A DNA stretch of 64,000 nt from Gemmatirosa kalamazoonensis (lineage in GTDB: Bacteria > Gemmatimonadota > Gemmatimonadetes > Gemmatimonadales > Gemmatimonadaceae). Location: positions 1,286,220 through 1,350,219 of the forward strand of contig NZ_CP007128.1 of the NCBI RefSeq assembly GCF_000522985.1, written 5' to 3'. A program made the position numbers and the translations under genes. The notes beneath the pieces were generated by a model. The model ran no database searches, was not told the origin of the DNA, and saw only the letters and a list, made by a program, of their open reading frames with translations. This document shows, in pieces, positions 1 through 64,000 of the stretch; within the stretch, counting starts at the first letter, position 1, and each line of letters begins with the position of its first letter.

Positions 1-43
1 TTCGACGCCCCGGACCTCGGTCGCGGTCACCTCGTGCTCCGGC

Positions 44-769
44 CTAACGCGGTCCCTCGCTCACCTGCACCTGCGACGGGATGCGCGTGTTCATGAGATC
101 GTGGCTCACGCCGAGCTTCTGCATCGCGGCCGTCGGGCAGCCGCTCCAGTTCGGGTTGAACGTGTTGCCGATGTACTGCACGTCCTTCCACCCGACGGGG
201 CTCGAGAAGAAGCCCCCCGCCACGAGGTCGCGGAAGCGCGTGAAGAACGCCGTCCCGGCGCGGAACTCCGGCGTCGTCTTGTCGGGGTACGCGATGTCGT
301 CGAGGATCGCATGGCGCTGCGCCGGCTTCGCCGCCGCGTAGCCGACGCCGAAGCGCCGCTTCGATTCCGTGTCGATCCACCGCAGCCCGCCGTGCATCTG
401 CACGCGCGTCGCGTCGTCGGTCTCCGGCACCGACATGTGGAAGTCGATGAAGTCGATGACGCCCGCCTCGGTCGCGCTCCCGGACTTCGCGTCGCGCGGG
501 ATGATGTCGTCGGCGAGCACGCTCGCCGTGCGGAGCTCGCGCGCGTTGAAGAACTTGCGCTGCCGCTGGTTCTTCGGCGGCTGCGGGTTCGTGTTCTGCG
601 CCGGCGGCTGCGGCGTGACGTGCGGCGTGCTCGGCTGCTGGCCGCCGGTGGCAGGCTGCTGCGCGCCGAGCGCCGCGGCGGCCGGGGTCAGCGCGAGAAC
701 CTTGAGGACCCGGCGGCGAGAGACGTTAGGCGACCCCTCTGCGCTCTGCGCTCCACGCTCTTCGCTCAT
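44..769 (-). CDS. Tat-exported gluconate 2-dehydrogenase subunit 3-like protein
   Basis: A 241-residue small subunit that normally partners a GMC-type flavoprotein dehydrogenase and is needed for its export or maturation. The N-terminus has a twin-arginine signal (SRRRVLKVLALTPAAAALGA, about residues 16-35), then a Pro/Gln-rich linker and a conserved helical domain starting near FNARELRTASVLADDIIPR and ending with GGFFSSPVGWKDVQYIG. Its ATG overlaps the stop of the upstream GMC gene (ATGA), so the two are surely co-transcribed. The complex probably moves to the periplasm with the flavoprotein carried along by this Tat signal, since the flavoprotein has none of its own. The first ten codons resemble the purine/pyrimidine-biased intergenic repeats of this genome. 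Family assignment is by recognition of the sequence pattern. Confidence 0.85.
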   Translation of the reverse strand: MSEERGAQSAEGSPNVSRRRVLKVLALTPAAAALGAQQPATGGQQPSTPHVTPQPPAQNTNPQPPKNQRQRKFFNARELRTASVLADDIIPRDAKSGSATEAGVIDFIDFHMSVPETDDATRVQMHGGLRWIDTESKRRFGVGYAAAKPAQRHAILDDIAYPDKTTPEFRAGTAFFTRFRDLVAGGFFSSPVGWKDVQYIGNTFNPNWSGCPTAAMQKLGVSHDLMNTRIPSQVQVSEGPR

Positions 770-2439
770 AAGGCCCCCGCCTTCCGCTGCGCGGTGATGT
801 AGTCCGCCGTGCGCCACGCGAGCGCGAGGATCGTCCACGTGGGGTTCTTGTCCGCCTGCGACACGAACGGCGCGCCGTCGGTCACGAACAGGTTCTTCAC
901 GTCGTGCGCCTGGCAGTTCGCGTTCAGCACGCTCGTCTTCGCGTCGGCGCCCATGCGCAGTCCGCCCAGCTCGTGGATGATGCGGCCGCCCGGCGCGAGG
1001 CCGAAGTCCTGCTCCTTCGTCGGCATGTTGGAGGACACCGTGCCCCCCATCGCCTCGATGAGCGACCGGAACGTCTGCTGCATGTGCCGCGACTGGTTGC
1101 GCTCGTAGTCGCTCCACTGCCAGTGGAAGCGCAGCACCGGGATCCCGAACTGGTCCACGACCGTCGGGTCGATCTCCGCGTAGCAGTTGTCGTTCGGGAT
1201 CATCTCGCCGCGGCCGCTGAAGCCGATCGTCGCGCCGTAGTACTTGCGGTAGTCGTCCTTCAGCTTCGCCCCGTAGCCGCCCGCGTTCGGGTAGCGATGG
1301 ATGCCGCCCATGAAGCCGTAACCCGGCGGGTGCAGCCCGCCGCCGACCTCGATGTGGTAGCCGCGCGGGAAGTCGAGCTTCTTGTTGTCGAGCCACCACG
1401 GCATGTACACGTGCATGCCGCCGACGCCGTCCTCGTTGTGCGGCACGTGGTCGACCATCGCCGGGATGAACCCGGACACGTCGGTGCCCGTCGTGTCGGT
1501 GATGTACTTGCCCGCCGTGCCGCTGGAGTTCGCGATCCCCTGCGGGAAGAGCGTCGACTTCGAGTTGAGCACCAGCCGCGCCGACTCCAGCGCGCTCGCC
1601 GCGAGCACCACGACGTTCGCCTCGACGTGCTTGTCCTCGCCGGTGTTCTTGTCGATGTACGCGATGCCGGTCGCCTTGCCGTCCTTGCCGATCGTGACCT
1701 CGCGCGCCATCGCGTTCGTGATGAGCGTGAGCTTCCCCGTGGCGAGCGCCGGCGCGATGAGCACGTCGGGGCTGGAGAAGTTCGCCTTCACCGCGCAGCC
1801 GCGGTTGCACTGGCCGCAGTAGTGGCACGCCTGCCGGCCCGGGAGCGGCCGCGTGATGATCGACAGCCGCGACGGGATGCAGGTGATGTTCAGCTTGTCC
1901 GACGCCTGCTTCACGAGCAGCTCGTAGCACCTCGGCTTCGGTGCCGGGTGGAACTTGCCGTCCGGTTCGTTCGGCAGGTTCTCCTTGCTCCCGAACACGC
2001 CGATCAGATCGTCGATCCGGTCGTAGTACGGCGCCACGTCCTCGTACGCGATCGGCCAGTCGTCGCCGAGTCCGTCGTGGCTCTTGCCCTTGAAGTCGCG
2101 CGGCCCGAAGCGGAGCGAGATGCGCCCCCAGTGGTTCGTGCGGCCGCCTAACATGCGCCCGCGCCACCAGTCGAAGCGCGTGCCCGGAGCGCGCGTGTAC
2201 GGCTCGCCGTCGATCTCCCACCCGCCGTCGCACGCGTCGTACTCGCCGAACGGCCGCGTGTGCGTGGCGCGTCCGCGGTACGCCGTGGCGTAGCTCGGGA
2301 AGAGCATCTGCGACTTCTTCGAGGCGTACCACTCGGGTCCCGCCTCGAGCATCACCACCCGCGCTCCCGCCTTCGTCAGCGCGTACGCGGCCATCCCGCC
2401 GCCCGCGCCGGAGCCGACGATCACGACGTCGTATGCCAC
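766..2439 (-). CDS. GMC-family FAD sugar dehydrogenase (glucoside 3-/gluconate 2-dehydrogenase type)
   Basis: A 557-residue FAD-dependent oxidoreductase that probably oxidises a sugar or glycoside and passes electrons to a cytochrome or quinone. Visible features are the N-terminal Rossmann motif VVIVGSGAGGG (residues 5-15), GGRTNHWGRISLR, a Cys-rich segment HYCGQCNRGC near residue 205 typical of the gluconate-dehydrogenase branch, HELGGLRMG near residue 488 and the C-terminal NPTWTILALA segment. A GTG start at 2439 is chosen because GGAGA lies about seven bases upstream and the FAD motif follows at once; an upstream start would add 28 unlikely residues. There is no signal peptide; export probably relies on the Tat-bearing subunit encoded next. 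The substrate is not determinable from sequence, but glucoside 3-dehydrogenases share this two-gene layout. Confidence 0.9.
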   Translation of the reverse strand: MAYDVVIVGSGAGGGMAAYALTKAGARVVMLEAGPEWYASKKSQMLFPSYATAYRGRATHTRPFGEYDACDGGWEIDGEPYTRAPGTRFDWWRGRMLGGRTNHWGRISLRFGPRDFKGKSHDGLGDDWPIAYEDVAPYYDRIDDLIGVFGSKENLPNEPDGKFHPAPKPRCYELLVKQASDKLNITCIPSRLSIITRPLPGRQACHYCGQCNRGCAVKANFSSPDVLIAPALATGKLTLITNAMAREVTIGKDGKATGIAYIDKNTGEDKHVEANVVVLAASALESARLVLNSKSTLFPQGIANSSGTAGKYITDTTGTDVSGFIPAMVDHVPHNEDGVGGMHVYMPWWLDNKKLDFPRGYHIEVGGGLHPPGYGFMGGIHRYPNAGGYGAKLKDDYRKYYGATIGFSGRGEMIPNDNCYAEIDPTVVDQFGIPVLRFHWQWSDYERNQSRHMQQTFRSLIEAMGGTVSSNMPTKEQDFGLAPGGRIIHELGGLRMGADAKTSVLNANCQAHDVKNLFVTDGAPFVSQADKNPTWTILALAWRTADYITAQRKAGAL

Positions 2440-2474
2440 CGAGAGATCTCCGTGGAGAAGAGAGTTTCGTGAAG

Positions 2475-2536
2475 GCTGCGTGGCTGCGTCGCTGCGTGAC
2501 GGCCTAACGCAGCACGCAGCCACGCAGCCACGCAGC
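2475..2536. repeat. Intergenic inverted repeat (GCTGCGTG/CACGCAGC type)
   Basis: Two 24-base arms (2475-2498 and 2513-2536), each made of three 8-base units of the type GCTGCGTG, are reverse complements with one mismatch. The 14-base loop contains GCCTAAC. It fills the space between the isomerase-like gene (stop at 2536) and the GMC start, so it can act as a terminator for the former, but there is no T-tract. It belongs with the other unit-repeat palindromes of this window. Confidence 0.85.
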
Positions 2537-3381
2537 TACTTCAGCGATGCCAGATAGGCGTAGGAGTTCCGGATCGACGCCATCGGATCCGGCGACTCGT
2601 CGCGCTCGACGAACACGTGCTCCACGCCCGCCGTCGCGCGCTGCGCGAGCACCGCGGGCCAGTCGATCGTGCCGCTGCCCACGTCGGCGAACGCGCGCTG
2701 CGGCGCCGGCGTCGCGTCCTTCAGGTGCAGCATCTTGAATCGCCCCGGATGACGCGCGAGCAGCGACACCGCGTCCGCGCCCGCCTTCGTCACCCAGTAC
2801 ACGTCCATCTCGAAGTCCACCCGCGTCGGATCCGTCTCGCGCAGCAGGATCTCCAGCGGCATCACGCCTTCCACCTGCGCGATCTCGAAATCGTGGTTGT
2901 GATACGCGAACCGCAGCCCGCTCGCGTGCGCCTGCTCCGCGCCGCGCGCCAGCGTCGCCGCGAGCCGCTGCCACCCGGCCACGCTCGTCGGCCGCTGCTC
3001 CGGCGCGAGCCACGGGATCGTCACCCACTGGTGTCCCACCGCGTTCGCGTCGTCGAGCGCCTTCTGCCAGTTGCCGACGAGCAGCTCGTACGGCGTGTGC
3101 GCGGACGGCGACGTGAGGCCCACGCGCGCGAGCAGCGCGCGCACCTCCGCCGGCGTCCGCCCGAAGTAGCCCGCGAACTCCACCTCGCGGTACCCGATCG
3201 CCGCCACCTGCTGCAGCGTGCCGGGCATGTCCTTCTCCATCAGCGTGCGCACCGTGTACAGCTGCAGCCCCACGGGACCGATGCGCGGCAGGGGGCGACG
3301 CTCGACGGCGGTGCGCGGACGCTTGGCGCACGCCGCGGCAAGCGTGCCGACGGCGGCGGCGAGGAACGAGCGACGATGCAT
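2536..3381 (-). CDS. Sugar phosphate isomerase/epimerase-like TIM-barrel lipoprotein
   Basis: A 281-residue protein of the xylose isomerase-like TIM-barrel superfamily. The start MHRRSFLAAAVGTLAAAC gives a signal peptide with a lipobox (LAAAC), with an RRSF twin-arginine-like n-region, so the enzyme is predicted to be membrane-anchored outside the cytoplasm. Barrel motifs include GLQLYTVR, REVEFAGYFG, FAYHNHDFE (metal-binding His/Glu region), DFEMDVYW and MLHLKDATP. It sits just upstream of the GMC dehydrogenase pair on the same strand, separated by a palindromic repeat. Exported members of this family often accompany sugar-oxidising GMC or Gfo/Idh enzymes and are thought to act on keto-sugars or keto-glycosides; that role here is inference. 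It is not a cytoplasmic sugar-phosphate enzyme despite the family name. Confidence 0.82.
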   Translation of the reverse strand: MHRRSFLAAAVGTLAAACAKRPRTAVERRPLPRIGPVGLQLYTVRTLMEKDMPGTLQQVAAIGYREVEFAGYFGRTPAEVRALLARVGLTSPSAHTPYELLVGNWQKALDDANAVGHQWVTIPWLAPEQRPTSVAGWQRLAATLARGAEQAHASGLRFAYHNHDFEIAQVEGVMPLEILLRETDPTRVDFEMDVYWVTKAGADAVSLLARHPGRFKMLHLKDATPAPQRAFADVGSGTIDWPAVLAQRATAGVEHVFVERDESPDPMASIRNSYAYLASLK

Positions 3382-3465
3382 GGCGGGGGGACGGAGGATG
3401 CGACCGGGAACCTGTCCCGGGGACCCGCTGCCCACAAGATCGCTCGAACGCTGTATTTTTCGCTC

Positions 3466-4458
3466 GTGAGCAGCACCCTGCATGATCACCCGCACGACCA
3501 CGCGCACGACCACGCGCTCGGCCACGGTCACCACCATGGCCATGGCGGTCATGGGCACGCGCATGGCCCGGCGGACTACGGGCGCGCGTTCGCCATCGGC
3601 ACCGCGCTGAACGTCGCCTTCGTCGTCGTCGAGGCGGGGTTCGGCCTGCGCGTGCACTCCATGGCGCTGCTCGCCGACGCGGGGCACAACCTGAGCGACG
3701 TCCTCGGCCTCGTGCTCGCGTGGGCCGGCACGGTGCTCGCCCGCCGCATTCCCACTCGGCGGCGCACCTACGGGCTGCGCAGCACCACCATCCTCGCCGC
3801 GCTCGCGAACGCCGTCTTCCTCCTCGTCGCCGTCGGCGGCGTCGCCTGGGAGGCCGTGCACCGGTTCGCGAACCCCGAGCCGGTCGTCGGCGGCGTCGTC
3901 GCGCTCGTCGCGCTCGTCGGCCTCGTCGTGAACGGCGCGACGGCGCTGCTGTTCATGTCCGGCCGCTCGCACGACCTCAACGTCCGCGGCGCGTTCCTGC
4001 ACATGGCCGCCGACGCCGCCGTCTCCGCGGGCGTCGTCGTCGCGGGGCTCGTCATCGGCGCCACCGGCTGGCTGTGGCTCGATCCCGCCCTGAGCCTCGC
4101 GATCGTCGTCGTCATCGCCATCGGGACGTGGGGGCTGCTGCGCGACTCGCTCGATCTCGCGCTGCACGCCGTGCCGTCGCACATCGACCCCCAGGCGGTG
4201 GGCGCCTACCTCGAGGCGCTCCCTGGCGTGAGCGCCGTCCACGACCTCCACATCTGGGGGATGAGCACCACCGACGTCGCGCTCACTGCGCACCTGGTGC
4301 GGCCCGTCCCGGAGGGTGAGGAGGAGGACGACGACGCGTTCCTGCTGCGCGCCAGCCGCGAGCTCCGCACCCGCTTCGGCATCGCCCACCCCACCCTGCA
4401 GATCGAGCGCGGCCGCGGGCCCCACTCCTGCGACCTCCTCCCCTGCGTGGGCGTGTGA
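3466..4458 (+). CDS. Cation diffusion facilitator (Zn2+/Co2+/Cd2+ efflux), CzcD/ZitB type
   Basis: A 330-residue inner-membrane metal/proton antiporter. The N-terminus (residues about 5-35) is very His-rich, with repeated HDH, HGHH and HGHAHG motifs that probably bind metal. Six membrane segments follow; the metal-site helices carry SMALLADAGHNLSD and FLHMAADAAVSAG, matching the family HxxxD pattern. The C-terminal cytoplasmic domain (HDLHIWGMSTTDVALTAHL) is the usual dimerisation domain, followed by an acidic stretch. The GTG at 3466 is the best start because the His-rich region follows at once. It has no visible ribosome site but TATTTT lies six bases before it, so the mRNA may be leaderless. 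It is divergent from the isomerase-like gene. Confidence 0.9.
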   Translation: MSSTLHDHPHDHAHDHALGHGHHHGHGGHGHAHGPADYGRAFAIGTALNVAFVVVEAGFGLRVHSMALLADAGHNLSDVLGLVLAWAGTVLARRIPTRRRTYGLRSTTILAALANAVFLLVAVGGVAWEAVHRFANPEPVVGGVVALVALVGLVVNGATALLFMSGRSHDLNVRGAFLHMAADAAVSAGVVVAGLVIGATGWLWLDPALSLAIVVVIAIGTWGLLRDSLDLALHAVPSHIDPQAVGAYLEALPGVSAVHDLHIWGMSTTDVALTAHLVRPVPEGEEEDDDAFLLRASRELRTRFGIAHPTLQIERGRGPHSCDLLPCVGV

Positions 4459-4580
4459 GACGCATCGGTCCCTCGCGTTCCCATCGACTTCCGTCGAGCG
4501 CCGTGTGGAGATGACGGAAACGCCATGGACATGACGCGTCCTGCGGGGTACGACGCGAAGACCCGCTTGAGACATCGATC
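4459..4580. other. Short intergenic gap
   Basis: The 122 bases between the CDF gene and the VWA gene hold no convincing gene, hairpin or promoter that I can see. Confidence 0.5.
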
Positions 4581-5570
4581 GTGAACTTCCCGAGCTTCGG
4601 CTTCGGATCCCCGTGGGTGCTGCTCCTCCTGCTCGCCCTCCCCCTGTGGTGGGTGGCGCGCCGCCGGCGTCCTCCGTCGGCGATCGTCTTCTCGCGCGCC
4701 GGGACGCTGGCCGAGAGCCCGCGCCGCGGACAGTGGGTGCCGCGGCTGCTGTTCCTCGTCCGCAACCTCGCGATCGCCGGGCTCGTGATCGCCCTCGCCC
4801 GCCCCCGCTCGGGCGGCCGCACCGAGGAGTCGCTCAGCGACGGCATCGACATCGTGATCGCGTTCGACCTGTCGAGCTCCATGCTCGCGGAGGACTTCCA
4901 GCCCGAGAACCGGCTCGAGGTCGCGCGCGCCAAGATCAAGCAGTTCATCACGATGCGGAAGAACGACCGCATCGGCGTGGTGGCCTTCAGCGGCGAGGCG
5001 CTCACCCAGGTGCCGCTCACCACCGACTATCCGGTGGTGCTCGCGGCGGTCGACAACCTCCAGCCGGGGCAGCTCGAGGACGGCACGGCGATCGGCACCG
5101 CGATCGCCACCGCCGCGAACCGGCTCCGCTCCGCCCCCGGCCGGTCGCGCGTCATCGTGCTCCTCACCGATGGCGTGAACAACCGCGGCGCGATCGACCC
5201 GCGCACGGCGGCGCAGGCGGCCGGGCAGTTCCGCATCAAGGTCTACACGATCGGCGTCGGCTCGCGCGGGCTCGCGCCGGTGCCGGTGGGGCGCGGGCTG
5301 TTCGGCCTCCGGTACGAGAACCGCCCGGTGGAGATCGACGACAGCCTGCTCACCGACGTCGCCCGCATGACCGGGGGCCGATACTTCCGCGCGACGAACG
5401 CCCAGGCGCTCGACGAGATCACCCGCGAGATCGACCGCCTCGAGCGCACCCCCGCCCGCACCCACACGTACACGCGCTATACGGAGCTCTTCCGGTGGCC
5501 GCTGGGCGCCGCCGTCCTGGCGCTGTTCATGGAGCTGGGACTCCTCGCCTGGCGCGCGCCGCTGCTCTGA
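4581..5570 (+). CDS. VWA-domain membrane protein, BatA-like
   Basis: A 329-residue protein with a hydrophobic N-terminal segment (SPWVLLLLLALPLWWVA), a second one near residues 55-72, a von Willebrand A domain and a C-terminal membrane helix (LGAAVLALFMELGLLAW). The MIDAS metal site is intact: DLSSS near residue 96 and VLLTDGVNN near residue 195. This is the layout of BatA proteins from Bacteroides-type aerotolerance operons, where VWA proteins sit with MoxR ATPases and DUF58 proteins. None of those partners lies nearby, so it is an isolated copy. The start is GTG, leading straight into the hydrophobic segment. Function beyond a metal-dependent adhesion-type scaffold is unknown. Confidence 0.85.
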   Translation: MNFPSFGFGSPWVLLLLLALPLWWVARRRRPPSAIVFSRAGTLAESPRRGQWVPRLLFLVRNLAIAGLVIALARPRSGGRTEESLSDGIDIVIAFDLSSSMLAEDFQPENRLEVARAKIKQFITMRKNDRIGVVAFSGEALTQVPLTTDYPVVLAAVDNLQPGQLEDGTAIGTAIATAANRLRSAPGRSRVIVLLTDGVNNRGAIDPRTAAQAAGQFRIKVYTIGVGSRGLAPVPVGRGLFGLRYENRPVEIDDSLLTDVARMTGGRYFRATNAQALDEITREIDRLERTPARTHTYTRYTELFRWPLGAAVLALFMELGLLAWRAPLL

Positions 5571-5653
5571 CGTTTCGCCGTTTTTTGGGCCGCCGTCACC
5601 AGATCGCTGCGAAAAGGCTAAATCCTCGCACGGGTTTCGCTTAAGCGCGGGGC

Positions 5654-7576
5654 ATGTCTCCGTCCCGCCCTCCGCAGCGCGCGACCGACTCGCAGAGCGA
5701 CTCCCCCGTGGGGCGGCCTGCGGCGCGCGAGTCGGTCGGGCGGGTCGTCGGGCACGTCGGCGCGGGACAGGAGGATCGGCGGCGGCACCCCCGCCTCCCC
5801 GCCGATGCCGCCGAGGCGACGCCGATCTCGCCGGCCGAGCTCTGGGACGCGCTCGACGCGGTCTCCGAGCCCCTGTTCGTCGTCGACCGCCACTGGCGGC
5901 TCCGCTACCTGAACGGCGCCGCAGCCCGTCTCCTGTCGACCGACCGCGACTCGGCCGTCGGCGAGGTGATCTGGCGCGTCGACCGGCGGCTCACGAGCGA
6001 CGTCTTTCACGACCCGCTGGTCGCTGCCATGCGCGAGCGGCGCGCCATGCACGCCGAGGGCTTCGTTCGCGAGACCTCGAGCTGGATCGTCGTCAGCGCG
6101 TATCCGACGACCGACGGCCTGCTCGTGCTGCAGCATGTCGCCGACACCTCGCCGACAGACGACGAGCAGCGTCACCTGCTCGAAGCCGAGCGCGCCGCGC
6201 GTGAGGAAGCCGAGCGGCTCGCCGCCGAGCTGCAGACCGCCCGGGAGGCCGCGGAGGGCGACCGTCGCGCGGCCGAGCAGGCGCGTGTCGACGCCGAGGC
6301 CGCGGCCCGCGCGAAGAGCGACTTCCTGGCGACGATGAGCCACGAGCTTCGCACGCCCATCAACGCCATCACGGGCTACACGCAGCTCCTCGAGCTCGGC
6401 GTCGCCGGGCCCGTCACGGACGCGCAGCGGGGCTACCTGAATCGTCTCCACGCGAGCGGCCGCCACCTGCTCGGCCTCGTCGACGACGTGCTCGACCTCG
6501 CGAACATCGAGCGCGGGCGCATGAGCATCACGCGCGAGCGGCTGACCACGGGCGTCGTCGTCGGCGCGGCGCTCGCGCTCATCACGCCGGAGGCGGCGGC
6601 CCGCTCCATCCGGCTGTACGACGAGCGCGAGGGCGACGTCGGGCTCCCGTTCGTCGGCGACGAGCACCGTGTTCGACAGATCCTGATCAACCTCCTGTCG
6701 AACGCGGTGAAGTTCACGCCGCCCGGCGGCACCGTGGCCGTCGGCTGCGACCACGTGGTCCATCGTCCCGGCAGCGAGCGCCCCGGCCCCGATGGCGAGT
6801 GGGTCTGCATCTCCGTGCGCGACACCGGCATCGGCATCGCGAAGGAGCAGCAGCGCGCCATCTTCGAGCCGTTCATGCAGGCGGACAGCAGCCGCACGCG
6901 GTCCGCCGGAGGTACCGGGCTCGGGCTCGCGCTGAGTCGGCGTCTCGCCCGGCTCATGGGGGGCGACCTCACCGTCGAGAGCCGGCTCGGCAAGGGCTCC
7001 ACGTTCACGCTGCTCCTGCCGGTCGCCCCGGCGGCGGCGGAGAGCGGCGACGGGGCGGTCGCTGGCCCCGCGACCATCGCGCCTCCGCAGCGCGCCTGGA
7101 CGGAGCCGACGCCCGCGGAGCTCGCGGCCCGGGTGCGCGAGCAGCTCGAGCAGGTCATCGCCGAGTTCGTGTCGCGGGTGCGCGCCGATCCGGCGTTCGG
7201 CGTCGGGCGCGCGCTGTCCCGGGCCCACCTCGAGAACCACACCCTCAGCCTGCTCGGCGCCGTGCTGCAGTCGCTCCGGGTGATCGAGGAGAGCGGGGGC
7301 CTGGAGGGCGACCTGCTGCGCGATGGGAGCGCGATCCAGGAGCACATCGCCTTCCAGCACGGCGAGCAGCGGTTCCGGCTCGGCTGGACGGCGTCCGTGC
7401 TGTCGCACGAGTACGCGATCCTGCGCGACGTCGTGCGCGCGGCGGTGGAGCGCGTCCCCGGGCAGCAGCAGGATCGGAGCGACCGCGCGATCGAGGTGCT
7501 CGACCGGCTGCTCACGCGCGCCGAGGAAGTGAGCCTGCGCGGCCACGAGCACGCGCGTCGGTTCGGCCGCGGCTAG
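5654..7576 (+). CDS. Soluble PAS sensor histidine kinase with C-terminal RsbRD-like domain
   Basis: A 640-residue hybrid. Residues about 55-155 form a PAS domain ([19 protein letters not shown]). An Ala/Glu-rich coiled coil follows, then HisKA with the phospho-acceptor box [18 protein letters not shown] (near residue 225) and a complete HATPase domain: [30 protein letters not shown] and [13 protein letters not shown]. After an Ala-rich linker the last 160 residues look like the RsbRD N-terminal domain, ending [20 protein letters not shown]. No membrane segment is present, so the signal is cytoplasmic. No response regulator is encoded nearby, so the partner is elsewhere. An RsbRD-like domain behind the ATPase is unusual and hints at a link to stressosome-type signalling; this is inference. 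Confidence 0.88.
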
Positions 7577-7597
7577 TCGCCCGCTCGGGACGAGAGG

Positions 7598-8170
7598 ATG
7601 GCGGCGCTCGCCCAGTCGCTGGCCCTGGCGTGGGCGTCGGGGATCAGCGTCTACGCCACGGTCGCGCTGCTCGGCATCGCGGGACGGCTCGGCTGGGTGG
7701 GGCCGCTCCCGTCGTCGCTGGACGGGGTCACGGACCTGTGGGTGATCGCGCTCGCCGGAGTACTTTACGTTTTCGAGTTCTCTGCGACGTTGATACCCGG
7801 CATCGCGTCGGCGTGGGAGACCTTCCACAGTGCCATCCGCCCCGTCGCCGGCGCGGCGATCGCCGTCGCCACCGTCTGGCACGCCGATCACCGCGTGGTC
7901 CTCTCCGCCGCCCTGCTCGGCGGCACCCTCGCCCTCGGCACCCACGCCACGAAGCTCGGGCTCCGCTACGCCATCGACACCAGCCCCGAGCCGGTCACGA
8001 ACGGCATCGCGAACGTCGCCGAGCTCGGCGTCGTCGCCACGGTGGCGCTCCTGGTCTGGCACCACCCCTACGTGGCGCTCACGGTCGCGCTCGCGCTGCT
8101 CCTGCTCGGCGCGCTCGCCCTCCGCGCGCTGTGGCGCCTCCTGAAGGCGACCTTTCGACGGCGACCCTGA
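7598..8170 (+). CDS. DUF4126 membrane protein
   Basis: A 190-residue polytopic membrane protein that matches the pattern of DUF4126: a Gly/Ala-rich first helix (ASGISVYATVALLGIAGRLG), a central FEFSATLIPGIASAWETFHS loop that recalls the conserved D-x-W-x-x-H region of the family, and THATKLGLRYAIDTSPEP, followed by two helices and a basic C-terminus. The biochemical function of the family is not known. The ATG lies 21 bases after the stop of the histidine kinase, with GAGAGG just upstream as a ribosome site, so the two are probably co-transcribed. Confidence 0.8.
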   Translation: MAALAQSLALAWASGISVYATVALLGIAGRLGWVGPLPSSLDGVTDLWVIALAGVLYVFEFSATLIPGIASAWETFHSAIRPVAGAAIAVATVWHADHRVVLSAALLGGTLALGTHATKLGLRYAIDTSPEPVTNGIANVAELGVVATVALLVWHHPYVALTVALALLLLGALALRALWRLLKATFRRRP

Positions 8171-8235
8171 TCCGGCGACGTGACGACGGCGACCTCGGGG
8201 CCACGACCGGTCGCGTCATCGAAAGCTCGCCGTCT

Positions 8236-9114
8236 TCAGGGTCTCCGCCGCACCTCGGTGTGGATCTGCTGCGCGAACGCCCGCGCCCCGTCGGGCAGCG
8301 TCACCGTGACCGTCGCCCGCATGTCCCCGTCGATGCGCGTGAGCCGGCCGAGCGTGGCGTCGAGCTCGATCGCCGCCGTTCCCTCCCCCGTTCCCGTGAC
8401 CGACACGCTCCGGCCGCCGGCGATCGCCTGCCCGCGCATCCGCAGCGTCGTCTCGCGCCGCACCTGCACCCGGGCCCCGTCGATCGCCGTGATCTCGTAG
8501 CGCGCGACCGTCGTGACCGTCGTCGGCACGGGTCCCCGGCAGGTCACCACCGTAGCGCTATCACGCCACTTCGCTGATACCGCGACGATCGCCGGCACGT
8601 ACAGCGCCGCCTCGCGCGCCGCCGCGATCCCCGCCGCCTGCGCCGTCCCGGCCGGTCCGACGCATCCGAACACCGCGCCCTGCGCGTCGAGTCGAGGACC
8701 GCGCCCGTCGATCCACCCCTGGAAGCGGACCGGCTCGGCGGGAGGCGGCGTCGCCCCGCCGATGCGCGACGAGGCATCCATCGACAGCGCGTCGACCTGG
8801 CCGCGGACCGCGACCGGACCGCGCGCGGACGGCGTGAGCTCGTACGTCACCTGCGCCGTCACCGTCGCCCGCTCGCGCCCGCGCTCGGCGTCCGGGCCCG
8901 CGGTCATCTCCACCGACGACTCGCTGCGCACGTCGTAGCTCGCCGACCCGCCGAGGTACGCGAACCGGGTCGCGGCCGGCGCTGCCGTCGGGGTCGGAGC
9001 CGCCGGCTCGGGCGTCGGGGCCGGCGTGGGAGTCGGCCGCGTCGGGCGGGCACGCGGCCCACACGCCGCCAGCGCGCCGGCGATCACGAGCGACCGGCCG
9101 GGACGCAGGGGCAT
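8236..9114 (-). CDS. Hypothetical exported lipoprotein
   Basis: A 292-residue protein with a lipoprotein signal (SLVIAGALAACGPRARP, lipobox LAAC) and a Pro/Thr-rich linker to residue 50. The mature part looks like an all-beta domain with alternating polar/hydrophobic stretches (ATVTAQVTYELTP, RYEITAIDGARVQVRRET, RATVTVTLPDGARAF). I do not recognise a family. It converges with the DUF4126 gene (65-base gap) and its start is next to the 3' end of the RNase P RNA on the same strand, so read-through from rnpB could reach it. Confidence 0.7.
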   Translation of the reverse strand: MPLRPGRSLVIAGALAACGPRARPTRPTPTPAPTPEPAAPTPTAAPAATRFAYLGGSASYDVRSESSVEMTAGPDAERGRERATVTAQVTYELTPSARGPVAVRGQVDALSMDASSRIGGATPPPAEPVRFQGWIDGRGPRLDAQGAVFGCVGPAGTAQAAGIAAAREAALYVPAIVAVSAKWRDSATVVTCRGPVPTTVTTVARYEITAIDGARVQVRRETTLRMRGQAIAGGRSVSVTGTGEGTAAIELDATLGRLTRIDGDMRATVTVTLPDGARAFAQQIHTEVRRRP

Positions 9115-9131
9115 GGAGGAAGGAAAGGGGT

Positions 9132-9573
9132 GCGATCACCGGCCTGTAAGCCGGGTCCTGTCGGCCCCCGACGCGGCGAGCCGCGACGGAGACCGGACGG
9201 TCATTTCTCTCGGGATCCGGTCGCCCGGACCCTCCAGCAGCCTACCCGCGGCTGTGCCGATGGCGCTCCCGGCTTTCACCGGAATGACACACCGGCTGAC
9301 GAGACGGGCCGTCTCTCGCCGCCTATTTGGCCTTGCTCCGGCTGGGGTTTACCCTGCCACGCCCGTTACCGGGCGCGCGGTGGGCTCTTAACCCGCCTTT
9401 TCAACCTTGCCTGATCCCCTCGGTCTTCTGAGGGGCCATCGGCGGTGTGTTTTCTGTGGCACTGTCCGTCGCACCCCCGAAGAGGTGCGCCCAGGCGTTA
9501 CCTGGCAGCCTGCCCTGTGGAGCCCGGACTTTCCTCGAGCGTCGCCGCTCGCGACCGTCCGGCCGATGACCGC
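9132..9573 (-). ncRNA. rnpB: RNase P RNA, bacterial type A
   Basis: The catalytic RNA of ribonuclease P, which matures tRNA 5' ends. On the minus strand the 5' region carries the universal GGAAAGTCCGGGCTCC segment, the L15 tRNA-CCA-binding loop GGGTAAACCCC, and the 3' end reads GACAGGACCCGGCTTACAGG. The terminal P1 helix can be drawn: the first 11 bases (GCGGTCATCGG) pair completely, with two G-U pairs, with the last 11 (CCGGTGATCGC), which fixes the ends and gives about 442 nt. A weak -10 (TAGATT) lies eight bases upstream of the 5' end. Open reading frames across this stretch are not real genes. Confidence 0.96.
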
Positions 9574-9824
9574 ACCCCCGAAATCTAATCGTCACACGCG
9601 CGTCTTTGGGCCCCACCGGACGGTGGCGCGCACTGGCGGGACAGCACGCTGAGACCCCCGCGCCACGGGCCGACAAAACGCACGGCAGCCTCGCACGACG
9701 CGACGCGCTCCCCGGAAATGCGCGGCGCTGTCGCGAGCCGGGCACGACGGCGGAGTGACACCCGCCCCTAGCGTGACCCCTCCGTCGGTCACCCTCGGCT
9801 CCCCGCTCCACCGGAGGACGCGCC
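9574..9824. other. Intergenic region upstream of rnpB and the AraC-type gene
   Basis: The 250 bases hold the divergent promoters of rnpB (minus) and the AraC-type regulator (plus). A TAGATT box on the minus strand at about 9586-9591 is a candidate -10 for rnpB. GGAGGA at 9813-9818 is the ribosome site of the regulator. I see no gene. Confidence 0.5.
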
Positions 9825-10721
9825 ATGTCCCCGTCGCTCGCCGCGCCGCCCGCCGCGCCCGCCCGCTACTCGCGTCCCCACCGCCGGACCGGCGCCCTCC
9901 CCGTCGCCACGCTGCTCACACCCGACGAGCGCCTCCGCGTCGACGCCGCCGGCCAGGGACTCTACGCCACGCTCCACCGGGAGACGCTCGACGACCTGCT
10001 GCGCGAGCTCCGCGCCCGGCCCGTCTCCGCGGTGATCCTCTCCACCGCGACGCTCGCCCACTGCGGCGGTCGTGAGGCTGCCCGCGTGGCGGAGCTCGTG
10101 CGCGGCTTCCCGCAGGTCCCCACCGTCGCCCTCGTCTCCGAGGTGGACGGCACGACGCCCCAGACGGTGCTCGCCCTCGGCGGGAGCGGCGTGCGACGGC
10201 TCGTCGACACCCGCCGCCCGGACGGGTGGACCGCGCTCCGCGACGCGCTCGCCGCCGACGAGCCGATCGACCTCCGCCAGCACGTCGTCGCGACGCTCGC
10301 CGCGGACCTCGTCGGCGCGCCCGACGGATGCCTCCGGTTCTTCGCCGCGCTCTTCGCCGCGCCGCCGGAGGTGACCACCGTGCGCGGGCTCGCGACGCTC
10401 ATCGGCGTCCTCCCGACGACCCTCATGAGCCGCTTCTTCCGGACGCGGCTCCCGGCGCCGAAACGCTACCTCGCGCTCGCCCGGCTCGTGCGCGCCGCCC
10501 GCATGCTCGAGAACCCCGGCTGCACGCTCACCGCGGCGGCGCACTTCCTCGAGTACTCCAGCGCCCAGAGCTTCGGCCGCCACGTGCGGAAGGTGCTCGG
10601 CCTCACCCCGCGCGAGCTGCGGCGGCACTGGGGCGGCGTCGCCCTGTTCGACCGGTTCCGCGCGGAGCTCGTGCTACCCTACCGGGACGCGCTCCGGCGC
10701 TTCTCCCCCTACGGTCGATGA
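9825..10721 (+). CDS. AraC-type DNA-binding regulator
   Basis: A 298-residue protein. The last third is an AraC-type double helix-turn-helix: the first reads [20 protein letters not shown], the second [20 protein letters not shown] followed by [14 protein letters not shown], the conserved end of the domain. The N-terminal 170 residues look like a receiver-shaped alpha/beta domain ([28 protein letters not shown]) but lack the acidic phosphorylation pocket, so phosphorylation is unlikely. GGAGGA six bases before the ATG supports the start. The 3' end overlaps the convergent chemoreceptor gene by 48 bases. Targets are unknown. Confidence 0.85.
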
Positions 10722-12269
10722 GCGGCGCACCCGCGCCCGCTCCACGACCACGGCCGGCTCACCCGTCTCCTGGCTCTCGAGCAGCGTGCGCTGGCGGTGG
10801 ACGGCCGTGATGATGTCGCGCACGTGCACGCCGATCGCGTCGAGCGACCGCTGCGTGGCGAACGTCGCCGTGGATACGTCGCGCACCGCGGTGCCGTGCG
10901 ACTGCGCCGCGCTCGCCGTCTCCTCGGTCACGCGGCGCAGCCGCTCCACGCCGGCCAGCACGAGCCCGATCGCCGCCGTGGCCTCGGTGGCGATCCCACC
11001 GACGTCGCGCACCGCCTGCTCCCCAGCCACCAGCGCCCGCGCGGCGCCGTCGATGTCGTCCCGCAGGCGCGCGACTGTCGTCGTGGCGGCACGAGCGGCC
11101 CGGCTGCTCTCCTCGGCCAGCTTCCGGATCTCCTCGGCCACCACGGCGAACCCTCGCCCTTCCTCGGCCGCCCGTGCCGCCTCGATCGATGCGTTCAGCG
11201 CCAGCCGGTTCGTCTGCCGCGCGATCCGCGACACGGTCGCCACGAGCATCCCGACGTGGTCCGACGCCTCCGCGAGCTCGCGCACCGCGGCGGCCGAGGC
11301 GAACACCTGATCGCCGACGGTCACGAGCGTCTCTGCCGCTCGGCTGACGGCCTGCTGTCCCGCTGCTGCGGACTCGGCGAGCCGCACCGCCTCCTCCGCC
11401 ATCGCGCCGGCGCGGTCCATCACGCGGCCGGCTTCGCCCTCGGTGGCCGCCAACCGCGCCCCGTCGGCAGTGGTCGAGCGGCGGCGCTCCTCGAGCTCCG
11501 CGCCGAGCGCGTGGGCGGCGCGAAGGATCTCGCCGCCGAGCACCGCGGCGCCCGTCGTCGTCGCGCGCGCGGTCTCGCCCGAGCGCTCGGTCCGCGCCGC
11601 TGCGTCGTGCAGCGACGTCGCCGCCGTCTCGTGGGCGCGCCGGGCACCCGCCGCGGCCTGCTCCAGGCGCGCGAGCGTCGTCCCGCGCTCCGGCGTCGCG
11701 TCCGCGATCGCCGCCAGCGAGTCGGTCACCCGGTCGATGCGCTGCGCGCGCCGGCCCGCCGCCGCGGCGCGCCAGAGCATGGCGACGGCGATCGCCGCCG
11801 CGGTCGCGATCGTCGTTCCGAGCGACGCCGCCGTCCCCGCGAGCCGCCCGTGCCCCCAGGCCGCGGCCACGTAGCCGAGCGATGCGGCGACCGTCGACAG
11901 GATGGCGCGCCGGGCGTGGCCGCGGCGTGCGTCCAGCGCGTCGGGCTGCAGGAAGTACAGGGGCGCGAGCGCCGGCGCCCCGAACGCAAGCACGGCGAGG
12001 CTCACGAGCGCCCCGTCGCACACCACCCCGATCTCCCGATGCCATCCGGCGCGTGCCCCGCTCGACCGGCGCGCGACCGCCGTCAGCCGGCCGCCGAGGA
12101 TCGCCACGCCGAGCGCCGCGACGCCGATCGCGACGAGGGCGCTCGACGACGGCGATACCCATCCGCGCGCATCGGCCAGGGGCGCGGCGAGCAGCGCGAC
12201 GGCGAGAACGAGCGCTCCGCCGAGCCGCGCGGAGGCTGGCCCGTGTCTGGCATTCCGGGTGTTGGTCAT
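10674..12269 (-). CDS. Methyl-accepting chemotaxis-like protein with membrane sensor
   Basis: A 531-residue chemoreceptor. The first 180 residues contain about five hydrophobic segments (for example [16 protein letters not shown] and [15 protein letters not shown]) and no periplasmic ligand-binding domain, so sensing probably occurs in the membrane. A long Ala/Glu-rich coiled coil follows, with the conserved hairpin tip [20 protein letters not shown] and [17 protein letters not shown] that contacts CheA/CheW. No che genes lie near. It ends in a 20-residue basic tail. Its 3' end overlaps the convergent AraC-type gene by 48 bases. It may serve a non-motility pathway; that is not decidable here. 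Confidence 0.88.
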
Positions 12270-12327
12270 CGTCTCGAAAGCGTTTCCACCGCCCCCTCCG
12301 TTCTGGGAGCCGGCTCATCGTCTGCCC

Positions 12328-13461
12328 GTGATCACGTTCGCGGAGTCCGTCGCGGCGGTCCTTCGACCGCGGATCCCCGAGCTCGCGCAGCACTGGACCA
12401 CCCGCGCCCGCGCCGCGGCGCCGCGCGCCTCCGTCGCACCGGACGGCTCGGCGGAGCGCGTGGTGCGCGCCGTGGTCGGCTGTCTCGACAGGGACGCGCG
12501 GTGCCACGGCGAGGTAATGCGCGTCGCCTGGGAGATGGGCGCGGCCGCCCACGACGCGGGACTCTCGGCGCAGCACGTCCTGCGCGACGCCGACCTCCTG
12601 CTCGCCGTGCTGCTCACCGCCGTCGAGGAGGCGTCGCGCGCCGGCGAGCTCGCGTCGCCCGGCGAGACCGCGGTCGCCGACTCCTTCGACGTCGCGCGCC
12701 GCCTGCAGCGCGCGGTGGGGCTGCACGCGCAGGCGGCGGCGACGAGCTACCTGCACGCGCTCGTCGGCGCGCTGCGCGCGAGCTGGCGGCTGCTGCGGCA
12801 CGATCTGCGCAACCCGCTCGGCACCATCCGGAGCGCGCTCTCGCTCATGGAGGACACGTCGCTCCCCGAGGCGGCGCGCACCGGACCGCGCATCCGCGCC
12901 ATGCTCGCGCGCAACGCGGTGGCGCTGGAGGGCCTCATCGCGTCGCGGCTCGACGACCGGCTCGCCGAGTCGCTCGTCGCCGCGCCGCAGCGGGTGTCGC
13001 TGCGCGATGTCGCGCTCGCGGTGCGGCGGTCGCTGCGCGACGCCGCGCGTCAGGCGAAGTGCGAGATCGTGGTCGACGACGATCTGCCCGCGGCGCGGCT
13101 CGACGCGGCCGCGCTCGAGCTCACGCTCGGCACCGTGCTGCTCGCGGCGCTGTCGCACGCGCGCCCCGGCGACGTGCTGCGCGTGGAGTCGGCGCCACGC
13201 GGTGCGGTCGACGCCACGCGCGCGGTGTTGCGCGTGGTGCGCGAGCGCGCGGGCGACGGCGCCGACGCCTGGGATCCCGACGGTCTCGCGCTGTCGGTGG
13301 AGCTGGCCGGGGAGTACGGCGGGCGCGTCGCGGCACATCCGCGCGCGCTGGAGCTGGAGCTGCCGCTGCTCGCCGAGCCCGATGACATCGGCGTCGTGCG
13401 CGCGGCGACGGTGCCCGCGTCAGCCCGGCAGCAGCGCGACGACGTCGCTCGCGCGGACTAA
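12328..13461 (+). CDS. Sensor histidine kinase with RsbRD-like N-terminus and degenerate ATPase domain
   Basis: A 377-residue protein. The first 140 residues (IPELAQHWTTRARAAAP, HDAGLSAQHVLRDADLLLAV) resemble RsbRD-type or related helical sensor domains. A HisKA segment has the box LLRHDLRNPLGTIRSALSLM (near residue 155), with His in place. The ATPase part is poorly preserved: I cannot find a clear N box or G1 box, only a weak end (DPDGLALSVELAGEYGG). It may therefore be a phosphotransfer or phosphatase partner rather than an active kinase. GTG 12328 is chosen because the conserved helical domain begins there. It starts 58 bases from the divergent chemoreceptor gene and its end overlaps the convergent pyrE by 42 bases. 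Confidence 0.75.
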   Translation: MITFAESVAAVLRPRIPELAQHWTTRARAAAPRASVAPDGSAERVVRAVVGCLDRDARCHGEVMRVAWEMGAAAHDAGLSAQHVLRDADLLLAVLLTAVEEASRAGELASPGETAVADSFDVARRLQRAVGLHAQAAATSYLHALVGALRASWRLLRHDLRNPLGTIRSALSLMEDTSLPEAARTGPRIRAMLARNAVALEGLIASRLDDRLAESLVAAPQRVSLRDVALAVRRSLRDAARQAKCEIVVDDDLPAARLDAAALELTLGTVLLAALSHARPGDVLRVESAPRGAVDATRAVLRVVRERAGDGADAWDPDGLALSVELAGEYGGRVAAHPRALELELPLLAEPDDIGVVRAATVPASARQQRDDVARAD

Positions 13462-14004
13462 CGCGATCACGGGCACGCCGTCCTGCTCGATCGCCTCGCG
13501 CCCGCCTTCCTCGCGGTCCACCACGGCGAGCACGCCCACCACCTCGCCGCCCGCGCCGCGCACCGCCTCGATCGCGCGGCGCGCGGACCCGCCCGTCGTG
13601 ATCACGTCCTCGATCACGGCGACGCGGTCGCCCGCCTGGAACGGCCCTTCGATGAGCCGTCCGGTGCCGTGCGTCTTCGCCTCCTTGCGCACGGTGAACG
13701 CGCGCAGCGGACGGTCGGCGAGCGCGCTCGCGTAGGCGATCGCGTACGACACCGGATCGGCGCCGAGCGTGAGGCCGCCGACGGCATTCACGTCCCATCC
13801 CGCGCGATCGAACGCGGCGAGGGCGGTGGGGCCGATGAGCGCGAGTCCATCGGGGCTCATTGTGGTGAGTCGCGCGTCGATGTATAAGCTCGACGTCCGC
13901 CCCGAGCTCAGCGTGAATTGCCCGCGTCGCGCGGACCGCTCGGCGAGCATGCGGACGAGCGTGGAATCGGCGGAAGCGGGAGGGGACGCGTGCGAATCGG
14001 CCAT
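13420..14004 (-). CDS. pyrE: Orotate phosphoribosyltransferase
   Basis: A 194-residue enzyme that joins orotate and PRPP to give OMP, the fifth step of pyrimidine synthesis. The PRPP-binding motif VAVIEDVITTGGSA lies near residue 130, the orotate/PRPP loop RKEAKTHGTGRLIEG near residue 107, and the N-terminal FTLSSGRTSSLYIDAR (near residue 30) is characteristic of PyrE. Length is normal for the family. No other pyr gene is nearby. The 3' end overlaps the convergent sensor kinase gene by 42 bases; the 5' end is 68 bases from the divergent kinase start. Confidence 0.95.
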   Translation of the reverse strand: MADSHASPPASADSTLVRMLAERSARRGQFTLSSGRTSSLYIDARLTTMSPDGLALIGPTALAAFDRAGWDVNAVGGLTLGADPVSYAIAYASALADRPLRAFTVRKEAKTHGTGRLIEGPFQAGDRVAVIEDVITTGGSARRAIEAVRGAGGEVVGVLAVVDREEGGREAIEQDGVPVIALVRASDVVALLPG

Positions 14005-14072
14005 GCGTGCGGGCGCTCGGGGGTGAGGTGACGCGGAGCTTACCGGGGCCGCGCACGTCGAGCAACCGCGCG

Positions 14073-15248
14073 ATGTCGGACACCGCGGAGTGGCGGCGCC
14101 AGATCGACGACCGGAGCGAGGCGCCGCTCAGCGCGGGCTCGCGCGTCGCGACCGCGGCGCTCGCCGTCGCGTTCGTCGTCGTGATCGTGGTGCTGCTGAG
14201 CGCCGATCGCGCGATCGTCACCGCGAGCCCGGTCGTCGGCGCGATCGTGCCCGGCGTGAAGGACACGGTGCTGCGCGCGGGCATGTGGACGATCGGGCTC
14301 ACCGCGCTCGGCGCGCTCGTCATCGGGCTCACGCACGAGCGGCGTCTCACGCGCCGAGTGGCGGAGCGCTCGGCGGAGCTCGAGCGGCTCTCGGCGGAGC
14401 TCATTCGCGTGAACCGCGCGAAGAGCGAGTTCCTCGCGAACGTGTCGCACGAGCTGCGGACGCCGTTGAACGCGATCGTCGGCTTCGTCGATCTGCTGCA
14501 GGACGGCGTGTACGGCGAGCTCGCGCCGCGGCAGGCGGGTCCGGTGCAGCGCATCGCCGCGTCGGCGGCGCACCTGCGCACGCTCGTCGACCAGATCCTG
14601 GATCTCGCGAAGATCGCCGCCGGGCGCCTGGAGGTGCATCCGGAGCCGGTGGAGCTGAGCCCCTTCGTGCTCGACGTGGCGACGGAGGTCGAGCCGCTCA
14701 TCACCGAGCGCGGGCTCGCGCTCACGCTCGCCGTGCCTAACACCATGCCGCGCCCGCGCACGGATCCGTCGCATCTGCGGCAGATTCTCGTGAACCTGCT
14801 CGGCAACGCGGTGAAGTTCACGCCGGAGGGACGCATCACGGTGCGCGCGACGTTCGTCGACCGCGACGCGCCGGACTCCGATCCGCGCGGTGAGCGTCCG
14901 GGCTCGCCGCGGCCGCGCGGCGGTGGAGGCCGCGCCGCGCCGTCGCGCCGCTGGCTCGCCGAGCGCGCCCCGGAGACGGGCGGGGGCCGCTACTGGATCG
15001 CGCTGCAGGTCATCGATACCGGCGTCGGCATCGCGCCCGGGGACCAGGAGCGCATCTTCGACGAGTTCGAGCAGGTGGGTCCGCGCGCCGGCGACTCCGC
15101 GCAGCGCGGCACGGGGCTCGGGCTCGCGATCTCGCGGCGTCTCGCGCGGCTGCTCGGCGGCGACCTCACGCTCGACAGCGCGCTCGGGGAGGGAACGACG
15201 TTCGTCGTCTGGCTCCCGATCGATGCCGCTGACGTGCCGACGGCCTGA
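14073..15248 (+). CDS. Membrane sensor histidine kinase
   Basis: A 391-residue kinase with two membrane helices (ALAVAFVVVIVVLL near residue 27 and MWTIGLTALGALVIGL near residue 70) enclosing a short external loop of about 30 residues, then a HisKA domain with SEFLANVSHELRTPLNAIVG and a full HATPase: ILVNLLGNAVKFTPEG, VIDTGVGIAPGDQERIFDEF and RGTGLGLAISRRLARLLGG. A 50-residue Arg/Gly/Pro-rich insert separates the N and G1 boxes. ATG 14073 is preferred; an in-frame ATG at 14007 would add 22 residues. No response regulator adjoins it. Confidence 0.88.
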   Translation: MSDTAEWRRQIDDRSEAPLSAGSRVATAALAVAFVVVIVVLLSADRAIVTASPVVGAIVPGVKDTVLRAGMWTIGLTALGALVIGLTHERRLTRRVAERSAELERLSAELIRVNRAKSEFLANVSHELRTPLNAIVGFVDLLQDGVYGELAPRQAGPVQRIAASAAHLRTLVDQILDLAKIAAGRLEVHPEPVELSPFVLDVATEVEPLITERGLALTLAVPNTMPRPRTDPSHLRQILVNLLGNAVKFTPEGRITVRATFVDRDAPDSDPRGERPGSPRPRGGGGRAAPSRRWLAERAPETGGGRYWIALQVIDTGVGIAPGDQERIFDEFEQVGPRAGDSAQRGTGLGLAISRRLARLLGGDLTLDSALGEGTTFVVWLPIDAADVPTA

Positions 15249-15374
15249 TGCGGCGCTGATCGTTCGGCGCTAGTGAAGCGGCGCTGAAAAAGCGGCCCTG
15301 ATACCGCGCGTTGTCAGCGCCGAAGTATCGGAGCCGCCGTATCAGCGCCGCCTCACCAGCGCCGAAGCATCAGG
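15244..15374. repeat. Long imperfect inverted repeat between convergent genes
   Basis: Between the histidine kinase and the convergent protein kinase gene, arms built from units like TCGGCGCT and GGCGGCGCTGA face their reverse complements. The left side (15244-15287) matches the right side (15335-15374) once an 11-base extra unit on the left is looped out. It can serve as a bidirectional terminator. It is the same kind of unit-repeat palindrome seen elsewhere in the window, with a different unit. Confidence 0.75.
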
Positions 15375-16284
15375 ATCTCTTGAAGATCCCCTTGATCTTC
15401 CCGAGCAGCCCCGGCCCCGACCCGTCGACCGCGGGTTCGGCGAGCAGCGCGGCGCGCAGCTCGCGCGCGAACGTGCGCACGTCCACGTAGCGGTCCTTCG
15501 GGTTCTTCGACAGCCCGCGCATGATGACGGCCTCGATCGCCGGCGCGAACACGAGCCCCTCCTTCGCCTTGTTCAGCGGCTGCGGCGGCTGCGAGAGGAG
15601 CTGCGTGAACATCTCGCGTGGCGACTTGCCGCTGAACGGGAGACAGCCGGAGAGCAGGAAGTACGCGATGGTCGCGAGCGAGTACTGGTCGGCCGCGGTG
15701 GAGACGAGCTCGCCGGACAGCGCTTCGGGCGCGACGTACATCAGCGTGCCGACGAAGAAGCCGGCGCGCGTGAGGCGCTCGTCGGGGTTCTGCTCGGCGT
15801 CGAGCGCGATGCCGAAGTCGAGCAGCTTCACCGTGTGCGTCACCGGATCGTACATCACGTTCTCCGGCTTCAGGTCGCGGTGCACGATCCCCACGTCGTG
15901 CGCCGCCTGCACGGCATCGGCGATCTGGCCGACGATGTCCGCGACCTCGGCCGGCGGGAGCGGGCAGTTGCGCTTCGCGTAGCGCTCGAGGATCTCGCCG
16001 TTCGCCCACTCCGTGGCGAGGAAGTGCAGCCCGGGCTCGGCCTCGCCGATCTCGATCGTGCGCACCACGTTGGGATGCGTCACGCGGCCCCCGAACTGGG
16101 CCTCGCGCACGAAGCGCGCGACGGCGGTGCGGTCCTGGCGGAGCTTCTCGCGCAGGATCTTCACCGCGACGGTCCCGTGCGTCGGGTGGTCGGCGCGATA
16201 CACGGCCGACGTTCCTCCCTCGCCGACCAGGCTGCGCAGTTCGTAGCCGGCGACCGTCGTGCCGACTAAAGTCTCTCGGGACAC
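15370..16284 (-). CDS. Cytoplasmic Ser/Thr protein kinase (Hanks type)
   Basis: A 304-residue protein kinase. The Gly-rich loop is VGEGGTSAVYRA, the ATP Lys is in TVAVKILREK, the catalytic loop is HRDLKPENVMYD, the magnesium motif is LLDFGIAL and the APE motif is YVAPEALSG, so it should be active. The catalytic domain fills almost the whole protein; only a 30-residue basic tail follows, and there is no membrane helix or PASTA domain, which is short for the bacterial PknB family. GTG 16284 is chosen because the kinase fold follows within 12 residues; TAGGTT lies seven bases before it, suggesting leaderless transcription. The gene is divergent from the GWxTD gene. Confidence 0.92.
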   Translation of the reverse strand: MSRETLVGTTVAGYELRSLVGEGGTSAVYRADHPTHGTVAVKILREKLRQDRTAVARFVREAQFGGRVTHPNVVRTIEIGEAEPGLHFLATEWANGEILERYAKRNCPLPPAEVADIVGQIADAVQAAHDVGIVHRDLKPENVMYDPVTHTVKLLDFGIALDAEQNPDERLTRAGFFVGTLMYVAPEALSGELVSTAADQYSLATIAYFLLSGCLPFSGKSPREMFTQLLSQPPQPLNKAKEGLVFAPAIEAVIMRGLSKNPKDRYVDVRTFARELRAALLAEPAVDGSGPGLLGKIKGIFKRS

Positions 16285-16417
16285 GCGGCCGAACCTAACT
16301 CGCGTCGCTGGGGCTGGCAAGCGACGCAGAGAGGGCGCGACGGCCCGTTCGCGGGGTACGATTGTCGCCACACGCAGAGCATCGCGCGTGTGCGCGAAAC
16401 CGGTCAGGAGCATCAGG

Positions 16418-17824
16418 ATGGGGTTCGTTCGGAACGGAGCGTATGGGACGCGCGTGATGCTGCTCGCGACGGTGGCGACGACGACCGCGTGCGCGCGGCG
16501 TCCCGACGTCGCGCCGGCCGGCTCGGCGCGCGGCGATCAGGGGGGAATGCTCGCGCGTCGCGCGCCGGGTGGTCCCGACCTCGCCGCCGCGTACCAGCAG
16601 ATGGGTCTCGTCGTGGCGCGCGGCGACGCGCCGTTCGTCGCATCGGTCGCGCACTTCGCCACGGCGTCGCGCGACTCGACGCTGCTGCTGCTCTCGCTCT
16701 CGCTCGCCAACCGCGCGCTGACGTTCGAGCGGGAAGGGGACCGCTACCGCGCCGCCTACGAGGTGCGCGCCGAGCTGCGACTCGGCGACAGCGTGGTGCG
16801 TCGGATCTCGGCGGACGAGGTCGTGCGGGTAGCGACGTTCAAGGAGACCGCGCGCGGCGACGAGAGCGTCGTGTTCGCGCACTACTTCGCGGCCGCGCCC
16901 GCCGCGTACACGCTGCGCATCGCCGTGCGCGACGCGGCGAGCGGCCGCAGCGCGGCGTCGGAGACGCCGCTCGTCGTGCCGCGCATGGGGCAGGGCGCCG
17001 AGGTGCGGATGTCGACGCCGGTGGTGGCGTACGCGAGCGCCGGACGCGCGCGGCTCGACACGCTGCCCGACGTCACGCCGCGGCCGCGCGCGACCGCCAC
17101 GTTCGGCCAGGACTCCGTCGTCGCGCTGTACGTCGAGTCGTACGCCGATGCGACGACGCCGCGGCTGCCGCTGCGCGTCGTGGCGCGCGGCGAGCGCGGT
17201 GCCGCGGTGTGGAGCGATACGGCGTCGGTCGCGCGACGCGGCGCGTTGTACGCGGGTGAGCTGCGGCTTCCCGTGCCGCGGCTCGGCGTCGGCATCGTCA
17301 CCGTCGACGTCACGCACGGCGCGGACTCGGCGCGCGCCGCGCTGTTCGTTGGGCTCGGCGAGGATCTGCCGGCGGCGACGTTCGAGGACGTGCTCGCGTA
17401 CCTGCGCTACTACGCGTCGCCGGAGCGGCTGCGCGCGCTGCGCGACGCGTCGCCCGAGCTGCGTCCCGCGGTGTGGGCCGCGTTCCTGCGCGAGAGCGAT
17501 CCGGTGAGCGCGACCCCCGAGCACGAGGGGCTGCGCGAGTACTTCGCGCGCGTGCGCGCGGCGAACGCGCGCTTCGGCGAGGAGTCCACGCCCGGATGGA
17601 TGACGGACCGCGGCATGACGTACATCGTGTTAGGCGAGCCCGATCAGATCGCCGATCCCGCGGAGCAGGATCCGAACGCGAAGGGGCGCACGCAGGTGTG
17701 GGAGTATCGCACGGAGAAGCTGCAGCTCACGTTCACGGATCGCGGGGGCTTCGGTCGCTGGCGCCTCACGTCGCCGAGTGCGGCGCAGGTGCAGGCGGTG
17801 ATGCGGCGCAAGCTCGTGCCGTAG
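16418..17824 (+). CDS. GWxTD-domain lipoprotein
   Basis: A 468-residue exported protein. A signal peptide with lipobox (LATVATTTAC) anchors it to a membrane. The C-terminal GWxTD domain is clear: GWMTDRGMTYIVLGEPDQI, then a WEYRTEKLQLTFTDRGGFG segment. The middle part is beta-rich. GWxTD proteins are common in Gemmatimonadota and related phyla; their function is unknown. GGAG seven bases before the ATG at 16418 fixes the start. It contains one copy of GTTAGGC, in the VLGEP codons. The next gene begins five bases after its stop, so the two are co-transcribed. Confidence 0.85.
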   Translation: MGFVRNGAYGTRVMLLATVATTTACARRPDVAPAGSARGDQGGMLARRAPGGPDLAAAYQQMGLVVARGDAPFVASVAHFATASRDSTLLLLSLSLANRALTFEREGDRYRAAYEVRAELRLGDSVVRRISADEVVRVATFKETARGDESVVFAHYFAAAPAAYTLRIAVRDAASGRSAASETPLVVPRMGQGAEVRMSTPVVAYASAGRARLDTLPDVTPRPRATATFGQDSVVALYVESYADATTPRLPLRVVARGERGAAVWSDTASVARRGALYAGELRLPVPRLGVGIVTVDVTHGADSARAALFVGLGEDLPAATFEDVLAYLRYYASPERLRALRDASPELRPAVWAAFLRESDPVSATPEHEGLREYFARVRAANARFGEESTPGWMTDRGMTYIVLGEPDQIADPAEQDPNAKGRTQVWEYRTEKLQLTFTDRGGFGRWRLTSPSAAQVQAVMRRKLVP

Positions 17825-17828
17825 CGCC

Positions 17829-18494
17829 ATGACGTCCGGCCCGATGGCGCCCAACGTCGTTGGGCCGTTGCGCGTGGAGCTCGCGCGCAAGGCGATCCAC
17901 GTCGCGTCGGCGACGATCCCGATCGCGTACGCCGCAGGGCTGTCGCGCGCTCGCGTGCTCCTCGTGCTCGCCGGGCTCGGCGCGGTGGCCATCGTCGTGG
18001 AGCTCGCGCGCAGCCGCTCGTCGCGCGTGCGCGCGCTGTTCGTCGGCGCGGTCGGCGCGCTGCTGCGCGAGCACGAGCATCGTACATGGTCGGGTGCGAG
18101 CTGGCTGCTTGCCGCGTACGCGCTGTCGGTGCTGCTGTTCCCGCGCGCGATGGCCGTGGCCGCGATGCTCGCCGCGGGCCTCGGCGATGCGGCGGCAGCG
18201 GTGGTGGGACGCAGCGTAGCGGTGGCGCGCGCGCGACGTGGCGCCGGCGCCACGGTGCTTCGAGGCAAGACGTTCGCGGGAAGCGCGGCGTGCGCGGTGG
18301 TGACGTTCGCCGCGGCACTGCTCGTCGCATCGCTGTCGCCGCTCGCGGCGGCGGCCGCGGCGCTCTCGGCGAGCGTGGCGGAACGGTGGGACGCACGGTG
18401 GCATCGCATCGGCGCGATCGACGACAACGTGCGCGTCGCGTTGGCCGCGGGTGCGGCGGCGTGGCTCGTGAGCGTCCTAACGCGATCGAGTTAG
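17829..18494 (+). CDS. Phytol/dolichol kinase-like integral membrane protein
   Basis: A 221-residue protein with about six hydrophobic segments. The N-terminal pattern VELARKAIHVASATIPIAYA and the following ELARSRS, GLGDAAAAVVGRSV and RGKTFAGSAACAVVTF segments match the CTP-dependent phytol/dolichol kinase (SEC59-like) family, which phosphorylates lipid alcohols. The GLGDxxAxxxG and GKTxxGS motifs are the expected nucleotide-binding region. The natural substrate here is unknown; polyprenol recycling is one possibility. It starts five bases after the GWxTD gene. Confidence 0.72.
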   Translation: MTSGPMAPNVVGPLRVELARKAIHVASATIPIAYAAGLSRARVLLVLAGLGAVAIVVELARSRSSRVRALFVGAVGALLREHEHRTWSGASWLLAAYALSVLLFPRAMAVAAMLAAGLGDAAAAVVGRSVAVARARRGAGATVLRGKTFAGSAACAVVTFAAALLVASLSPLAAAAAALSASVAERWDARWHRIGAIDDNVRVALAAGAAAWLVSVLTRSS

Positions 18495-18574
18495 CACGCC
18501 GTCACGACGTTCGCGTGCGCGCGTTTCCGTGCGTGAGCGACGCGTGTGCGCCCTCATAATGCGTCGTGCGGGCC

Positions 18575-18603
18575 TTGACAAGGTTTAGGGGTGATCCTAT
18601 ATA
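18575..18603 (+). promoter_or_regulatory. Sigma-70-type promoter of the cold-shock gene
   Basis: A consensus -35 (TTGACA, 18575-18580) and a near-consensus -10 (TATATA, 18598-18603) are separated by 17 bases. Transcription from about 18610 would give a leader of roughly 80 nt before the cold-shock start codon, a length in line with temperature-responsive csp leaders. Confidence 0.88.
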
Positions 18604-18691
18604 GGCCCGCGCAAGCCGTCCGGCTTGTCCGGCACGCGCGGCAACCGCAGTGCAGGCCCGAATACGCTTCATGTGGCAGGAGACAGTCTGT

Positions 18692-18892
18692 ATGGCCAGA
18701 GGGAAGGTCAAGTGGTTCAATGACGCCAAGGGCTATGGCTTCATTGAGCAGGAGGGGGGGGAGGACGTGTTCGTCCACTTCTCCGCCATCGCGATGGAGG
18801 GTTTCAAGACCCTCACCGAAGGTCAGCTCGTCGAGTTCGAGATCAAGAGCGGCGACAAGGGGCTTCACGCGGCGAACGTCGTCCGCATCTGA
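18692..18892 (+). CDS. csp: Cold-shock domain RNA chaperone
   Basis: A 66-residue single cold-shock domain protein that binds single-stranded RNA and DNA. Both RNP motifs are intact: KGYGFIEQ (RNP1) and VFVHFSAI (RNP2), preceded by GKVKWFND. The start MARGKVKWF has AGGAGA about nine bases upstream. It has its own strong promoter and terminator, so it is monocistronic. Which cold-shock paralogue it is cannot be told. Confidence 0.96.
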
Positions 18893-18924
18893 GCTCGGCG
18901 CCTCATCGGCCATCCGAACTGTCT

Positions 18925-18954
18925 CCGCCTGTCGGGAGTCCTCCCGACAGGCGG
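18925..18954 (+). terminator. Intrinsic terminator after the cold-shock gene
   Basis: A perfect 12-base stem (CCGCCTGTCGGG with CCCGACAGGCGG) closes a 6-base loop, 32 bases after the stop codon, followed by a weak T-rich run (GTTTTG, starting about six bases later). Confidence 0.8.
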
Positions 18955-19061
18955 TCGACGTTTTGTAGGTTGCGAGGTCGCGGGGGCGCGTGCATGCGGG
19001 GGATGCCGCATGAATCGGCCGTCCCGAATCCACATGTTTTGTCCGCCGACCTCGCTCGACC

Positions 19062-22000
19062 ATGCCTGACGCCACGCCCGCGGCCACGCCGCCCGTCGCT
19101 CCGCCGCCGCGCCTCTTTCTCGTCGACGGCTACGCGCTGATCTACCGCGCGTTCTTCGCGCTCATCTCGCGGCCGCTCCGCACGAGCCGCGGCGAGAACA
19201 CCTCCGCGGCGTGGGGCATCGTCAACTTCCTCAACCGGCTGATCACCACCCACAAGCCCGAGTACCTCGGCTGGGTGCACGACAGCGGCTTGAGCTTCCG
19301 GCACGAGCAGTACCCCGCGTACAAGGCGACGCGCGAGAAGCTCACCGAGGAGCTGCAGGACGACTTCGACCGCGGCATGGAGCGCATCTGCCAGCTCCTC
19401 GAGGCGTATCGCATCCCGATCATCTCCATGGCCGGCTACGAGGCCGACGACGTCATCGGATCGCTCGCGAAGAAGGGGACGAATGCGGGGCTGCAGGTCG
19501 TCGTCGTGAGCGGCGACAAGGACTTCCACCAGCTCGTTAGGCCGGGCGTCTGGCTGCTGAACCCGGGACGCGGCGGCCCCGCCGCGGTCGACGAGCAGTG
19601 GGTCTCCGTGGAGAACGGATCCGAACGGTTAGGCGTCCCCCCCGAGCGCACGACCGACTACCTCGCGCTCGTCGGCGACTCGAGCGACAACGTCCCCGGC
19701 GTGAAGGGCATCGGCGACAAGGGCGCGCAGGAGCTCATCGCGGAGTTCGGCGACCTCGAGACGATCCTCGCGAACGTCGACAAGATCACGAAGAAGCGTC
19801 CGCGCGAGGCGCTGCAGGCCGGCGCCGACAGCGCGCGGCTGTCGAAGGAGCTCGTCACCATCCTGTGCGACCTCGACGTGCCGTTCGACCTCGAGAAGTT
19901 CCGCATCGAGGAGCCGGACCGCGAGGCGCTGAAGCCGTTGTACGCGGAGCTCGAGTTCACCGCGCTGCTGAAGGACGTCGTCGCGAGCGCCGCGCCGGCC
20001 GAGAAGGCGAAGGAGGCGGTGACGTACGAGACCGTCGACACGGTGCAGGCGATGAAGCGACTCGTCGCGCGCGCGCGCAAGGCGCGCACGATCGCCGTCG
20101 ACACGGAGACCGTCGTCGACCCGAGCTCGCCGACGAAGATCGACCCGCTCCGCTCCACACTCGTGAGCCTCTCCATCGCGCTCGCGCCGGGCGAGGCGTA
20201 CTACCTGCCGCTCGCCCACCGCATGTGGGAGCCGCCGCAGGCGGAGCTCGCGTTAGGCATCCCCGACGCACCGGGCGACCGCTCGCCCACCGACGCGCCG
20301 GAGGACCGCGGCCTGTTCAGCGGCGGCGACGAGCCGGGGGGCGAGCCGATCGTCGCCGCGCCGAAGAAGAAGAAGGCGGCCGCGAAGAAGGCGGCGTCGG
20401 CTCCCGAGCCCGCCGGCATCGGCGGCCGCATGATCGCCGAGCGCGGGGCCCAGCCGCCGAAGAACCTCCCGCCGCTGCTGAGCGACGAGATGCGCCCGCT
20501 CGTCGAGCTGCTCGAGGACGAGAGCGTCTCGAAGACGCTGCAGAACGCGAAGTACGACGTGCTCGCGCTGCGACGCGCCGGCGTGACGCTGCGCGGCGTC
20601 GACTTCGACACGATGCTCGCGAGCTACGTGCTCGATCCCGGACGCCGCTCGCACGGCATGGACGTGCTGGCCGCGGAGTTCCTCGACTACACGATGATCG
20701 CGTACGAGGATCTCACCGGCAAAGGGAAGGGGCAGCTCGCGTTCGACGTCGTGCCGGTGGAGGCGGCGCGCGACTACTCGTGCGAGGACGCCGACATCAC
20801 GCTCCGGCTGCGCGAGATCTTCGAGCCGCAGCTCGAGTCGCAGGGGCTGACGACCCTGTTCCGCGAGGTCGAGATGCCGCTCGTCTGCGTGCTCGCCGAG
20901 ATGGAGTGGACCGGCATCGCGATCGACGTCGAGCACTTCAAGTCGCTCAAGGAGCGCTTCCAGGCCGAGCGCGAGCGCGTGGAGAAGGAGATCTACGTCG
21001 AGGCGGGCGAGGAGTTCAACATCAACTCGAACCCGCAGCTCCGCGTGCTGCTGTTCGAGAAGCTCGGCCTCCCGGTGAAGAAGCGCACGCCGACCGGTCC
21101 GTCCACGGACGCGAGCGTGCTCACCGAGCTCGCCGACGAGGGACACGTGATCCCGCAGCTCCTCATGGAGTACCGCGAGATCTTCAAGCTCGAGGGCACG
21201 TACATCGACACGCTGCCCGCGCTCGTGCACCCGGAGACGGGACGCATCCACACGACGTACAGCCAGGCCGTCGCCGCGACGGGTCGGCTCTCGTCGAACG
21301 ATCCGAACTTGCAGAACATCCCGATCCGGAAGGAGCTGGGCCGGGACATCCGCCGTGGCTTCGTCCCCCGCAAGGGATGGAAGCTGATGGCCGCCGACTA
21401 CTCGCAGATCGAGCTGCGCCTGCTCGCGCACTTCTCCGGCGATCCGGCGTTCGTGCAGGCGTTCAACTCCGGCGGCGACATCCATCGCCAGACGGCGGCC
21501 ATCATCTTCGGCGTGCCGCTCGACGACGTCACGAAGGAGATGCGCGGCCGCGCGAAGACGATCAACTTCGCGACGATCTACGGCCAGGGCGCGCACGCGC
21601 TGTCGCGCCAGCTCAAGATCGCCAACGCCGAAGCGCGCGAGTTCATCGCCACGTACTTCGAGCGCTTCCGCGGCGTGAGAGAGTACCTGGAAGGACAGGT
21701 CGAGTTCGCGCGCGAGCACGGCTACGTGGAGACGCTGTTCAAGCGCCGGCGCTACATCCCGGAGCTGAAGGAGAAGAACTTCAACATCCGCGCGTTCGGC
21801 GAGCGCGTGGCGCAGAACGCGCCCATCCAGGGCTCGGCGGCGGACCTCATCAAGGTCGCGATGATCCGCATCGACCGCGCGCTGCGCGAGCGGGGGCTGA
21901 GCACGAAGATGCTGCTCCAGGTGCACGACGAGCTCGTGTTCGAGGTGCCCGTGCCGGAGCTCGCGGACGTCACGGCGCTGGTGCGCGCGGAGATGGAGGG

Positions 22001-22070
22001 AGCGGCCTCGCTCTCGGTGCCCCTGCTCGTGGAAGTCGGGGTCGGGGACAACTGGCTCGAGGCGAAGTGA
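19062..22070 (+). CDS. polA: DNA polymerase I with an inserted segment in the proofreading domain
   Basis: A 1002-residue Pol I. The 5'-3' exonuclease (residues 1-300) has SGDKDFHQL and VGDSSDNVPGVKGIGDKGA. The 3'-5' exonuclease retains its acidic residues: AVDTETVVD, NAKYDVLALRR and DYSCEDADITLRL, so proofreading should work. The polymerase has motif A DYSQIELRLLAHFSGD, motif B RGRAKTINFATIYGQGAHA and motif C LLQVHDELVFEV. Between YYLPLAHRMW and NAKYD there are about 85 extra residues, Pro/Gly-rich with a Lys/Ala run (KKKKAAAKKAAS), which makes the protein longer than the usual 930 or so. The insert contains one GTTAGGC copy. It acts in Okazaki-fragment and repair synthesis. Confidence 0.97.
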   Translation: MPDATPAATPPVAPPPRLFLVDGYALIYRAFFALISRPLRTSRGENTSAAWGIVNFLNRLITTHKPEYLGWVHDSGLSFRHEQYPAYKATREKLTEELQDDFDRGMERICQLLEAYRIPIISMAGYEADDVIGSLAKKGTNAGLQVVVVSGDKDFHQLVRPGVWLLNPGRGGPAAVDEQWVSVENGSERLGVPPERTTDYLALVGDSSDNVPGVKGIGDKGAQELIAEFGDLETILANVDKITKKRPREALQAGADSARLSKELVTILCDLDVPFDLEKFRIEEPDREALKPLYAELEFTALLKDVVASAAPAEKAKEAVTYETVDTVQAMKRLVARARKARTIAVDTETVVDPSSPTKIDPLRSTLVSLSIALAPGEAYYLPLAHRMWEPPQAELALGIPDAPGDRSPTDAPEDRGLFSGGDEPGGEPIVAAPKKKKAAAKKAASAPEPAGIGGRMIAERGAQPPKNLPPLLSDEMRPLVELLEDESVSKTLQNAKYDVLALRRAGVTLRGVDFDTMLASYVLDPGRRSHGMDVLAAEFLDYTMIAYEDLTGKGKGQLAFDVVPVEAARDYSCEDADITLRLREIFEPQLESQGLTTLFREVEMPLVCVLAEMEWTGIAIDVEHFKSLKERFQAERERVEKEIYVEAGEEFNINSNPQLRVLLFEKLGLPVKKRTPTGPSTDASVLTELADEGHVIPQLLMEYREIFKLEGTYIDTLPALVHPETGRIHTTYSQAVAATGRLSSNDPNLQNIPIRKELGRDIRRGFVPRKGWKLMAADYSQIELRLLAHFSGDPAFVQAFNSGGDIHRQTAAIIFGVPLDDVTKEMRGRAKTINFATIYGQGAHALSRQLKIANAEAREFIATYFERFRGVREYLEGQVEFAREHGYVETLFKRRRYIPELKEKNFNIRAFGERVAQNAPIQGSAADLIKVAMIRIDRALRERGLSTKMLLQVHDELVFEVPVPELADVTALVRAEMEGAASLSVPLLVEVGVGDNWLEAK

Positions 22071-22186
22071 GGGCTACCCCGCACGCCGTGGTATCCTCTT
22101 CGCATCGTCACGGTCGCAGTCGCCGGTTCGCCGTCGAACGGCCTCGCATCACGCCACGATCCTCGCAATTCGCCTCCCTCTCCTCC

Positions 22187-22570
22187 ATGCGCGACCCCCG
22201 ACGCGGATTCACGCTCGTCGAGCTGCTCGTCGTCATCGTCATCATCGGCGTGCTCGCCGCGATCGCGATCCCGCGGTTCGCGAACACCACGGCGAAGGCC
22301 GACGTGGCCGCGGTGAAGAGCGACCTGCGCAACCTCGCCACGGCGCAGGAAGGCTACTTCTACGACCACGCGACGTACGCGCCGAGCCTCGCGCTGCTCA
22401 ACGTGTCGACGTCGCCCGGCGTCACGATGACGATCGTGGAGTCGACGCCGAACGGCTGGTCGGCGACGGCGGTGCATCCCGCGGCGGTGCCGGTGACGTG
22501 CGCGATCTTCTACGGCGCCGCGACGCCGGTCGCGCCGGCCACGATCGCCGGGCAGGTCGCCTGCCGGTGA
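22187..22570 (+). CDS. Type IV pilin-like/pseudopilin protein
   Basis: A 127-residue protein with a classic prepilin peptidase site: a short basic leader MRDPRRG followed by FTLVELLVVIVIIGVLAAIA, with Glu at position 5 of the mature protein. The rest has the single-helix stalk (KADVAAVKSDLRNLATAQEGYF) and a small C-terminal domain with two Cys residues that could form the usual disulfide (VTCAIFYG and QVACR). It may be a major pilin, minor pilin or secretion pseudopilin; no assembly genes lie nearby. Its stop overlaps the GTG of the next gene. Confidence 0.88.
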   Translation: MRDPRRGFTLVELLVVIVIIGVLAAIAIPRFANTTAKADVAAVKSDLRNLATAQEGYFYDHATYAPSLALLNVSTSPGVTMTIVESTPNGWSATAVHPAAVPVTCAIFYGAATPVAPATIAGQVACR

Positions 22571-22866
22571 CCGCGTCCGCGCCCCGGGCCGCCGTGCCGT
22601 GGCGGGAGTTCCGCAGCCGTCGCGAGGGGATGATCCACGCGATGGACGGCGGGCTGTGGCTGCACCGCCACGTGTGGCGCGGCACGCCGATGGCCCATCT
22701 CGTCTCCACCGACCGCTCGGCGCTGCTCGCCTACGGCGCGGCGCACGGCCTGCCCGCGGCGCGGCTGCAGTACAAGCCGCTGAAGGACCCGCGCACCGGC
22801 GAGCGGCGTCCGGCGTGGCACTGGGATCTCGTCGGCCGCTTCCTGCCGTCGAACGGCGGAGCGTAG
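22567..22866 (+). CDS. Small conserved protein, weak DUF4031 resemblance
   Basis: A 99-residue protein starting at a GTG that overlaps the prepilin stop by four bases, so translation is coupled. The segment MAHLVSTDRSALLAYGAAHG and the spacing of the later WHWDLVGRF recall the DUF4031 pattern of small cytoplasmic proteins, but the match is loose and I would not rely on it. It has several Trp and His residues. Function unknown. Confidence 0.55.
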   Translation: MTASAPRAAVPWREFRSRREGMIHAMDGGLWLHRHVWRGTPMAHLVSTDRSALLAYGAAHGLPAARLQYKPLKDPRTGERRPAWHWDLVGRFLPSNGGA

Positions 22867-22919
22867 AGCGAGGAGCGTGGACGCCGTTAGGCCGCTCCGC
22901 GCTCCACGCTCCTCGCTCT
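22865..22919. repeat. Palindrome with GTTAGGC in the loop between convergent genes
   Basis: Two perfect 17-base arms (AGAGCGAGGAGCGTGGA, 22865-22881, and its complement at 22903-22919) surround a 21-base loop that contains GTTAGGC. It lies over the ends of two convergent genes, and the last ten or so codons of the MFS gene are encoded by its right arm. Likely a bidirectional terminator. A similar unit appears at 741-769 around the start of the Tat-exported subunit gene. Confidence 0.85.
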
Positions 22920-24239
22920 CCGCTCGGCTTCGAGCGCGTACGCCTGCCCGGCCTCGACGTCCACGCGCGAGAGCAGCAGCGTGCCGACGATGAAGAACAC
23001 GATCACCGACAGGATCCCCTGGCGGCTCGTGCCGCCGAACTGCACGACGAGCGCGAACAGCAGCGGCCCGAAGAGGCCGGAGAACTTCTCGAACACGCCG
23101 TAGAAGCCGAAGAACTCCCCCGACCGGTGCGGCGGCACCATCGCCGCGAACAGCGAGCGGCTGAGCGCCTGCGTCCCGCCCTGCACGAGCCCCACGAGCA
23201 GCGCGAGCACGAGGAAGTGCGTCGCCGTGCGCATGTAGTAGCCGAGCACCGCGATCACCACGTACACCAGCAGCCCGCCGATCACCGCGCGCTTCGCGCC
23301 GATGCGTCCCGCGAGCGCGCCGAACGCGAACGAGCACGGGATCCCGACGAACTGCACGACGAGGATCGCGGTGATGAGCGCGCTCTGGCCGATGCCGATC
23401 TCGGTCCCGTACGCCGTCGCCATCTTGATGATCGTCGAGATGCCGTCGTTGTAGATCATGAACGCGAGCAGCATCAGCGCGGCCTGCCGGAACCCGCGCA
23501 GCTCGTGCAGCGTGTGCCCGAGCCGCACGAACGGCGCGACCCACACGCCGCCCCCCTCGCCCGGCTCGCGCGTCGGCGGCGGCTCGGGGACCACGCGCAG
23601 CACGGGGATGCTGAACGCGAGCCACCACACCGCGACGCTCGCCAGCGCGAGGCGCGTCGGCAGCGTCGCCTGCTCCGGCGTGAGACCCGGGCCGCTCGGC
23701 AATCCGAACCACCCGGGCTGCGTGATCCACAGCAGCTGCGCGGCGAGCAGCACGCCGCCGCCGACGTAGCCCAGCGCGTAGCCGGCGGTCGACAGGCGGT
23801 CGATCTCGTCGTCGCGCGCGATGTGCGGCAGCAGCGCGCCGTAGAACGCCATGCTCCCCTGCGCGCCGACCATCGACATGGCGTACAGCACGCTCGCGAG
23901 CGCGACGTCGCCGCGCTCGATGAAGAACATTCCCGCGCACGCCGCCGCGCCTAACAGCGCGAACGCGGCGAGCAGCTTCTTCTTCGCCGCCGAGTGGTCG
24001 GCCATCGCGCCGAGCACCGGCGAGAGCAGCGTGACGACGACGAGCGCCGCGGTGTTCGCGAGCGCGAGCTGCTGCGACCCGCGATCGGCGCCGATGCCCG
24101 CGCTCGCGACCTTCACGAAGTAGATCGGGAACACCGCCGCCATGATCGTCGTCTGCATCGACGACACGGCCCAGTCGTACGACGCCCATGCGCGCTGCTC
24201 GCGCGTGCGCAGGCCGACGCGCTCGAGGAGGGAAGGCAT
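22887..24239 (-). CDS. MFS transporter, UMF1/Atg22 family
   Basis: A 450-residue major facilitator with about twelve membrane helices. The N-terminal pattern WASYDWAVSSMQTTIMAAVF with the following FPIYFVKVA is characteristic of the UMF1/Atg22 branch, whose bacterial members have unknown substrates (amino acids in the yeast protein). SVLGAMADHSAAKKK-type and GTQALSRSLFAAMVPPHRSG loops are present. ATG 24239 is used; TACATT seven bases upstream suggests a leaderless mRNA. The C-terminal ERRARSVERGAA is encoded by a palindromic repeat. Confidence 0.88.
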   Translation of the reverse strand: MPSLLERVGLRTREQRAWASYDWAVSSMQTTIMAAVFPIYFVKVASAGIGADRGSQQLALANTAALVVVTLLSPVLGAMADHSAAKKKLLAAFALLGAAACAGMFFIERGDVALASVLYAMSMVGAQGSMAFYGALLPHIARDDEIDRLSTAGYALGYVGGGVLLAAQLLWITQPGWFGLPSGPGLTPEQATLPTRLALASVAVWWLAFSIPVLRVVPEPPPTREPGEGGGVWVAPFVRLGHTLHELRGFRQAALMLLAFMIYNDGISTIIKMATAYGTEIGIGQSALITAILVVQFVGIPCSFAFGALAGRIGAKRAVIGGLLVYVVIAVLGYYMRTATHFLVLALLVGLVQGGTQALSRSLFAAMVPPHRSGEFFGFYGVFEKFSGLFGPLLFALVVQFGGTSRQGILSVIVFFIVGTLLLSRVDVEAGQAYALEAERRARSVERGAA

Positions 24240-24272
24240 GGCCGCCAATGTACTGCCGCTACGTGCCGCGAG

Positions 24273-25039
24273 TCACCGTGCGATCGACGCCGCGTTCCGC
24301 TCGTCGTAGCCCGTCGACGTGCGGCGCACGACGCCCGTGCCGTCGGCGCGCACGGTGTAGAGCTGCCAGTCGCCCGCGCGGTTGCCGATGATCTCGTGGT
24401 GCGACACGTACGCGACGAGCGCGCCGTCGGGCGACCACGTGGGCGAGCGCTGGTCGAACGGCGGCTCCTCCTCGCGCATCAGCGCGCGCGCGTCGCCACC
24501 GTCGGCGTCCACGAGCCACAGATCGCCCATGCTCGCGCCGCCGGTGCGCACGAACGCGATCGTGCGTCCGTCGGGGCTCCACGCCGGCTCGTCGTCGAAC
24601 CGCGAATCGTCGCTCGGCGTGAGCGCACGCACGTCGGTGCCGTCGTGTCGTTGTCCGACGGCGACGCCACGAGCCGGAGACCGCTGCCGTCGCGGTCCAT
24701 GACCATGATGTCGCTGTTGCCGCCATTGTGCGCGACGAACGCGATGCGGCGTCCGTCCGGTGACACGGCCATGTCGCTCGTGCCATCGAAGCCCGCGCCG
24801 ACGAGCGCCGTCGACTCGTCGAGGGCGAGCGCGGGCGCGTCGAGGTCCACGCGCGCGACCACCGCGGCGGGAGCCACGGACGCGCCGTCGGCCGGCGGCA
24901 CGTCACTCGGATGCGCGTCGGGGGCCGTCGCGTCGCCGCATGCGATGAGCGTGGTGGCGACGGTACCGAGCAGCGCCGTCCTGGCGGCGGACGTCGCCCG
25001 GGGTGACCGATCGCGTGACGTGGCTGCTAGCCGCCGCAT
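24273..25039 (-). pseudogene. TolB-like beta-propeller lipoprotein, frameshifted
   Basis: The N-terminal part starts at 25039 with a lipoprotein signal (ALLGTVATTLIACGD) and holds one PD40 blade (GTSDMAVSPDGRRIAFVAHN, then DIMVMDRDGSGLRLV). The frame then breaks near 24645; the continuation in another frame reads VRALTPSDDSRFDDEPAWSP and two further blades to the stop at 24273. Restoring one base gives about 255 residues. The reading frame break may be a true mutation or a sequencing error in this GC-rich run. PD40 proteins of this kind are periplasmic and act in binding or envelope functions. Its start lies 24 bases from the divergent lipoprotein gene. Confidence 0.75.
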
Positions 25040-25063
25040 CCGGCGCCCCTCAGATTTCCCGCG

Positions 25064-26035
25064 ATGCGTACGATCGAGAGGCGGTATGCCGCGGTGATCG
25101 CGACGATGTGCATCGTCGGGGGATGTCGCCGCGACAAGCCGGCGCCCGCCGGCGACAGCGTCGTGGTCTCGCCGCCGACGGCTGCACCGGACACTCCGGC
25201 GTCGGCGGCGCCCGCGGTGTCCGGGTGGGATCGGGCGGCGGGCGTCGCGCTGCTCGTGCACGGCGACGGAGGCGAGTCCCTCGTCGTCGTCCCCGGCGAG
25301 GGCGGCGGGGCCGAGACCGGCACCGACCGCACCGCGGGCGAGGCGGCGGCCGTGCTGCCGGCGGAGGTGACGCTGTTCTCCCGCGCCGGCGCGGCGGGGA
25401 GCGCGAAGGCGCTGCCGACCGAGGGTGCCGCACCGACCGGGTGCGCGTGGCCGATCGCGCGCCTCGGCCCCGCCTCGGGCGCCGACGCGGTCCCGTCGTG
25501 GACGGTGGGGTTCGTCGGCGGGTCGCCGACGCCGATCGCGCTCGACTCGATCGAGGTCGCGACCGACTCGGCGACGCTGGCCGCGACCGTGACGCGGCTG
25601 GCCACCACGCTCGGCGACGACACGGTGCGCGCGCTCCGCGGCGTACCGTTCTCCGTGCGGTCGGCGCGGCGGTTCACGTTCGGCGACAGCGCCCGCGGCG
25701 TCCGCGACGGCGTGGTGGCGGTCATCACGCGCGCGCTGAACCAGGAGGCGGCGCCGCTCGCCGAGCGGGTGCTGCTCGTCGCCGAGCGGCCGCACGCGGC
25801 GACGGGTGCGCCGCCGGCGCCGTGGATGGTGACGTACCACGAGCGCGTCGCGGGGCGCGAGGACGACGTGCCGGCGACCGACGTGCTGGCCGCCGTCACG
25901 CTCGGCGCCGCGCCGGCGAGTCGCGTGACGCTCGTGCTCGCGCGCGCGCTCGCCGACGGCACCCGCTACACGCTGCTCGAGCGCACCGGCGCCGGGTGGC
26001 GCGTGCGGTGGACGAGCGCGACGCGCGGATGCTGA
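25064..26035 (+). CDS. Hypothetical exported lipoprotein
   Basis: A 323-residue protein with a lipoprotein signal (AAVIATMCIVGGCRR, lipobox VGGC) and a Pro/Ala linker. The mature part has no family I recognise; it includes DTVRALRGVPFSVRSARRF and a final VTLVLARALADGTRYTLLE strand pair. It overlaps the start of the VanX-like gene by seven bases and is therefore co-transcribed with it, which hints at a cell-envelope role. Confidence 0.65.
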   Translation: MRTIERRYAAVIATMCIVGGCRRDKPAPAGDSVVVSPPTAAPDTPASAAPAVSGWDRAAGVALLVHGDGGESLVVVPGEGGGAETGTDRTAGEAAAVLPAEVTLFSRAGAAGSAKALPTEGAAPTGCAWPIARLGPASGADAVPSWTVGFVGGSPTPIALDSIEVATDSATLAATVTRLATTLGDDTVRALRGVPFSVRSARRFTFGDSARGVRDGVVAVITRALNQEAAPLAERVLLVAERPHAATGAPPAPWMVTYHERVAGREDDVPATDVLAAVTLGAAPASRVTLVLARALADGTRYTLLERTGAGWRVRWTSATRGC

Positions 26036-26811
26036 GTCGACCCGTTAGGCGCGTGGCGCTCGCGGCGGCGTGCGCGGCGATCGGTGCCTGCGTCCCGCCG
26101 CCGCCCGCGTCGGCACCGGCGCCGACGACGGCGCCGGCCGCGAACCCCACCGTGCCCCCGGCCGCGCCGGCGGTACCGGCGTCGCCGCCCGCGGCGGCGC
26201 CCGCGCCCGTCGTCACGCCGCCCGACGAGGCGCCGCTCGCGTCGGACGCGGCCGCGGACTCGCTGCTCGTCGACGTGGCGCGGCTCGACACGACGGTGCA
26301 GGTGGATCTGCGCTACGCGACGCGGTTCAACTTCACGGGTGCCGTGCTCCCCGGGTACGAGGCGCCGCGCGCGCTGCTCCGCCGCGAGGCCGCCGCGGCG
26401 CTCGCGCGCGTGCAGGAGCGGCTGCGCGGCGAGGGGCTCGGCGTGAAGATCTTCGACGCGTACCGACCGGTGCGCGCGACCGACGCGATGGTCGAGTGGA
26501 CGCGCCGGGTGCGCCGCGAGGATCTGCTGAAGGACGGCTACGTCGCGGAGCGCAGTCGGCACAACCTGGGGCTCGCGGTGGACCTCACGCTCGTGGCGCT
26601 GGCGACGGGCCGCGAGCTGCGGATGGGCAGCGCGTTCGACACGTTCGCCGAGTCGGCGCGCACCGCGAACGCGACCGGCGTGGCGGCGGAGAACCGCCTA
26701 CGGTTGAAGCGCGCGATGGAGGCCGAGGGGTTCACGAGCCTGCCGGAGGAGTGGTGGCACTTCAGCTATCGGGTGCCAGACCCCATGCGGTTCGACCTCG
26801 TGATCCGATAG
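26029..26811 (+). CDS. D-Ala-D-Ala dipeptidase (VanX/peptidase M15D-like) lipoprotein
   Basis: A 260-residue predicted zinc dipeptidase. The N-terminus has a lipoprotein signal (ALAAACAAIGACVPP), then a 60-residue Pro/Ala linker. The catalytic domain has DLRYATRFNFTG, FDAYRPVRATDAM, the metal-binding SRHNLGLAVDLTL (SxHxxGxAxD) and EEWWHFSYRV (ExxH). These are the VanX signature residues. Being exported, it more likely degrades peptidoglycan-derived dipeptides or recycles them than confers glycopeptide resistance; no van genes are near. The ATG overlaps the stop of the upstream lipoprotein gene. Confidence 0.88.
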   Translation: MLSRPVRRVALAAACAAIGACVPPPPASAPAPTTAPAANPTVPPAAPAVPASPPAAAPAPVVTPPDEAPLASDAAADSLLVDVARLDTTVQVDLRYATRFNFTGAVLPGYEAPRALLRREAAAALARVQERLRGEGLGVKIFDAYRPVRATDAMVEWTRRVRREDLLKDGYVAERSRHNLGLAVDLTLVALATGRELRMGSAFDTFAESARTANATGVAAENRLRLKRAMEAEGFTSLPEEWWHFSYRVPDPMRFDLVIR

Positions 26812-26836
26812 TGGCGCGCGTCGATCGTTAGGCGCG

Positions 26837-27283
26837 ATGCCGCGCTTCCTGACCGACGTGATGCTGGAGCGGCTCGCGCGCTGGCTGCGCGTGCTCGACG
26901 TCGACGTGGAGTCGGCCGGCGCGAGGGCGCCGGATCGCGACCTGGTGCGCCGCGCGGCGGCGGAGCGCCGCGTGCTGCTCACGCGCGACCGCCGGCTGCC
27001 GGGGGAGCACCGCGCCGCGCCCGGAGAGCATCTGGTGGTGCGGAGCGCGGCGCCGCTCGCGCATCTCGCGGAAGTCGTGCAGCGCTTCGGCATTCGCGCG
27101 CCGGCGGAGCTGTTCACCCGCTGTCTACTGTGCAACGTCCCGCTCGAGCCGGGTCCCGGTGTGGGCGTGGCGCAGCCGGCGCGCCGCTGTCCTCGGTGCG
27201 GGCGCCTCTACTGGGAGGGATCGCACACGCGGCGGATGCGTGCCGCGCTCGCGCGTGTGCTCGGCGACACGCCCGGGGCTTGA
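26837..27283 (+). CDS. Mut7-C RNase/PIN-like domain protein
   Basis: A 148-residue protein of the Mut7-C family: RFLTDVMLERLARWLRVLD at the N-terminus with the conserved Asp, LLTRDRRL, and a C-terminal zinc ribbon made of CLLCN and CPRCGRLYWEGSH. The family has a PIN-like fold and is predicted to be an RNase, with targets unknown in bacteria. It starts 26 bases after the dipeptidase stop, with a GTTAGGC just before the start. Confidence 0.85.
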   Translation: MPRFLTDVMLERLARWLRVLDVDVESAGARAPDRDLVRRAAAERRVLLTRDRRLPGEHRAAPGEHLVVRSAAPLAHLAEVVQRFGIRAPAELFTRCLLCNVPLEPGPGVGVAQPARRCPRCGRLYWEGSHTRRMRAALARVLGDTPGA

Positions 27284-27360
27284 TTCGGGGCGGCGGCACT
27301 AGCACGCTTCTCGCCCTGGCTCGACCCCGCAGTTCACCCGTTCGACCCGCTCGCACCCCG

Positions 27361-27936
27361 ATGTCCGCCGTCTTCGTCGCCTGCTTCGTCGCGGGTCTCG
27401 TGCTCGCCGTCTACGTCATGCTGCACGGCGTGGAGCGGCGCGCGACGCCGAGCGCGCTGCCGCCACACGAGGCGCGCGGGGGCTACGATCCGAGCACGGA
27501 GCCGTCGGCGACGCTGAACGCCCAGAACGCGGCCGCGTTCATCGTCGCGTTCGGCGCCTGCGGCTACCTCCTGGCGCGCTTCACGACGCTCGGCGCGGCG
27601 GCGGTCGTCGCCATCGCGGTCGCCGCGGGGGCGCTGTTCGCGATCGGGTCGGCGTCGCTGCTCGCCGCGTGGGTGCTGCCGGGAGCGCGGAGCGACGCGG
27701 TGGACGAGCGCTATCTCCTCCAGGGCCATCCGGCGCGCGTGACCCGGCCGATCGACGCGGACGGGGGCGGGGGCGACGGCGAGATCGCCTACGAGGTGGA
27801 CGGCCGGCGGTTCAGCGTGGCCGCGCGGAGCTGGGACGGCGCGTCGATCGACGCCGGGACCGACGTGGCGATCGAGCGGGTGGAGGACGGCGTCGCGTAC
27901 GTGGAGCGCTGGGCGCAGGTGGAGGCGCGTCTGTGA
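27361..27936 (+). CDS. NfeD-like membrane protein
   Basis: A 191-residue protein with one N-terminal helix (FVACFVAGLVLAVYVMLHG), two central helices (AFIVAFGACGYLLARF and AVVAIAVAAGALFAIG) and a soluble C-terminal domain of about 75 residues with an OB-like beta pattern (LQGHPARVTRPID, IAYEVDGRRFSVAAR, AIERVEDGVAYVERW). This layout resembles NfeD/YuaF-type proteins that work with flotillins, but none is encoded here. ATG at 27361. Confidence 0.65.
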   Translation: MSAVFVACFVAGLVLAVYVMLHGVERRATPSALPPHEARGGYDPSTEPSATLNAQNAAAFIVAFGACGYLLARFTTLGAAAVVAIAVAAGALFAIGSASLLAAWVLPGARSDAVDERYLLQGHPARVTRPIDADGGGGDGEIAYEVDGRRFSVAARSWDGASIDAGTDVAIERVEDGVAYVERWAQVEARL

Positions 27937-28021
27937 GGCGGATGTGATCCGGCTCGCAGTCGGATCGTGACGGCGGACGGCGGGCGGGGGTCGGTTCTCG
28001 AAGTCGGAAGCGGGGGTGCGT

Positions 28022-28315
28022 ATGTCGGACGCGGCCATCTTCGTGCTCGTGCTCGGAGGACTCTTCGTCCTCCGCTTCGTCCTCGCGACGGTGTTCTTCT
28101 TCTGCATCCTCCCCGAGGGCGACCGCTGCATCAACTGCGATGCGCCGACGCTGCGCGTGCAGCGCGTGTTCTGGCACCGGTTCGTTCCCTGGCTGCGTCC
28201 GAGCTGGTGCTACCACTGTGGCTGGCACGGGCTGCTGCGCACTGGTCCGCTCACGCCGGTGGACACGGCGGTCAAGCCACCCCCGCCGCCGGTGAAGGCG
28301 AAGCAGCAGCCGTGA
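28022..28315 (+). CDS. Small membrane protein with zinc-ribbon cysteines
   Basis: A 97-residue protein: one membrane helix (AIFVLVLGGLFVLRFVLATV), then two Cys pairs (CINCD and CYHCGWHG) that could bind one zinc ion, and a Pro/Lys-rich tail. GGGGG lies five bases before the ATG. No known family. It converges on the next gene with a 10-base gap. Confidence 0.65.
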   Translation: MSDAAIFVLVLGGLFVLRFVLATVFFFCILPEGDRCINCDAPTLRVQRVFWHRFVPWLRPSWCYHCGWHGLLRTGPLTPVDTAVKPPPPPVKAKQQP

Positions 28316-28325
28316 GCCGCCGCGC

Positions 28326-28610
28326 TCAGCGCGCGACGGCGTAGAGGCGCAGCCACTCCGGCCAGTTGCCGCTCAGCTCGAAGAAATCGTCGAAGTAGCC
28401 GAGGCCCAGCCCTTCGAGCTCGGCGAGGAGGTCGTCGAGCGCGGCGTCGCCGACGAGCGGCCCGACCGCGACCAGCTGTCCCTCGACGCGGAACTCGTCG
28501 GCCGTGAGGTTGAGCCGCTCGTCGAGCCGCTGGCGCGTGAGGCCGACGCGCTCGAACGCGTCGCGGCGGATGAGCAGTGTGGGGCTGCCGGCGGGGATGT
28601 CGAGGGGCAT
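28326..28610 (-). CDS. Conserved hypothetical small protein
   Basis: A 94-residue soluble protein starting MPLDIPAG. The sequence is orderly rather than random: SPTLLIRRDAFERVGLTRQR, LDERLNLTADEFRVEG, then FDDFFELSGNWPEWLRLYA. Codon use matches its neighbours and GC3 is high. I do not know its function. An upstream in-frame start at 28688 would add 26 residues but would overlap the region before the next gene. Confidence 0.6.
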   Translation of the reverse strand: MPLDIPAGSPTLLIRRDAFERVGLTRQRLDERLNLTADEFRVEGQLVAVGPLVGDAALDDLLAELEGLGLGYFDDFFELSGNWPEWLRLYAVAR

Positions 28611-28694
28611 GACGGCTCGTGCGCTCGTGAGTCGGAACGGCGTTGCGTGCGTCGGAATGATGACGGAAGCCGCCGCCCACCGCACCATCCCTCG

Positions 28695-30218
28695 TCAGGG
28701 GGCTCCGTGCTCGAACGCCGTTCGCCCCGCCGTGGTGACGCCGTCCGGCGCGACGACGTCCCACGACGGCCAGCAGGTGCGGCCGAGCCGGCGCGGGTCC
28801 GCGGCGTCCAGGAAGGCGGCGACGAGCCGCGGCGCGCACCCGGCGAGCTCCGCGTGGCCGCCGCGCGGCTGCACGAGGTGCACGCTGTTAGGCAGCAGGC
28901 GACGCGCGCGCTCCGCCCACTCGGGCGGCGCGATCGGGTCCACCTCGCCGGAGAGCAGCAGCGCCGGCGTCGCGAGCGCGCTCGCGCCGCCTAACGGATC
29001 GCGCGGGCCGACGGGCCACGCCGCGCACGCGGCGAGCAGCTCGCGCGCGACCGGAAGGCCGAGCAGCGCGCCGGCCGCGGCGCGCGCGGTGTCGGCGCGC
29101 GCGAGGCGCGGCGCGTCCTCGGCGCACAGCACCGACAGCATCATCCCCTCGCTGCGGCGGCGGCGCGCGCGGCTCTCGTGAAGCGCGGCCTCCGCGAACG
29201 GCGTGAGCGCGCCTAACGCGGCGGCGTGCACGAGGCGCGCGGTCTCGCGGTCGTCGCCGGGCGAGTACAGCATGGACCACAGTCGCTCGGCGAAGCCGCG
29301 CGCGGAGATCCGCACCCGCTCCGTGGACAGACGGCGCCCGTTCCACAGCTCGACGACGGCCGGCGCCTCGCGCAGCCGCACCATCACGCGCGCGACGTCG
29401 CCCTCGGGATTCGGCACGTCGCGGCGACACGCGGCGTCGGCGGCGCAGTCGGCGGCGAGGTAGTCGAGCGCGCGTTCGCCCGCGCGGCCGGCGGCGAGCG
29501 GGATCGGCTCGTCGGGTGCCACGACGCCCTGCAGCACGACGCGTCGCACGTGCGACGGGTGGCGACGGAGGTACACGAGCGCCGCGCGCGTACCGTACGA
29601 GACGCCGAACAGGTCGAGCCGCTCCGCACCGAGCGCCGCGCGGAGGTCGTCGAGATCGTCGGCCGCGGCGTCGGTGCCGTACTCCGACAGGTCGGCGCGG
29701 CGCGCGAGTCGCGCCGCGCAGCGCCGCACGGCGCCTAACGGGAACATGGGATCGAGGTACGGCTGCAGTCGGCCGCCATCGTCGTACAGATCGCAGGCGA
29801 GCGGGTTCGATCGCCCCGTGCCGCGCTGGTCGACGAGGACCACGTCGCGCGTGCGTCGAGCCTCCGCGAACACGGCGTCGGCGTATCGCGGCTGCTCCGC
29901 CGCGCCGATCCCCGGCCCGCCGTGCAGCAGCACGAGCGGCTCGCGTGCGGCGGGCCGCGTGCGCGCCGGCAGGACGACCACGCGGAGGCCGAGCGTGCGC
30001 CTAACGGTTCCCGCGGAGTGCGCGCCGACGCGCCGCTCGGGGACGCGGAACGTGCCGCAGCGCGCCGGCTCGAACAGCGAGACGAGGAAGCACGGATGCA
30101 GCCGCAGCCGCTCGGCGGGTGGCGCGTCGACGGAGGGCGCGGGATTACACGCCGCGAGGCAGGCGGCGACGAGGACGGCGAGGCTCGTCGTGCGTCGGGT
30201 CGCGGGCGCGGCGGTCAT
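28695..30218 (-). CDS. Exported TAP-like alpha/beta hydrolase (proline iminopeptidase-like)
   Basis: A 507-residue lipoprotein peptidase. Signal TSLAVLVAACLAAC with lipobox. The alpha/beta-hydrolase parts are PLVLLHGGPGIG (oxyanion hole), LVDQRGTGRS, the nucleophile elbow FGVSYGTRAALVYL, the acid in LSGEVDPIAPP and the His in PRGGHAELAGC, followed by the C-terminal TAP-like end. This matches the tripeptidyl aminopeptidase-like group. It probably trims exported peptides. It contains five GTTAGGC copies, the densest gene in the window. It is divergent from mnmG. Confidence 0.87.
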   Translation of the reverse strand: MTAAPATRRTTSLAVLVAACLAACNPAPSVDAPPAERLRLHPCFLVSLFEPARCGTFRVPERRVGAHSAGTVRRTLGLRVVVLPARTRPAAREPLVLLHGGPGIGAAEQPRYADAVFAEARRTRDVVLVDQRGTGRSNPLACDLYDDGGRLQPYLDPMFPLGAVRRCAARLARRADLSEYGTDAAADDLDDLRAALGAERLDLFGVSYGTRAALVYLRRHPSHVRRVVLQGVVAPDEPIPLAAGRAGERALDYLAADCAADAACRRDVPNPEGDVARVMVRLREAPAVVELWNGRRLSTERVRISARGFAERLWSMLYSPGDDRETARLVHAAALGALTPFAEAALHESRARRRRSEGMMLSVLCAEDAPRLARADTARAAAGALLGLPVARELLAACAAWPVGPRDPLGGASALATPALLLSGEVDPIAPPEWAERARRLLPNSVHLVQPRGGHAELAGCAPRLVAAFLDAADPRRLGRTCWPSWDVVAPDGVTTAGRTAFEHGAP

Positions 30219-30359
30219 GCGCGTGATCGGCGGCGTCGGGGATCCATGGCGCGTCGCGGCGATGCGGTGTGTCGCGCACCGGCTCATATCCCCAATCGGG
30301 GGGCGCCGTTCCAGAACGATGTTCGGCATCGGCCGGCACGCGCCGTTAGCTTCCAACGC

Positions 30360-32282
30360 ATGTCGTGGCTGGAAGCGGAGTTCGACGTCATCGTCGTGGG
30401 CGGCGGACACGCCGGCACGGAGGCCGCCGTGGCGGCGGCGCGGCTCGGCGCGCGCGTCGCGCTCGTCACGAGCGCGCTCGAGACCATCGGTCAGATGTCG
30501 TGCAACCCTGCGATCGGCGGGGTGGCGAAGGGCACGGTCGTGCGCGAGGTCGATGCGCTGGGCGGCATCATGGGACGCGCGACCGACCGGGCGACGCTGC
30601 AGTTCCGCATGCTGAACCGGAGCAAGGGGCCCGCGGTGTGGGCCCCGCGCGCGCAGTGCGACCGGGGGCTGTATCGCCGGGCCGTGCGGACCCTGCTCGA
30701 GCGACACGCGAACCTCCTGACGATCCAGGGAACCGTGGCGCGCCTGATCATGGACGACGGCCGCGCCGCGGGGGTCGAGACGCTGGAGGGGCGCCGGTTC
30801 GGCGCCCGCGCCGTGGTGATCACGACCGGCACGTTCCTGCGCGGCCGCATCCACATCGGCACCACGACCCAGATCGGAGGCGGTCGCGCCGGCGAGGCGC
30901 CGACGACCCATCTCGCCGAGCAACTCGAGGCGGCCGGCCTCACCGTCGCGCGCTTCAAGACCGGAACGCCTCCCCGGATCGACGGCCGTAGTGTCGATTT
31001 TACCCGGGTGGAAAAGCAGGAGAGCGAGCTCGGGGCGTTCGCCTACCGGTGGTCGCACTTCGAGGATCCGGGGCTCGAGCCGCTGACGCAGCTCCCGTGC
31101 TTCATCACCCATCTCGAGGACGCGGGGAAGGAGATCATCGCGACCCACATCGGCGAGTCGGCGATGTACGGGGGCGCGATCGCGTCGCGTGGGCCGCGCT
31201 ACTGCCCGTCGGTCGAGGACAAGATCGTGAAGTTCCCCGAGGCGGCGCGCCACCAGCTGTTCCTCGAGCCCGAGGGGCTGGAGACGACGGAGATGTACGT
31301 GAACGGCCTCTCCACGTCGCTGCCGGCGGAGGTGCAGCTGCGGACGCTGCGCACGGTCCGTGGGCTGGAGCAGGTGCGGATGACGCGCGCCGGGTACGCG
31401 ATCGAGTACGACTACTATCCGCCGACGCAGCTCGGCCTGACGTTCCAGGTGCGCGCGGTGCCGGGTCTGTACTTCGCCGGGCAGATCAACGGCACGACGG
31501 GGTACGAGGAGGCGGCCGGGCAGGGGGTGCTCGCGGGACTGAACGCGGGGCTCGCGGCGCTCGGTCGGGGCGAGCCGCTGGTCCTCGGTCGGGAGACCTC
31601 GTACCTGGGCGTGCTGGCCGACGACATCGTCACGCGCGGCGTCGACGAGCCGTACCGGCTGTTCACGTCGCGCTCCGAGTTCCGGCTCACGGTGCGTCAG
31701 GACAACGCGCTGCGGCGGCTGGCGCCGGTGGCCGAGCGGCTCGGTCTGTACGACGCGCCGGAGCGGGCGGCGGTGGCGCGCCGGATGGAGCGCGAGGACG
31801 CGCTCACCGAGACCGCGCGCCGCACGACCATCCGTCCGGAGCAGGCGGCGGCGCTCGTGGAGCGAAGCGGTACGGCCCCGCTCTCGCATGCCCTGAAGGT
31901 CGCGGAGCTCGTGCGCCGGCCGGGGATCGGTCTGGCCGAGCTCCTGGCCGCGGCGGGCGCTCCGATCGACGAGGGCGGTGAGGCCCTCGTGACCGCGGAG
32001 CTCGAGCTGAAGTATGCCGGGTACTACGTGCGCGAGCGTCGGGCTGCGGAGAAGCTGCAGCGCATGGGCGGCTTCGCGCTCGCGGCGGAGCTGCCCTACG
32101 AGACGATGCGGTCGCTCACGATCGAGGCGCGCCAGAAGCTGTCCGCGCAGCGACCGATGACGCTCGCGCAGGCGGCGCGCATCCCGGGCGTGACGCCCGC
32201 AGACCTCCAGAACCTCGTCATCGAGGTGGAGCGCTGGCGGCGCGCCTCGGGTCCGCGGGGGCTCGTCGGGCAGCAGGGGTGA
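30360..32282 (+). CDS. mnmG: tRNA uridine-5-carboxymethylaminomethyl modification enzyme
   Basis: A 640-residue FAD enzyme that, with MnmE, makes the cmnm5U wobble modification. The FAD motif DVIVVGGGHAGTEAAVAAAR is at residues 8-27; SCNPAIGGVAKG, GRIHIGTTTQIGGGRAGEAP, FKTGTPPRIDGRSVDF, FAGQINGTTGYEEAAGQG and the C-terminal helical domain ending IPGVTPADLQNL are diagnostic. Length is normal. mnmE is not in the window. TAGCTT lies seven bases before the ATG at 30360, suggesting a leaderless mRNA. mnmG next to parAB is the order often found close to chromosomal origins. Confidence 0.97.
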   Translation: MSWLEAEFDVIVVGGGHAGTEAAVAAARLGARVALVTSALETIGQMSCNPAIGGVAKGTVVREVDALGGIMGRATDRATLQFRMLNRSKGPAVWAPRAQCDRGLYRRAVRTLLERHANLLTIQGTVARLIMDDGRAAGVETLEGRRFGARAVVITTGTFLRGRIHIGTTTQIGGGRAGEAPTTHLAEQLEAAGLTVARFKTGTPPRIDGRSVDFTRVEKQESELGAFAYRWSHFEDPGLEPLTQLPCFITHLEDAGKEIIATHIGESAMYGGAIASRGPRYCPSVEDKIVKFPEAARHQLFLEPEGLETTEMYVNGLSTSLPAEVQLRTLRTVRGLEQVRMTRAGYAIEYDYYPPTQLGLTFQVRAVPGLYFAGQINGTTGYEEAAGQGVLAGLNAGLAALGRGEPLVLGRETSYLGVLADDIVTRGVDEPYRLFTSRSEFRLTVRQDNALRRLAPVAERLGLYDAPERAAVARRMEREDALTETARRTTIRPEQAAALVERSGTAPLSHALKVAELVRRPGIGLAELLAAAGAPIDEGGEALVTAELELKYAGYYVRERRAAEKLQRMGGFALAAELPYETMRSLTIEARQKLSAQRPMTLAQAARIPGVTPADLQNLVIEVERWRRASGPRGLVGQQG

Positions 32283-32398
32283 CGGACGCCGGCGCGGCCC
32301 GGGCCGTCGCCGATGTGCAAGTCGCCGCCCCGACGACGTCTCCCTGGAGGAGGCGTGCGACGATGGCCGCCTCCCCTTCACACAACCTCGGAGCATCC

Positions 32399-33121
32399 AT
32401 GCGTCTTCTCTCGTCCATGCTGATCCTCGCTGTGGCCACGCACGCGCTCGGGGCGCAGCAGCCCGCCGCGCCGACGCTGCAGCGCGTTCCAGAGATCGCG
32501 GTGAGCGCCGTCGGGGAGACGGAGGTCACACCCGATCGCGCCCGCGTGTCGATCGGCGTCCAGACCCAGGCCCCCACGGCCGCCGACGCGGCGAGCCGGA
32601 ACGCGACGCTGCAGCAGGCGGTGATCAACGCCATCATGGCGCTCGGGATCCCTGCAGAGCGCATCTCGACCCAGGGGTACAACGTCTACCCGGAGCAGAC
32701 CTACGACAACACGACCCGGCGAAGCCGGATCACGGGCTACAACGTCCAGAACACGGTGGTGGTCGACGTCTGGAAGGTGGAGCAGGTCGGCGCCGTGCTC
32801 GATGCCGCGCTCTCGAAGGGGGCGAACCTGGTGTCGTCGCTCGCGTTCTACTCGTCGCAGGAGGACGTCGCGCGCCGGCGCGCGCTCCAGAACGCGGTCG
32901 CGCGCGCCCGCGCCGACGCCGAGGCGATGGCGGCGGCGGCCGGCGGGCGACTCGGCGAGCTGCTCGAGCTCACCTCGGGGATCTCGTACGCGCCGCCGCC
33001 GCGCCCGATGATGGAGATGGCGCGCGCGGCCGCGGCGCCGGCGGCGACGCCGATCAGTGAGGGAACCCAGACGCTGAACGCGCAGGTGAGCGCGCGCTGG
33101 CGGTTCGTGCCGGGTACCTGA
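32399..33121 (+). CDS. SIMPL (DUF541) domain exported protein
   Basis: A 240-residue periplasmic or outer-membrane protein: signal peptide to ALGAQQ, then VPEIAVSAVGETEVTPDRAR, VSIGVQTQAPTAADA, QGYNVYPEQTYDN, ITGYNVQNTVVVDVWKVEQV and the end ARWRFVPGT, all typical of the SIMPL family, whose members are implicated in stress tolerance without a defined activity. GGAG five bases before ATG 32399 supports the start over the in-frame ATG at 32363. A terminator hairpin with parS inside follows. Confidence 0.88.
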   Translation: MRLLSSMLILAVATHALGAQQPAAPTLQRVPEIAVSAVGETEVTPDRARVSIGVQTQAPTAADAASRNATLQQAVINAIMALGIPAERISTQGYNVYPEQTYDNTTRRSRITGYNVQNTVVVDVWKVEQVGAVLDAALSKGANLVSSLAFYSSQEDVARRRALQNAVARARADAEAMAAAAGGRLGELLELTSGISYAPPPRPMMEMARAAAAPAATPISEGTQTLNAQVSARWRFVPGT

Positions 33122-33159
33122 AGCCGGCGCGTCCGTATCCGGACGTGACCGTAAGCGCA

Positions 33160-33204
33160 CGGCGGGCGGGACGTTTCACGTGAAACGCTCCGCCCGCCGC
33201 TTTT
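33160..33204 (+). terminator. GC-rich hairpin enclosing a parS palindrome, followed by TTTT
   Basis: A 10-base stem (CGGCGGGCGG at 33160-33169 with CCGCCCGCCG at 33190-33199) closes a 2-by-2 internal loop and then the 16-base parS palindrome, which itself can fold. CTTTT follows directly. This looks like an intrinsic terminator for the SIMPL gene 38 bases upstream, built around a ParB site. Confidence 0.78.
33172..33187. promoter_or_regulatory. parS centromere site 1
   Basis: CGTTTCACGTGAAACG matches the near-universal ParB site (TGTTTCACGTGAAACA) at the inner 14 bases, a perfect palindrome. Position directly upstream of parAB confirms it. Confidence 0.95.
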
Positions 33205-33231
33205 CCATGGTAGAGCCCGATGCGTTCGAAA

Positions 33232-33247
33232 CGTTCCACGTGAAACA
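33232..33247. promoter_or_regulatory. parS centromere site 2
   Basis: CGTTCCACGTGAAACA differs from the consensus by one base on the left half and matches the Bacillus-type variant (GTTCCACGTGAAAC). It lies 45 bases from the first site, centre to centre 60 bases, and 118 bases before parA. Confidence 0.93.
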
Positions 33248-33364
33248 TTCGGGCCCACACGGCCGGTCGCGGCGCCACTATCTTCCATCGCGCCGAGCGC
33301 CAATGGGCCCAGATCTCCGAAACACTGCCGTGGAACGCCGTACCATCCCGACCGGACCTCTCGC

Positions 33365-34168
33365 GTGACTCGCGTCCTCGCCATCGCCAATCAGAAAGGG
33401 GGCGTCGGGAAGACGACGTCAGCCGTCAATCTCGCGGCGAGCCTCGCCGTGGCGGAGCAGCGCACCCTCCTCGTCGACGCCGACCCTCAGGGGAACGCGA
33501 CGAGTGGCATCGGAATCGCCCGCGACGACGTCGGCACCACGCTGTACGACGTGCTCCTCGGCGAGACGTCGCTCGACGACGCGATGCACCGTGGGGTGCA
33601 GTTCCGGCACCTGGATGTGGTCCCGGCGACCCCTGACCTGGCCGGCGCCGAGGTGGAGCTCGTGGATCGTGAGCGCCGGGTGGAGGCCATGCGCGATGCG
33701 ATCGGCACCGTGCGCGACCGATACGACTACGTGCTGATCGACTGTCCGCCGTCGCTCGGCCTGATCACGGTGAACATGCTCGCCGCGGCCGACGCGCTGC
33801 TCATCCCGCTCCAGTGCGAGTACTACGCGTTGGAGGGGCTCTCCCAGCTGCTGAACACCGTGCACCTCGTGCAGCAGGGGGTGAACCCGCGGCTCGGGAT
33901 CGCCGGCGTGCTGCTCACCATGTACGACGCGCGGCTCAACCTCTCGCGTCAGGTCGCGGCCGACGCGCGCGAGTACTTCGGCGCGAAGGTGTTCGGCACC
34001 ATCGTGCCGAGGAACGTGCGGCTCGCGGAGGCGCCGAGCTTCGGGAAGCCGATCATCCTGTACGACGTGGCGTCGGTCGGCGCGCAGGCGTACATGGCCG
34101 TCGCCCGCGAGCTCATGGAGCGCACGCGCCAGGAGGCCGCCGAGCCGGCCGGAGCGGCCGCGTCGTGA
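33365..34168 (+). CDS. parA: Chromosome-partitioning ATPase ParA/Soj
   Basis: A 267-residue ParA of the Soj type, with no N-terminal DNA-binding domain. The deviant Walker A NQKGGVGKTTSAVNLA is at residues 9-24, Walker A' LLVDADPQGNATSG near residue 35 and Walker B YDYVLIDCPPSLG near residue 117. It drives origin segregation with ParB. A GTG start at 33365 is used. Its stop overlaps the start of a membrane gene by four bases, so it is the first gene of an overlapping three-gene operon ending in parB. Confidence 0.97.
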   Translation: MTRVLAIANQKGGVGKTTSAVNLAASLAVAEQRTLLVDADPQGNATSGIGIARDDVGTTLYDVLLGETSLDDAMHRGVQFRHLDVVPATPDLAGAEVELVDRERRVEAMRDAIGTVRDRYDYVLIDCPPSLGLITVNMLAAADALLIPLQCEYYALEGLSQLLNTVHLVQQGVNPRLGIAGVLLTMYDARLNLSRQVAADAREYFGAKVFGTIVPRNVRLAEAPSFGKPIILYDVASVGAQAYMAVARELMERTRQEAAEPAGAAAS

Positions 34169-34593
34169 GCACCGTGTCGAGACCGTTCGCCCGCTCGGGA
34201 TTCCTGATCGCAATGCTCGCCGGCGCGGCCCTCGGGACCGTCGTCGCTCGCGGTGCCGAATCGGCGGTCGGCGGAGCAGACCCGGAGTTCGTTGGGGTAC
34301 TCGGTGCCGCGTTCGGGGGGATACTCGGTCGGTCGATCTGGATGCGCGTTCGTCGAGCGCGCGAGGATCACCGTCCGATCGCGCCACCGATCCTGCTGCT
34401 CGTTGCCCGCGTGGCGCTCTGCGTCGTCTGCGCGCTCGCGCTGCTCGGGCCCGCCGAGAGCGGTCCGTTCGGCCGAATGGCGTTCGGAGGTCGCGCGACT
34501 GTCGCGGTGGTGGCGCTGATTGCATTCACGGCGCTCGGTGTGGTCGAGTACCGCTGGCTGAGCGCGACCCGGAGGACCAGCCATGTCGACTGA
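34165..34593 (+). CDS. Small membrane protein encoded between parA and parB
   Basis: A 142-residue protein with about four hydrophobic segments (GFLIAMLAGAALGTVV, FVGVLGAAFGGILGRS, LLLVARVALCVVCALALL, VAVVALIAFTALGVVEY). It starts with GTG overlapping the parA stop (GTGA) and ends by overlapping parB by 11 bases, so all three genes are translationally coupled. I do not recognise the family. Placing a membrane protein inside parAB is unusual; most genomes have parA and parB directly joined. It may tether or regulate the segregation machinery, but this is a guess from position. Confidence 0.8.
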   Translation: MSTVSRPFARSGFLIAMLAGAALGTVVARGAESAVGGADPEFVGVLGAAFGGILGRSIWMRVRRAREDHRPIAPPILLLVARVALCVVCALALLGPAESGPFGRMAFGGRATVAVVALIAFTALGVVEYRWLSATRRTSHVD

Positions 34594-35503
34594 CAAGCCG
34601 CGGCGGCTGGGACGCGGGCTCGAGGCACTCCTCGCCACCAAACGCGGAGGGGAGGAGCCAAAGGCGGTCGAAGCGCCGAGCGCGCTGCGGACGGTGCCGA
34701 TCGGGCAGATCCGGCCGAATCCATATCAGCCGCGGCAGGAGTTCCGACCCGAGGAGCTGGCGGACCTCGAGTCGAGCCTGCGCGCGAACGGGCTGCTGCA
34801 GCCGATCACCGTGCGTCCGACGGGCGGCGGCGGCTACGAGCTGATCGCCGGCGAGCGCCGCTACCGCGCCGCGACCCGTCTCGGCTGGACGGAGATCCCC
34901 GCGATCGTGAAAGAGATCGACGACCAGACGCTGCTGACCCTGGCGCTCGTCGAGAACCTGCAGCGCGCCGACCTGAACCCGATCGAGGAAGCGGAGGGCT
35001 ACCAGCGGCTGATCGCCGAGTTCGGACTGACGCAGCAGCAGGTGGCGGAGGTCGTCGGCAAGGACCGCACGACGATCACCAACATGCTCCGGCTGCTCGG
35101 CCTCCCGGCCAGCGTCCGGCGCATGGTGCAGGAAGGGAAGCTCACCCACGGCCACGCCCGCGCGCTCCTCGGGCTGTCGAACGAGCGCGCGATGACCGAC
35201 CTCGCCCGCGACGCGGCGACGAACGGCCTCTCGGTGCGGGACGTGGAGCGGCGCGTGCGCGAATCGTCGGAGCGCAGCGTGCGGCCGGAACGAGCGCGCC
35301 GCGCCGACGGCGGCGGCGAGCCGGCGGAGTCGCCGTTCCGGACGGCGGAAGTGCGGCGCATCGAGGACCACCTGCGTCGGCAGCTGCAGACCGACGTGAA
35401 GGTGGAGCTCAGCGACCGCGATCGCGGCGAGATCCGGCTCGCGTTCTACAACGCCGACGACTTCGACCGGCTGCTGGACACCCTCGGCATCCGGTTGGAC
35501 TGA
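34583..35503 (+). CDS. parB: Chromosome-partitioning CTPase ParB/Spo0J
   Basis: A 306-residue ParB. The N-terminal RRLGRGLEALL motif contacts ParA; the CTP-binding core has IRPNPYQPRQEF, ELIAGERRYRAAT and VENLQRADLNPIEEAEGY; the helix-turn-helix is LTQQQVAEVVGKDRTTITNM; KLTHGHARALLGL follows; the C-terminal dimerisation domain ends LLDTLGIRLD. It binds the two parS sites upstream of parA and loads SMC. A cluster of DnaA-box-like sequences begins 13 bases after its stop. Confidence 0.97.
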   Translation: MSTDKPRRLGRGLEALLATKRGGEEPKAVEAPSALRTVPIGQIRPNPYQPRQEFRPEELADLESSLRANGLLQPITVRPTGGGGYELIAGERRYRAATRLGWTEIPAIVKEIDDQTLLTLALVENLQRADLNPIEEAEGYQRLIAEFGLTQQQVAEVVGKDRTTITNMLRLLGLPASVRRMVQEGKLTHGHARALLGLSNERAMTDLARDAATNGLSVRDVERRVRESSERSVRPERARRADGGGEPAESPFRTAEVRRIEDHLRRQLQTDVKVELSDRDRGEIRLAFYNADDFDRLLDTLGIRLD

Positions 35504-35515
35504 CCGGCCGAGAAG

Positions 35516-35601
35516 TTTTCCACATCACTCAAGACTATACTTGGCAAGCGCTTACGTGGATTTCCCCAGAGTCTCGCGCCGGTTCTCCACAGTTGTCCAC
35601 A
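35516..35601 (+). promoter_or_regulatory. Cluster of three DnaA-box-like 9-mers
   Basis: Three same-strand 9-mers of type TTnTCCACA occur within 86 bases: TTTTCCACA (35516-35524), TTCTCCACA (35583-35591) and TTGTCCACA (35593-35601). The last is the preferred box of high-GC bacteria. Between them is a relatively AT-rich stretch with TATACT (35535-35540). The setting beside mnmG and parAB suggests an origin or DnaA-controlled region. The cluster overlaps the probable signal-peptide codons of the next gene. Confidence 0.6.
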
Positions 35602-36587
35602 TGGCGGTGTGGGCGAGTGTCGCGGCGTGCGGTCGCGGGGAGCGGTCTTCGAGCGGCGGGACGGCGGCGGCGGACAGCGGCAGCTCGGCGTTCCGGGTCG
35701 CGCTGCTGACGCCCGGGCCGATCACCGACCAGTCGTGGAACGCGGGGGCGTACAATGGGCTGAAAGCGATCCGCGACTCGCTCGGCGCGCGGATCAGCCA
35801 CATCCAGACGAAGACGCCGGCGGAGTTCGAGGAGAACTTCCGGCAGTACGGGGCGCAGGGCTACCAGCTCGTCATCGGCCACGGCTTCGAGTTCCAGGAG
35901 GCCGCGCTGCGTGTGGCGCCGTCGTACCCGAAGACGGTGTACGTGACGACGTCGGGGAACTCGACGGCCGCGAACGTGGCCGGGCTGACGTTCGGGTTCG
36001 AGGACGCGAGCTATCTCGCCGGGCTCGTGGCCGGCGCGATGACGAAGTCGAACACGATCGGCATGATCGGCGGCACCGAGCTCCCGCCGGTGAAGGCCAG
36101 CTTCGCGGCGTTCACGGCGGCGGCGAAGACGGTGAACCCGAAGGTCGCGGTGCTGTCGTCGTTCATCGGCAACTGGGACGACGTGAGCGCGGGGAAGGAG
36201 CAGGCGCTCGCGCAGATCGGGCGCGGCGCGGACGTGATCTTTCAGAACGCGGACGCCGCGGGGCTCGGAGTGTTCCAGGCGGCGAAGGAGCGCGCCGGCG
36301 GGGGCGTCTACGTCGTCGGGTCGAACTCGAACCAGAACGCGGTGGCGCCCGACGTCACGTTAGGCAGCGTGGTGATCGACCTGCCGCACGCGCTGCTGCT
36401 CGTGGCGCGGGAGGTGAAGGACGGCTCGTTCCGCCCACGCGTCATCACGTTAGGCATGCGCGAGGACGTCGTGACGTGGGTGCCGAACCCCACCCTCGCG
36501 TCGCGCGTGCCCGCGGCGGTGCAGGCGAGAGTCGACTCCGTGCGCCGCCTCATGATGTCGGGCGCGTTCAGCGCGGAGGGCAAGTGA
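35556..36587 (+). CDS. BMP-family (nucleoside-type) ABC transporter substrate-binding lipoprotein
   Basis: A 343-residue Bmp/Med-type binding protein: signal with lipobox (MAVWASVAAC), then FRVALLTPGPITDQSWNAGA, YQLVIGHGFEFQEAA, YVTTSGNS, GLTFGFEDASYLAGLVAGAM, IGMIGGTELP and a final VVIDLPHALLLVAREVKDGS. The family binds purine nucleosides or related solutes. The start is uncertain: GTG 35556 gives an Arg-containing n-region before the lipobox, while ATG 35601 would leave too short a signal. The cognate ATPase and permeases lie 4-10 kb downstream on the same strand. The stop overlaps the Nif3-like gene. Confidence 0.85.
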   Translation: MDFPRVSRRFSTVVHMAVWASVAACGRGERSSSGGTAAADSGSSAFRVALLTPGPITDQSWNAGAYNGLKAIRDSLGARISHIQTKTPAEFEENFRQYGAQGYQLVIGHGFEFQEAALRVAPSYPKTVYVTTSGNSTAANVAGLTFGFEDASYLAGLVAGAMTKSNTIGMIGGTELPPVKASFAAFTAAAKTVNPKVAVLSSFIGNWDDVSAGKEQALAQIGRGADVIFQNADAAGLGVFQAAKERAGGGVYVVGSNSNQNAVAPDVTLGSVVIDLPHALLLVAREVKDGSFRPRVITLGMREDVVTWVPNPTLASRVPAAVQARVDSVRRLMMSGAFSAEGK

Positions 36588-37369
36588 GTCCGGTCGACGC
36601 CTCGCTGCGAGACGTCGTGGACGCGCTCGACGCGGAGCTGCGCACGCGCGACGTGCCGGACTACGGCGGCGCGGTGAACGGCCTGCAGCTCGCGAACGCG
36701 GGCGTCGTGCGCCGAGTGGCGACGGCGGTGGACTTCTCTCGCGCGGCGGCCGAGGGCGCGGCGGCGGCGGGCGCGGATCTGCTCGTCGTGCACCACGGGA
36801 TGTTCTGGGGCGGCGCGCAGCCGATCGTGGGGCCGGCGTACGAGCGGCTCCGCACCCTGCTCGCGCGGGACGTCGCGGTATACGCGTCGCACCTGCCGCT
36901 CGACATGCATCCCACACTCGGCAACAACGCGCTGCTCGCGCGGGAGCTCGGCCTCGTGCCCGACGGCGGGTTCGCGCGGTACAAGACGATCGACGTCGGC
37001 GTGAGTGGGGAGGCGGACATGGAGACGGCGGAGATCGCGGCACGAGCGTCGGCGTTCGCGGCCCGGTGGGGCGGCGCGCTGCGCCACACGCCGATCGCGC
37101 CGGGGCGCAGGACCCGGCGATGGGGGATCTGCACCGGCGCCGGCGCGTCGAGCGACACGCTACGCGAGGCCGGCGAGCGCGGGCTCGACACGCTCGTCGT
37201 CGGCGAGGGGCCGCACCACACCGCGGTGGACGCGGCGGAGCGCGACGTGACGGTGATCTACGCGGGGCACTACGCGACGGAGACGCTCGGCGTGCGCGCG
37301 GTCGGTGCGTGGCTCGAGTCGCGGTTCGGGCTCCCGTGGACGTTCGTCGGCGAGCCCACGGGACTGTGA
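36584..37369 (+). CDS. Nif3-like dinuclear metal-centre protein
   Basis: A 261-residue Nif3/YqfO family protein. The metal ligands are visible: LLVVHHGMFWGG, YASHLPLDMHPTLGNN, and near the C-terminus LVVGEGPHHTAVDA with VIYAGHYATET. The family has a dinuclear metal site and has been called a GTP cyclohydrolase I type 2 homologue, but that activity is not established. It begins with GTG overlapping the stop of the binding-protein gene and ends overlapping the next gene, so it belongs to the same operon. Confidence 0.88.
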   Translation: MSPVDASLRDVVDALDAELRTRDVPDYGGAVNGLQLANAGVVRRVATAVDFSRAAAEGAAAAGADLLVVHHGMFWGGAQPIVGPAYERLRTLLARDVAVYASHLPLDMHPTLGNNALLARELGLVPDGGFARYKTIDVGVSGEADMETAEIAARASAFAARWGGALRHTPIAPGRRTRRWGICTGAGASSDTLREAGERGLDTLVVGEGPHHTAVDAAERDVTVIYAGHYATETLGVRAVGAWLESRFGLPWTFVGEPTGL

Positions 37370-37869
37370 GCGTGCGCCGCGGCTCGCTCGCGTTAGGCGC
37401 CGCGCTGGCACTGCTGCCCGGCGCGCTGAGCGCGCAGAGTGGCGTGCCGTCGATCGGCGCGGGCCGCGTGGCGGCGCAGGTGGCCGCCGGGACGGTCGCG
37501 CTGCCGGTGGGCTACGTGGGCGGAGGGCTCGCCACGCGGCAGGTCGCGCGCTGGCTCGGCGCGTCCGACGACGCCGCGTCGCGCGCGGCGGACGTGGGGG
37601 CATACGTGGGAACGGCGTTAGGCACGGCGGGCGCCGTGAGCCTCGTCGGCGCGCGCGGGCCGGGCGTCGGCTCGTACCCGGCCGCCGTGGGTGGCGCGGT
37701 GCTCGGCGGCGCGGCGAGCATGCTCGTGGCGCGGGCCGTGCGACGCCCGAACGACGCGCCGGCCAAGGCGTGTCACGTCGGCTGCGTGCTGGCGAGCGCG
37801 CTGATCGTCGCGCTGCCCAGCGTCGGCGCGACGGCCGCGTACGACGCGAGCCGGCGCGCGAAACGTTAG
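37366..37869 (+). CDS. Hypothetical exported Gly/Ala-rich protein
   Basis: A 167-residue protein with a signal peptide (RRGSLALGAALALLPGALSA) and several small-residue hydrophobic stretches, including a TM-like GGAVLGGAASMLVARAVRR. Two Cys residues (ACHVGCV) may pair. No family is recognised. Its GTG overlaps the Nif3-like stop. It contains three GTTAGGC copies at or near codons for Leu-Gly. Confidence 0.6.
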   Translation: MSVRRGSLALGAALALLPGALSAQSGVPSIGAGRVAAQVAAGTVALPVGYVGGGLATRQVARWLGASDDAASRAADVGAYVGTALGTAGAVSLVGARGPGVGSYPAAVGGAVLGGAASMLVARAVRRPNDAPAKACHVGCVLASALIVALPSVGATAAYDASRRAKR

Positions 37870-37889
37870 GCAGCACTGGAGGTGGCGAC

Positions 37890-38492
37890 GTGAGTCGGTC
37901 GTGGCGACGCGCGGGCACCGCGCTGGCGTTCGCGTTAGGCGCTCCGGCGTGGGCGCGCGCCCAGGACACGACGACCGCGGTCGCGGCGACCGCGGTCGCC
38001 GCGACGGACTGCGTGCGACTGCGCGTGGCGACGCGCGACACGCGCGGGCGGGCCATCCAGTGCGAGGCCCGCGTGTCGGCGTGGCAGGCGGACACGCTGG
38101 TGCTCGCGAACACGAGCCGGTGGGCCGGGTGCCCGTCGCTCGTGTATCCGCCGGGCAGCGTGACGTCGCTCGAGGTGGCGCACGGGTCGCGCGGCTCGCG
38201 CGCCGTACACACCGTCGTCGGCCTGCTCGTCGGCGCCGCGGCGGGGGGCACGGTCGGACGGCTGTTCGCGGGCGCGGCCACCGACTGCGTCAATTCGTCG
38301 TGCGACGACGGCGGGCTCGCGGAGTTCGTCTTCACGTTCGCCGGCATCGCGCTGGGCGGCGGGATAGGCGGCGTCGCCGGCCTGGTGCTGCCCGCGGGAC
38401 CGAGGTGGGTGACGGTGCCGACGGGCGGACCGGTGCGGGTGGCCGGGCTTCAGCTGCAGCCGGCGCTCCGCGTGCGCACCGGCGGCCAGTAG
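37890..38492 (+). CDS. Hypothetical exported protein with membrane-like hairpin
   Basis: A 200-residue protein: signal peptide (WRRAGTALAFALGAPAWARA), a beta-rich domain with several Cys (DCVRLRVATRDTRGRA, QCEARVSAWQADTLVLA), then two Gly-rich hydrophobic segments (VVGLLVGAAAGGTVGRLFAG and FTFAGIALGGGIGGVAG) separated by a CVNSSCDDGG loop. GGAGG seven bases before the GTG fixes the start. Such proteins with a short ligand-like domain and glycine zippers are common in Gemmatimonadota; function unknown. Confidence 0.65.
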   Translation: MSRSWRRAGTALAFALGAPAWARAQDTTTAVAATAVAATDCVRLRVATRDTRGRAIQCEARVSAWQADTLVLANTSRWAGCPSLVYPPGSVTSLEVAHGSRGSRAVHTVVGLLVGAAAGGTVGRLFAGAATDCVNSSCDDGGLAEFVFTFAGIALGGGIGGVAGLVLPAGPRWVTVPTGGPVRVAGLQLQPALRVRTGGQ

Positions 38493-38569
38493 CGCGACGG
38501 TCGTGCGACCGATGATGTAAGGTTCGCGCGACGGGAGGTGTTTGGGGCACGACATCCCTGGACGCGTTC

Positions 38570-39127
38570 ATGCTTCCTCCGTCGCCGGCCGCTCCGATCG
38601 TGCTCGACCTGACCACACGTGCGCGGACCGGGGACCCGGACGCGCTCGGAGAGCTCTACGCGCGACACGCGCGCGCCCTGCTCGCGCTCGCGCGCCGGCT
38701 GCTCGGCTCCACGGCGGACGCCGAGGACGTGGTGCACGACGTCTTCCTCGGCCTCCCCGAGGCGCTGCGCCGCTACGAGGAGCGCGGCAGTCTGGAGTCG
38801 TGGCTCAAGCGCGTGACCGCGCGGATGGCGCTGAACCGGCTGCGGTCGCGCCGCCGAGCGCGCGAGGTGACGCTGACGCCCCCGCCGTCCGTGCATGACG
38901 CGACCGGCGCGCTCGACACGCTCGACGCGATCGACGCGCTGGCGCTGCAGGGCGCGATCGACGCGCTGCCGGACGCGCTGCGCGCGGTGCTCGTGCTGAA
39001 GGAGATCGAGGGCTACTCGCACGCCGAGGTCGCGGCGCTGCTCGACATCACGCGCGGCGCGTCGGAGGTGCGGCTGCACCGCGCCGTGGCGGCGCTGCGC
39101 CAAGCGCTCGGCGCCGGAACCCCGTGA
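38570..39127 (+). CDS. ECF-type RNA polymerase sigma factor
   Basis: A 185-residue sigma factor with region 2 (LGELYARHARALLALARRLL, then ADAEDVVHDVFLGLPEALRR) and region 4 (LPDALRAVLVLKEIEGYSHA, EVAALLDITRGASEVRLHRA). It redirects RNA polymerase to a stress or surface regulon. The last four bases overlap the GTG of the anti-sigma gene, so the pair is coupled. A GC-rich stretch before the start (near 38520-38545) may be an autoregulated promoter, but I cannot define it. Confidence 0.92.
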   Translation: MLPPSPAAPIVLDLTTRARTGDPDALGELYARHARALLALARRLLGSTADAEDVVHDVFLGLPEALRRYEERGSLESWLKRVTARMALNRLRSRRRAREVTLTPPPSVHDATGALDTLDAIDALALQGAIDALPDALRAVLVLKEIEGYSHAEVAALLDITRGASEVRLHRAVAALRQALGAGTP

Positions 39128-40359
39128 GGCTCGCCATGCTGGCCACGCTTCGTTCGATCGTCACCCGACACCCGAGCCCGCGCGCGCTCGAGCGATACGC
39201 CGAGCCGGATCCGAGCGAGGCGATGGAGGACGCGCGGGCCCACCGCGCCCACGTCGCCGCGCATCTGGTGCGGTGTGCCGAGTGCCGCGCGACGGTCGCG
39301 TTCCGGCGTGGGCTGCGCGACGCGCTGCGCCGGCTGCCGGAGCCCGAGCCGTCTCCCGAGCTGCTCGCGCGCGTGCTCGCCGACCGCGCGCGGGGCGACC
39401 GCGCGATCCTGCCGAACGCGTGGCCGGAGCCGCGCCGGCGTGGGATGCCCCGCGCCGCGGTCCTCGCCGCGGCCGCCGCGGCCGCCGTCGCCGTGACGTG
39501 GTGGCCGACGCACCGGCGCGCCGAGCACCGCGATGCGGACCAGTGGCTCGGCGCGGGCAGCGGCGGGATGTTCGTCGGCGTCGCGGACGCGCAGGTGCGG
39601 CCGCCGCGCGTGGCGCTCCCGCCGGCGACGCCGACCCATGCGGTGCGGCTCCGTCCGCGCACGCTCGTCTTCGCGATCGACTGGATGGAGCTGAGCGGCC
39701 GCCGCACGACCGGGCGCGCGGTGCTGCGCGTGGACACCGCGCGCGTAGCCGGTGTGCCGGCGTGGCGCGCGGTGTGGCGGCACGAGGAGTTCGCGGACGA
39801 TCCGGACGGCCCGCCGACGAAGGTGGAGACGGACACGGCGTGGGCGGCGCGCGACGACCTGCGCCCGCTCGCGCGCGTGGAGCGGTTGGCGCCGTACAAT
39901 GCGAACTACCCGAAGCTCGGCATGACGCAGCGGTTCGTCGGCGACAGCCTGCTAGGGCGGATGGACGGCGAGGACAACGACGGGCGCCGGGTGAGCCGCC
40001 CGATCGCGCGACGGCTGCCCGACGACGCGCGGCCGGTGCTGACCGATCCGTTCACACCGGTGTTCCTCGGCGCGGTGGAGCTGTCGCGCGGGTGGACGGG
40101 ACGCGTGACGTCGACCGGGTGGGCGGTGCGCGCCGACGACGTGCTGTATCCGATCGAGCTGCGCGTGGTGGCCGAGGAGCGCGTCACGGTCCCCGCCGGC
40201 ACGTTCGACTGCTGGCGACTGGTGGTCACGACGGGCAACCGCCTGATCGACTACTGGGTGCGGAAGCGCGACGGCGTCGGCGTGCGGTCGCGGGACGTGA
40301 CGCCGCGGTCGCAGCGCGGCGTGCGCGGCGTGCGGGAGATGGTGCTCGTGCGCGAGTGA
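39124..40359 (+). CDS. Zinc-finger anti-sigma factor fused to DUF3108-like exported domain
   Basis: A 411-residue protein. The N-terminal cytoplasmic part has the anti-sigma zinc motif HLVRCAEC (HxxxCxxC, near residue 48), followed by one membrane helix (RAAVLAAAAAAAVAVTWW). The C-terminal 270 residues are exported and end in a DUF3108-like beta domain (YPIELRVVAEERVTVPAGTF, DCWRLVVTTGNRLIDYW). The exported domain may sense envelope state and release the sigma factor. Its GTG overlaps the sigma gene stop. Confidence 0.82.
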   Translation: MRLAMLATLRSIVTRHPSPRALERYAEPDPSEAMEDARAHRAHVAAHLVRCAECRATVAFRRGLRDALRRLPEPEPSPELLARVLADRARGDRAILPNAWPEPRRRGMPRAAVLAAAAAAAVAVTWWPTHRRAEHRDADQWLGAGSGGMFVGVADAQVRPPRVALPPATPTHAVRLRPRTLVFAIDWMELSGRRTTGRAVLRVDTARVAGVPAWRAVWRHEEFADDPDGPPTKVETDTAWAARDDLRPLARVERLAPYNANYPKLGMTQRFVGDSLLGRMDGEDNDGRRVSRPIARRLPDDARPVLTDPFTPVFLGAVELSRGWTGRVTSTGWAVRADDVLYPIELRVVAEERVTVPAGTFDCWRLVVTTGNRLIDYWVRKRDGVGVRSRDVTPRSQRGVRGVREMVLVRE

Positions 40360-40394
40360 TATCTTCCCGGCACCTTCATCACCGGGAACCGAGC

Positions 40395-40751
40395 ATGCCC
40401 GAGCCGTCGTTCGAGCTGTGGATCGAGGCCGAGGAGTGGCCCGAGGGAGAGTGGGAGCCGTCGGACGCGGTGACGGACGTCGTCGTCACGTTAGGCGACG
40501 GCAGTCGGTGGATCGCGACGTTCTGCGCGTTCGCGCACGTGGAGTCGCTGCGCCGCAACTGCGCCGAGTCGGGGGAGAACCTCGGCGGGCGGTACCTGTG
40601 GGCATCGGACCTCGTGCTCGCCGACGACACGTCGCGCGCGACGATCGCCGCCGTCGTCGCCGACATCGTGGCGGCGGGGGATCTGCCGAGCGCGTTCTCC
40701 GAGCTCGTGGACGGGAACGGCGCATCCGGCGACATGCCTAACGGCGGGTGA
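40395..40751 (+). CDS. Hypothetical protein
   Basis: A 118-residue acidic soluble protein (MPEPSFELWIEAEEWPEGEW, then VVVTLGDGSRWIATFCAF). I do not recognise a family, but the pattern of a beta-rich N-terminus and a helical end (IAAVVADIVAAGDLPSAFSE) is protein-like and codon use fits. TATCTT about 30 bases before the start is a candidate -10. Its stop overlaps the start of the ABC ATPase gene, so it leads that operon. Confidence 0.65.
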   Translation: MPEPSFELWIEAEEWPEGEWEPSDAVTDVVVTLGDGSRWIATFCAFAHVESLRRNCAESGENLGGRYLWASDLVLADDTSRATIAAVVADIVAAGDLPSAFSELVDGNGASGDMPNGG

Positions 40752-42232
40752 CCTCGGCGACGGGCCGCACGGCGCTCGAGCTGCGCGGCGTGACGAAGCG
40801 GTTCGGCACGGCGACGGCGCTCGACGGCGCGTCGCTCGTCGTGCGTGCGGGCACGCTGCACGCCGTGCTCGGCGAGAACGGCGCCGGCAAGACGACGCTC
40901 ATGCGCGTCGCGTTCGGGATGCTGCGTCCGGACGCGGGGGAGATCCTCGTCGAGGGCACGCCGCGCCGCCTCACGTCGCCCGCCGACGCGATCGCGGCCG
41001 GCGTCGGCATGGTGCATCAGCACTTCACGATCGTGCCCGCGATGACGGTGGCCGAGAACGTCGCACTCGGCGGGCGCGGGCGATACGACGCGGCCGCCGC
41101 GGCGGCCCGCGTGCGCGCGGTGGCGGAACGCACGGGGCTCGCGCTCGATCCCGCGGCGGTCGCCGGATCGTTAGGCGTGGCGGCGCAGCAGCGGCTGGAG
41201 ATCGTGAAGGCGCTCGCCCGCGACGCGCGCACCCTGATCCTCGACGAGCCGACGGCGGTGCTCACGCCCGCCGAGTCGCGCGAGCTGCTCGGCTGGCTGC
41301 GCACGTTCGTGGACGACGGCCACACGGTGGTGCTCGTGACGCACCGTCTGCGCGACGCGCTCGCGTTCGCGGACGACGTGACGGTGCTGCGCCGCGGCCG
41401 CACGGCCGGCGCGTTAGGCACCGCCGACGCCACGGAAGCGCGCCTGGCCGAGCTCGTGCTCGGCGAGCCCCCGCCGCCGCCCGCGCCGCGCGGCGCGGCG
41501 GCGCCCGGCGCGGTGGTGGCGCGCGCGGTGGGGCTCCGGGTGGTGGACGCGCGCGGCGTGGAGCGGGTTCGCGGCGCGACGCTCGAGGTGCGCGCCGGCG
41601 AGATCCTCGGCCTCGCGGCGGTGGAGGGGGCGGGGCAGCACGAGCTACTGCGCGCACTCGCCGGGCGGACCGCTGCCTCGGCGGGGACGCTGGAGCGTCC
41701 GGAGCGAGCCGGCTTCATCCCCGAGGACCGGCATCGTGACGCGTTGCTGCTCGACGCGTCGCTCACGGAGAACGTGGCGCTGCACGGCGCCGGCGCGCGA
41801 CGCGGCCTGGTGCCGTGGCGCGCGCTCGGCCGGCGTACGGCCGATCTGCTGGCCCGGTTCGACGTCCGCGCGCCCGGCCCCCGGGCGTCGGCGCGCTCAC
41901 TGTCGGGCGGCAATCAGCAGAAGCTCGTCGTGGCGCGCGAGCTCGCCGCGGACGCGACGCCGCCGCCGCTGCTCGTGGCCGAGAACCCCACGCGAGGGCT
42001 CGACGTGCGGGCGACGGCGGCGGTGCACGAGCGGCTCCGCGCGGCGCGCGATGCGGGCGCGGCCGTGGTGGTTCACTCGACGGATCTGGACGAGGTGCTC
42101 GCGCTGGCCGATCGTGTCGTGGCGATGTACGGTGGCCGCGTGACCGACGTGCCCGCGGATCGTGAGGCGGTAGGCCGCGCGATGCTGGGACTCGACGCCG
42201 ATCCGCAACTCGACCGAGCGGACCGGGTATAG
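40748..42232 (+). CDS. Nucleoside-type ABC transporter double ATPase
   Basis: A 494-residue tandem ATPase of the BmpB/YufO type. Half 1: Walker A GENGAGKTTLMR, Q-loop VGMVHQHFTIVP, signature SLGVAAQQRLEIVKAL and Walker B LILDEPTAVL. Half 2: degenerate Walker A VEGAGQHELLRAL, signature LSGGNQQKLVVARELA and Walker B LLVAENPTRGLD. This degenerate second site is normal for the sugar/nucleoside-type importers. It should energise uptake with the permeases at 45318 and 46348 and the binding protein at 35556. Confidence 0.93.
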   Translation: MTSATGRTALELRGVTKRFGTATALDGASLVVRAGTLHAVLGENGAGKTTLMRVAFGMLRPDAGEILVEGTPRRLTSPADAIAAGVGMVHQHFTIVPAMTVAENVALGGRGRYDAAAAAARVRAVAERTGLALDPAAVAGSLGVAAQQRLEIVKALARDARTLILDEPTAVLTPAESRELLGWLRTFVDDGHTVVLVTHRLRDALAFADDVTVLRRGRTAGALGTADATEARLAELVLGEPPPPPAPRGAAAPGAVVARAVGLRVVDARGVERVRGATLEVRAGEILGLAAVEGAGQHELLRALAGRTAASAGTLERPERAGFIPEDRHRDALLLDASLTENVALHGAGARRGLVPWRALGRRTADLLARFDVRAPGPRASARSLSGGNQQKLVVARELAADATPPPLLVAENPTRGLDVRATAAVHERLRAARDAGAAVVVHSTDLDEVLALADRVVAMYGGRVTDVPADREAVGRAMLGLDADPQLDRADRV

Positions 42233-42274
42233 CCCCGTACGAAACCCGCGACGCGCGGGAAGAGTCGAACGCAG

Positions 42275-44731
42275 GTGACGAGGCGCACCGTGGAGCAGGC
42301 TGGCGACACGATGGGACGGCGCACGACCGGGCGGCGGGTGCGGAAGCTCCCGCGCGCGGTCGCGCGATGGCTGTCGGCGCACCGTCCGCTCATCGGCGCC
42401 GGGATGGCGATCCTGCTCGGCGGGCTCGCCGCGACGGCGGGCTACTCCCGCGACCGGCGCGGCGGGGTGGCGGCGAACGACCGGAGCGCGATGGCGCGGG
42501 CCACCGCCGCCGCGGACTCGCTCGAGCGGCTGGCCTGGCTCGACGAGCTGTCCCACACCACTACGCCGTCGCTCGATGATGACGGGGTACTGGCGCTCGG
42601 CTACCTCGCACGGGCGGCGCTCGGCACGGGCAGCCCATTCCGGCTCGCGGAGTTCGCGCTGCGCGACCCGCGGCTCCCGGCGGCGCTCGGCCGCACGGTG
42701 GCGTGGGCGGTGCTCGCGCGCACGGCCCAGGACAGCGGGCTGGTCTACGCGACCGACGCGACGGCGTTCCGGGCAGCGACGGGGATCGGGCCGATTCCGG
42801 TGTCGCGCCACCGCGCACTCATCGACAGCGTGGTGTTCGGCGAGGACGACGCGCGGACGGGCGAGGCCGCGGTGCGGATCGGCTACTCGCTGGCCGTGGC
42901 GGAGGGCACGCTCTCGGGATCGGCGGCGACCGTGGCGACGCGCGTGGCGGCGCAGGTGCGCGACCGGCGGCTGGCGCGCGAGGACGCGCTCCGCCTGCTC
43001 CGCGCTTCCGCGGCCGACCACGAGGACACGCCCGACGCGCTCGCTCTCCTCGTGCGGTGGCGGGCCGATCGGCGGTTCGCGGTCGAGGCGCCGCTGCTGA
43101 GCGCCGCGCTGCGTCCGGACGAAGCGGCCGCGGTGCGCGCCGGCGTCGCGCTGCGCGACGAGCTGCGCCGAGAGACCGACGCCGCCGAGCGCGTCGTCCC
43201 CGACTCCAGTGGCGTTGGACGCGAGTCGACGACGATCGCGGAGTCGGCACCCACGCTCCTGCCGCCGCGCACCGCGCGCCGGCTCGCGGAGCTGCCGAGC
43301 GTACGTGGCGGTCCGCCGGAGGCGCCGGTGGCGGTGGCCGCGGCGGCGTATCGGCGGCAGCTCGAGCGCGACGCGACTCGCCGCGTGGCGGACGGCGACT
43401 CGGTGGCGGCGCGGGGGGCCGCGCTGGCGGGGGTGCGGCGGCGGTTCGCGGATCGCGTGCGCTCGGAGGAGACGCTGGTGGCCGAGCTCGGGCTCGCCGC
43501 CCAGACGCCGGTGGGCACGCCCCCCGACGTCGCCGGGGTCGCGCTGGCCGCCGCAGTGTCGATGCGCCCGTTCGCCCAGGACACGCTGCTTCCGATCGCC
43601 GATCCGCGCGGGACGAACGCGGCGACGGCGACGCCGGAGGCGCTCGTGGCGCGGTTCGGGCTGCGCACGGTGACGTTCGACGCGTCGGTGCCGGCGGCGT
43701 GGCGGCCGTATCATCTCGCCCAGCTCGCGGCGGCGCTCGAGGACCTGCGCACAGTTCTGCCGTGGGCGGAGTTCGACGGGCTGGCGGTGCGGGTGGGCGA
43801 GAGCGCGAAGCGGGACAGCGCGCTCGCGCTCCACGACCCGTCGTCGCGCACGCTGTACCTGCCGGCGGCGAGCGGCGCGGGAACGATCGCGCACGAGCTC
43901 GCGCACGACCTCGACTGGCAGACGGCGCGAACGCGACTCGCGGTGCGTGGCACGTACAGCACCGACCGGCTGGTGCGCACCCAGGGCAATGGCGGCACCC
44001 TGGCGGTGGCGGTGCGCGGGCTCACGGCAGCGCGCCCGCGCAACGCGCCGGCGGGGAGCGGCGGAAGCCCGGAGCGCCCGGCGGAGCTGTTCGCCCGCGG
44101 CGTGGACTGGTACGTGGCGACGGCGCTCGCCGCGGCGGGCCGCTCGAACGGCGCCCTGTCGGCGGTGCAGGACGAGGCGCTGGCGGGGTACGCCGGCGTG
44201 GTGCCGCCGGAGGCGGGCGACGGCGTGGCCGACGCGCTCGTGCGGCTGCTCGGCGACATGACGGTCGTGCCGCCGGTGTCGCGCGACCGGTTCCTCGCGC
44301 GCTGGGGAATGACGGGCGCGCCGTCGGCGCTGTCGCTCGTGCGCTCGACCTGGAGCACGATGCCGTGGTGGGGGACGGAGCGCGCGATCCGCTCGTTCGG
44401 GCTCACGATGCCGCTGTCGTGCGTGACGGAGCCGGCCGCGAAGGCGACGGCGGGGACGTGGCGGTCGGCGCTGCTGGGCGCGGCGGCGGAGTCGCGCGCC
44501 CGCGGGATGCTGCGCTCGCGCGGCCGCCAGTGGGCGGCGCCGGCGCGGTGGTCGTGGGAGGCGCGCTCCACGCTCGGCGGTCCGTGGAACCCCGCGCTCG
44601 GCGACAGCGCGGTGGCACGGACGCGCGACGCGCTGCTGCGAGCGATCGTGTGGGACGACGCGGCCCGTCACCCGCTGGTGGACGGCGACGTCGCCGTGCT
44701 CGGCGACGAAGCGCTCCGCGCGTGCCGGTGA
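42275..44731 (+). CDS. Large membrane-anchored protein with HELAH metalloprotease-like motif
   Basis: An 818-residue protein with an N-terminal basic stretch and one membrane helix (LIGAGMAILLGGLAATAGYS, near residue 45). The long exported part is Ala/Asp/Arg-rich. At about residue 535 it has GTIAHELAHDLDWQTARTR, an HExxH metal-binding signature as in zinc metallopeptidases, after YLPAASGAG. The region following (FARGVDWYVATALA) is consistent with a peptidase fold but I cannot assign a family. It sits between two ABC transporter genes without an obvious link. An in-frame ATG at 42311 is an alternative start. Confidence 0.6.
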   Translation: MTRRTVEQAGDTMGRRTTGRRVRKLPRAVARWLSAHRPLIGAGMAILLGGLAATAGYSRDRRGGVAANDRSAMARATAAADSLERLAWLDELSHTTTPSLDDDGVLALGYLARAALGTGSPFRLAEFALRDPRLPAALGRTVAWAVLARTAQDSGLVYATDATAFRAATGIGPIPVSRHRALIDSVVFGEDDARTGEAAVRIGYSLAVAEGTLSGSAATVATRVAAQVRDRRLAREDALRLLRASAADHEDTPDALALLVRWRADRRFAVEAPLLSAALRPDEAAAVRAGVALRDELRRETDAAERVVPDSSGVGRESTTIAESAPTLLPPRTARRLAELPSVRGGPPEAPVAVAAAAYRRQLERDATRRVADGDSVAARGAALAGVRRRFADRVRSEETLVAELGLAAQTPVGTPPDVAGVALAAAVSMRPFAQDTLLPIADPRGTNAATATPEALVARFGLRTVTFDASVPAAWRPYHLAQLAAALEDLRTVLPWAEFDGLAVRVGESAKRDSALALHDPSSRTLYLPAASGAGTIAHELAHDLDWQTARTRLAVRGTYSTDRLVRTQGNGGTLAVAVRGLTAARPRNAPAGSGGSPERPAELFARGVDWYVATALAAAGRSNGALSAVQDEALAGYAGVVPPEAGDGVADALVRLLGDMTVVPPVSRDRFLARWGMTGAPSALSLVRSTWSTMPWWGTERAIRSFGLTMPLSCVTEPAAKATAGTWRSALLGAAAESRARGMLRSRGRQWAAPARWSWEARSTLGGPWNPALGDSAVARTRDALLRAIVWDDAARHPLVDGDVAVLGDEALRACR

Positions 44732-44763
44732 TCCCACGCTCCGACGACTAGCTTACTCGCCCC

Positions 44764-45264
44764 GTGCCGCCCACCACGCCGCCCACTTCCGCGCCCACGC
44801 CGCGCGGCCGGTCCCGCCGCCGGCTGCTGCTGACGCTGGGCGCGATCAGCGTCGGCTGGAAGGTGCTGGTGCTGACGCTCGGCGCGGCGGTGCCGCGGTG
44901 GATCATCGACGACGGCGTGGGCGCGCTGCCGAGCGACCTGCGGCCGTACGCGCGCAACGCGAAGGTGAGCGCGTCGCGGCTGTGGAACGGCCCGATCGAG
45001 CGGCACGGCGTGGTGCGCACGCTGCGCGTGGTGAGCGTGCGCCGCGTGCCCGACTCGCATCCGACGAGCGCCGCGGCGCGCCGGTGCGGCGGGCTGGAGG
45101 CGCGGGTGCGGGCGTACACGTACTTCGGCGTGCCGTACTCGGAGGCGCGGCTGGTGTGCGACAGCGGCGTGGTGGAGTACCGCGTGTTCCGCTCGCGCGG
45201 CGCGGGCGCGGGCGCCGGCGCGGCCTCGGTGGCGCCGGCGGTGGATCTGCGCGGGAGCGACTGA
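44764..45264 (+). CDS. Hypothetical membrane-anchored protein
   Basis: A 166-residue protein with a basic Pro-rich start, one hydrophobic helix (LLLTLGAISVGWKVLVLTLG) and an exported domain with two Cys (ARRCGGLEARVRAYTYFG and ARLVCDSGVVEYRVF), suggesting a disulfide-linked beta domain. No family is recognised. The start codon is GTG. It lies 32 bases after the HELAH gene. Confidence 0.6.
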   Translation: MPPTTPPTSAPTPRGRSRRRLLLTLGAISVGWKVLVLTLGAAVPRWIIDDGVGALPSDLRPYARNAKVSASRLWNGPIERHGVVRTLRVVSVRRVPDSHPTSAAARRCGGLEARVRAYTYFGVPYSEARLVCDSGVVEYRVFRSRGAGAGAGAASVAPAVDLRGSD

Positions 45265-45317
45265 CGCCGACGCGCGACGCGGTGCTCGACCCCGCGCCTG
45301 CCAGGGCGCCCGACGCC

Positions 45318-46343
45318 ATGTCCAACGCGCTCCGGCGCGCGGCGTTCGCTCTCGCGGCCGCGCTCACCGCGGCGGGCGTGCTCGCTCTCCTGCTGGCCGC
45401 CGGCGGCTACGACGCGCGCGCCGCGTTCGACGCGCTGTGGCGTGGCTCGTTAGGCACGTCGTACGCGATCGTCTCGGCGACGCTCGTGCGCGCGACGCCG
45501 CTCGTGCTGTCGGGACTCGCGGTCGCGGTCGCGTTCGGGGCCGGCGTGTTGAACATCGGCGCCGAGGGGCAGCTGCTGGCCGGCGGGACGGCGGCCGCCG
45601 CGGTGGGGGTGCGGTGGGCGGCCTCGTTAGGCGGCCTGGCCGTGCCGACGGAGCTGCTCGCGGGCGCGGCGGCCGGCGCGGCGTGGGCGGGGATCGCCGC
45701 CGTGCTGCGCCGACGCTTCGGCGTGCTCGAGGTGATCAGCACGCTCATGCTGAACTTCGTCGCGCTGAACGCGGTGGGGTGGCTCGTGCGCGGTCCGCTG
45801 CAGGAGCCGACGCGCATCTACCCGCAGTCGTCGTCGCTCGCGTCGGGGGCACGGCTGCCGCTGCTCGTGCAGGGGTCGCGACTGCACGTCGGGTTCGCGC
45901 TCGCGCTCGCGTGCGCGGTGGCGCTGTGGTGGATGCTGCGCACGACGGCGGCGGGGTTCCGGCTGCGCGCGGTGGGGCTCAACCCGTTCGCCGCGGCGAC
46001 GAGCGGCGGCGTGCGCGTGGGACGCGTGGAGGCGGGCGCGTTCCTCGTCAGCGGCGCGCTGGCGGGGCTCGCCGGCGCGGTGGAGGTGACGGGGGTGACC
46101 TACGCGCTGTACGAGAGCCTGTCGCCGGGCTACGGCTACACGGCGATCGCGGTGGCGCTGCTCGCGCGGCTGCATCCGTTAGGCGTGGTGGGGACCGGGA
46201 TCCTGTTCGGTGCGCTGGAGGCGGGCGCCGCGGCGATGCAGCGCGACGCGGGTGTGCCGTCGGTGCTCGCGTCGGTGGTGGAGGCGGCGATGATCCTGCT
46301 CGCGCTGCTCGCGACGTCGCGGGCCACGGGGCGGAGGGACTGA
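45318..46343 (+). CDS. Nucleoside-type ABC transporter permease (BmpC/YufP type)
   Basis: A 341-residue permease with about nine or ten helices. Diagnostic segments are LVRATPLVLSGLAVAVAFGA, GVLNIGAEGQLLAGG, ISTLMLNFVALNAVGWLV, FRLRAVGLNPFAAATSGG (ATPase-contact loop) and GYGYTAIAVALLARLHPLG. It is the first permease of the heterodimer; the second follows five bases later. It contains three GTTAGGC copies. Confidence 0.92.
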   Translation: MSNALRRAAFALAAALTAAGVLALLLAAGGYDARAAFDALWRGSLGTSYAIVSATLVRATPLVLSGLAVAVAFGAGVLNIGAEGQLLAGGTAAAAVGVRWAASLGGLAVPTELLAGAAAGAAWAGIAAVLRRRFGVLEVISTLMLNFVALNAVGWLVRGPLQEPTRIYPQSSSLASGARLPLLVQGSRLHVGFALALACAVALWWMLRTTAAGFRLRAVGLNPFAAATSGGVRVGRVEAGAFLVSGALAGLAGAVEVTGVTYALYESLSPGYGYTAIAVALLARLHPLGVVGTGILFGALEAGAAAMQRDAGVPSVLASVVEAAMILLALLATSRATGRRD

Positions 46344-46347
46344 CGCG

Positions 46348-47277
46348 GTGCCCGACTCGGCCCTCGGCGGCTTCCTCGAGGCGACCGTGCGCACCGCGAC
46401 GCCGCTCGCGTACGCCGCGTTAGGCGAGGCGGTGGTGGAGCGCGCGGGGCTCATCAACATCGGCGTGGAGGGCGCGATCATCGCCGGGGCGTTGGCGGCG
46501 CTCGTCGGCGCCGGCGCGGCGGGGACGCTGGCAGGGTTCGCGGCCGCGGCGCTCGCCGGCGCCGCGATCGCCGCGGTGTTCGCCGTGTTCGCCGTGGCGC
46601 GCGGCAGCGACCAGATCATCACCGGCACCGCGGTGACGCTGTTGGGACTCGGCCTGACGGGCGCCCTGTATCGCATGCTGTACGGCGACGTCGGCGCGGC
46701 GCTGTCGACGCCGACCACGCCGCCGCGCGCGGTGCCGGGGCTCGCCGCGCTGCCGGTGGTGGGACGCGCGTTGTTCGCGCAGCCGCCCGCGACGTACGCG
46801 CTGTACGCGCTCGTGCCCGCGGTGTGGTGGTGGATGTACCGCACGCACGCGGGACTCGCGCTGCGCGCCGTGGGCGAGCGACCGGAGGCGGCGGAGGCGG
46901 CGGGGATCCGGGTGCGGCGCGTGCGATTCGGCGCCGTGCTGTTCGGCGGCGCGATGGGCGGCGTGGCCGGCGCGACGCTCGTGCTCGCGCAGGCGGGAAC
47001 GTTCGCGGAAGGGATGAGCGCGGGGCGCGGCTTCATCGCGGTGGCGATCGTGGTGCTGGGGCGATGGCATCCGTTAGGCGTCGCCGCGGGTGCGCTGCTG
47101 TTCGGTGCGGCGAGCGCGCTCCAGTACCTGTTCCAGGCGATGGGCTGGGCGCTGCCGTATCAGCTCTTCCTCGCGCTGCCGTACGCGCTCACGCTCGTGG
47201 TGCTCGCGACGGCGGGCGCGCGTCGCGGTGCCGGGGCCGCGCCGGCCGCGCTCGGGCAGATCGCGCGAGAGGGGTGA
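46348..47277 (+). CDS. Nucleoside-type ABC transporter permease (BmpD/YufQ type)
   Basis: A 309-residue permease of the second family subtype: TATPLAYAALGEAVVERAGL, INIGVEGAIIAGALAA, IITGTAVTLLGLGLTGALY, LRAVGERPEAAEAAGIRVRR (contact loop) and GRGFIAVAIVVLGRWHPLG. With the preceding permease it forms the transmembrane channel. It has GTG as start. A repeat-rich region of 327 bases follows. Confidence 0.92.
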   Translation: MPDSALGGFLEATVRTATPLAYAALGEAVVERAGLINIGVEGAIIAGALAALVGAGAAGTLAGFAAAALAGAAIAAVFAVFAVARGSDQIITGTAVTLLGLGLTGALYRMLYGDVGAALSTPTTPPRAVPGLAALPVVGRALFAQPPATYALYALVPAVWWWMYRTHAGLALRAVGERPEAAEAAGIRVRRVRFGAVLFGGAMGGVAGATLVLAQAGTFAEGMSAGRGFIAVAIVVLGRWHPLGVAAGALLFGAASALQYLFQAMGWALPYQLFLALPYALTLVVLATAGARRGAGAAPAALGQIAREG

Positions 47278-47604
47278 GAGACGGGCGTCTCGCGCGGAGG
47301 CGCGGAGAACGCGGAGAACTGCCCTGGCTGCGTGAGTGAGCCGCAGCGGACGCAGAGGGCCGCAGCGCACACCGATGGGGCGAGGTGGCAGGCGAGTACT
47401 CCGGGGATCCAAGTGCGATTGCAAAGATCTCGAGATCCTCTTCATCGCCGTCGGATCCGCAGTCGTACTCGCCCAGCACCCCGAACCTGTGGTTCGATCG
47501 AAGAGGACGGTCCTCTGCGGCCCTCTGCGTCCGCCGCGGTTCGATTCCGGTACGTCACACGCGGCATTGCCGAGTGCAGCGGTGCTCGTAGGTTGGGATC
47601 ACTC
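47278..47604. repeat. Nested palindromic repeat element 1 in a 327-base intergenic region
   Basis: No gene is seen here. A purine-rich GCGGAG unit run (47290-47318) is followed by outer arms at 47341-47365 and 47515-47539, complementary at 24 of 25 positions (CGGACGCAGAGGGCCGCAG core). Inside are further arms (GGCGAGTAC 47391-47399 with GTACTCGCC 47465-47473; GGATCC pairs) around a 12-base perfect centre GATCTCGAGATC (47426-47437). The rest of the gap to the next start shows nothing. Confidence 0.85.
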
Positions 47605-49079
47605 ATGCCACGGACAGTCCTCTCCTTCACGCGCCGGGCGCGCTTCTCGGTGGGCGCGATCGCGTTCACGATCGCGCACGTCGTGCGCGCGCAGACGGTC
47701 GCCGTGACGGGCACGGTGTACGACAGCGTGAGCGGCGCGCCGCTCGCCGGGGCGCTCGTGCAGCTCGCCGCCGAGCGCGATCCGACGCGCGTGCTCAGCG
47801 CGGAAGCGGACTCGCTCGGACGCTACCGCATCACGGGCGTGAGCCCGGGACGGTATCTCGCGGGGTTCGTGCATCCCGCGCTCGACCTGCTCGGCCTCGA
47901 CCCGTCGATGCACGTCGTGGACATCCCGGCGGACACGGCGCGGCGGCTCGACCTCGCGATTCCCGGCGGCACGCGGCTGCGCGCGGCGATCTGCGGGAGC
48001 ACGGCGCGCGCCGACGACAGCACGGGCGCCATCGTGGGCCAGGTGCGCGACGCGGAGACCGACGCGCCGCTCGACTCGGCGCGCGTCGTCGTGACGTGGC
48101 AGGAGCTCGCGCTCGGCGACGGCGCGCGCGTGCATCTCGAGCGGCGTCGCATCCCCGCCGCCGTGCGGCCCGGCGGCTACTACGCGATCTGCGGGGTGCC
48201 GGCGGACGACCCGATCGTCGGCGGCGCGGAGGCGCCGGGGCGACGCGCAGGGCTGGTGGAGCTGCGCGTACCGGCGGGGCGCGTGCTGCGTCGCGATTTC
48301 CGGCTCGCCGATTCCGCCGCCGCGACGGTCGCCGCGGCGCCTAACGATTCGGCGCCGGATCCGGGCGCCGAGCGGCTGCGCGGGCACGCGACGCTGCGCG
48401 GCGTCGTGCGGCGCCCCGATGGCCGTCCGGCGTCGGGCGCGCGGGTGCTGCTGCTCGGCACCGACCGGCGCGCCGATGCGGGCGACGACGGCCGCTTCGT
48501 GCTCGAAGGGCTGCCGTCGGGGACATTCTCGGTCGAGGCGCGCGCGTTAGGCTTCGACGCGCGGCGCGTGCCGGTGGAGCTGTCGAGCCGACGCGCGAGC
48601 GACGCGGAGATCGTGCTCGGCAGCCGCGTCACGACGCTCGAGACGGTGCGCGTGATGGGCGCGCCCACGCGCTCGTCGCGCGCGCGCGCCTGGCGTTCTT
48701 CGAGCGACAGCGGCGGAGCGCCGCGGGGCACTTCCTGTCCGCGGACGACATGGCGAAGTCGGCCCCGGTGGACGCGACCGACGCGCTGCGTCGCATGCCG
48801 GGTGTGGAGATCCTGCCGCGCCGTTATGGCGCGATCAACGCCATGAGCGGCTCGAAGCGGCTGTTCATCCACGGCGGCATGGGCGGCACGCTGTGCAAGC
48901 CGGACGTCTACATCGACGGGATGCTCGTCATGGACGCCGCCGAGGACCTCGACGCGCTCGTACGCCCGGAGGAGGTGCTCGGCTTCGAGCTGTATCGCAA
49001 CGGCACCGGCGTGCCGGCGGAGTTCACGACGACCCGCGCGAGAGACTGCGGCGTGCTGCTCGTGTGGACGAAGCGCTGA
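47605..49079 (+). pseudogene. Carboxypeptidase-regulatory/TonB-plug exported protein, frameshifted
   Basis: The first part (from 47605) has a signal peptide and two regulatory-like beta domains (AVTGTVYDSVSGAPLAGALV, and ATLRGVVRRPDGRPASGARV with VLLLGTDRRADAGDDG). The frame then breaks in an alternating CG tract near 48680; the continuation in the next frame encodes a TonB-plug-like segment (DATDALRRMPGVEILPRRYG, KPDVYIDGMLVMDAAEDLDA) to the stop at 49079. One added base would give about 490 residues. Such plug-only proteins without a barrel are frequent in Gemmatimonadota. The break may be real, or a sequencing error in a slippage-prone tract. Confidence 0.75.
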
Positions 49080-49786
49080 CGCCCGCGGCACGCCGCGTCC
49101 TCCTGATCCACGGCGCGCTCGGCGCCGCCGAGCAGCTCGCGCCGCTGGCGGAGCGGTTGGAGGCGCGAGGCGCGCGCGTATCGGTCGTGGAGCTCGAAGG
49201 CCACGGGCGCACCGCACCGCGCGACCGGTCATTCGCGATGGCGCACTTCGCGGAGAACGTGATCGACGCGCTCGACGCGCTGGGCACGGGGCCGGGGACG
49301 CTGTTCGGCTACAGCATGGGCGGCTACGTGGCGCTGCTCGTCGCCGCGGCATACCCCGACCGCGTGGCGCGCGTCGTGACGTTAGGCACGAAGTTCCGCT
49401 GGGACGCGGAGACCGCCGCCCGTGAGGCCCGGCGTCTCGACCCCGCGACGATCCGCGCGAAGGTGCCGCGCTTCGCCGGCGCGCTCGCGGCACGACACGC
49501 CGGCGCCGGCGGATGGGAAGCGGTGCTCGCGCGCACCGCGACGCTGCTGACCGCGCTCGGCGACGACGCGCCGCTCACCGACGGCGTGTTGGGCGGGCTG
49601 CGCTGCCCGGTGCGCGTGATGGTGGGCGACCGCGACGCGACGGTGACCGTGGAGGAGACGGCGGGCGCGTGGCGCGCGCTGGTGCACGGCGAGCTCGCGG
49701 TGCTGCCTGCCACGCCGCATCCGATCGAGCAGGTGGACACGGCCCTGCTCGCGGAGCTGGTGCTCGGGGGGCTTGTCGGTATCTAA
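49064..49786 (+). CDS. Alpha/beta hydrolase
   Basis: A 240-residue cytoplasmic alpha/beta hydrolase: VLLIHGALGAAEQLAPLAER (oxyanion region), VVELEGHGRT, nucleophile elbow LFGYSMGGYVALLVAA, the acid in VMVGDRDATV and the His in LPATPHPIEQV. The substrate is unknown. It starts with GTG overlapping the plug gene by 16 bases and ends where a repeat element begins. Confidence 0.85.
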   Translation: MDEALTPAARRVLLIHGALGAAEQLAPLAERLEARGARVSVVELEGHGRTAPRDRSFAMAHFAENVIDALDALGTGPGTLFGYSMGGYVALLVAAAYPDRVARVVTLGTKFRWDAETAAREARRLDPATIRAKVPRFAGALAARHAGAGGWEAVLARTATLLTALGDDAPLTDGVLGGLRCPVRVMVGDRDATVTVEETAGAWRALVHGELAVLPATPHPIEQVDTALLAELVLGGLVGI

Positions 49787-50097
49787 CCGCAGAGGACGCA
49801 GAGGGCCGCGGAGAACATTGATAGGGCGAGGGGATAGACGAGTGCCCTGGGGATCCAAGTGCGATTGAAAAGATCTCGAGATCCTCCTCATCGCCGTTGG
49901 ATCCCCAGAGTACTCGCCTGTCACCTCGAACCTGTCGAAGAGAACGTCAACTGCGATTGACCACAGAAGACACGGAGGACACGGAGGAGAACCATTTCAC
50001 TTGTAGGTTTCCTCCGTGTCCTCCGTGTCCTCTGTGGTTCAAATCAAGAAGGGCAGGAAGAGGCAGTCCTCTGCGGCCCTCCGCGTCCTCTGCGGTT
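49785..50097. repeat. Nested palindromic repeat element 2 with a second hairpin inside
   Basis: Fills the 340-base gap; no gene seen. Outer arms (49785-49809 and 50073-50097) are complementary at 24 of 25 positions. Inside, CTGGGGATCCAA (49847-49858) pairs with TTGGATCCCCAG (49897-49908) around the same GATCTCGAGATC centre (49872-49883). Next, a separate hairpin has 29-base arms (49960-49988 and 50010-50038, 28 matches) of a different unit, GACACGGAG. So one element lies within another. Confidence 0.87.
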
Positions 50098-50137
50098 CAA
50101 AGGTGTTCAAAGGCGTTCAAAGGCGTTCAAAGGCGTT
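50096..50137 (+). repeat. Tandem 10-base repeat (GTTCAAAGGC)
   Basis: Four head-to-tail copies of GTTCAAAGGC (the first with T at the last position) adjoin the right arm of the preceding element and run into the last codons of the YheT-like gene on the minus strand. Confidence 0.85.
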
Positions 50138-51110
50138 CTCCGAGAAACTCGAACGTGCGCCGCTCCGCGTAGTACTCGACGCGCCACGGCGCGCGGCCGC
50201 CGACGAAACCGACGTGGCCACCGTGCGCGGTGAACTCGACGTACAGCGCGGGGTTGTCGGCGGCGGCGGCGCGCACCTCGTCGAGCACCGCGGCGGGGAG
50301 GAACGGATCGTCGGCGGCGCTCAGGAGCAGCGTCGGCACGTGCACACCGGCGAGGAAGCCGAGCGCGCTCGATCGCGCGTAGTAGTCGGCGGCGTCGCGG
50401 AAGCCGTGCACCGGCGCGGTGACGACGTCGTCGAAGTCCCAGATGGAGCGCGCGCGTCGGAGCGTCGCGTCGTCGGCGAGGTCCGGGAAGCGCTCGCGCT
50501 TCGCGACCACCTTGCCGCGCAGCGAGCGGAGGAAGTTGCGCTCGTAGACGCGCGCGAACCCGCGGCCGATGTGCCGGGCGCCGCGCGCGAGGTCGTACGG
50601 CACCGACACCGCGATCGCCGCGAACACCGCGCCGGGCACCTCGGGCCCGCGCTCGCCGAGGTACTTCAGTAGCACGTTGCCGCCGAGGGACACGCCGCAG
50701 ATGCCTAACGGCCGCGCCGGCGTCTCGCGTGCGAGCCGGTCGACGACGAACGCGACGTCCGACGTCTCGCCGGAGTGGTAGAAGCGGCGCGTGCGGTTCA
50801 TCTCGGGCCCGCACGTACGATGGAGCAGGAGGTCCATCGCCCACCCGCGGCGCCGCGCCTCGCCGAAGAGGCCCTGCGCGTAGTGCGAGCGCTCGCCTCC
50901 CTCGAGGCCGTGCAGCAACAGCAGGCGCGGGCGGTCGGGCGCGGCGGCGTCGAGGCGCACGAGGTCCACGAAGTCGCCGTCGGGCGTGTCCCACCGCTCG
51001 AGACGCGTCGGCACCGGGCGCGCACGGCGGACGAACTTCCCCCACATCGTCTGCACGTGGGGGTTGCGGGCCCACCACGGGGCGCGGAACGGGTGCGGGG
51101 CGTGCGCCAT
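50127..51110 (-). CDS. YheT-family (UPF0017) alpha/beta hydrolase
   Basis: A 327-residue cytoplasmic hydrolase: PWWARNPHVQTMWGKF is the conserved YheT N-terminus, LLLLHGLEGGERSHYAQGL the oxyanion region, MDLLLHRTCGPEMNRTRRFY, nucleophile elbow GVSLGGNVLLKYLGE, acid in LLSAADDPFLP and His in FTAHGGHVGFV. Members have been linked to carboxylesterase activity, with poorly defined roles. ATG 51110 is used: a TATACT shared with the divergent gene lies six bases upstream. The C-terminus is encoded within a tandem repeat. Confidence 0.88.
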   Translation of the reverse strand: MAHAPHPFRAPWWARNPHVQTMWGKFVRRARPVPTRLERWDTPDGDFVDLVRLDAAAPDRPRLLLLHGLEGGERSHYAQGLFGEARRRGWAMDLLLHRTCGPEMNRTRRFYHSGETSDVAFVVDRLARETPARPLGICGVSLGGNVLLKYLGERGPEVPGAVFAAIAVSVPYDLARGARHIGRGFARVYERNFLRSLRGKVVAKRERFPDLADDATLRRARSIWDFDDVVTAPVHGFRDAADYYARSSALGFLAGVHVPTLLLSAADDPFLPAAVLDEVRAAAADNPALYVEFTAHGGHVGFVGGRAPWRVEYYAERRTFEFLGERL

Positions 51111-51116
51111 GCCCAC

Positions 51117-51124
51117 AGTATACT
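51117..51124. promoter_or_regulatory. Symmetric -10 box for two divergent leaderless genes
   Basis: AGTATACT is a perfect palindrome that reads TATACT on both strands. It is five bases from the ATG at 51130 and six bases from the ATG at 51110, so transcription in each direction would start at or next to the start codon. Confidence 0.7.
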
Positions 51125-51129
51125 GCGCC

Positions 51130-51471
51130 ATGCCCTCGCCCTCGCTCGGCTCATACCTGCTGATACCGCTCGTAGTGACGCTGGCCGAGACGCTCGTCGT
51201 GCTCGGCGTGCTGCACGGCGCGGTGGGACGCGCGATGCGCGCGCGCGGCGACGCGACCTGGCGGCTGCGCGATACGGCGCTCGTGAGCCCGCTGCTGCTC
51301 GTCGGGCTCTTTCTCTGCTTCGCGTCGCTGAACCACGGGATGCTGCGCTACGCGCTCGACGTGGAGCGCGGGCACGGCGGGGGGACGCATCTCGCCGGCG
51401 CCGTCGTCGTCGCGGCGGTGGGGCTGGTGGCGGCGTGGTTCGGCGCGCGGGCGGTGGGCAAGCTGTACTGA
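51130..51471 (+). CDS. Small integral membrane protein
   Basis: A 113-residue protein with three hydrophobic segments (GSYLLIPLVVTLAETLVVLG, LLLVGLFLCFASL, LAGAVVVAAVGLVAAWFGA). Not recognised. It is divergent from the YheT-like gene with only 19 bases between the two ATG codons. Confidence 0.65.
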   Translation: MPSPSLGSYLLIPLVVTLAETLVVLGVLHGAVGRAMRARGDATWRLRDTALVSPLLLVGLFLCFASLNHGMLRYALDVERGHGGGTHLAGAVVVAAVGLVAAWFGARAVGKLY

Positions 51472-51604
51472 GATGAGCGCCGGCCGGTACGCGGTCTGCG
51501 CACCGCGCGGAACGTGCGCGCGGTCCGCTGGTATCTCTATGCGCATGCGGCGGCCCCCCCCGCGCCATTCACTCGTCTTCGACCGCTCACGTTGCGGAGG
51601 TCGT

Positions 51605-51991
51605 ATGCTGCGTCCATCGCGCTCCCGTCGTCTCGTTCCCGTGCTGGCGCTGTGTGTCGCCGGCGCCTGTGGGCCTCTGCATCGCGGCGGCCCGGAGCCC
51701 GCGTACGTGATCTTCACGAACCAGTCGCTCGACCAGGCCGACGTCTACGCCGTGTCGAGCAGCGGCGCGCAGACGCGCATCGGCACGGTGATGCCGGGGC
51801 GCACGGACACGCTGCACGTGCGGCAGGGCGCGGTGGGGGGCGACAACCAGGCGAACATCGTGGCGCGGATCCTGGCGCGGTCGCGCACGCCGAGCAGCGG
51901 GCTGGTGACGCTCTCGCCGGGGGATCGGGTGCAGGTGACGCTGTCGTCGGACGAGCGGATCCTGTCGGTGCTGCCGGCGCGGGAGCCGTGA
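51605..51991 (+). CDS. Small exported lipoprotein
   Basis: A 128-residue lipoprotein: signal VPVLALCVAGACGPL with lipobox, then a single small beta domain (YVIFTNQSLDQADVYAVSSS, GTVMPGRTDTLHV, RVQVTLSSDERILSV). GGAGG lies four bases before the ATG at 51605. Family unknown. Two GTTAGGC copies in opposite orientation follow its stop. Confidence 0.7.
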   Translation: MLRPSRSRRLVPVLALCVAGACGPLHRGGPEPAYVIFTNQSLDQADVYAVSSSGAQTRIGTVMPGRTDTLHVRQGAVGGDNQANIVARILARSRTPSSGLVTLSPGDRVQVTLSSDERILSVLPAREP

Positions 51992-52076
51992 GCGGGGAGG
52001 TGCCTAACGCGATCGCGATGCGTTAGGCACCCGGCAGGAGGCCGACCGGTGCGGCTCGTCACGGGCGCCCTTGCGG

Positions 52077-52094
52077 GTTGAACGATCGTTCAAC
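52077..52094. promoter_or_regulatory. 18-base perfect palindromic operator
   Basis: GTTGAACGATCGTTCAAC is a perfect palindrome ending 11 bases before the TetR start codon, as expected of an autoregulatory TetR site. Confidence 0.85.
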
Positions 52095-52105
52095 ACCTTG
52101 GCGCC

Positions 52106-52690
52106 GTGCCCGACACGCGCGACCGCATCCTCGCCGCCGCCAGAGTCCTTTTCGCCACAAAGGGCTTTGGCTCGACGAGCGTCGCCGACATCCTCCACTC
52201 GGCCGACGTCAACGCGGGGAGCCTGTACCACTTCTTCCCCGGCAAGCAGGACGTCCTCCTCGCCGTGCTCGACGCCTACCACGCCGGCATCGGGCCGATG
52301 CTGCTGGACCCGGCGTGGACCGGCGTCGACGACCCGATCGACCGCGTCTTCGCGCTCCTCGCGCGCTACCGCGGCGCGCTCGTCGCCACCGACTGCAGCT
52401 ACGGCTGCCCGATCGGGAGCCTCGCGCTCGAGATCCACGAGCCCGACCCGCCGGTGCGCGAGCGGCTCGCGGCGAACTTCGACGCGTGGGTCGCGGCCGT
52501 CGAGCGGTGCTTCGTCGACGCCGGCGATCGGCTTCCCGCGGACGTCGACCGCCGCGCGCTCGCCGTCTTCGCGCTCACGACCATGGAAGGCGGGGTGATG
52601 CTCGCCCGCACACACCGCTCGGCGGCGCCGTTCGACGACGCGGTCCGCATGCTCCGCGACCACGTCGCACGACTCGAAGCCGCGGTCTGA
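52106..52690 (+). CDS. TetR-family transcriptional repressor
   Basis: A 194-residue regulator. The N-terminal helix-turn-helix is clear: RILAAARVLFATKGFGSTSV, DILHSADVNAGSLYHFFPGK. The C-terminal ligand domain contains DCSYGCPIGSLALEI, a TetR_C feature of the AcrR/YcdC-type branch, with two Cys residues that may sense an electrophile. It starts with GTG. The operator overlaps its promoter and it probably also controls the next membrane gene. Confidence 0.92.
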   Translation: MPDTRDRILAAARVLFATKGFGSTSVADILHSADVNAGSLYHFFPGKQDVLLAVLDAYHAGIGPMLLDPAWTGVDDPIDRVFALLARYRGALVATDCSYGCPIGSLALEIHEPDPPVRERLAANFDAWVAAVERCFVDAGDRLPADVDRRALAVFALTTMEGGVMLARTHRSAAPFDDAVRMLRDHVARLEAAV

Positions 52691-52727
52691 TCCCCTCCCG
52701 CTGCTCCTCCCTCCAGCCCCCACCGCC

Positions 52728-53090
52728 ATGAACACGCGCGCCCTCGCCATCGCCTCCACGGTCGGCACCGTCCTGCAGGTCGCCATGGTCGTCGCCGGAC
52801 ACTCGAGCCCCGCGGTCAAGGCGCTGTTCGCGGTCGGCGGGATGGGCCTCTCGCTCGTCGCCGGCGTGCTGTACGCGCGGCTCGCGCCGGGGGCCACACG
52901 CGGCGACGCGGCGGTCGGTGGACTGCTCGCCGGGGCGATCTGCGCGTTCCTCGGCATCCTCGTCTCGCACCTGCTCGGCGACGTGCCGACGTCGCTGCTC
53001 GCGCTCGGCACCGTGAGCTCCGCGGTCACCGGCGCGATCGGTGGACTCCTCGGCATGCTCGGGCGGCCGAAGCTCGCGACGGCGCGCTGA
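52728..53090 (+). CDS. Small four-helix membrane protein
   Basis: A 120-residue membrane protein with four hydrophobic segments (ALAIASTVGTVLQVAMVVAG, ALFAVGGMGLSLVAGVLYA, GGLLAGAICAFLGILVSHLL, VSSAVTGAIGGLLGML). Its start is 37 bases after the TetR stop, so it is probably in the repressor's operon. It may be an efflux or membrane-stress protein, but no family is recognised. Confidence 0.68.
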   Translation: MNTRALAIASTVGTVLQVAMVVAGHSSPAVKALFAVGGMGLSLVAGVLYARLAPGATRGDAAVGGLLAGAICAFLGILVSHLLGDVPTSLLALGTVSSAVTGAIGGLLGMLGRPKLATAR

Positions 53091-53097
53091 ACGGCCT

Positions 53098-53291
53098 CTC
53101 ACGGGAGGCGCGGAGAACGCGGAGTGGCGCCTCCGCTGTGTGAATGAACCGCAGAGGACGCAGAGGGCCGCAGAGAACACCAACAGCAAATACCTGGGGA
53201 TGAAAGGATCCCAGGATCCATCAGGATCCTTTCATCCCCAGATCTTTTGCTGTTCGAAGAGGCAGTCCTCTGTGGCCCTCTGCGGTTCGAT
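53098..53291. repeat. Nested palindromic repeat element 3
   Basis: Together with the bases to 53362 this fills a 272-base gap in which no gene is seen. A GCGGAG unit hairpin (53104-53133) is followed by outer arms (AACCGCAGAGG at 53147 onward; CCTCTGCGGTT up to 53287), the right arm one 9-base unit shorter. Inside, AACAGCAAA (53182-53190) pairs with TTTGCTGTT (53246-53254), then an 18-base perfect stem CTGGGGATGAAAGGATCC (53194-53211) pairs with 53224-53241. Confidence 0.87.
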
Positions 53292-53362
53292 GGTATTCAC
53301 CGCGTGGTCCGCGCGAGAGCCGAACGGCACGGCGGTATGCCTCCTGCCGCTCGGCGAAGACG

Positions 53363-54715
53363 ATGATCTCGCAGAGCGCCACGCCCAAGGACACGCCGCT
53401 CCCCACGGCGTCGCTGGCCGATACGCTCGGCGTGCTCGCGGACGTGGTGCTGCCGACGCTGGCGAAGGGGGTCATCATCAGGCGGCCGAGGGCCATCGCG
53501 ATCGCGGAGCGGCTCGACCTCGACCGGCGGGCGGTGCGGCGGCTGCAGCGGCTGCGCGACCGGTACGGCGCCGGGCCGGTGCTGCTGCGGCTGCCGGGGC
53601 GCGTGCAGGCGGTGGTGCTCGCGCCGGAGCACGTGCGGCGCGTGCTCGCCGCGACGCCGGAGCCGTTCGCCGCGGCGAGCAGCGAGAAGCGCGCGGCGCT
53701 GTCGCACTTCGAGCCGCACGGCGTGCTGATCTCGCACGGCGCCGAGCGCGTCGAGCGGCGGCGGTTCAACGACACCGTGCTGGAGAGCGAGCGGCCGCGC
53801 CACGCGCTCGCGGAGGGGTTCGTCGGCGTCGTGCGCGAGGAGATGGGGCGGCTGCTGGAGACCGTCGGGCGCGACGGAACGCTCGACTGGGCGGGCTTCG
53901 CGGCCGCCTGGTTCCGCGTCGTGCGCCGAGTGACGCTCGGCGACGGAGCGCGCGACGACGAGGAGCTGACCGACCTGCTGGCGGATCTGCGCGGCGACGC
54001 GAACTGGGGGCCGCTGCGGCCGAAGCGGCGCCCGCTGCGCGACCGGTTCCTGGCGCGGCTCGCGGCGCACGTGGCGCGGGCCGAGCCGGGGAGCCTGGCG
54101 AGCGTCGCAGCGCGGGTGCCGACACTGCCGGGGACCGACCCGGCGGGGCAGGTGCCGCAGTGGCTGTTCGCGTTCGACGCCGCGGGGATGGCGACGTTCC
54201 GCGCGCTGGCGCTGCTCGCGACGCATCCCGCCCACGAGGCGCGGGCCCGCGAGGAGCTCGGTGGCGCGGCGTCGGCGGGCGCGCCAGAGCTGCCGTATCT
54301 GCGGGCGTGCGTGCTGGAGTCGGTGCGGCTATGGCCGACGACGCCGATGGTGCTGCGTCAGAGCACGGGCCCGACGACGTGGGAGGGCGGAGCGATGCCG
54401 GCGGGGGCCGGGGTGCTGATCTTCACGCCGTTCTTCCATCGGGACGACGCGCGGCTGCCGTTCGCCGACCGGCTCGCGCCCGAGGTCTGGCTCGGCGACG
54501 GTCCGGCGCCCGCGGAGTGGCCGCTGATCCCGTTCAGCGGCGGGCCGGGGATCTGTCCGGGGCGTCAAGTGGTGCTGCTGCTGGCGAGCGCGGCCCTCGC
54601 GGTGCTGCTGGCGGGTCGCCGACTGGCGGTGCGGCCGCCGGTGCGGCTGAACGCGGGTCGGCCGCTGCCAGCAACGCTGAGCCCGTTTCGGCTGCGGTTC
54701 TCGGTCGTCGAATAG
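53363..54715 (+). CDS. Cytochrome P450
   Basis: A 450-residue P450 monooxygenase. The heme-binding loop FSGGPGICPGRQVVLL (Cys near residue 394), the K-helix ExxR in ACVLESVRLWPTTP (near residue 316) and an I-helix region FAFDAAGMATFRAL are present, so it should bind heme. There is no signal or membrane anchor. No ferredoxin or reductase gene is adjacent, so the electron donor is elsewhere. The substrate is unknown. Confidence 0.93.
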   Translation: MISQSATPKDTPLPTASLADTLGVLADVVLPTLAKGVIIRRPRAIAIAERLDLDRRAVRRLQRLRDRYGAGPVLLRLPGRVQAVVLAPEHVRRVLAATPEPFAAASSEKRAALSHFEPHGVLISHGAERVERRRFNDTVLESERPRHALAEGFVGVVREEMGRLLETVGRDGTLDWAGFAAAWFRVVRRVTLGDGARDDEELTDLLADLRGDANWGPLRPKRRPLRDRFLARLAAHVARAEPGSLASVAARVPTLPGTDPAGQVPQWLFAFDAAGMATFRALALLATHPAHEARAREELGGAASAGAPELPYLRACVLESVRLWPTTPMVLRQSTGPTTWEGGAMPAGAGVLIFTPFFHRDDARLPFADRLAPEVWLGDGPAPAEWPLIPFSGGPGICPGRQVVLLLASAALAVLLAGRRLAVRPPVRLNAGRPLPATLSPFRLRFSVVE

Positions 54716-54762
54716 CGGCGGGCGGGGGGCGCGAGGGGGCCGGTGTGGCATGATTGCCCCTA

Positions 54763-54850
54763 TTGACAATATCAATCACGTCGGGCAGACTGCCGTTCGC
54801 TCGTCGACCCGGGCGGACCCGCGGATTCGCACTTCGTACAGTCATTGTAC
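54763..54850 (+). promoter_or_regulatory. Promoter and operator region of the GntR/LacI-type regulator
   Basis: TTGACA (54763-54768) is followed 17 bases later by a poor -10 (CAGACT). An inverted repeat GTACA-gtcat-TGTAC (54836-54850) lies 74 bases before the start codon. This 5+5+5 site has the shape of GntR-type operators, so the gene is probably autoregulated. Confidence 0.6.
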
Positions 54851-54924
54851 AAATCGCCGAGCGCTCGCCGCACCACCCGCCGCACGACCCGCCGCACGAT
54901 CGGAAGTCCACCAGCGCAGCCGAC

Positions 54925-56136
54925 GTGAGCATCGACCCCGGAGCCTCGACCCCGCTCTACCAGCAGGTCGCCGCCGACATCCGCCGGCAGATCGTCTCCG
55001 GCGCGATCCCGGTCGGCACCCAGCTCCAGCCCCACCGCGAGCTGGCCGCCACGTACGGCGTCTCGGTCATCACGATCAACAAGGCGCTCTCCGGGCTCGT
55101 GGCCGAGGGCGTCCTGCACAGCCGGGTCGGACGGGGGACGTTCGTCGCGGTGCGCCCCGCGCCCACCGATCTCCCGGGGGCCCCCGCGCCGAAGAACGGC
55201 ACCGCGGGCGCCGGCCGGATGCTCGGCTTCGTGCTTCGCGACCTCAGCTCGCCGTTCTTCTCTCTCGTCGCCCACGCCGCGCAGCAGCGCGCCGACGCCG
55301 TCGGCTACGGGCTGCTGCTCGCGTCCAGCTCGAACCGGCTCGACCGCGAGGAGGAGCAGATCCGCCGCCTCCTCGGGCTCGGCGTGCAGGGGCTCATCGT
55401 CGTCTCCATGAGCCGCACGTACCGTCTCAGCGACACGCTGCGGTCGCTGCACGACGCCGACTTCCCCTACGTCATGGTGTCGTACACCGAGGGGGAGGAC
55501 GTGCCGTTCGTCGGCACCGACTACGCGCGCGTCGGGCGGCTCGCCGCCGAGCACCTGTACGCGTTAGGCAGGCGCCGCATCGGGTACATCTGCGACAAGT
55601 TCGGCAGCGCGGCGGGCGAGCTGCGCGGCCGCGGCTACCGCGAGGTGCTGCAGGAGCGCGGGCTCTCGGTCGACCCGGCCTTCCAGTACCAGTACCCGCT
55701 CGAAGGGGAGTGGAACGACTACGAGTCGGGGTACGCGATCGGCGAGCACGTCGCGCGCCTGACGCGCCGCCCCGACGCGATGTTCGCGTTCAACGACCTC
55801 GGCGCGCTCGGCTTCGAGGACGCACTGCTCGACCACGGCGTCCGCGTGCCCGACGACATCGCGCTCGTGGGGCTCGACGACATCGAGCTCGCCGGGCGCG
55901 CGCGCGTGCCGCTGACGACGGTGCGTCAGCCCGCGGACCGCATCGGCGCGCTGGCCGTGGACACGCTGCTCGCCCGCCTCGCCGGCCAGCGTCCGCCGGC
56001 GCACCAGCTGCTCGACCCGGAGCTCGTCGTGCGCCGCTCGTGCGGCGCGTCGCCGAGCGCCGCGGATCCCAATCCCGACGCGGGGGGCGCGCGCGCCGAA
56101 GCCCGGCGCGCGCTCGCCGCTCAGCGACGATCGTGA
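54925..56136 (+). CDS. GntR/LacI hybrid transcriptional regulator
   Basis: A 403-residue regulator. An N-terminal GntR winged helix (STPLYQQVAADIRRQIVSGA, IPVGTQLQPHRELAATYGVS, VITINKALSGLVAEGVLHSR, VGRGTFV) joins a LacI/periplasmic-binding-type sugar domain (GFVLRDLSSPFFSLVAHAAQ, GLIVVSMS, DAMFAFNDLGALGFEDALLD, DDIALVGLDDIELAGRA). This combination regulates SusCD-type polysaccharide loci. It lies directly upstream of the susC-like gene. GTG 54925 is chosen because the GntR fold starts 11 residues later. Confidence 0.9.
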   Translation: MSIDPGASTPLYQQVAADIRRQIVSGAIPVGTQLQPHRELAATYGVSVITINKALSGLVAEGVLHSRVGRGTFVAVRPAPTDLPGAPAPKNGTAGAGRMLGFVLRDLSSPFFSLVAHAAQQRADAVGYGLLLASSSNRLDREEEQIRRLLGLGVQGLIVVSMSRTYRLSDTLRSLHDADFPYVMVSYTEGEDVPFVGTDYARVGRLAAEHLYALGRRRIGYICDKFGSAAGELRGRGYREVLQERGLSVDPAFQYQYPLEGEWNDYESGYAIGEHVARLTRRPDAMFAFNDLGALGFEDALLDHGVRVPDDIALVGLDDIELAGRARVPLTTVRQPADRIGALAVDTLLARLAGQRPPAHQLLDPELVVRRSCGASPSAADPNPDAGGARAEARRALAAQRRS

Positions 56137-56201
56137 CCCGCCCAACACCGTTAGGCCCCTTGTCTTCCAACCGCACTACCCGTCCTTCCCGGAGAGTCCA
56201 G

Positions 56202-59200
56202 ATGAAGTGGGCGAAAGGCCTCGGCTTGGCCGCCTCGCTGTTCATCCCCGTCGCCACGCTCACGCGGCCCGTGGCCGTGTACGGGCAGGGCGCGCAGCAG
56301 CCGGCCCAGCCGGCCACGGGGCGCGTCACCGGCACCGTCGTCGACGCCGCGACGGGGACTCCGGTTCCCGGCGTGAACGTCCTCGTCGTCGGCACACAGA
56401 ACGGCGCGTCGACCGACGCCGCCGGCCGGTTCACGGTGCGTGGGCTGCCCAACAGCGGCACCGTGCAGCTCCGCGCGCAGCGCATCGGCTTCGCGCCGGC
56501 GACGCAGACGGTGACGATCGCGAACGGCGCGGCGACGGCGAGCTTCCAGCTCACCGCGCAGGCCGTGCAGCTCAGCGAGGTCGTGAGCATCGGCTACGGC
56601 ACGCAGAATCGCCGCGACGTGGCCGGCGCCGTCTCGACGGTGACGACCGAGGCGCTCGAGAAGGCGCCGGTGGCGTCGATCGATCAGGTGCTGCAGGGCA
56701 CCGCGCCCGGCGTGCAGGTGACGACGGCGTCGAACGAGCCCGGTGGGGCGATGACGATCCGCATCCGCGGCATGTCGTCGATCACCGGCAGCGGCGAGCC
56801 GCTGTACGTCATCGACGGCTTCCCGATCGAGAACGACATCGAGGGATCGAGCCCGGGCAACGGCGGGCGCACGCGCACCACGCCGCCGAACCCGCTCTCC
56901 ACGCTCAACCCGAGCGACATCGAGTCGATCTCGATCCTGAAGGACGCGTCGAGCACCGCGATCTACGGCGCGCGCGGCGCGAACGGCGTCGTGATCATCA
57001 CGACGAAGCAGGGGAAGGGGCTCAAGCCGCAGTTCACGCTCGACTACTACACGGGCGCGTCGACGATCTCGAAGAAGTACGACCTGCTCGACGCGGCCGG
57101 CTACATGGACTACGCCAACGCGTTCGGCCAGGCGTCGAGCCAGGCCTTCACGCCGTTCCCCGACTCCGTGAAGACGCGGCTCCTCGCCAGCGGGATCAAC
57201 ACCGACTGGCAGGACCAGATCTTCCGCACGGGCGCGATGCGCAACTTCCAGCTCGGCGTGCGCGGCGCGACGCAGGGGACGAACATCACGCGCTACAACG
57301 TCTCGGGCGGCTACTTCGACCAGGACGGCATCGTGCTCGGCTCGGGGCTGCGGCGGCTCTCGTCGCGCCTGAACATCGACCAGGCGATCGGGTCGCGCGT
57401 GCAGCTCGGCGGCTCGTTCACGGCGAGCCAGACGCGCAGCAAGGCGACGCCGACGAGCGGTCAGCAGAACGCGAACGCCGGCGCGGTGTCGGGCGCGCTG
57501 CAGTACGTGCCGATCCTGCCGGTGTACCGCGCGGACGGGACGTACTCGTACATCAACACCGATCTCAACGCGTACAACGCGCTGCTCGACGCGCCGCAGA
57601 CGCCGAACCCGGTGTCGCTCGCGCGCGAGGTGAAGGACTCGCTCAGCGACTCGCGGCTGCTCGGCAACCTGTTCGGCCAGGCGAAGCTGCTGAAGGATCT
57701 CACGCTGCGCGTGAGCCTCGGCGCCGACTACGCGGACCGCTGGCGCAACACGTACTACCCGCGCACGACGCTGCGCGGCCAGCAGGCGAACGGCGAGGCG
57801 CTGCGCGGCACGAGCACGACGTCGTCGTGGGTGAACGAGAACACGCTCACCTACCAGAAGGAGATGGGCGTGCACGACCTCACGGTGCTCGGCGGCTACA
57901 GCCGTCAGAAGACCGACGTCGACCGCTCGAACATGTCGAACTCGAACTTCGCGAACGACATCACGAGCTACTTCGACATCGGCGCGGGCACGCGCGAGGG
58001 CGGCCCGGGCGTGGGGAGCGCGCACACGACGCAGACGCTCGAGTCGTGGCTGAGCCGCGTGAACTACACGCTGATGGACCGCTACCTGTTCACGTTCACG
58101 TACCGCGCGGACGGCTCGAGCCGCTTCGCGGCGAACAAGAAGTGGGGCGGCTTCCCGTCGGCGGCGATCGGCTGGCGCGTGTCGGACGAGCCGTTCATGA
58201 AGCACGTGAGCGCGGTGGACGAGCTGAAGCTCCGCGTGTCGTACGGTCTCGCGGGCAACCCGTCGATCCGCCCGTACAACTCGCTCGCGCGCCTGGACAA
58301 CCAGGGCTACAGCTTCGGCGGCACGCCGACGTCGGGCTACTTCCCGTCGAGCATCGCGAACCCGGACCTCACCTGGGAGACGACGCGGCAGACGGACGTC
58401 GGCCTCGACCTCGGGCTGTTCAACCGCGTGTCGGTGACCGCGGACTACTACGCGAAGCGCACGAGCAACCTGCTGCTGTTCATCAACCTGCCGTTCGAGA
58501 CGGGCTTCGAGCAGGCGCTCGCGAACCGCGGCGTGGTGGACAACAAGGGCTTCGAGCTCGGGCTCGACCTGCACCTCGTCGACGCGGGCAAGAAGAAGGG
58601 CGGCTTCGACTGGCGCGCGAACTTCAACTACGCGACGAACAAGAACCGCGTGGTGGACCTCGGCGGCGCGGCGCGCATCGACGCGGATCTCATCACGACG
58701 GACTACAACCTGCCGGGCACGTTCATCGAGGTCGGCAAGCCGATCGGCCGGTTCTACGGCTTCAAGAGCCTCGGCGTGATCAAGGACTCGGCGCAGGCGA
58801 ACACGATCTACTGGAAGAACTTCAACAACGCGAAGTTCCAGCCGGGGAGCATGCTGATCGCGGATCTCGACGGCGACAGCGTGATCACGCTGAACGACCG
58901 CACGGACATCGGCGATCCGACGCCGAAGTTCACGCTGGGCCTGACGAACACGTTCGCGTTCCGGGGCTTCCAGCTCACCGGGCTGCTCCAGGGCTCGTAC
59001 GGCGGCAAGGTGCTGAACGTGAACCGCATCCGCACCGAGAGCTCGCCGCGCGTCAACATCCTCGCCGACCGCTACTACGACGCGTGGACGCCGACGCACA
59101 CCGACGCGAAGTACCCGAAGATCGGTGAGAACCCGAACCAGGTCGGCACGAACAACTTCACCGACAACCTGCTCGAGGACGGCTCGTTCCTGCGTCTGCG

Positions 59201-59426
59201 CACGCTGACGCTCTCGTACGGGCTGCCGAGCCGTCTGCTGCGCCGCGGCAACCTGTCGGGCGCGAGCGTCTACGTGACGGGCACGAACCTGTTCACGATC
59301 ACGGACTACTCGGGCTTCGACCCCGACGTGAGCGGCCAGTCGGTCGGCGCGACGAACCGCGGCATCGACATCGGCGCGTATCCGCTCGCGCGCACGGTGA
59401 CGTTCGGCCTCACGCTCAACTACTGA
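56202..59426 (+). CDS. SusC/RagA-type TonB-dependent outer-membrane receptor
   Basis: A 1074-residue receptor. After the signal peptide, a carboxypeptidase-like domain (RVTGTVVDAATGTPVPGVNV), then the plug with LYVIDGFPIEN, IESISILKDASSTAIYGARG and ANGVVIITTKQGK, then a long beta-barrel ending LARTVTFGLTLNY. It imports oligosaccharides in complex with the SusD-like lipoprotein encoded next. GGAGA lies about seven bases before the ATG. No TonB or ExbBD is encoded here. Codon use is uniform across its length and no GTTAGGC copy occurs within it. Confidence 0.95.
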   Translation: MKWAKGLGLAASLFIPVATLTRPVAVYGQGAQQPAQPATGRVTGTVVDAATGTPVPGVNVLVVGTQNGASTDAAGRFTVRGLPNSGTVQLRAQRIGFAPATQTVTIANGAATASFQLTAQAVQLSEVVSIGYGTQNRRDVAGAVSTVTTEALEKAPVASIDQVLQGTAPGVQVTTASNEPGGAMTIRIRGMSSITGSGEPLYVIDGFPIENDIEGSSPGNGGRTRTTPPNPLSTLNPSDIESISILKDASSTAIYGARGANGVVIITTKQGKGLKPQFTLDYYTGASTISKKYDLLDAAGYMDYANAFGQASSQAFTPFPDSVKTRLLASGINTDWQDQIFRTGAMRNFQLGVRGATQGTNITRYNVSGGYFDQDGIVLGSGLRRLSSRLNIDQAIGSRVQLGGSFTASQTRSKATPTSGQQNANAGAVSGALQYVPILPVYRADGTYSYINTDLNAYNALLDAPQTPNPVSLAREVKDSLSDSRLLGNLFGQAKLLKDLTLRVSLGADYADRWRNTYYPRTTLRGQQANGEALRGTSTTSSWVNENTLTYQKEMGVHDLTVLGGYSRQKTDVDRSNMSNSNFANDITSYFDIGAGTREGGPGVGSAHTTQTLESWLSRVNYTLMDRYLFTFTYRADGSSRFAANKKWGGFPSAAIGWRVSDEPFMKHVSAVDELKLRVSYGLAGNPSIRPYNSLARLDNQGYSFGGTPTSGYFPSSIANPDLTWETTRQTDVGLDLGLFNRVSVTADYYAKRTSNLLLFINLPFETGFEQALANRGVVDNKGFELGLDLHLVDAGKKKGGFDWRANFNYATNKNRVVDLGGAARIDADLITTDYNLPGTFIEVGKPIGRFYGFKSLGVIKDSAQANTIYWKNFNNAKFQPGSMLIADLDGDSVITLNDRTDIGDPTPKFTLGLTNTFAFRGFQLTGLLQGSYGGKVLNVNRIRTESSPRVNILADRYYDAWTPTHTDAKYPKIGENPNQVGTNNFTDNLLEDGSFLRLRTLTLSYGLPSRLLRRGNLSGASVYVTGTNLFTITDYSGFDPDVSGQSVGATNRGIDIGAYPLARTVTFGLTLNY

Positions 59427-59434
59427 CCACGGCG

Positions 59435-61051
59435 ATGTACACGCGCATCAAGATTTCGACGGCCGCGAAGGCCGTCGCGACTGCCGTCCTCGCGGTGAGC
59501 GCGGTGGCGTGCAAGGACGACTTCCTCACCGAGAAGCCGGTCGACTTCGTGTCGCCGGTGAACTTCTACCAGAACGCCGGCGACGCGATCGCCGCGGTGA
59601 ACGCCGCCTACGCGACGTTCGTCACGGTGCCGGACGCGGGCAACGACTCGTACGTCGGCCGCAACTTCGTGATGCTCACGGAGTATCCGACCGAGGTGAC
59701 GACGAGCCGCCTCAGCGCCTCGAACGAGCGCTCGATGATCGGCAACTTCCACCCGCAGTTCACGTCGACGCACCCGTACCTCGAGGGCGTGTGGCAGGCG
59801 GCGTACTCGGGGATCAACCGCGCGAACTCGGTGATCGACCACGTGCCGGCGATCACGATGGACGAGACGCGCAAGGCGCAGATCGTCGGCGAGGCGAAGT
59901 TCCTGCGCGCGCTGCACTACTACTGGCTCGCGGGGCTGTTCGGCGGCGTGCCGCTGAAGCTCACGGAGACGGTCGGCATCGACGGCGACGTGCTCGCGCG
60001 CGCCACGGTGGCGGAGACGTACGCGCAGATCGCGAAGGACCTCACCGAGGCGGCGGCGGCGCTGCCGGCGAGCTGGCCGGCGTCGGACTTCGGCCGCGCG
60101 ACGAAGGGTGCCGCGCTCACGCTGCTCGGCAAGGCGTACCTGCAGAGCGCGGGGCAGTTCGGCATCACGGCGAACTACCAGAAGGCGCTCGACACGTTCA
60201 AGCAGGTCCAGACGATGGGCTACACGCTGGACCCGAACTACGCGAGCCTGTTCGACGGCAGCAACGAGCGCTCGTCGGAGATCATCTGGTCGATCCAGAA
60301 CGTGCGCGTGAGCGGCTACGGCGGGCGGCTGACGCAGTGGTTCGTGCCGGTGACGACGCCGGCGCTCTACTCGAGCGTGCAGAACCAGTTCCAGGCGGAG
60401 CGGCCGTTCTACGACTCGTACAACGCGGCCGACATCCGCAAGGCCGGCACGTGGATGACGAGCTTCACGAAGCCGAACGGTCAGACGGTGACGTGGTCCT
60501 ACGCGACGACGAACATCACGACGGCGGCGAACTACGGCTCCACGGGCCCGACGCCGCGCAAGTACGTGGACCTCGGCGCGCCGTCGGGCGGCGCGGAGGC
60601 GCCGGACTACGTGGTGCTGCGCTACGCGGACGTGCTGCTCTCGGCGGCCGAGGCGGCGAACGAGGTGAGCGGGCCGAACGCCGAGGCGTACGGCTACGTG
60701 AACCAGGTGCGCGCCCGCGCGAAGGTGCCGAACCTCACGGCCGGTCTCTCGAAGCAGGCGTTCAAGGACTCGCTGTACGTGGAGCGGCGCTACGAGCTGG
60801 CGCTGGAGTTCCACGGCGTGTTCGACATGCGCCGCGACTGGGCGTTCGCGAAGGGCCGCGTGGAGGCGAACCTCCGCCAGGCGTCGACGCTGAACAAGTC
60901 GCCGTTCACGAGCTCCGTGGAGAAGCCCGCCACGAGCACGTCGCTCACCGTCGACGACAAGTGGCAGCTGTACCCGATCCCGGCGCGGGCGTGCGAGCTG
61001 AACTCGGCGCTCACGCAGAACCCCGGATGGGCGGACGGGATCTGCAAGTGA
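59435..61051 (+). CDS. SusD/RagB-type outer-membrane glycan-binding lipoprotein
   Basis: A 538-residue lipoprotein with signal TAVLAVSAVACKDD (lipobox VAC) and mature start DFLTEKPVDFVSPVNFYQNA. The TPR-like SusD fold is visible: YSGINRANSVIDHVPAITMD, EAKFLRALHYYWLAGLFGGV, GRATKGAALTLLGKAYLQS, YVVLRYADVLLSAAEAANEV and RRYELALEFHGVFDMRRDW. It captures glycans for the SusC partner, whose stop is eight bases upstream. Confidence 0.95.
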   Translation: MYTRIKISTAAKAVATAVLAVSAVACKDDFLTEKPVDFVSPVNFYQNAGDAIAAVNAAYATFVTVPDAGNDSYVGRNFVMLTEYPTEVTTSRLSASNERSMIGNFHPQFTSTHPYLEGVWQAAYSGINRANSVIDHVPAITMDETRKAQIVGEAKFLRALHYYWLAGLFGGVPLKLTETVGIDGDVLARATVAETYAQIAKDLTEAAAALPASWPASDFGRATKGAALTLLGKAYLQSAGQFGITANYQKALDTFKQVQTMGYTLDPNYASLFDGSNERSSEIIWSIQNVRVSGYGGRLTQWFVPVTTPALYSSVQNQFQAERPFYDSYNAADIRKAGTWMTSFTKPNGQTVTWSYATTNITTAANYGSTGPTPRKYVDLGAPSGGAEAPDYVVLRYADVLLSAAEAANEVSGPNAEAYGYVNQVRARAKVPNLTAGLSKQAFKDSLYVERRYELALEFHGVFDMRRDWAFAKGRVEANLRQASTLNKSPFTSSVEKPATSTSLTVDDKWQLYPIPARACELNSALTQNPGWADGICK

Positions 61052-61062
61052 CCTTCCCGTCT

Positions 61063-61137
61063 CACGCGGAGGCGCGGAGCGCGCGGAGAACTGCACGATG
61101 TTCCGGCGGGTCTCCGCGTCCTCCGCGTCTCCGCGTG
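61063..61137. repeat. GCGGAG-unit inverted repeat
   Basis: Between the susD-like and lyase genes, an arm of units (CACGCGGAGGCGCGGAG, from 61063) faces TCTCCGCGTCCTCCGCG and TCTCCGCGTG (to 61137). It may attenuate transcription after susCD. The same unit begins elements 1 and 3. Confidence 0.78.
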
Positions 61138-61151
61138 CGACTCCACACAGC

Positions 61152-62384
61152 ATGAAGACCACTCTCACGCTTCTCGCCGTCTGCTCCGCGGCGCTGGTCG
61201 GGCGGCGGGCGCACGCGCAGGTCACGTACGACCCGGCCTCGCTCGCGACGGCGAAGGCGCGCGTGCAGGCCGGCGACGCGGTGCTGCGGCCGGCGTACGA
61301 CAAGCTGCTCGCCGACGCGGCGAAGGCGCTCGCCGCGAAGCCGGCGGTCGTCACCGACAAGCACACGCTGCTGCCGCCGAGCGGCGACGTGCACGACTAC
61401 TACTCGCTGTCGCCGTACTGGTGGCCCGATCCGAGCAAGCCGGACGGGCTGCCGTACATCCGACGCGACGGGGAGACGAACCCGGAGAGCAAGCGCGATC
61501 TCGACCAGCCGCGCGTGGCGCAGATGGGCGGCAACGCGATGACGCTCGCGCTCGCGTGGTACTTCACCGGCGACGAGACGTACGCCGCCGGCGCGGCGCG
61601 GCAGCTCCGCGCGTGGTTCCTCGACCCGGCAACGCGCATGACGCCGCACCTCCGCTACGCGCAGGCGGTGCGCGGGAACCCGGAGGAGCGCGGCAGCGGC
61701 ATCATCGACACGCGCTGGTTCGTGGAGGCGACCGACGCGGCGCGGCTGCTCGACGGCTCCAAGAGCTGGAGCGCCGCGGACGCGCGCGGGATGCGCGACT
61801 GGATGCGGCAGTACGTGACGTGGCTGTGGACGAGCCCGAACGGGAAGCACGAGCACGCGGCGAAGAACAACCACGGCTCGTGGTACGCCGCGCAGGTCGC
61901 GTCGCTCGCGCTGTTCGTGGGCGACGCTGCCGACAGCGCGATCGCGCGGCAGCTCGTGACGGAGGCCAAGCCGCGCATCGGCTGGCAGATCACGCCGCAG
62001 GGCGAGCAGCCGACGGAGCTGGAGCGGACGCGGAGCTTCCACTACAGCGGCTTCAACGTGGAGGCGCTGTCGCGGCTCGCGACGGTCGGCCGGTCGTTAG
62101 GCACGGACCTGTGGCGCTACCAGGCGCCGGAGGGCGGGAGCCTGAAGCGCGCGATCGACCGTCTCGCGCAGTACGCGCCGGACCCGAAGTCGTGGCCGGG
62201 ACAGCAGATCGACGACGTGGACCAGGACCTCCTGCTCGTCTCGTTCCGCCGCGCGAACGCGATGCTCGGCGCGCCGGTGTACGCTGCGACGATCCGCGCG
62301 CTCCCGGCGGATCTCGTGAAGACCGACCGCAGCGCGCTGCTCTGGCCCGACGCGAGCAACACCGTGCGCAAGGACGGCCGCTGA
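61152..62384 (+). CDS. Alginate lyase-family protein (PL5-like)
   Basis: A 410-residue exported polysaccharide lyase: signal LTLLAVCSAALVGRRAHA, then an (alpha/alpha) toroid pattern. Family motifs are YYSLSPYWWPDPSKPDGLPY, the catalytic-type AKNNHGSWYAAQVASLA (Asn-His near residue 239) and SFHYSGFNVEALSRLATVG. PL5-like enzymes cut mannuronate-rich alginate. With the neighbouring heparinase-like gene it forms an alginate-type lyase pair. One GTTAGGC copy lies near its end. The substrate is inference. Confidence 0.87.
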   Translation: MKTTLTLLAVCSAALVGRRAHAQVTYDPASLATAKARVQAGDAVLRPAYDKLLADAAKALAAKPAVVTDKHTLLPPSGDVHDYYSLSPYWWPDPSKPDGLPYIRRDGETNPESKRDLDQPRVAQMGGNAMTLALAWYFTGDETYAAGAARQLRAWFLDPATRMTPHLRYAQAVRGNPEERGSGIIDTRWFVEATDAARLLDGSKSWSAADARGMRDWMRQYVTWLWTSPNGKHEHAAKNNHGSWYAAQVASLALFVGDAADSAIARQLVTEAKPRIGWQITPQGEQPTELERTRSFHYSGFNVEALSRLATVGRSLGTDLWRYQAPEGGSLKRAIDRLAQYAPDPKSWPGQQIDDVDQDLLLVSFRRANAMLGAPVYAATIRALPADLVKTDRSALLWPDASNTVRKDGR

Positions 62385-62399
62385 GAACCGCAGAGTAGT

Positions 62400-62476
62400 C
62401 CTCTGCGTCCTCTGCGTCCTCTGCGGTCGATGCCGTTCACGAGCATGAACCGCAGAGGACGCAGAGGACGCAGAGG
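62400..62476. repeat. Perfect 28-base inverted repeat (CCTCTGCGT units)
   Basis: Arms at 62400-62427 and 62449-62476 are exact reverse complements, each three tandem copies of a 9-base unit (CCTCTGCGT), with a 21-base loop. It is 24 bases before the next start and could stall ribosomes or polymerase. Confidence 0.9.
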
Positions 62477-62500
62477 AAACCCTTCCTTGGTGTCATCTCA

Positions 62501-64000
62501 ATGAAGTTCGTACGTCGTCTCGCGCTGCTCGGCGTCCTCTGTGGTGCGGCCTCCTTGGCCGGCGCGCAGCCGCACCCGAGCATCTTCATCACGAAGCAGG
62601 AAGCCGCGGCCATCCGCGCGGCGGAGGGGAAGTACCCGCTGCTCGACCGGTCGCTGCGCGAGGCGCGGGCGACGATGGATTCGGCGTTCGCGAAGCCGAT
62701 CGACGTGCCGCCGCCGGGCGAGGCGGGGGGCTACGAGCACGAGCGGCACAAGCAGAACTACCGGGAGATGCAGACGGCCGGTCTGCTCTACCAGATCACG
62801 GGCGACGTCCGCTATGCGCGCTTCGTGCGCGACATGCTCGAGAAGTACGCGGTGCTGTACCCGACGCTCGGCGCGCACCCGCTGAACAAGAACCAGAGCG
62901 CGGGGAAGCTGTTCCACCAGGCGCTGAACGAGGCGAACTGGCTCGTCGCGACGACGATCGCGTACGACTGCGTGTACGACTTCCTGTCGCCGGCGGAGCG
63001 CGCGCGGTTCGAGACGAACGTGTTCCGGCCGATGGCGAGCTGGCTGTCGCGCGAGCACCCGCACGAGTTCGACCGCATCCACAACCACGGCACGTGGGCG
63101 ACGGCGTCGGTCGGGATGCTCGGCCTCGTGATCGGCGACACGACGTACGTGAACGACGCGCTGAAGGGGACGACGCGCGACGGGAGCGGCGGCTTCGTGC
63201 GGCAGCTCGACCTGCTGTTCTCGCCCGACGGCTACTACATGGAGGGGCCGTACTACATCCGGTACGCGCTCATGCCGTTCTACTACTTCGCCGAGGCGGT
63301 GCAGCGGCGGCAGCCGTCGGCGCGGCTGTACGCGTACCGCGACAGCATCCTGAAGAAGGGGCTCTACTCCGCGGTCCAGACGGCGTACCCGAACGGCGTG
63401 TTCGCGCCGATCAACGACGCGTCGCGCACGATGTCGATCGCATCGCCCGAGGTCGTGCTCGCGGTGGACCTCGCGTACGACCGGTACGGGCCCAACGCCA
63501 ACCTGCTCGGCGCGGCGGCGATCCAGAACGACGTGATCCTGAACGGCGCGGGGCTGAAGGTGGCACGCGACCTCGCCGCGCGCACCGCGACGCCGAAGAT
63601 GAGCTTCGGATCGGTGGAGTTCACCGACGGACCGGACGGGAAGCGCGGCGGTCTCGGGATCCTGCGCAGCGGCGCAGGGCAGCACGCAACCATGCTGCTC
63701 ATGAAGTACGGCGTGCACGGGCAGGGGCACGGGCACTTCGACAAGCTGCACTTCACGTTCTTCGACGACGGGCGCGAGGTGGTGCCGGACTACGGCTTCG
63801 CGCGGTGGATCAACATCGAGCCGAAGCTCGGCGGCCGGTACCTGCCGGAGAACGACACGTACGCGATGCAGACGATCGCGCACAACACCGTCACGGTCGA
63901 CCAGCGCACGCAGAACGACGCGAACGAGGACAAGGACGAAGCGGTGTGGCCGGAGCGCCACTTCTTCGACGCGTCGAACCCCGCCGTGCAGGCGATGAGC
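62501..64000 (+). CDS. Heparinase II/III-like (PL17-type) oligoalginate lyase, cut by the window end
   Basis: At least 500 residues, with no stop before the window ends. Signal RLALLGVLCGAASLAGA, then an (alpha/alpha) domain with FDRIHNHGTWATASVGM (Asn-His near residue 195) and MEGPYYIRYALMPFYYF (catalytic-type Tyr near residue 250), then a beta-sheet domain with the zinc-type segment HGQGHGHFDKLHFTFFDDG (near residue 407) and AHNTVTVDQRTQN. These match PL17 exo-lyases that release unsaturated uronate from oligo-alginate. Confidence 0.88.
   Translation, partial: MKFVRRLALLGVLCGAASLAGAQPHPSIFITKQEAAAIRAAEGKYPLLDRSLREARATMDSAFAKPIDVPPPGEAGGYEHERHKQNYREMQTAGLLYQITGDVRYARFVRDMLEKYAVLYPTLGAHPLNKNQSAGKLFHQALNEANWLVATTIAYDCVYDFLSPAERARFETNVFRPMASWLSREHPHEFDRIHNHGTWATASVGMLGLVIGDTTYVNDALKGTTRDGSGGFVRQLDLLFSPDGYYMEGPYYIRYALMPFYYFAEAVQRRQPSARLYAYRDSILKKGLYSAVQTAYPNGVFAPINDASRTMSIASPEVVLAVDLAYDRYGPNANLLGAAAIQNDVILNGAGLKVARDLAARTATPKMSFGSVEFTDGPDGKRGGLGILRSGAGQHATMLLMKYGVHGQGHGHFDKLHFTFFDDGREVVPDYGFARWINIEPKLGGRYLPENDTYAMQTIAHNTVTVDQRTQNDANEDKDEAVWPERHFFDASNPAVQAMS

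Follow-up and report, generated by a model that had tools for sequence, protein, structure and literature searches.

Nested palindromic repeats of Gemmatirosa kalamazoonensis are associated with genes for GxxExxY, a putative PD-(D/E)XK nuclease

The genome of Gemmatirosa kalamazoonensis carries a family of nested palindromic repeats, and inverted arms of the same theme flank GxxExxY genes across phyla. The gene and the arms co-occur across genomes, the encoded protein retains an intact nuclease motif, and, within this one genome, different palindrome families border different GxxExxY paralogues. The best reading of these observations is that the nested palindromes are REPIN-like, non-autonomous elements mobilised by GxxExxY; the association is observed directly, and from it we infer cleavage and transposition. 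Because conserved arms flank its gene in many bacteria and some archaea, GxxExxY is the likely engine of the spread. The preliminary description of these elements, which invoked selection on structure or mobility through a hairpin intermediate, is supported in part; it overlooked the central point, namely, that these arms are those of GxxExxY nuclease genes.

The window, that is, the whole stretch of 64,000 nucleotides that was analysed (C2:1286220-1350219), comes from a genome of 7.48 Mb in contigs of 5.31, 1.106 and 1.04 Mb. It contains three intergenic palindromes with common outer arms, located where the preliminary description had placed them, and an additional arm pair of the same family. 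The features are as follows (window positions).

47296..47316, + strand: one-sided CGCGGAG-family arm (GGAGGCGCGGAGAACGCGGAG), with the theme of the hairpins on both sides of the GxxExxY gene at C2:1535069-1535301
47341..47358, + strand: left outer arm of element 1, CCGCAGCGGACGCAGAGG
47394..47470, no strand: type A core of element 1, a GATC-rich palindrome; homologous hairpins border the GxxExxY gene at C2:5013050-5013382
47522..47539, - strand: right outer arm of element 1
49785..49816, + strand: left outer arm of element 2, AACCGCAGAGGACGCAGAGGGCCGCGGAGAAC
49840..49915, no strand: type A core palindrome of element 2
49960..50038, no strand: second inner hairpin of element 2, CCACAGAGGACACGGAGG subfamily, 97% complementary
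50066..50097, - strand: right outer arm of element 2
53104..53137, no strand: CGCGGAG-family arm and short GGAGGCGC/GCGCCTCC palindrome, upstream of element 3
53149..53166, + strand: left outer arm of element 3, CCGCAGAGGACGCAGAGG
53183..53255, no strand: core of element 3, an 8-bp ACAGCAAA/TTTGCTGT helix and an 18-bp CTGGGGATGAAAGGATCC stem
53267..53288, - strand: right outer arm of element 3, CCTCTGTGGCCCTCTGCGGTTC
62400..62466, no strand: extra arm pair of the same family in outward order (right-type, then left-type); C2:1348619-1348763

The inverted folding of the elements greatly exceeds that of dinucleotide shuffles, with z values of -4.2 (element 1), -16.4 (element 2) and -9.5 (element 3). 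The outer arms of element 2 are AACCGCAGAGGACGCAGAGGGCCGC, and elements 1 and 3 have the same outer arms. The cores of elements 1 and 2 are alike, as had been noted, both being the type A palindrome. Core 3 does form a perfect 18-bp stem in the window copy, but it is not unrelated to the others as had been claimed: it belongs to a repeat family of its own and shares with core A the base TGGGGAT...ATCCCCA. Two further corrections concern the internal plan of the elements. Element 2 encloses two inner palindromes, the GATC core and the separate CCACAGAGGACACGGAGG hairpin (49960-50038), and elements 1 and 3 contain part of a third arm family (GGAGGCGCGGAGAACGCGGAG; CGCGGAGGCGCGGAG) upstream of the CCGCAGAGG arm. 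A search of the window elements against Rfam yielded no match above the gathering score, the sub-threshold matches being to microRNAs and originating from the long stems.

These elements are part of a large repeat family: the outer motif CCGCAGAGGACGCAGAGG, with at most two mismatches, has 423 matches genome-wide compared to 4 for the reversed control. In 1.6 Mb of sampled sequence, most arm copies are hairpins of about 75 bp or arms placed around other palindromes. The hairpins have the layout TTGAACC-RCAGAG-GAC-RCAGAG-GAC-RCRGAGG-loop followed by the mirrored return; the arms consist of tandem 8-9-bp units (GACRCAGAG), often with two or three levels of nesting. A strand bias suggested by the list of exact motifs was discounted, the arms being symmetric in the sampled stretches. 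The copies have sharp ends (TTGAACC...GGTTCAA) within unrelated flanks, the consensus extending about 6 bases past the arms. A target-site duplication was looked for at 50 elements, where direct repeats did not exceed what chance would give. Element 2 matches other places in the genome over most of its length with 82-89% identity, and the core of element 3 is found at about 24 distinct places with 80-100% identity. The window elements are composites of such families, which spread as units. Given that 13 of 20 CCA-type hairpins lie inside outer arms, compared to 28 of 20,000 random positions, nesting is the rule for this subfamily, and it could arise by targeted insertion, by the spread of composites, or by both. 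Insertion exactly at the loops of host hairpins was considered and rejected as a general mode, with no overall excess of stem-continuing flanks at non-nested hairpins; an excess was seen at nested copies only.

The mobility envisaged in the preliminary description is supported by the hundreds of dispersed, sharp-ended copies in unrelated flanks and by arm counts that range from 0 to 108 within one sister genus (108, 50, 0 and 0 in the individual genomes); that the movement would pass through a hairpin intermediate we likewise infer. An empty-site check between two genomes of the sister genus, G004 and G071, turned up a sole syntenic locus, which carries elements in both.

GxxExxY proteins often adjoin repeats of this kind, and the association was found here as well. 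One GxxExxY gene (C3:993804-994150) sits between two CCGCAGAGG hairpins, another (C2:1535069-1535301) between two CGCGGAG hairpins, and a third (C2:5013050-5013382) between two GATC-rich hairpins resembling the core of elements 1 and 2. Two additional paralogues are bordered by other hairpin families. Among the paralogues, L144 has type A palindromes on its flanks and L145/L147 has CAGAGG hairpins. When one flank of each gene was locally aligned with the inverted opposite flank, the score was at least 28 at all scored PF13366 (GxxExxY) and PF05635 (IVS-type protein) loci except L142, L146 and L157, compared to a median of 11, a 99th percentile of 16 and a maximum of 29 for 2000 random windows; the PF05635 genes of this genome likewise lie between inverted repeats. 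No inverted arms were detected at the GxxExxY genes L142, L146, L162, L164 and L165. The CAGAGG-flanked gene L145/L147 is divided between two frames and, like L148/L149, seems broken, so that activity on the respective hairpins would come in trans from another paralogue or belong to the past.

The link extends far beyond this genome. Among 80 GxxExxY loci fetched by protein pattern only, 73 had sufficient flanking sequence to be counted, and a CRCRGAG..CRCRGAG arm was present to the left of the gene in 55 of these, its reverse complement to the right in 53, and both in 44, compared to 8 of the 73 with the opposite orientation on both sides and 11 of 506 remote 250-bp blocks with any arm motif. 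The hosts include Acidobacteriota, Pseudomonadota, Chloroflexota, Planctomycetota, Bacteroidota and two methane-cycle archaea. A stricter arm pattern occurs in 24 of the 25 genomes behind these loci, in up to 235 copies, whereas control patterns gave 0-4 matches in 24 genomes and 10 in one. In other Gemmatimonadota, the flank score reached at least 18 at 32 of 52 gene loci, the 99th percentile for mismatched flank pairs being 15. All 11 Gemmatimonadota genomes with at least 5 arm matches encode PF13366, which is present in 37 of the 121 genomes as a whole (Fisher p 6.7e-7; p 2.2e-6 when this genome is left out; without phylogenetic correction). Some genomes contain the GxxExxY gene and no arm matches. 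In the GxxExxY gene tree, in which most forks are poorly resolved, phyla are intermixed, suggesting that these genes may have been transferred; six matches are in plasmid records, and phage records gave none. We found no description of a link between the arms and GxxExxY in the open-licence PMC literature searched, where the mentions of GxxExxY itself appear not to be tied to repeats.

All eight GxxExxY sequences tested match TIGR04256/PF13366 above the curated cut-off, as do the genes of this genome. Five residues (E21, D61, E71, K73 and Q85) do not vary among 28 sequences, and the conservation of Y89 is at least 90%; this arrangement (E21/D61/E71xK73/Q85/Y89) is the RecB/Cas4 active-site pattern. 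The hallmarks of the PD-(D/E)XK nucleases, namely, the D...ExK and QxxxY residues and the fold, are present in the sequence and the predicted structure (pLDDT 95.8), and Cas4 SSO0001 (Z 10.1) ranks first among its structural matches. The Holliday-junction resolvase Hjc gave Z 7.0, within the range of common arrangements, and a sequence search of the PDB with GxxExxY yielded no match. Judging from the structural model, GxxExxY is a small (120-residue) Cas4/RecB-like PD-(D/E)XK nuclease with putative activity, and hairpins or cruciforms would be plausible substrates for a nuclease that acts on branched DNA or DNA ends. We know of no Cas4-like nuclease that functions as a transposase.

The proposal that diverged cores still pair holds in the sister genus but hardly within this genome, where there is almost no compensatory change. 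The 11 copies of core 3 include no pairs changed on both sides, and the 14 copies of core A are about 80% self-paired with one compensatory cell; here, the cores resemble each other by descent. Covariation among 30 arm pairs is strong at columns 2, 11 and 20, where it mainly reflects a division into two subfamilies but is also somewhat in excess inside these (p 0.003); at columns 4, 13 and 22 there is none within subfamilies (p 0.54). In the sister genus (G004 and G071), conserved CACAGAG arms surround GGGG-stem-loop-stem-CCCC cores, and the window cores A and 3 have a GGGGAT...ATCCCC base in common. The stems of the sister-genus cores differ at most positions, with a paired fraction of 0.744 compared to 0.415 for shuffled cores (0/5000), the cores having been counted without prior choice for pairing. 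Pairing outlasts sequence change on this longer time scale, across the wider family. The sister-genus pairing is predicted both by selection on structure and by quasipalindrome correction, and either may be its cause.

We think it probable that each class of folded arms is recognised by its own GxxExxY, which initiates their copying, that gene-less hairpins use GxxExxY in trans, and that nesting results from the targeting of palindromes. The gene-bearing form would consist of a GxxExxY gene enclosed by inverted arms of the CRCRGAG type or by arm hairpins, and the window elements would be nested copies lacking the gene. GxxExxY would recognise the arms of its class when folded as a hairpin or cruciform and would cut there, after which host replication or repair might copy the hairpin to another site, leaving no target duplication. 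Copies that lack the gene would be carried in trans, as supposed for REPINs with RAYTs, and nested elements could form by insertion into or around existing palindromes, with the composite then spreading. The true mobiliser could, however, be a third gene.

The closest known systems are REPIN/RAYT (PMC3116915, PMC3733652). As in these, there are hundreds of short intergenic hairpins with inverted repeats, a nuclease or transposase gene is flanked by its own class of hairpin, several such genes with a class each are present per genome, and non-autonomous copies predominate. Unlike in REPIN/RAYT, the linked protein is a PD-(D/E)XK nuclease rather than a Y1 transposase, and the arms are tandem 8-9-bp units, often nested two to three deep, with a theme common across phyla. 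A RAYT/Y1 mobiliser was rejected, PF01797 having no match in the whole genome in a search that recovered matches in five known genomes used as positive controls; because this defining transposase was sought and is absent, the present system works like REPIN/RAYT but is not a member. Bacterial MITEs are similarly short, gene-less, dispersed, with inverted ends, and related to a gene-bearing form. Unlike MITEs, the elements described here are near-complete palindromes for which no target-site duplication was found, and no known transposase is linked to them; the GxxExxY-bearing elements with which they have ends in common encode a candidate, unproven transposase. The eukaryotic foldback elements also combine conserved, internally repetitive inverted arms with variable interiors; their hosts, sizes and enzymes differ, so that the likeness is in form only. 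The intervening sequences (IVSs) of 23S rRNA, which replace hairpin loops in rRNA and are accompanied by an S23/four-helix-bundle protein, are likewise sporadic hairpin-loop insertions, each a long stem whose loop contains a gene, and are regarded as selfish (PMC4990558). However, the IVS protein is PF05635 and not PF13366, and the IVSs are located in rRNA and are not known as high-copy gene-less repeats; the window elements lie between protein-coding frames, with no rRNA match there.

The IVS comparison suggests an RNA-level explanation, in which RNase III cuts the transcribed stem and the encoded protein is incidental. The shared layout, with a long stem that has an ORF in its loop, and the location of PF05635 genes of this genome between inverted repeats are in its favour, but RNA processing alone does not copy DNA and the window elements are intergenic, outside rRNA, so we regard this explanation as very unlikely. 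It is unlikely, to a lesser degree, that the hairpins are kept by structural selection at gene ends, as bidirectional terminators, mRNA stabilisers or supercoiling sites, with GxxExxY an incidental neighbour. Roles of that sort have been proposed for REPs, the window elements are intergenic, and, in the sister genus, stems covary and some cores are terminator-like, having a GC stem and then a T run. Such selection nevertheless leaves unexplained the inverted arms of one theme at GxxExxY genes across phyla and their absence from remote blocks, copy numbers of 0 to 108 within one genus, and composites repeated at >80% identity; nor does core 3 show compensatory change in this genome.

Slightly less likely than selection at gene ends is that an unrelated transposase moves the elements, which would then be ordinary MITEs or REPs, with GxxExxY a passenger caught between the arms. 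That most copies are gene-less, and the gene-bearing ones few with two of them decayed, would accord with a passenger, but the transposase search, which covered Y1 (PF01797), found no Y1/RAYT in the genome, target duplications are missing at 50 elements, and the arm theme and GxxExxY occur together from Bacteroidota to archaea. With respect to pairing alone, it is not very likely, although less improbable than the preceding alternatives, that the cause is mutational, with template switching correcting imperfect palindromes in the absence of structural selection. Quasipalindrome correction is known in bacteria and would yield the covarying sister-genus cores with no need of function; against it stand the uncorrected stem differences in this genome, where arm columns 4, 13 and 22 do no better than within-subfamily shuffles and core A is 80% paired, and it would account for pairing but not for dispersal or the linkage to GxxExxY.

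Returning to mobilisation by GxxExxY, we tentatively extend it to the family at large: widespread palindromic elements of many phyla and some archaea might be moved by a GxxExxY protein that recognises folded arms, as a system for copying hairpins independently of HUH, DDE, serine and tyrosine transposases, with palindromes serving as targets and nesting as the outcome. The sister-genus cores provide a natural set for distinguishing selection from template-switch repair as the cause of pairing. The CACAGAG-type repeats of many phyla gain a candidate engine, and the GxxExxY family, to which no function is assigned, gains a candidate substrate; if movement is confirmed, a nuclease fold new to transposition would join the enzymes that spread DNA.

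The outer arms of the elements in two sister-genus genomes (G004 and G071), which are of the CACAGAG type, are near-identical among the loci listed here. Some of these elements have a second arm layer (AACGCAGAGGCGCAGAG), and inside the arms lies a GC-rich core that, in part of the elements, looks like a terminator.

Sister-genus elements
G004: loci L305-L334
G071: C1:121732, 358676, 416714, 423039 and 791018

In the Gemmatirosa kalamazoonensis genome, each of two arm-flanked genes of the GxxExxY nuclease family (C3:993804-994150 and C2:1535069-1535301) appears to be broken because the family match is split over two frames. Inverted repeats also flank genes of the PF05635 family (four-helix-bundle proteins, 23S rRNA IVS-type), both in this genome and in other Gemmatimonadota.

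PF05635 loci between inverted repeats
This genome (L150-L158): C2:598039, C2:1826338, C2:2342635, C2:4973452, C2:2406496, C2:338942 and C3:1007607
Elsewhere in Gemmatimonadota: L188-L215

These repeats are built of 7-15-bp tandem units (GGGACTC, GAGCGTGG and GCGTGGCT), such that each PF05635 gene is flanked by its own unit, and resemble the cyanobacterial STRR heptamer repeats.

Immediately outside element 2 of the window, TTCAAAGGCG units repeated in tandem form a short array (50097-50137) that adjoins the GGTTCAA end. The nested-palindrome elements 1 (47281-47546), 2 (49785-50097) and 3 (53098-53291) each contain exactly four RGATCY sites, whereas such sites occur at 1.13 per kb across the part of the genome that was sampled. 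RGATCY is an m6A methylation motif in this strain of G. kalamazoonensis (PMC3974934), and methylation might be relevant to these elements.

Follow-up and report, generated by a model that had tools for sequence, protein, structure and literature searches.

The element at 49785-50138 of the window, the window being the whole 64,000-nucleotide stretch of Gemmatirosa kalamazoonensis DNA analysed here, is probably (we put this at roughly 0.6) a composite of miniature, non-autonomous palindromes that are relatives of elements carrying a GxxExxY gene. In full length, such relatives would consist of a single GxxExxY gene between inverted arms made of tandem degenerate 9-mers. The architecture, the copy number, the constant order of nesting, the absence of target duplication and a cross-phylum association of the arms with GxxExxY are direct observations. 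Palindromes of such 9-mers are common between genes and so far without explanation, and the GxxExxY family is widespread but has no known role. The putative nuclease encoded by this family and the repeats could each be half of a single, overlooked mobile system. Linking both gives a pair that can be tested at the bench, namely a very small nuclease and its own short DNA target.

Nested palindromes in the window and in the genome

The outer arms, here called type B, lie at 49785-49816 (plus strand, AACCGCAGAGGACGCAGAGGGCCGCGGAGAAC) and 50066-50097 (minus strand) and pair with each other at 29 of 32 positions, the outermost 25 pairing at 24 of 25 across the insert as the sequence-only reading had stated. 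They enclose palindrome D (49827-49928, of the GGGGATCC... type, 39/51 paired), which holds four RGATCY sites and recurs in aligned composites. Between D and the outer right arm lies the separate hairpin already noticed at 49960-50038 (hairpin A), whose 29-base arms of CACRGAGGA units (49960-49988 and 50010-50038) are paired at 28 of 29 positions around a 21-base tip and which has many copies in the genome. The fourfold tandem array said to follow directly is likewise present, as 4.4 copies of GTTCAAAGGC at 50095-50138, where the right B arm ends on its outer side; it starts inside the last three bases of that arm and is probably a product of local slippage. The best palindrome score in the 1-kb region was 26 (the highest among 200 first-order shuffles was 17), and the 313-nt element folded as single-stranded DNA reached z = -16.35, with none of 100 shuffles equally stable.

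The 313-nt element fills the gap between two convergent alpha/beta hydrolase genes (48893-49786, plus strand, and 50127-51131, minus strand), and the stop codons of both come from it: the TAA of the upstream gene shares bases with the start of the left B arm, and the stop codon of its convergent neighbour is situated within the GTTCAAAGGC array. The right-hand gene of a related genome (G015) ends in a different C-terminus, where no palindrome is present, and the left neighbour is arranged differently there.

Four further features of this kind were found in the window. A composite of type C(B(D)), in which a remnant of A is also present, occupies 47288-47541, its right C arm being unrecognised, and a second composite at 53097-53287 consists of a C left arm followed by B around palindrome E (53193-53241). 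A C-type palindrome lies at 61060-61138 (ends approximate), and two B-type arms at 62401-62475 have the reverse arm first, opposite to a normal palindrome. The sole Rfam match in the window is a bacterial class A RNase P RNA (9131-9570, minus strand). Each copy of palindromes D and E (49827-49928, 47391-47473 and 53193-53241) carries four RGATCY sites, so that together they hold 12 of the window's 81. RGATCY is reported to be methylated in Gemmatirosa kalamazoonensis (PMC3974934), and palindromes D and E might sense methylation or depend on it.

Across the source genome (7,479,215 bases, four contigs), the arm pattern matched 249 times in forward and 231 times in reverse orientation with at most one mismatch, while the reversed control gave no match. 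Anatomy was studied in 1.264 Mb, made up of the window and 60 stretches, each of 20 kb, that were chosen around listed matches and so do not form a random sample; this DNA contained 115 arm clusters, or 120 under stricter arm models. Three arm families recur, namely C (TCACGCGGAG..), B (AACCGCAGAGG..) and A (AACCACAGAGG..), all of them tandem degenerate 9-mers, and D and E occur as further inner palindromes. Leaving out clusters with a missing arm, there were 23 nested pairs in which both arms of both members were recognised (B around A in 14, C around B in five, C around A in four). The order C > B > A was kept in 23/23 pairs, and neither another order nor nesting within a type occurred. Nested composites thereby order waves of elements within one genome: C, then B, then A. 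Gaps between an outer arm and the inner element mostly measure about 12-30 bases per side, with a median left-right difference of 4.5 (20 pairs with gaps below 80), and since they are alike on both sides, the inner element lies near the centre of the outer one.

When the window region was used as a query, B(D+A) turned up at five further sites of this genome (C4:578466, C2:5125582, C2:2154025, C2:2333614 and C4:944081). At four of these sites one outer arm is shortened. The composite was therefore copied as a unit. Partial composites also exist, as B(D) without A at C2:1551155 and B(A) without D at C2:2077582. Nesting occurred, and the composite was copied afterwards. The sequence-only reading had proposed that a related element inserted into an older one; the nest of related palindromes bears this out in part, but with B(D+A) at five other places the nesting need not have happened locally. 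It had also suggested looking for uninterrupted versions of the outer arms, and these were found (ten B-only clusters among 120, and B(D) without A). The objection that the two arms might always occur with this insert falls because uninterrupted versions exist. Target-site duplications, which it had also proposed to look for, did not appear: an adjacent repeat of at least 6 bases was seen around 0/24 C-bounded and 0/61 B/A-bounded elements, 85 in all, and the one sign of duplication, a possible exception, is a 7-base repeat (AGAGAAC) that flanks D inside B in the composite alignment.

On contig C2, between about 2.57 and 4.69 Mb, the exact A-type 18-mer GACACGGAGGACACGGAG is absent, with many copies on both sides. 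A repeat-poor terminus region is mentioned in passages of a published survey (PMC11237797) and may be part of the reason for this gap. The same passages count 471 short repeats, 90 and 150 bp long, on the G. kalamazoonensis chromosome, which are very probably the same repeats as the A, B and C palindromes. Those passages on the 90- and 150-bp repeats give neither their sequence or structure nor any nesting or partner gene.

Arms around GxxExxY genes within and across phyla

A scan with four GxxExxY proteins of the source genome yielded a cross-phylum set of 80 loci, of which 71 had 500 bases on both sides and entered the arm test (nine lacked flank). Arms, defined as an inverted repeat with a score of at least 18 spanning the gene, were found around GxxExxY in 36/71 loci and in 2/366 control spans of equal length taken from other parts of these loci (Fisher p ~2e-30, with spans within a locus not independent). 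The 36 arm-bearing loci fall into ten phylum-level groups, as assigned from record titles. Their arm units are tandem degenerate ACAGGATTA, CGCGGATTA, CGCCAAGGA, CGCAAAGGA and CACAGAGGA, the same design as in A, B and C, and the window element shares this design, its inverted arms consisting of tandem degenerate CRCRGAK-like units. Copies of GxxExxY within a single genome can differ in arm type, a comparison in which 12 centre loci share genes with the 80-locus set and were not counted as independent. The link between GxxExxY and arms is visible only with the two-sided arm test and not with a test for compact palindromes of the kind that flank the gene in the source genome, which within the nearest 300 bp in the wide set were present at only 2/79 loci upstream and 2/75 downstream. 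In the arm test itself, arms were absent around GxxExxY at 35/71 loci of the wide set and at 13/25 loci in Gemmatimonadota. Six plasmid records had distant GxxExxY genes and phage records gave no match, so that close empty sites were not available there.

Within Gemmatimonadota, GxxExxY is present in 32/101 genomes, and arms span it in 12/25 loci compared to 0/50 control spans (25 of 30 loci were used, the source genome's own locus L253 and four short loci being left out). The arm pattern occurs in 9/101 of these genomes, 8/9 of which also have GxxExxY (p 4e-4, kinship not corrected). One genome (G177) has a C-type arm pair with a score of 59 around an intact GxxExxY gene (L263), and another (G154), with 36 arm-pattern matches, has an intact gene between B-type hairpins. 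In a third (G130, L276-L282), cut-down GxxExxY genes were observed at at least seven places, mostly inside an element with GTAGTGGGTCAGTTT ends, and direct repeats of 8-9 bases were seen by eye near the ends of three copies of this element. This looks like a GxxExxY element that was captured by another element.

The source genome itself has nine GxxExxY matches at seven loci. Membership in the family is indicated by TIGR04256 scores of 121 and 104 bits (cut-off 35) and PF13366 scores of 111 to 131 bits (cut-off 22), with the conserved D, ExK pattern present. Palindromes flank the gene on both sides at four of the seven loci, each pair of a different repeat type and including one B-type and one C-type; two further loci have a one-sided palindrome, and at the last there is none within 1.5 kb. 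The B-flanked gene is split over two frames, and the C-flanked gene is without the middle of the profile, which, judging from profile positions, should be the catalytic part. As both are broken, the palindrome families concerned may now be immobile in this genome. The four intact genes all lack flanking arms of types A, B and C, and the mover of these families is therefore not seen here; the nested element of the window carries no GxxExxY gene. At about 1,092,500 on contig C3 of the source genome (G000; L071 / L184), an intact GxxExxY gene lies between two palindromes of GGACTGAAGAA units, which are extended by another inverted repeat (ACGTACGTGGAG).

The history of a single site can be followed at a junction in Bacteroides that we read from its sequence as sufC-sufD. 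A search for this junction covered 80 genomes, and of the 79 with a match, 30 were read and classed by eye. It is empty or nearly so in 12/30, holds an arm-bounded insert of element length in 11/30 and holds other palindromes in 5/30, one of which (L226) retains the first GxxExxY codons between shortened arms. In the remaining 2/30 (L223 and L225), CGCGGAT-type arms surround a different palindrome of the GTCATCCTGAGCGAAG type, and nesting thus occurs in another phylum than that of the window. The junction is empty, full, miniature or nested among Bacteroides relatives.

These states bear on whether the nests could have formed with no transposition at all, through palindrome growth by template switching or through repeat recombination, and have been retained between convergent genes because they act as RNA hairpins or terminate transcription in both directions. 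Symmetry, central nesting, composite copies with cut-short arms and the position of the window element between convergent genes would all be compatible with such an origin. It is nevertheless very improbable, as the same arms occur at hundreds of unrelated places, the arm families are distinct and nest in a fixed order, and one junction is empty in some relatives and filled in others.

Direct repeats of at least 5 bases, as would mark target duplications, were found around 0/44 GxxExxY elements (shuffles 2.8%). Direct repeats noticed at some Bacteroides inserts, for example around L227, were considered and set aside, as they follow no rule and the same shuffled test gave 0/44. The inverted ends, small size and high copy number of the palindromes could also belong to MITEs of an ordinary DDE insertion sequence, and D, flanked by AGAGAAC inside B, may itself be one. 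With duplications absent around 85 A/B/C-bounded and 44 GxxExxY elements, however, this origin is very improbable for the system as a whole.

A candidate nuclease and the proposed movement of its elements

An AlphaFold2 model of the GxxExxY protein of L069 (pLDDT 90) finds its best structural match in the Cas4 protein SSO0001 (4ic1, E 3e-4), followed by lambda exonuclease, AdnAB and MGME1, all of these matches being weak. A PDB sequence search with GxxExxY gave no relative (best E 0.96). The conserved residues of the family are D, ExK and QxxxY, the RecB/Cas4 signature. From the modelled fold and these motifs, GxxExxY (TIGR04256/PF13366) is predicted to be a PD-(D/E)XK nuclease.

Similarity of proteins and of arms is correlated (rho 0.17, p 0.001, n 44), also when only cross-group pairs are considered (rho 0.14, p 0.0035, n 43, after dropping the unlabelled row L213 and merging rows at least 80% alike, with 43 kept). 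The nine cross-group protein pairs that are at least 60% identical have a mean arm similarity of 0.63 compared to 0.25 for the rest. The correlation is modest, and descent of an element together with its arms would produce it by linkage, without recognition.

This last point is shared by the idea that GxxExxY is a passenger, for instance a gene with a role in addiction or defence, that persists in arm-bounded elements moved by another, unrelated enzyme. That linkage alone yields the correlation, that arms are absent at half of the GxxExxY genes and that the cut-down copies in G130 ride in an element with GTAGTGGGTCAGTTT ends would fit a passenger. Yet GxxExxY is the only gene seen between the arms in the element-length Bacteroides junction inserts and in the other loci read, and the arm design tracks it through about ten phylum-level groups, so that a mere passenger seems unlikely.

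A Y1 tyrosine transposase could be such another enzyme, moving the palindromes in the manner of REPIN/RAYT or TIRtron systems with GxxExxY incidental to it. The logic is similar in passages of PMC3733652, where a small transposase gene lies between inverted repeats and solitary repeats occur elsewhere. This idea is largely refuted, as the source genome has no Y1 (PF01797) match in a search that was positive in 5/14 control genomes, and 11/25 GxxExxY-bearing genomes have no Y1 gene. Inverted repeats were present at 14/28 Y1 loci (28 of 30 loci, two being too short), none with 9-mer units, while 36/54 GxxExxY repeats have such units; this contrast is partly built in because the unit expression was written after seeing the GxxExxY arms, which leaves the absence of Y1 unaffected.

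If the palindromes are instead miniature relatives of GxxExxY elements, the RecB/Cas4-like nuclease would recognise the hairpin or its single-stranded form and move the element, and gene-less palindromes such as those of the window would be moved in trans. New copies would enter intergenic DNA without duplication, often beside stop codons, and would repeatedly settle at the tip of an existing palindrome, giving rise to Russian-doll composites that are then copied whole. A point against this scheme is that insertion without duplication is unlike known DDE elements. Were the nuclease to move DNA, this would to our knowledge be a transposition chemistry new for this fold acting alone. Tentatively, and with rather less confidence than in the reading of the window element, GxxExxY and its arms could constitute an undescribed class of transposable element that has spread through ten or more phylum-level groups. 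The part of a DDE or HUH transposase would then be played by a RecB/Cas4-like nuclease some 120-140 residues long; it would work on hairpin ends, and insertion would take place beside stop codons or the tips of older palindromes, without target duplication. In the open-licence literature, no description of a mobile role for GxxExxY, of PDDEXK_3 or of the arm sequences was found; such descriptions may exist elsewhere.

Comparison with known systems

The likeness to REP/REPIN-RAYT and TIRtron-TIRYT systems, as far as passages of PMC3733652 describe them, is considerable: the repeats are palindromic, intergenic and of high copy number, several families occur per genome, and a dedicated small gene lies between or beside repeats while solitary repeats occur elsewhere. 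The systems differ in the enzyme, a PD-(D/E)XK nuclease by prediction here and an HUH tyrosine transposase in RAYT and TIRYT, and in the arms, which here are tandem degenerate 9-mers. MITEs of DDE insertion sequences are likewise short, non-autonomous and of high copy number with inverted ends, whereas the elements described here have no target-site duplication and no DDE partner was seen. Insertion sequences that target REP palindromes, described in PMC1525189, provide a case of a mobile element inserting into an existing palindrome. In contrast to that case, the inserted unit is here itself a palindrome of related design, in up to three layers.
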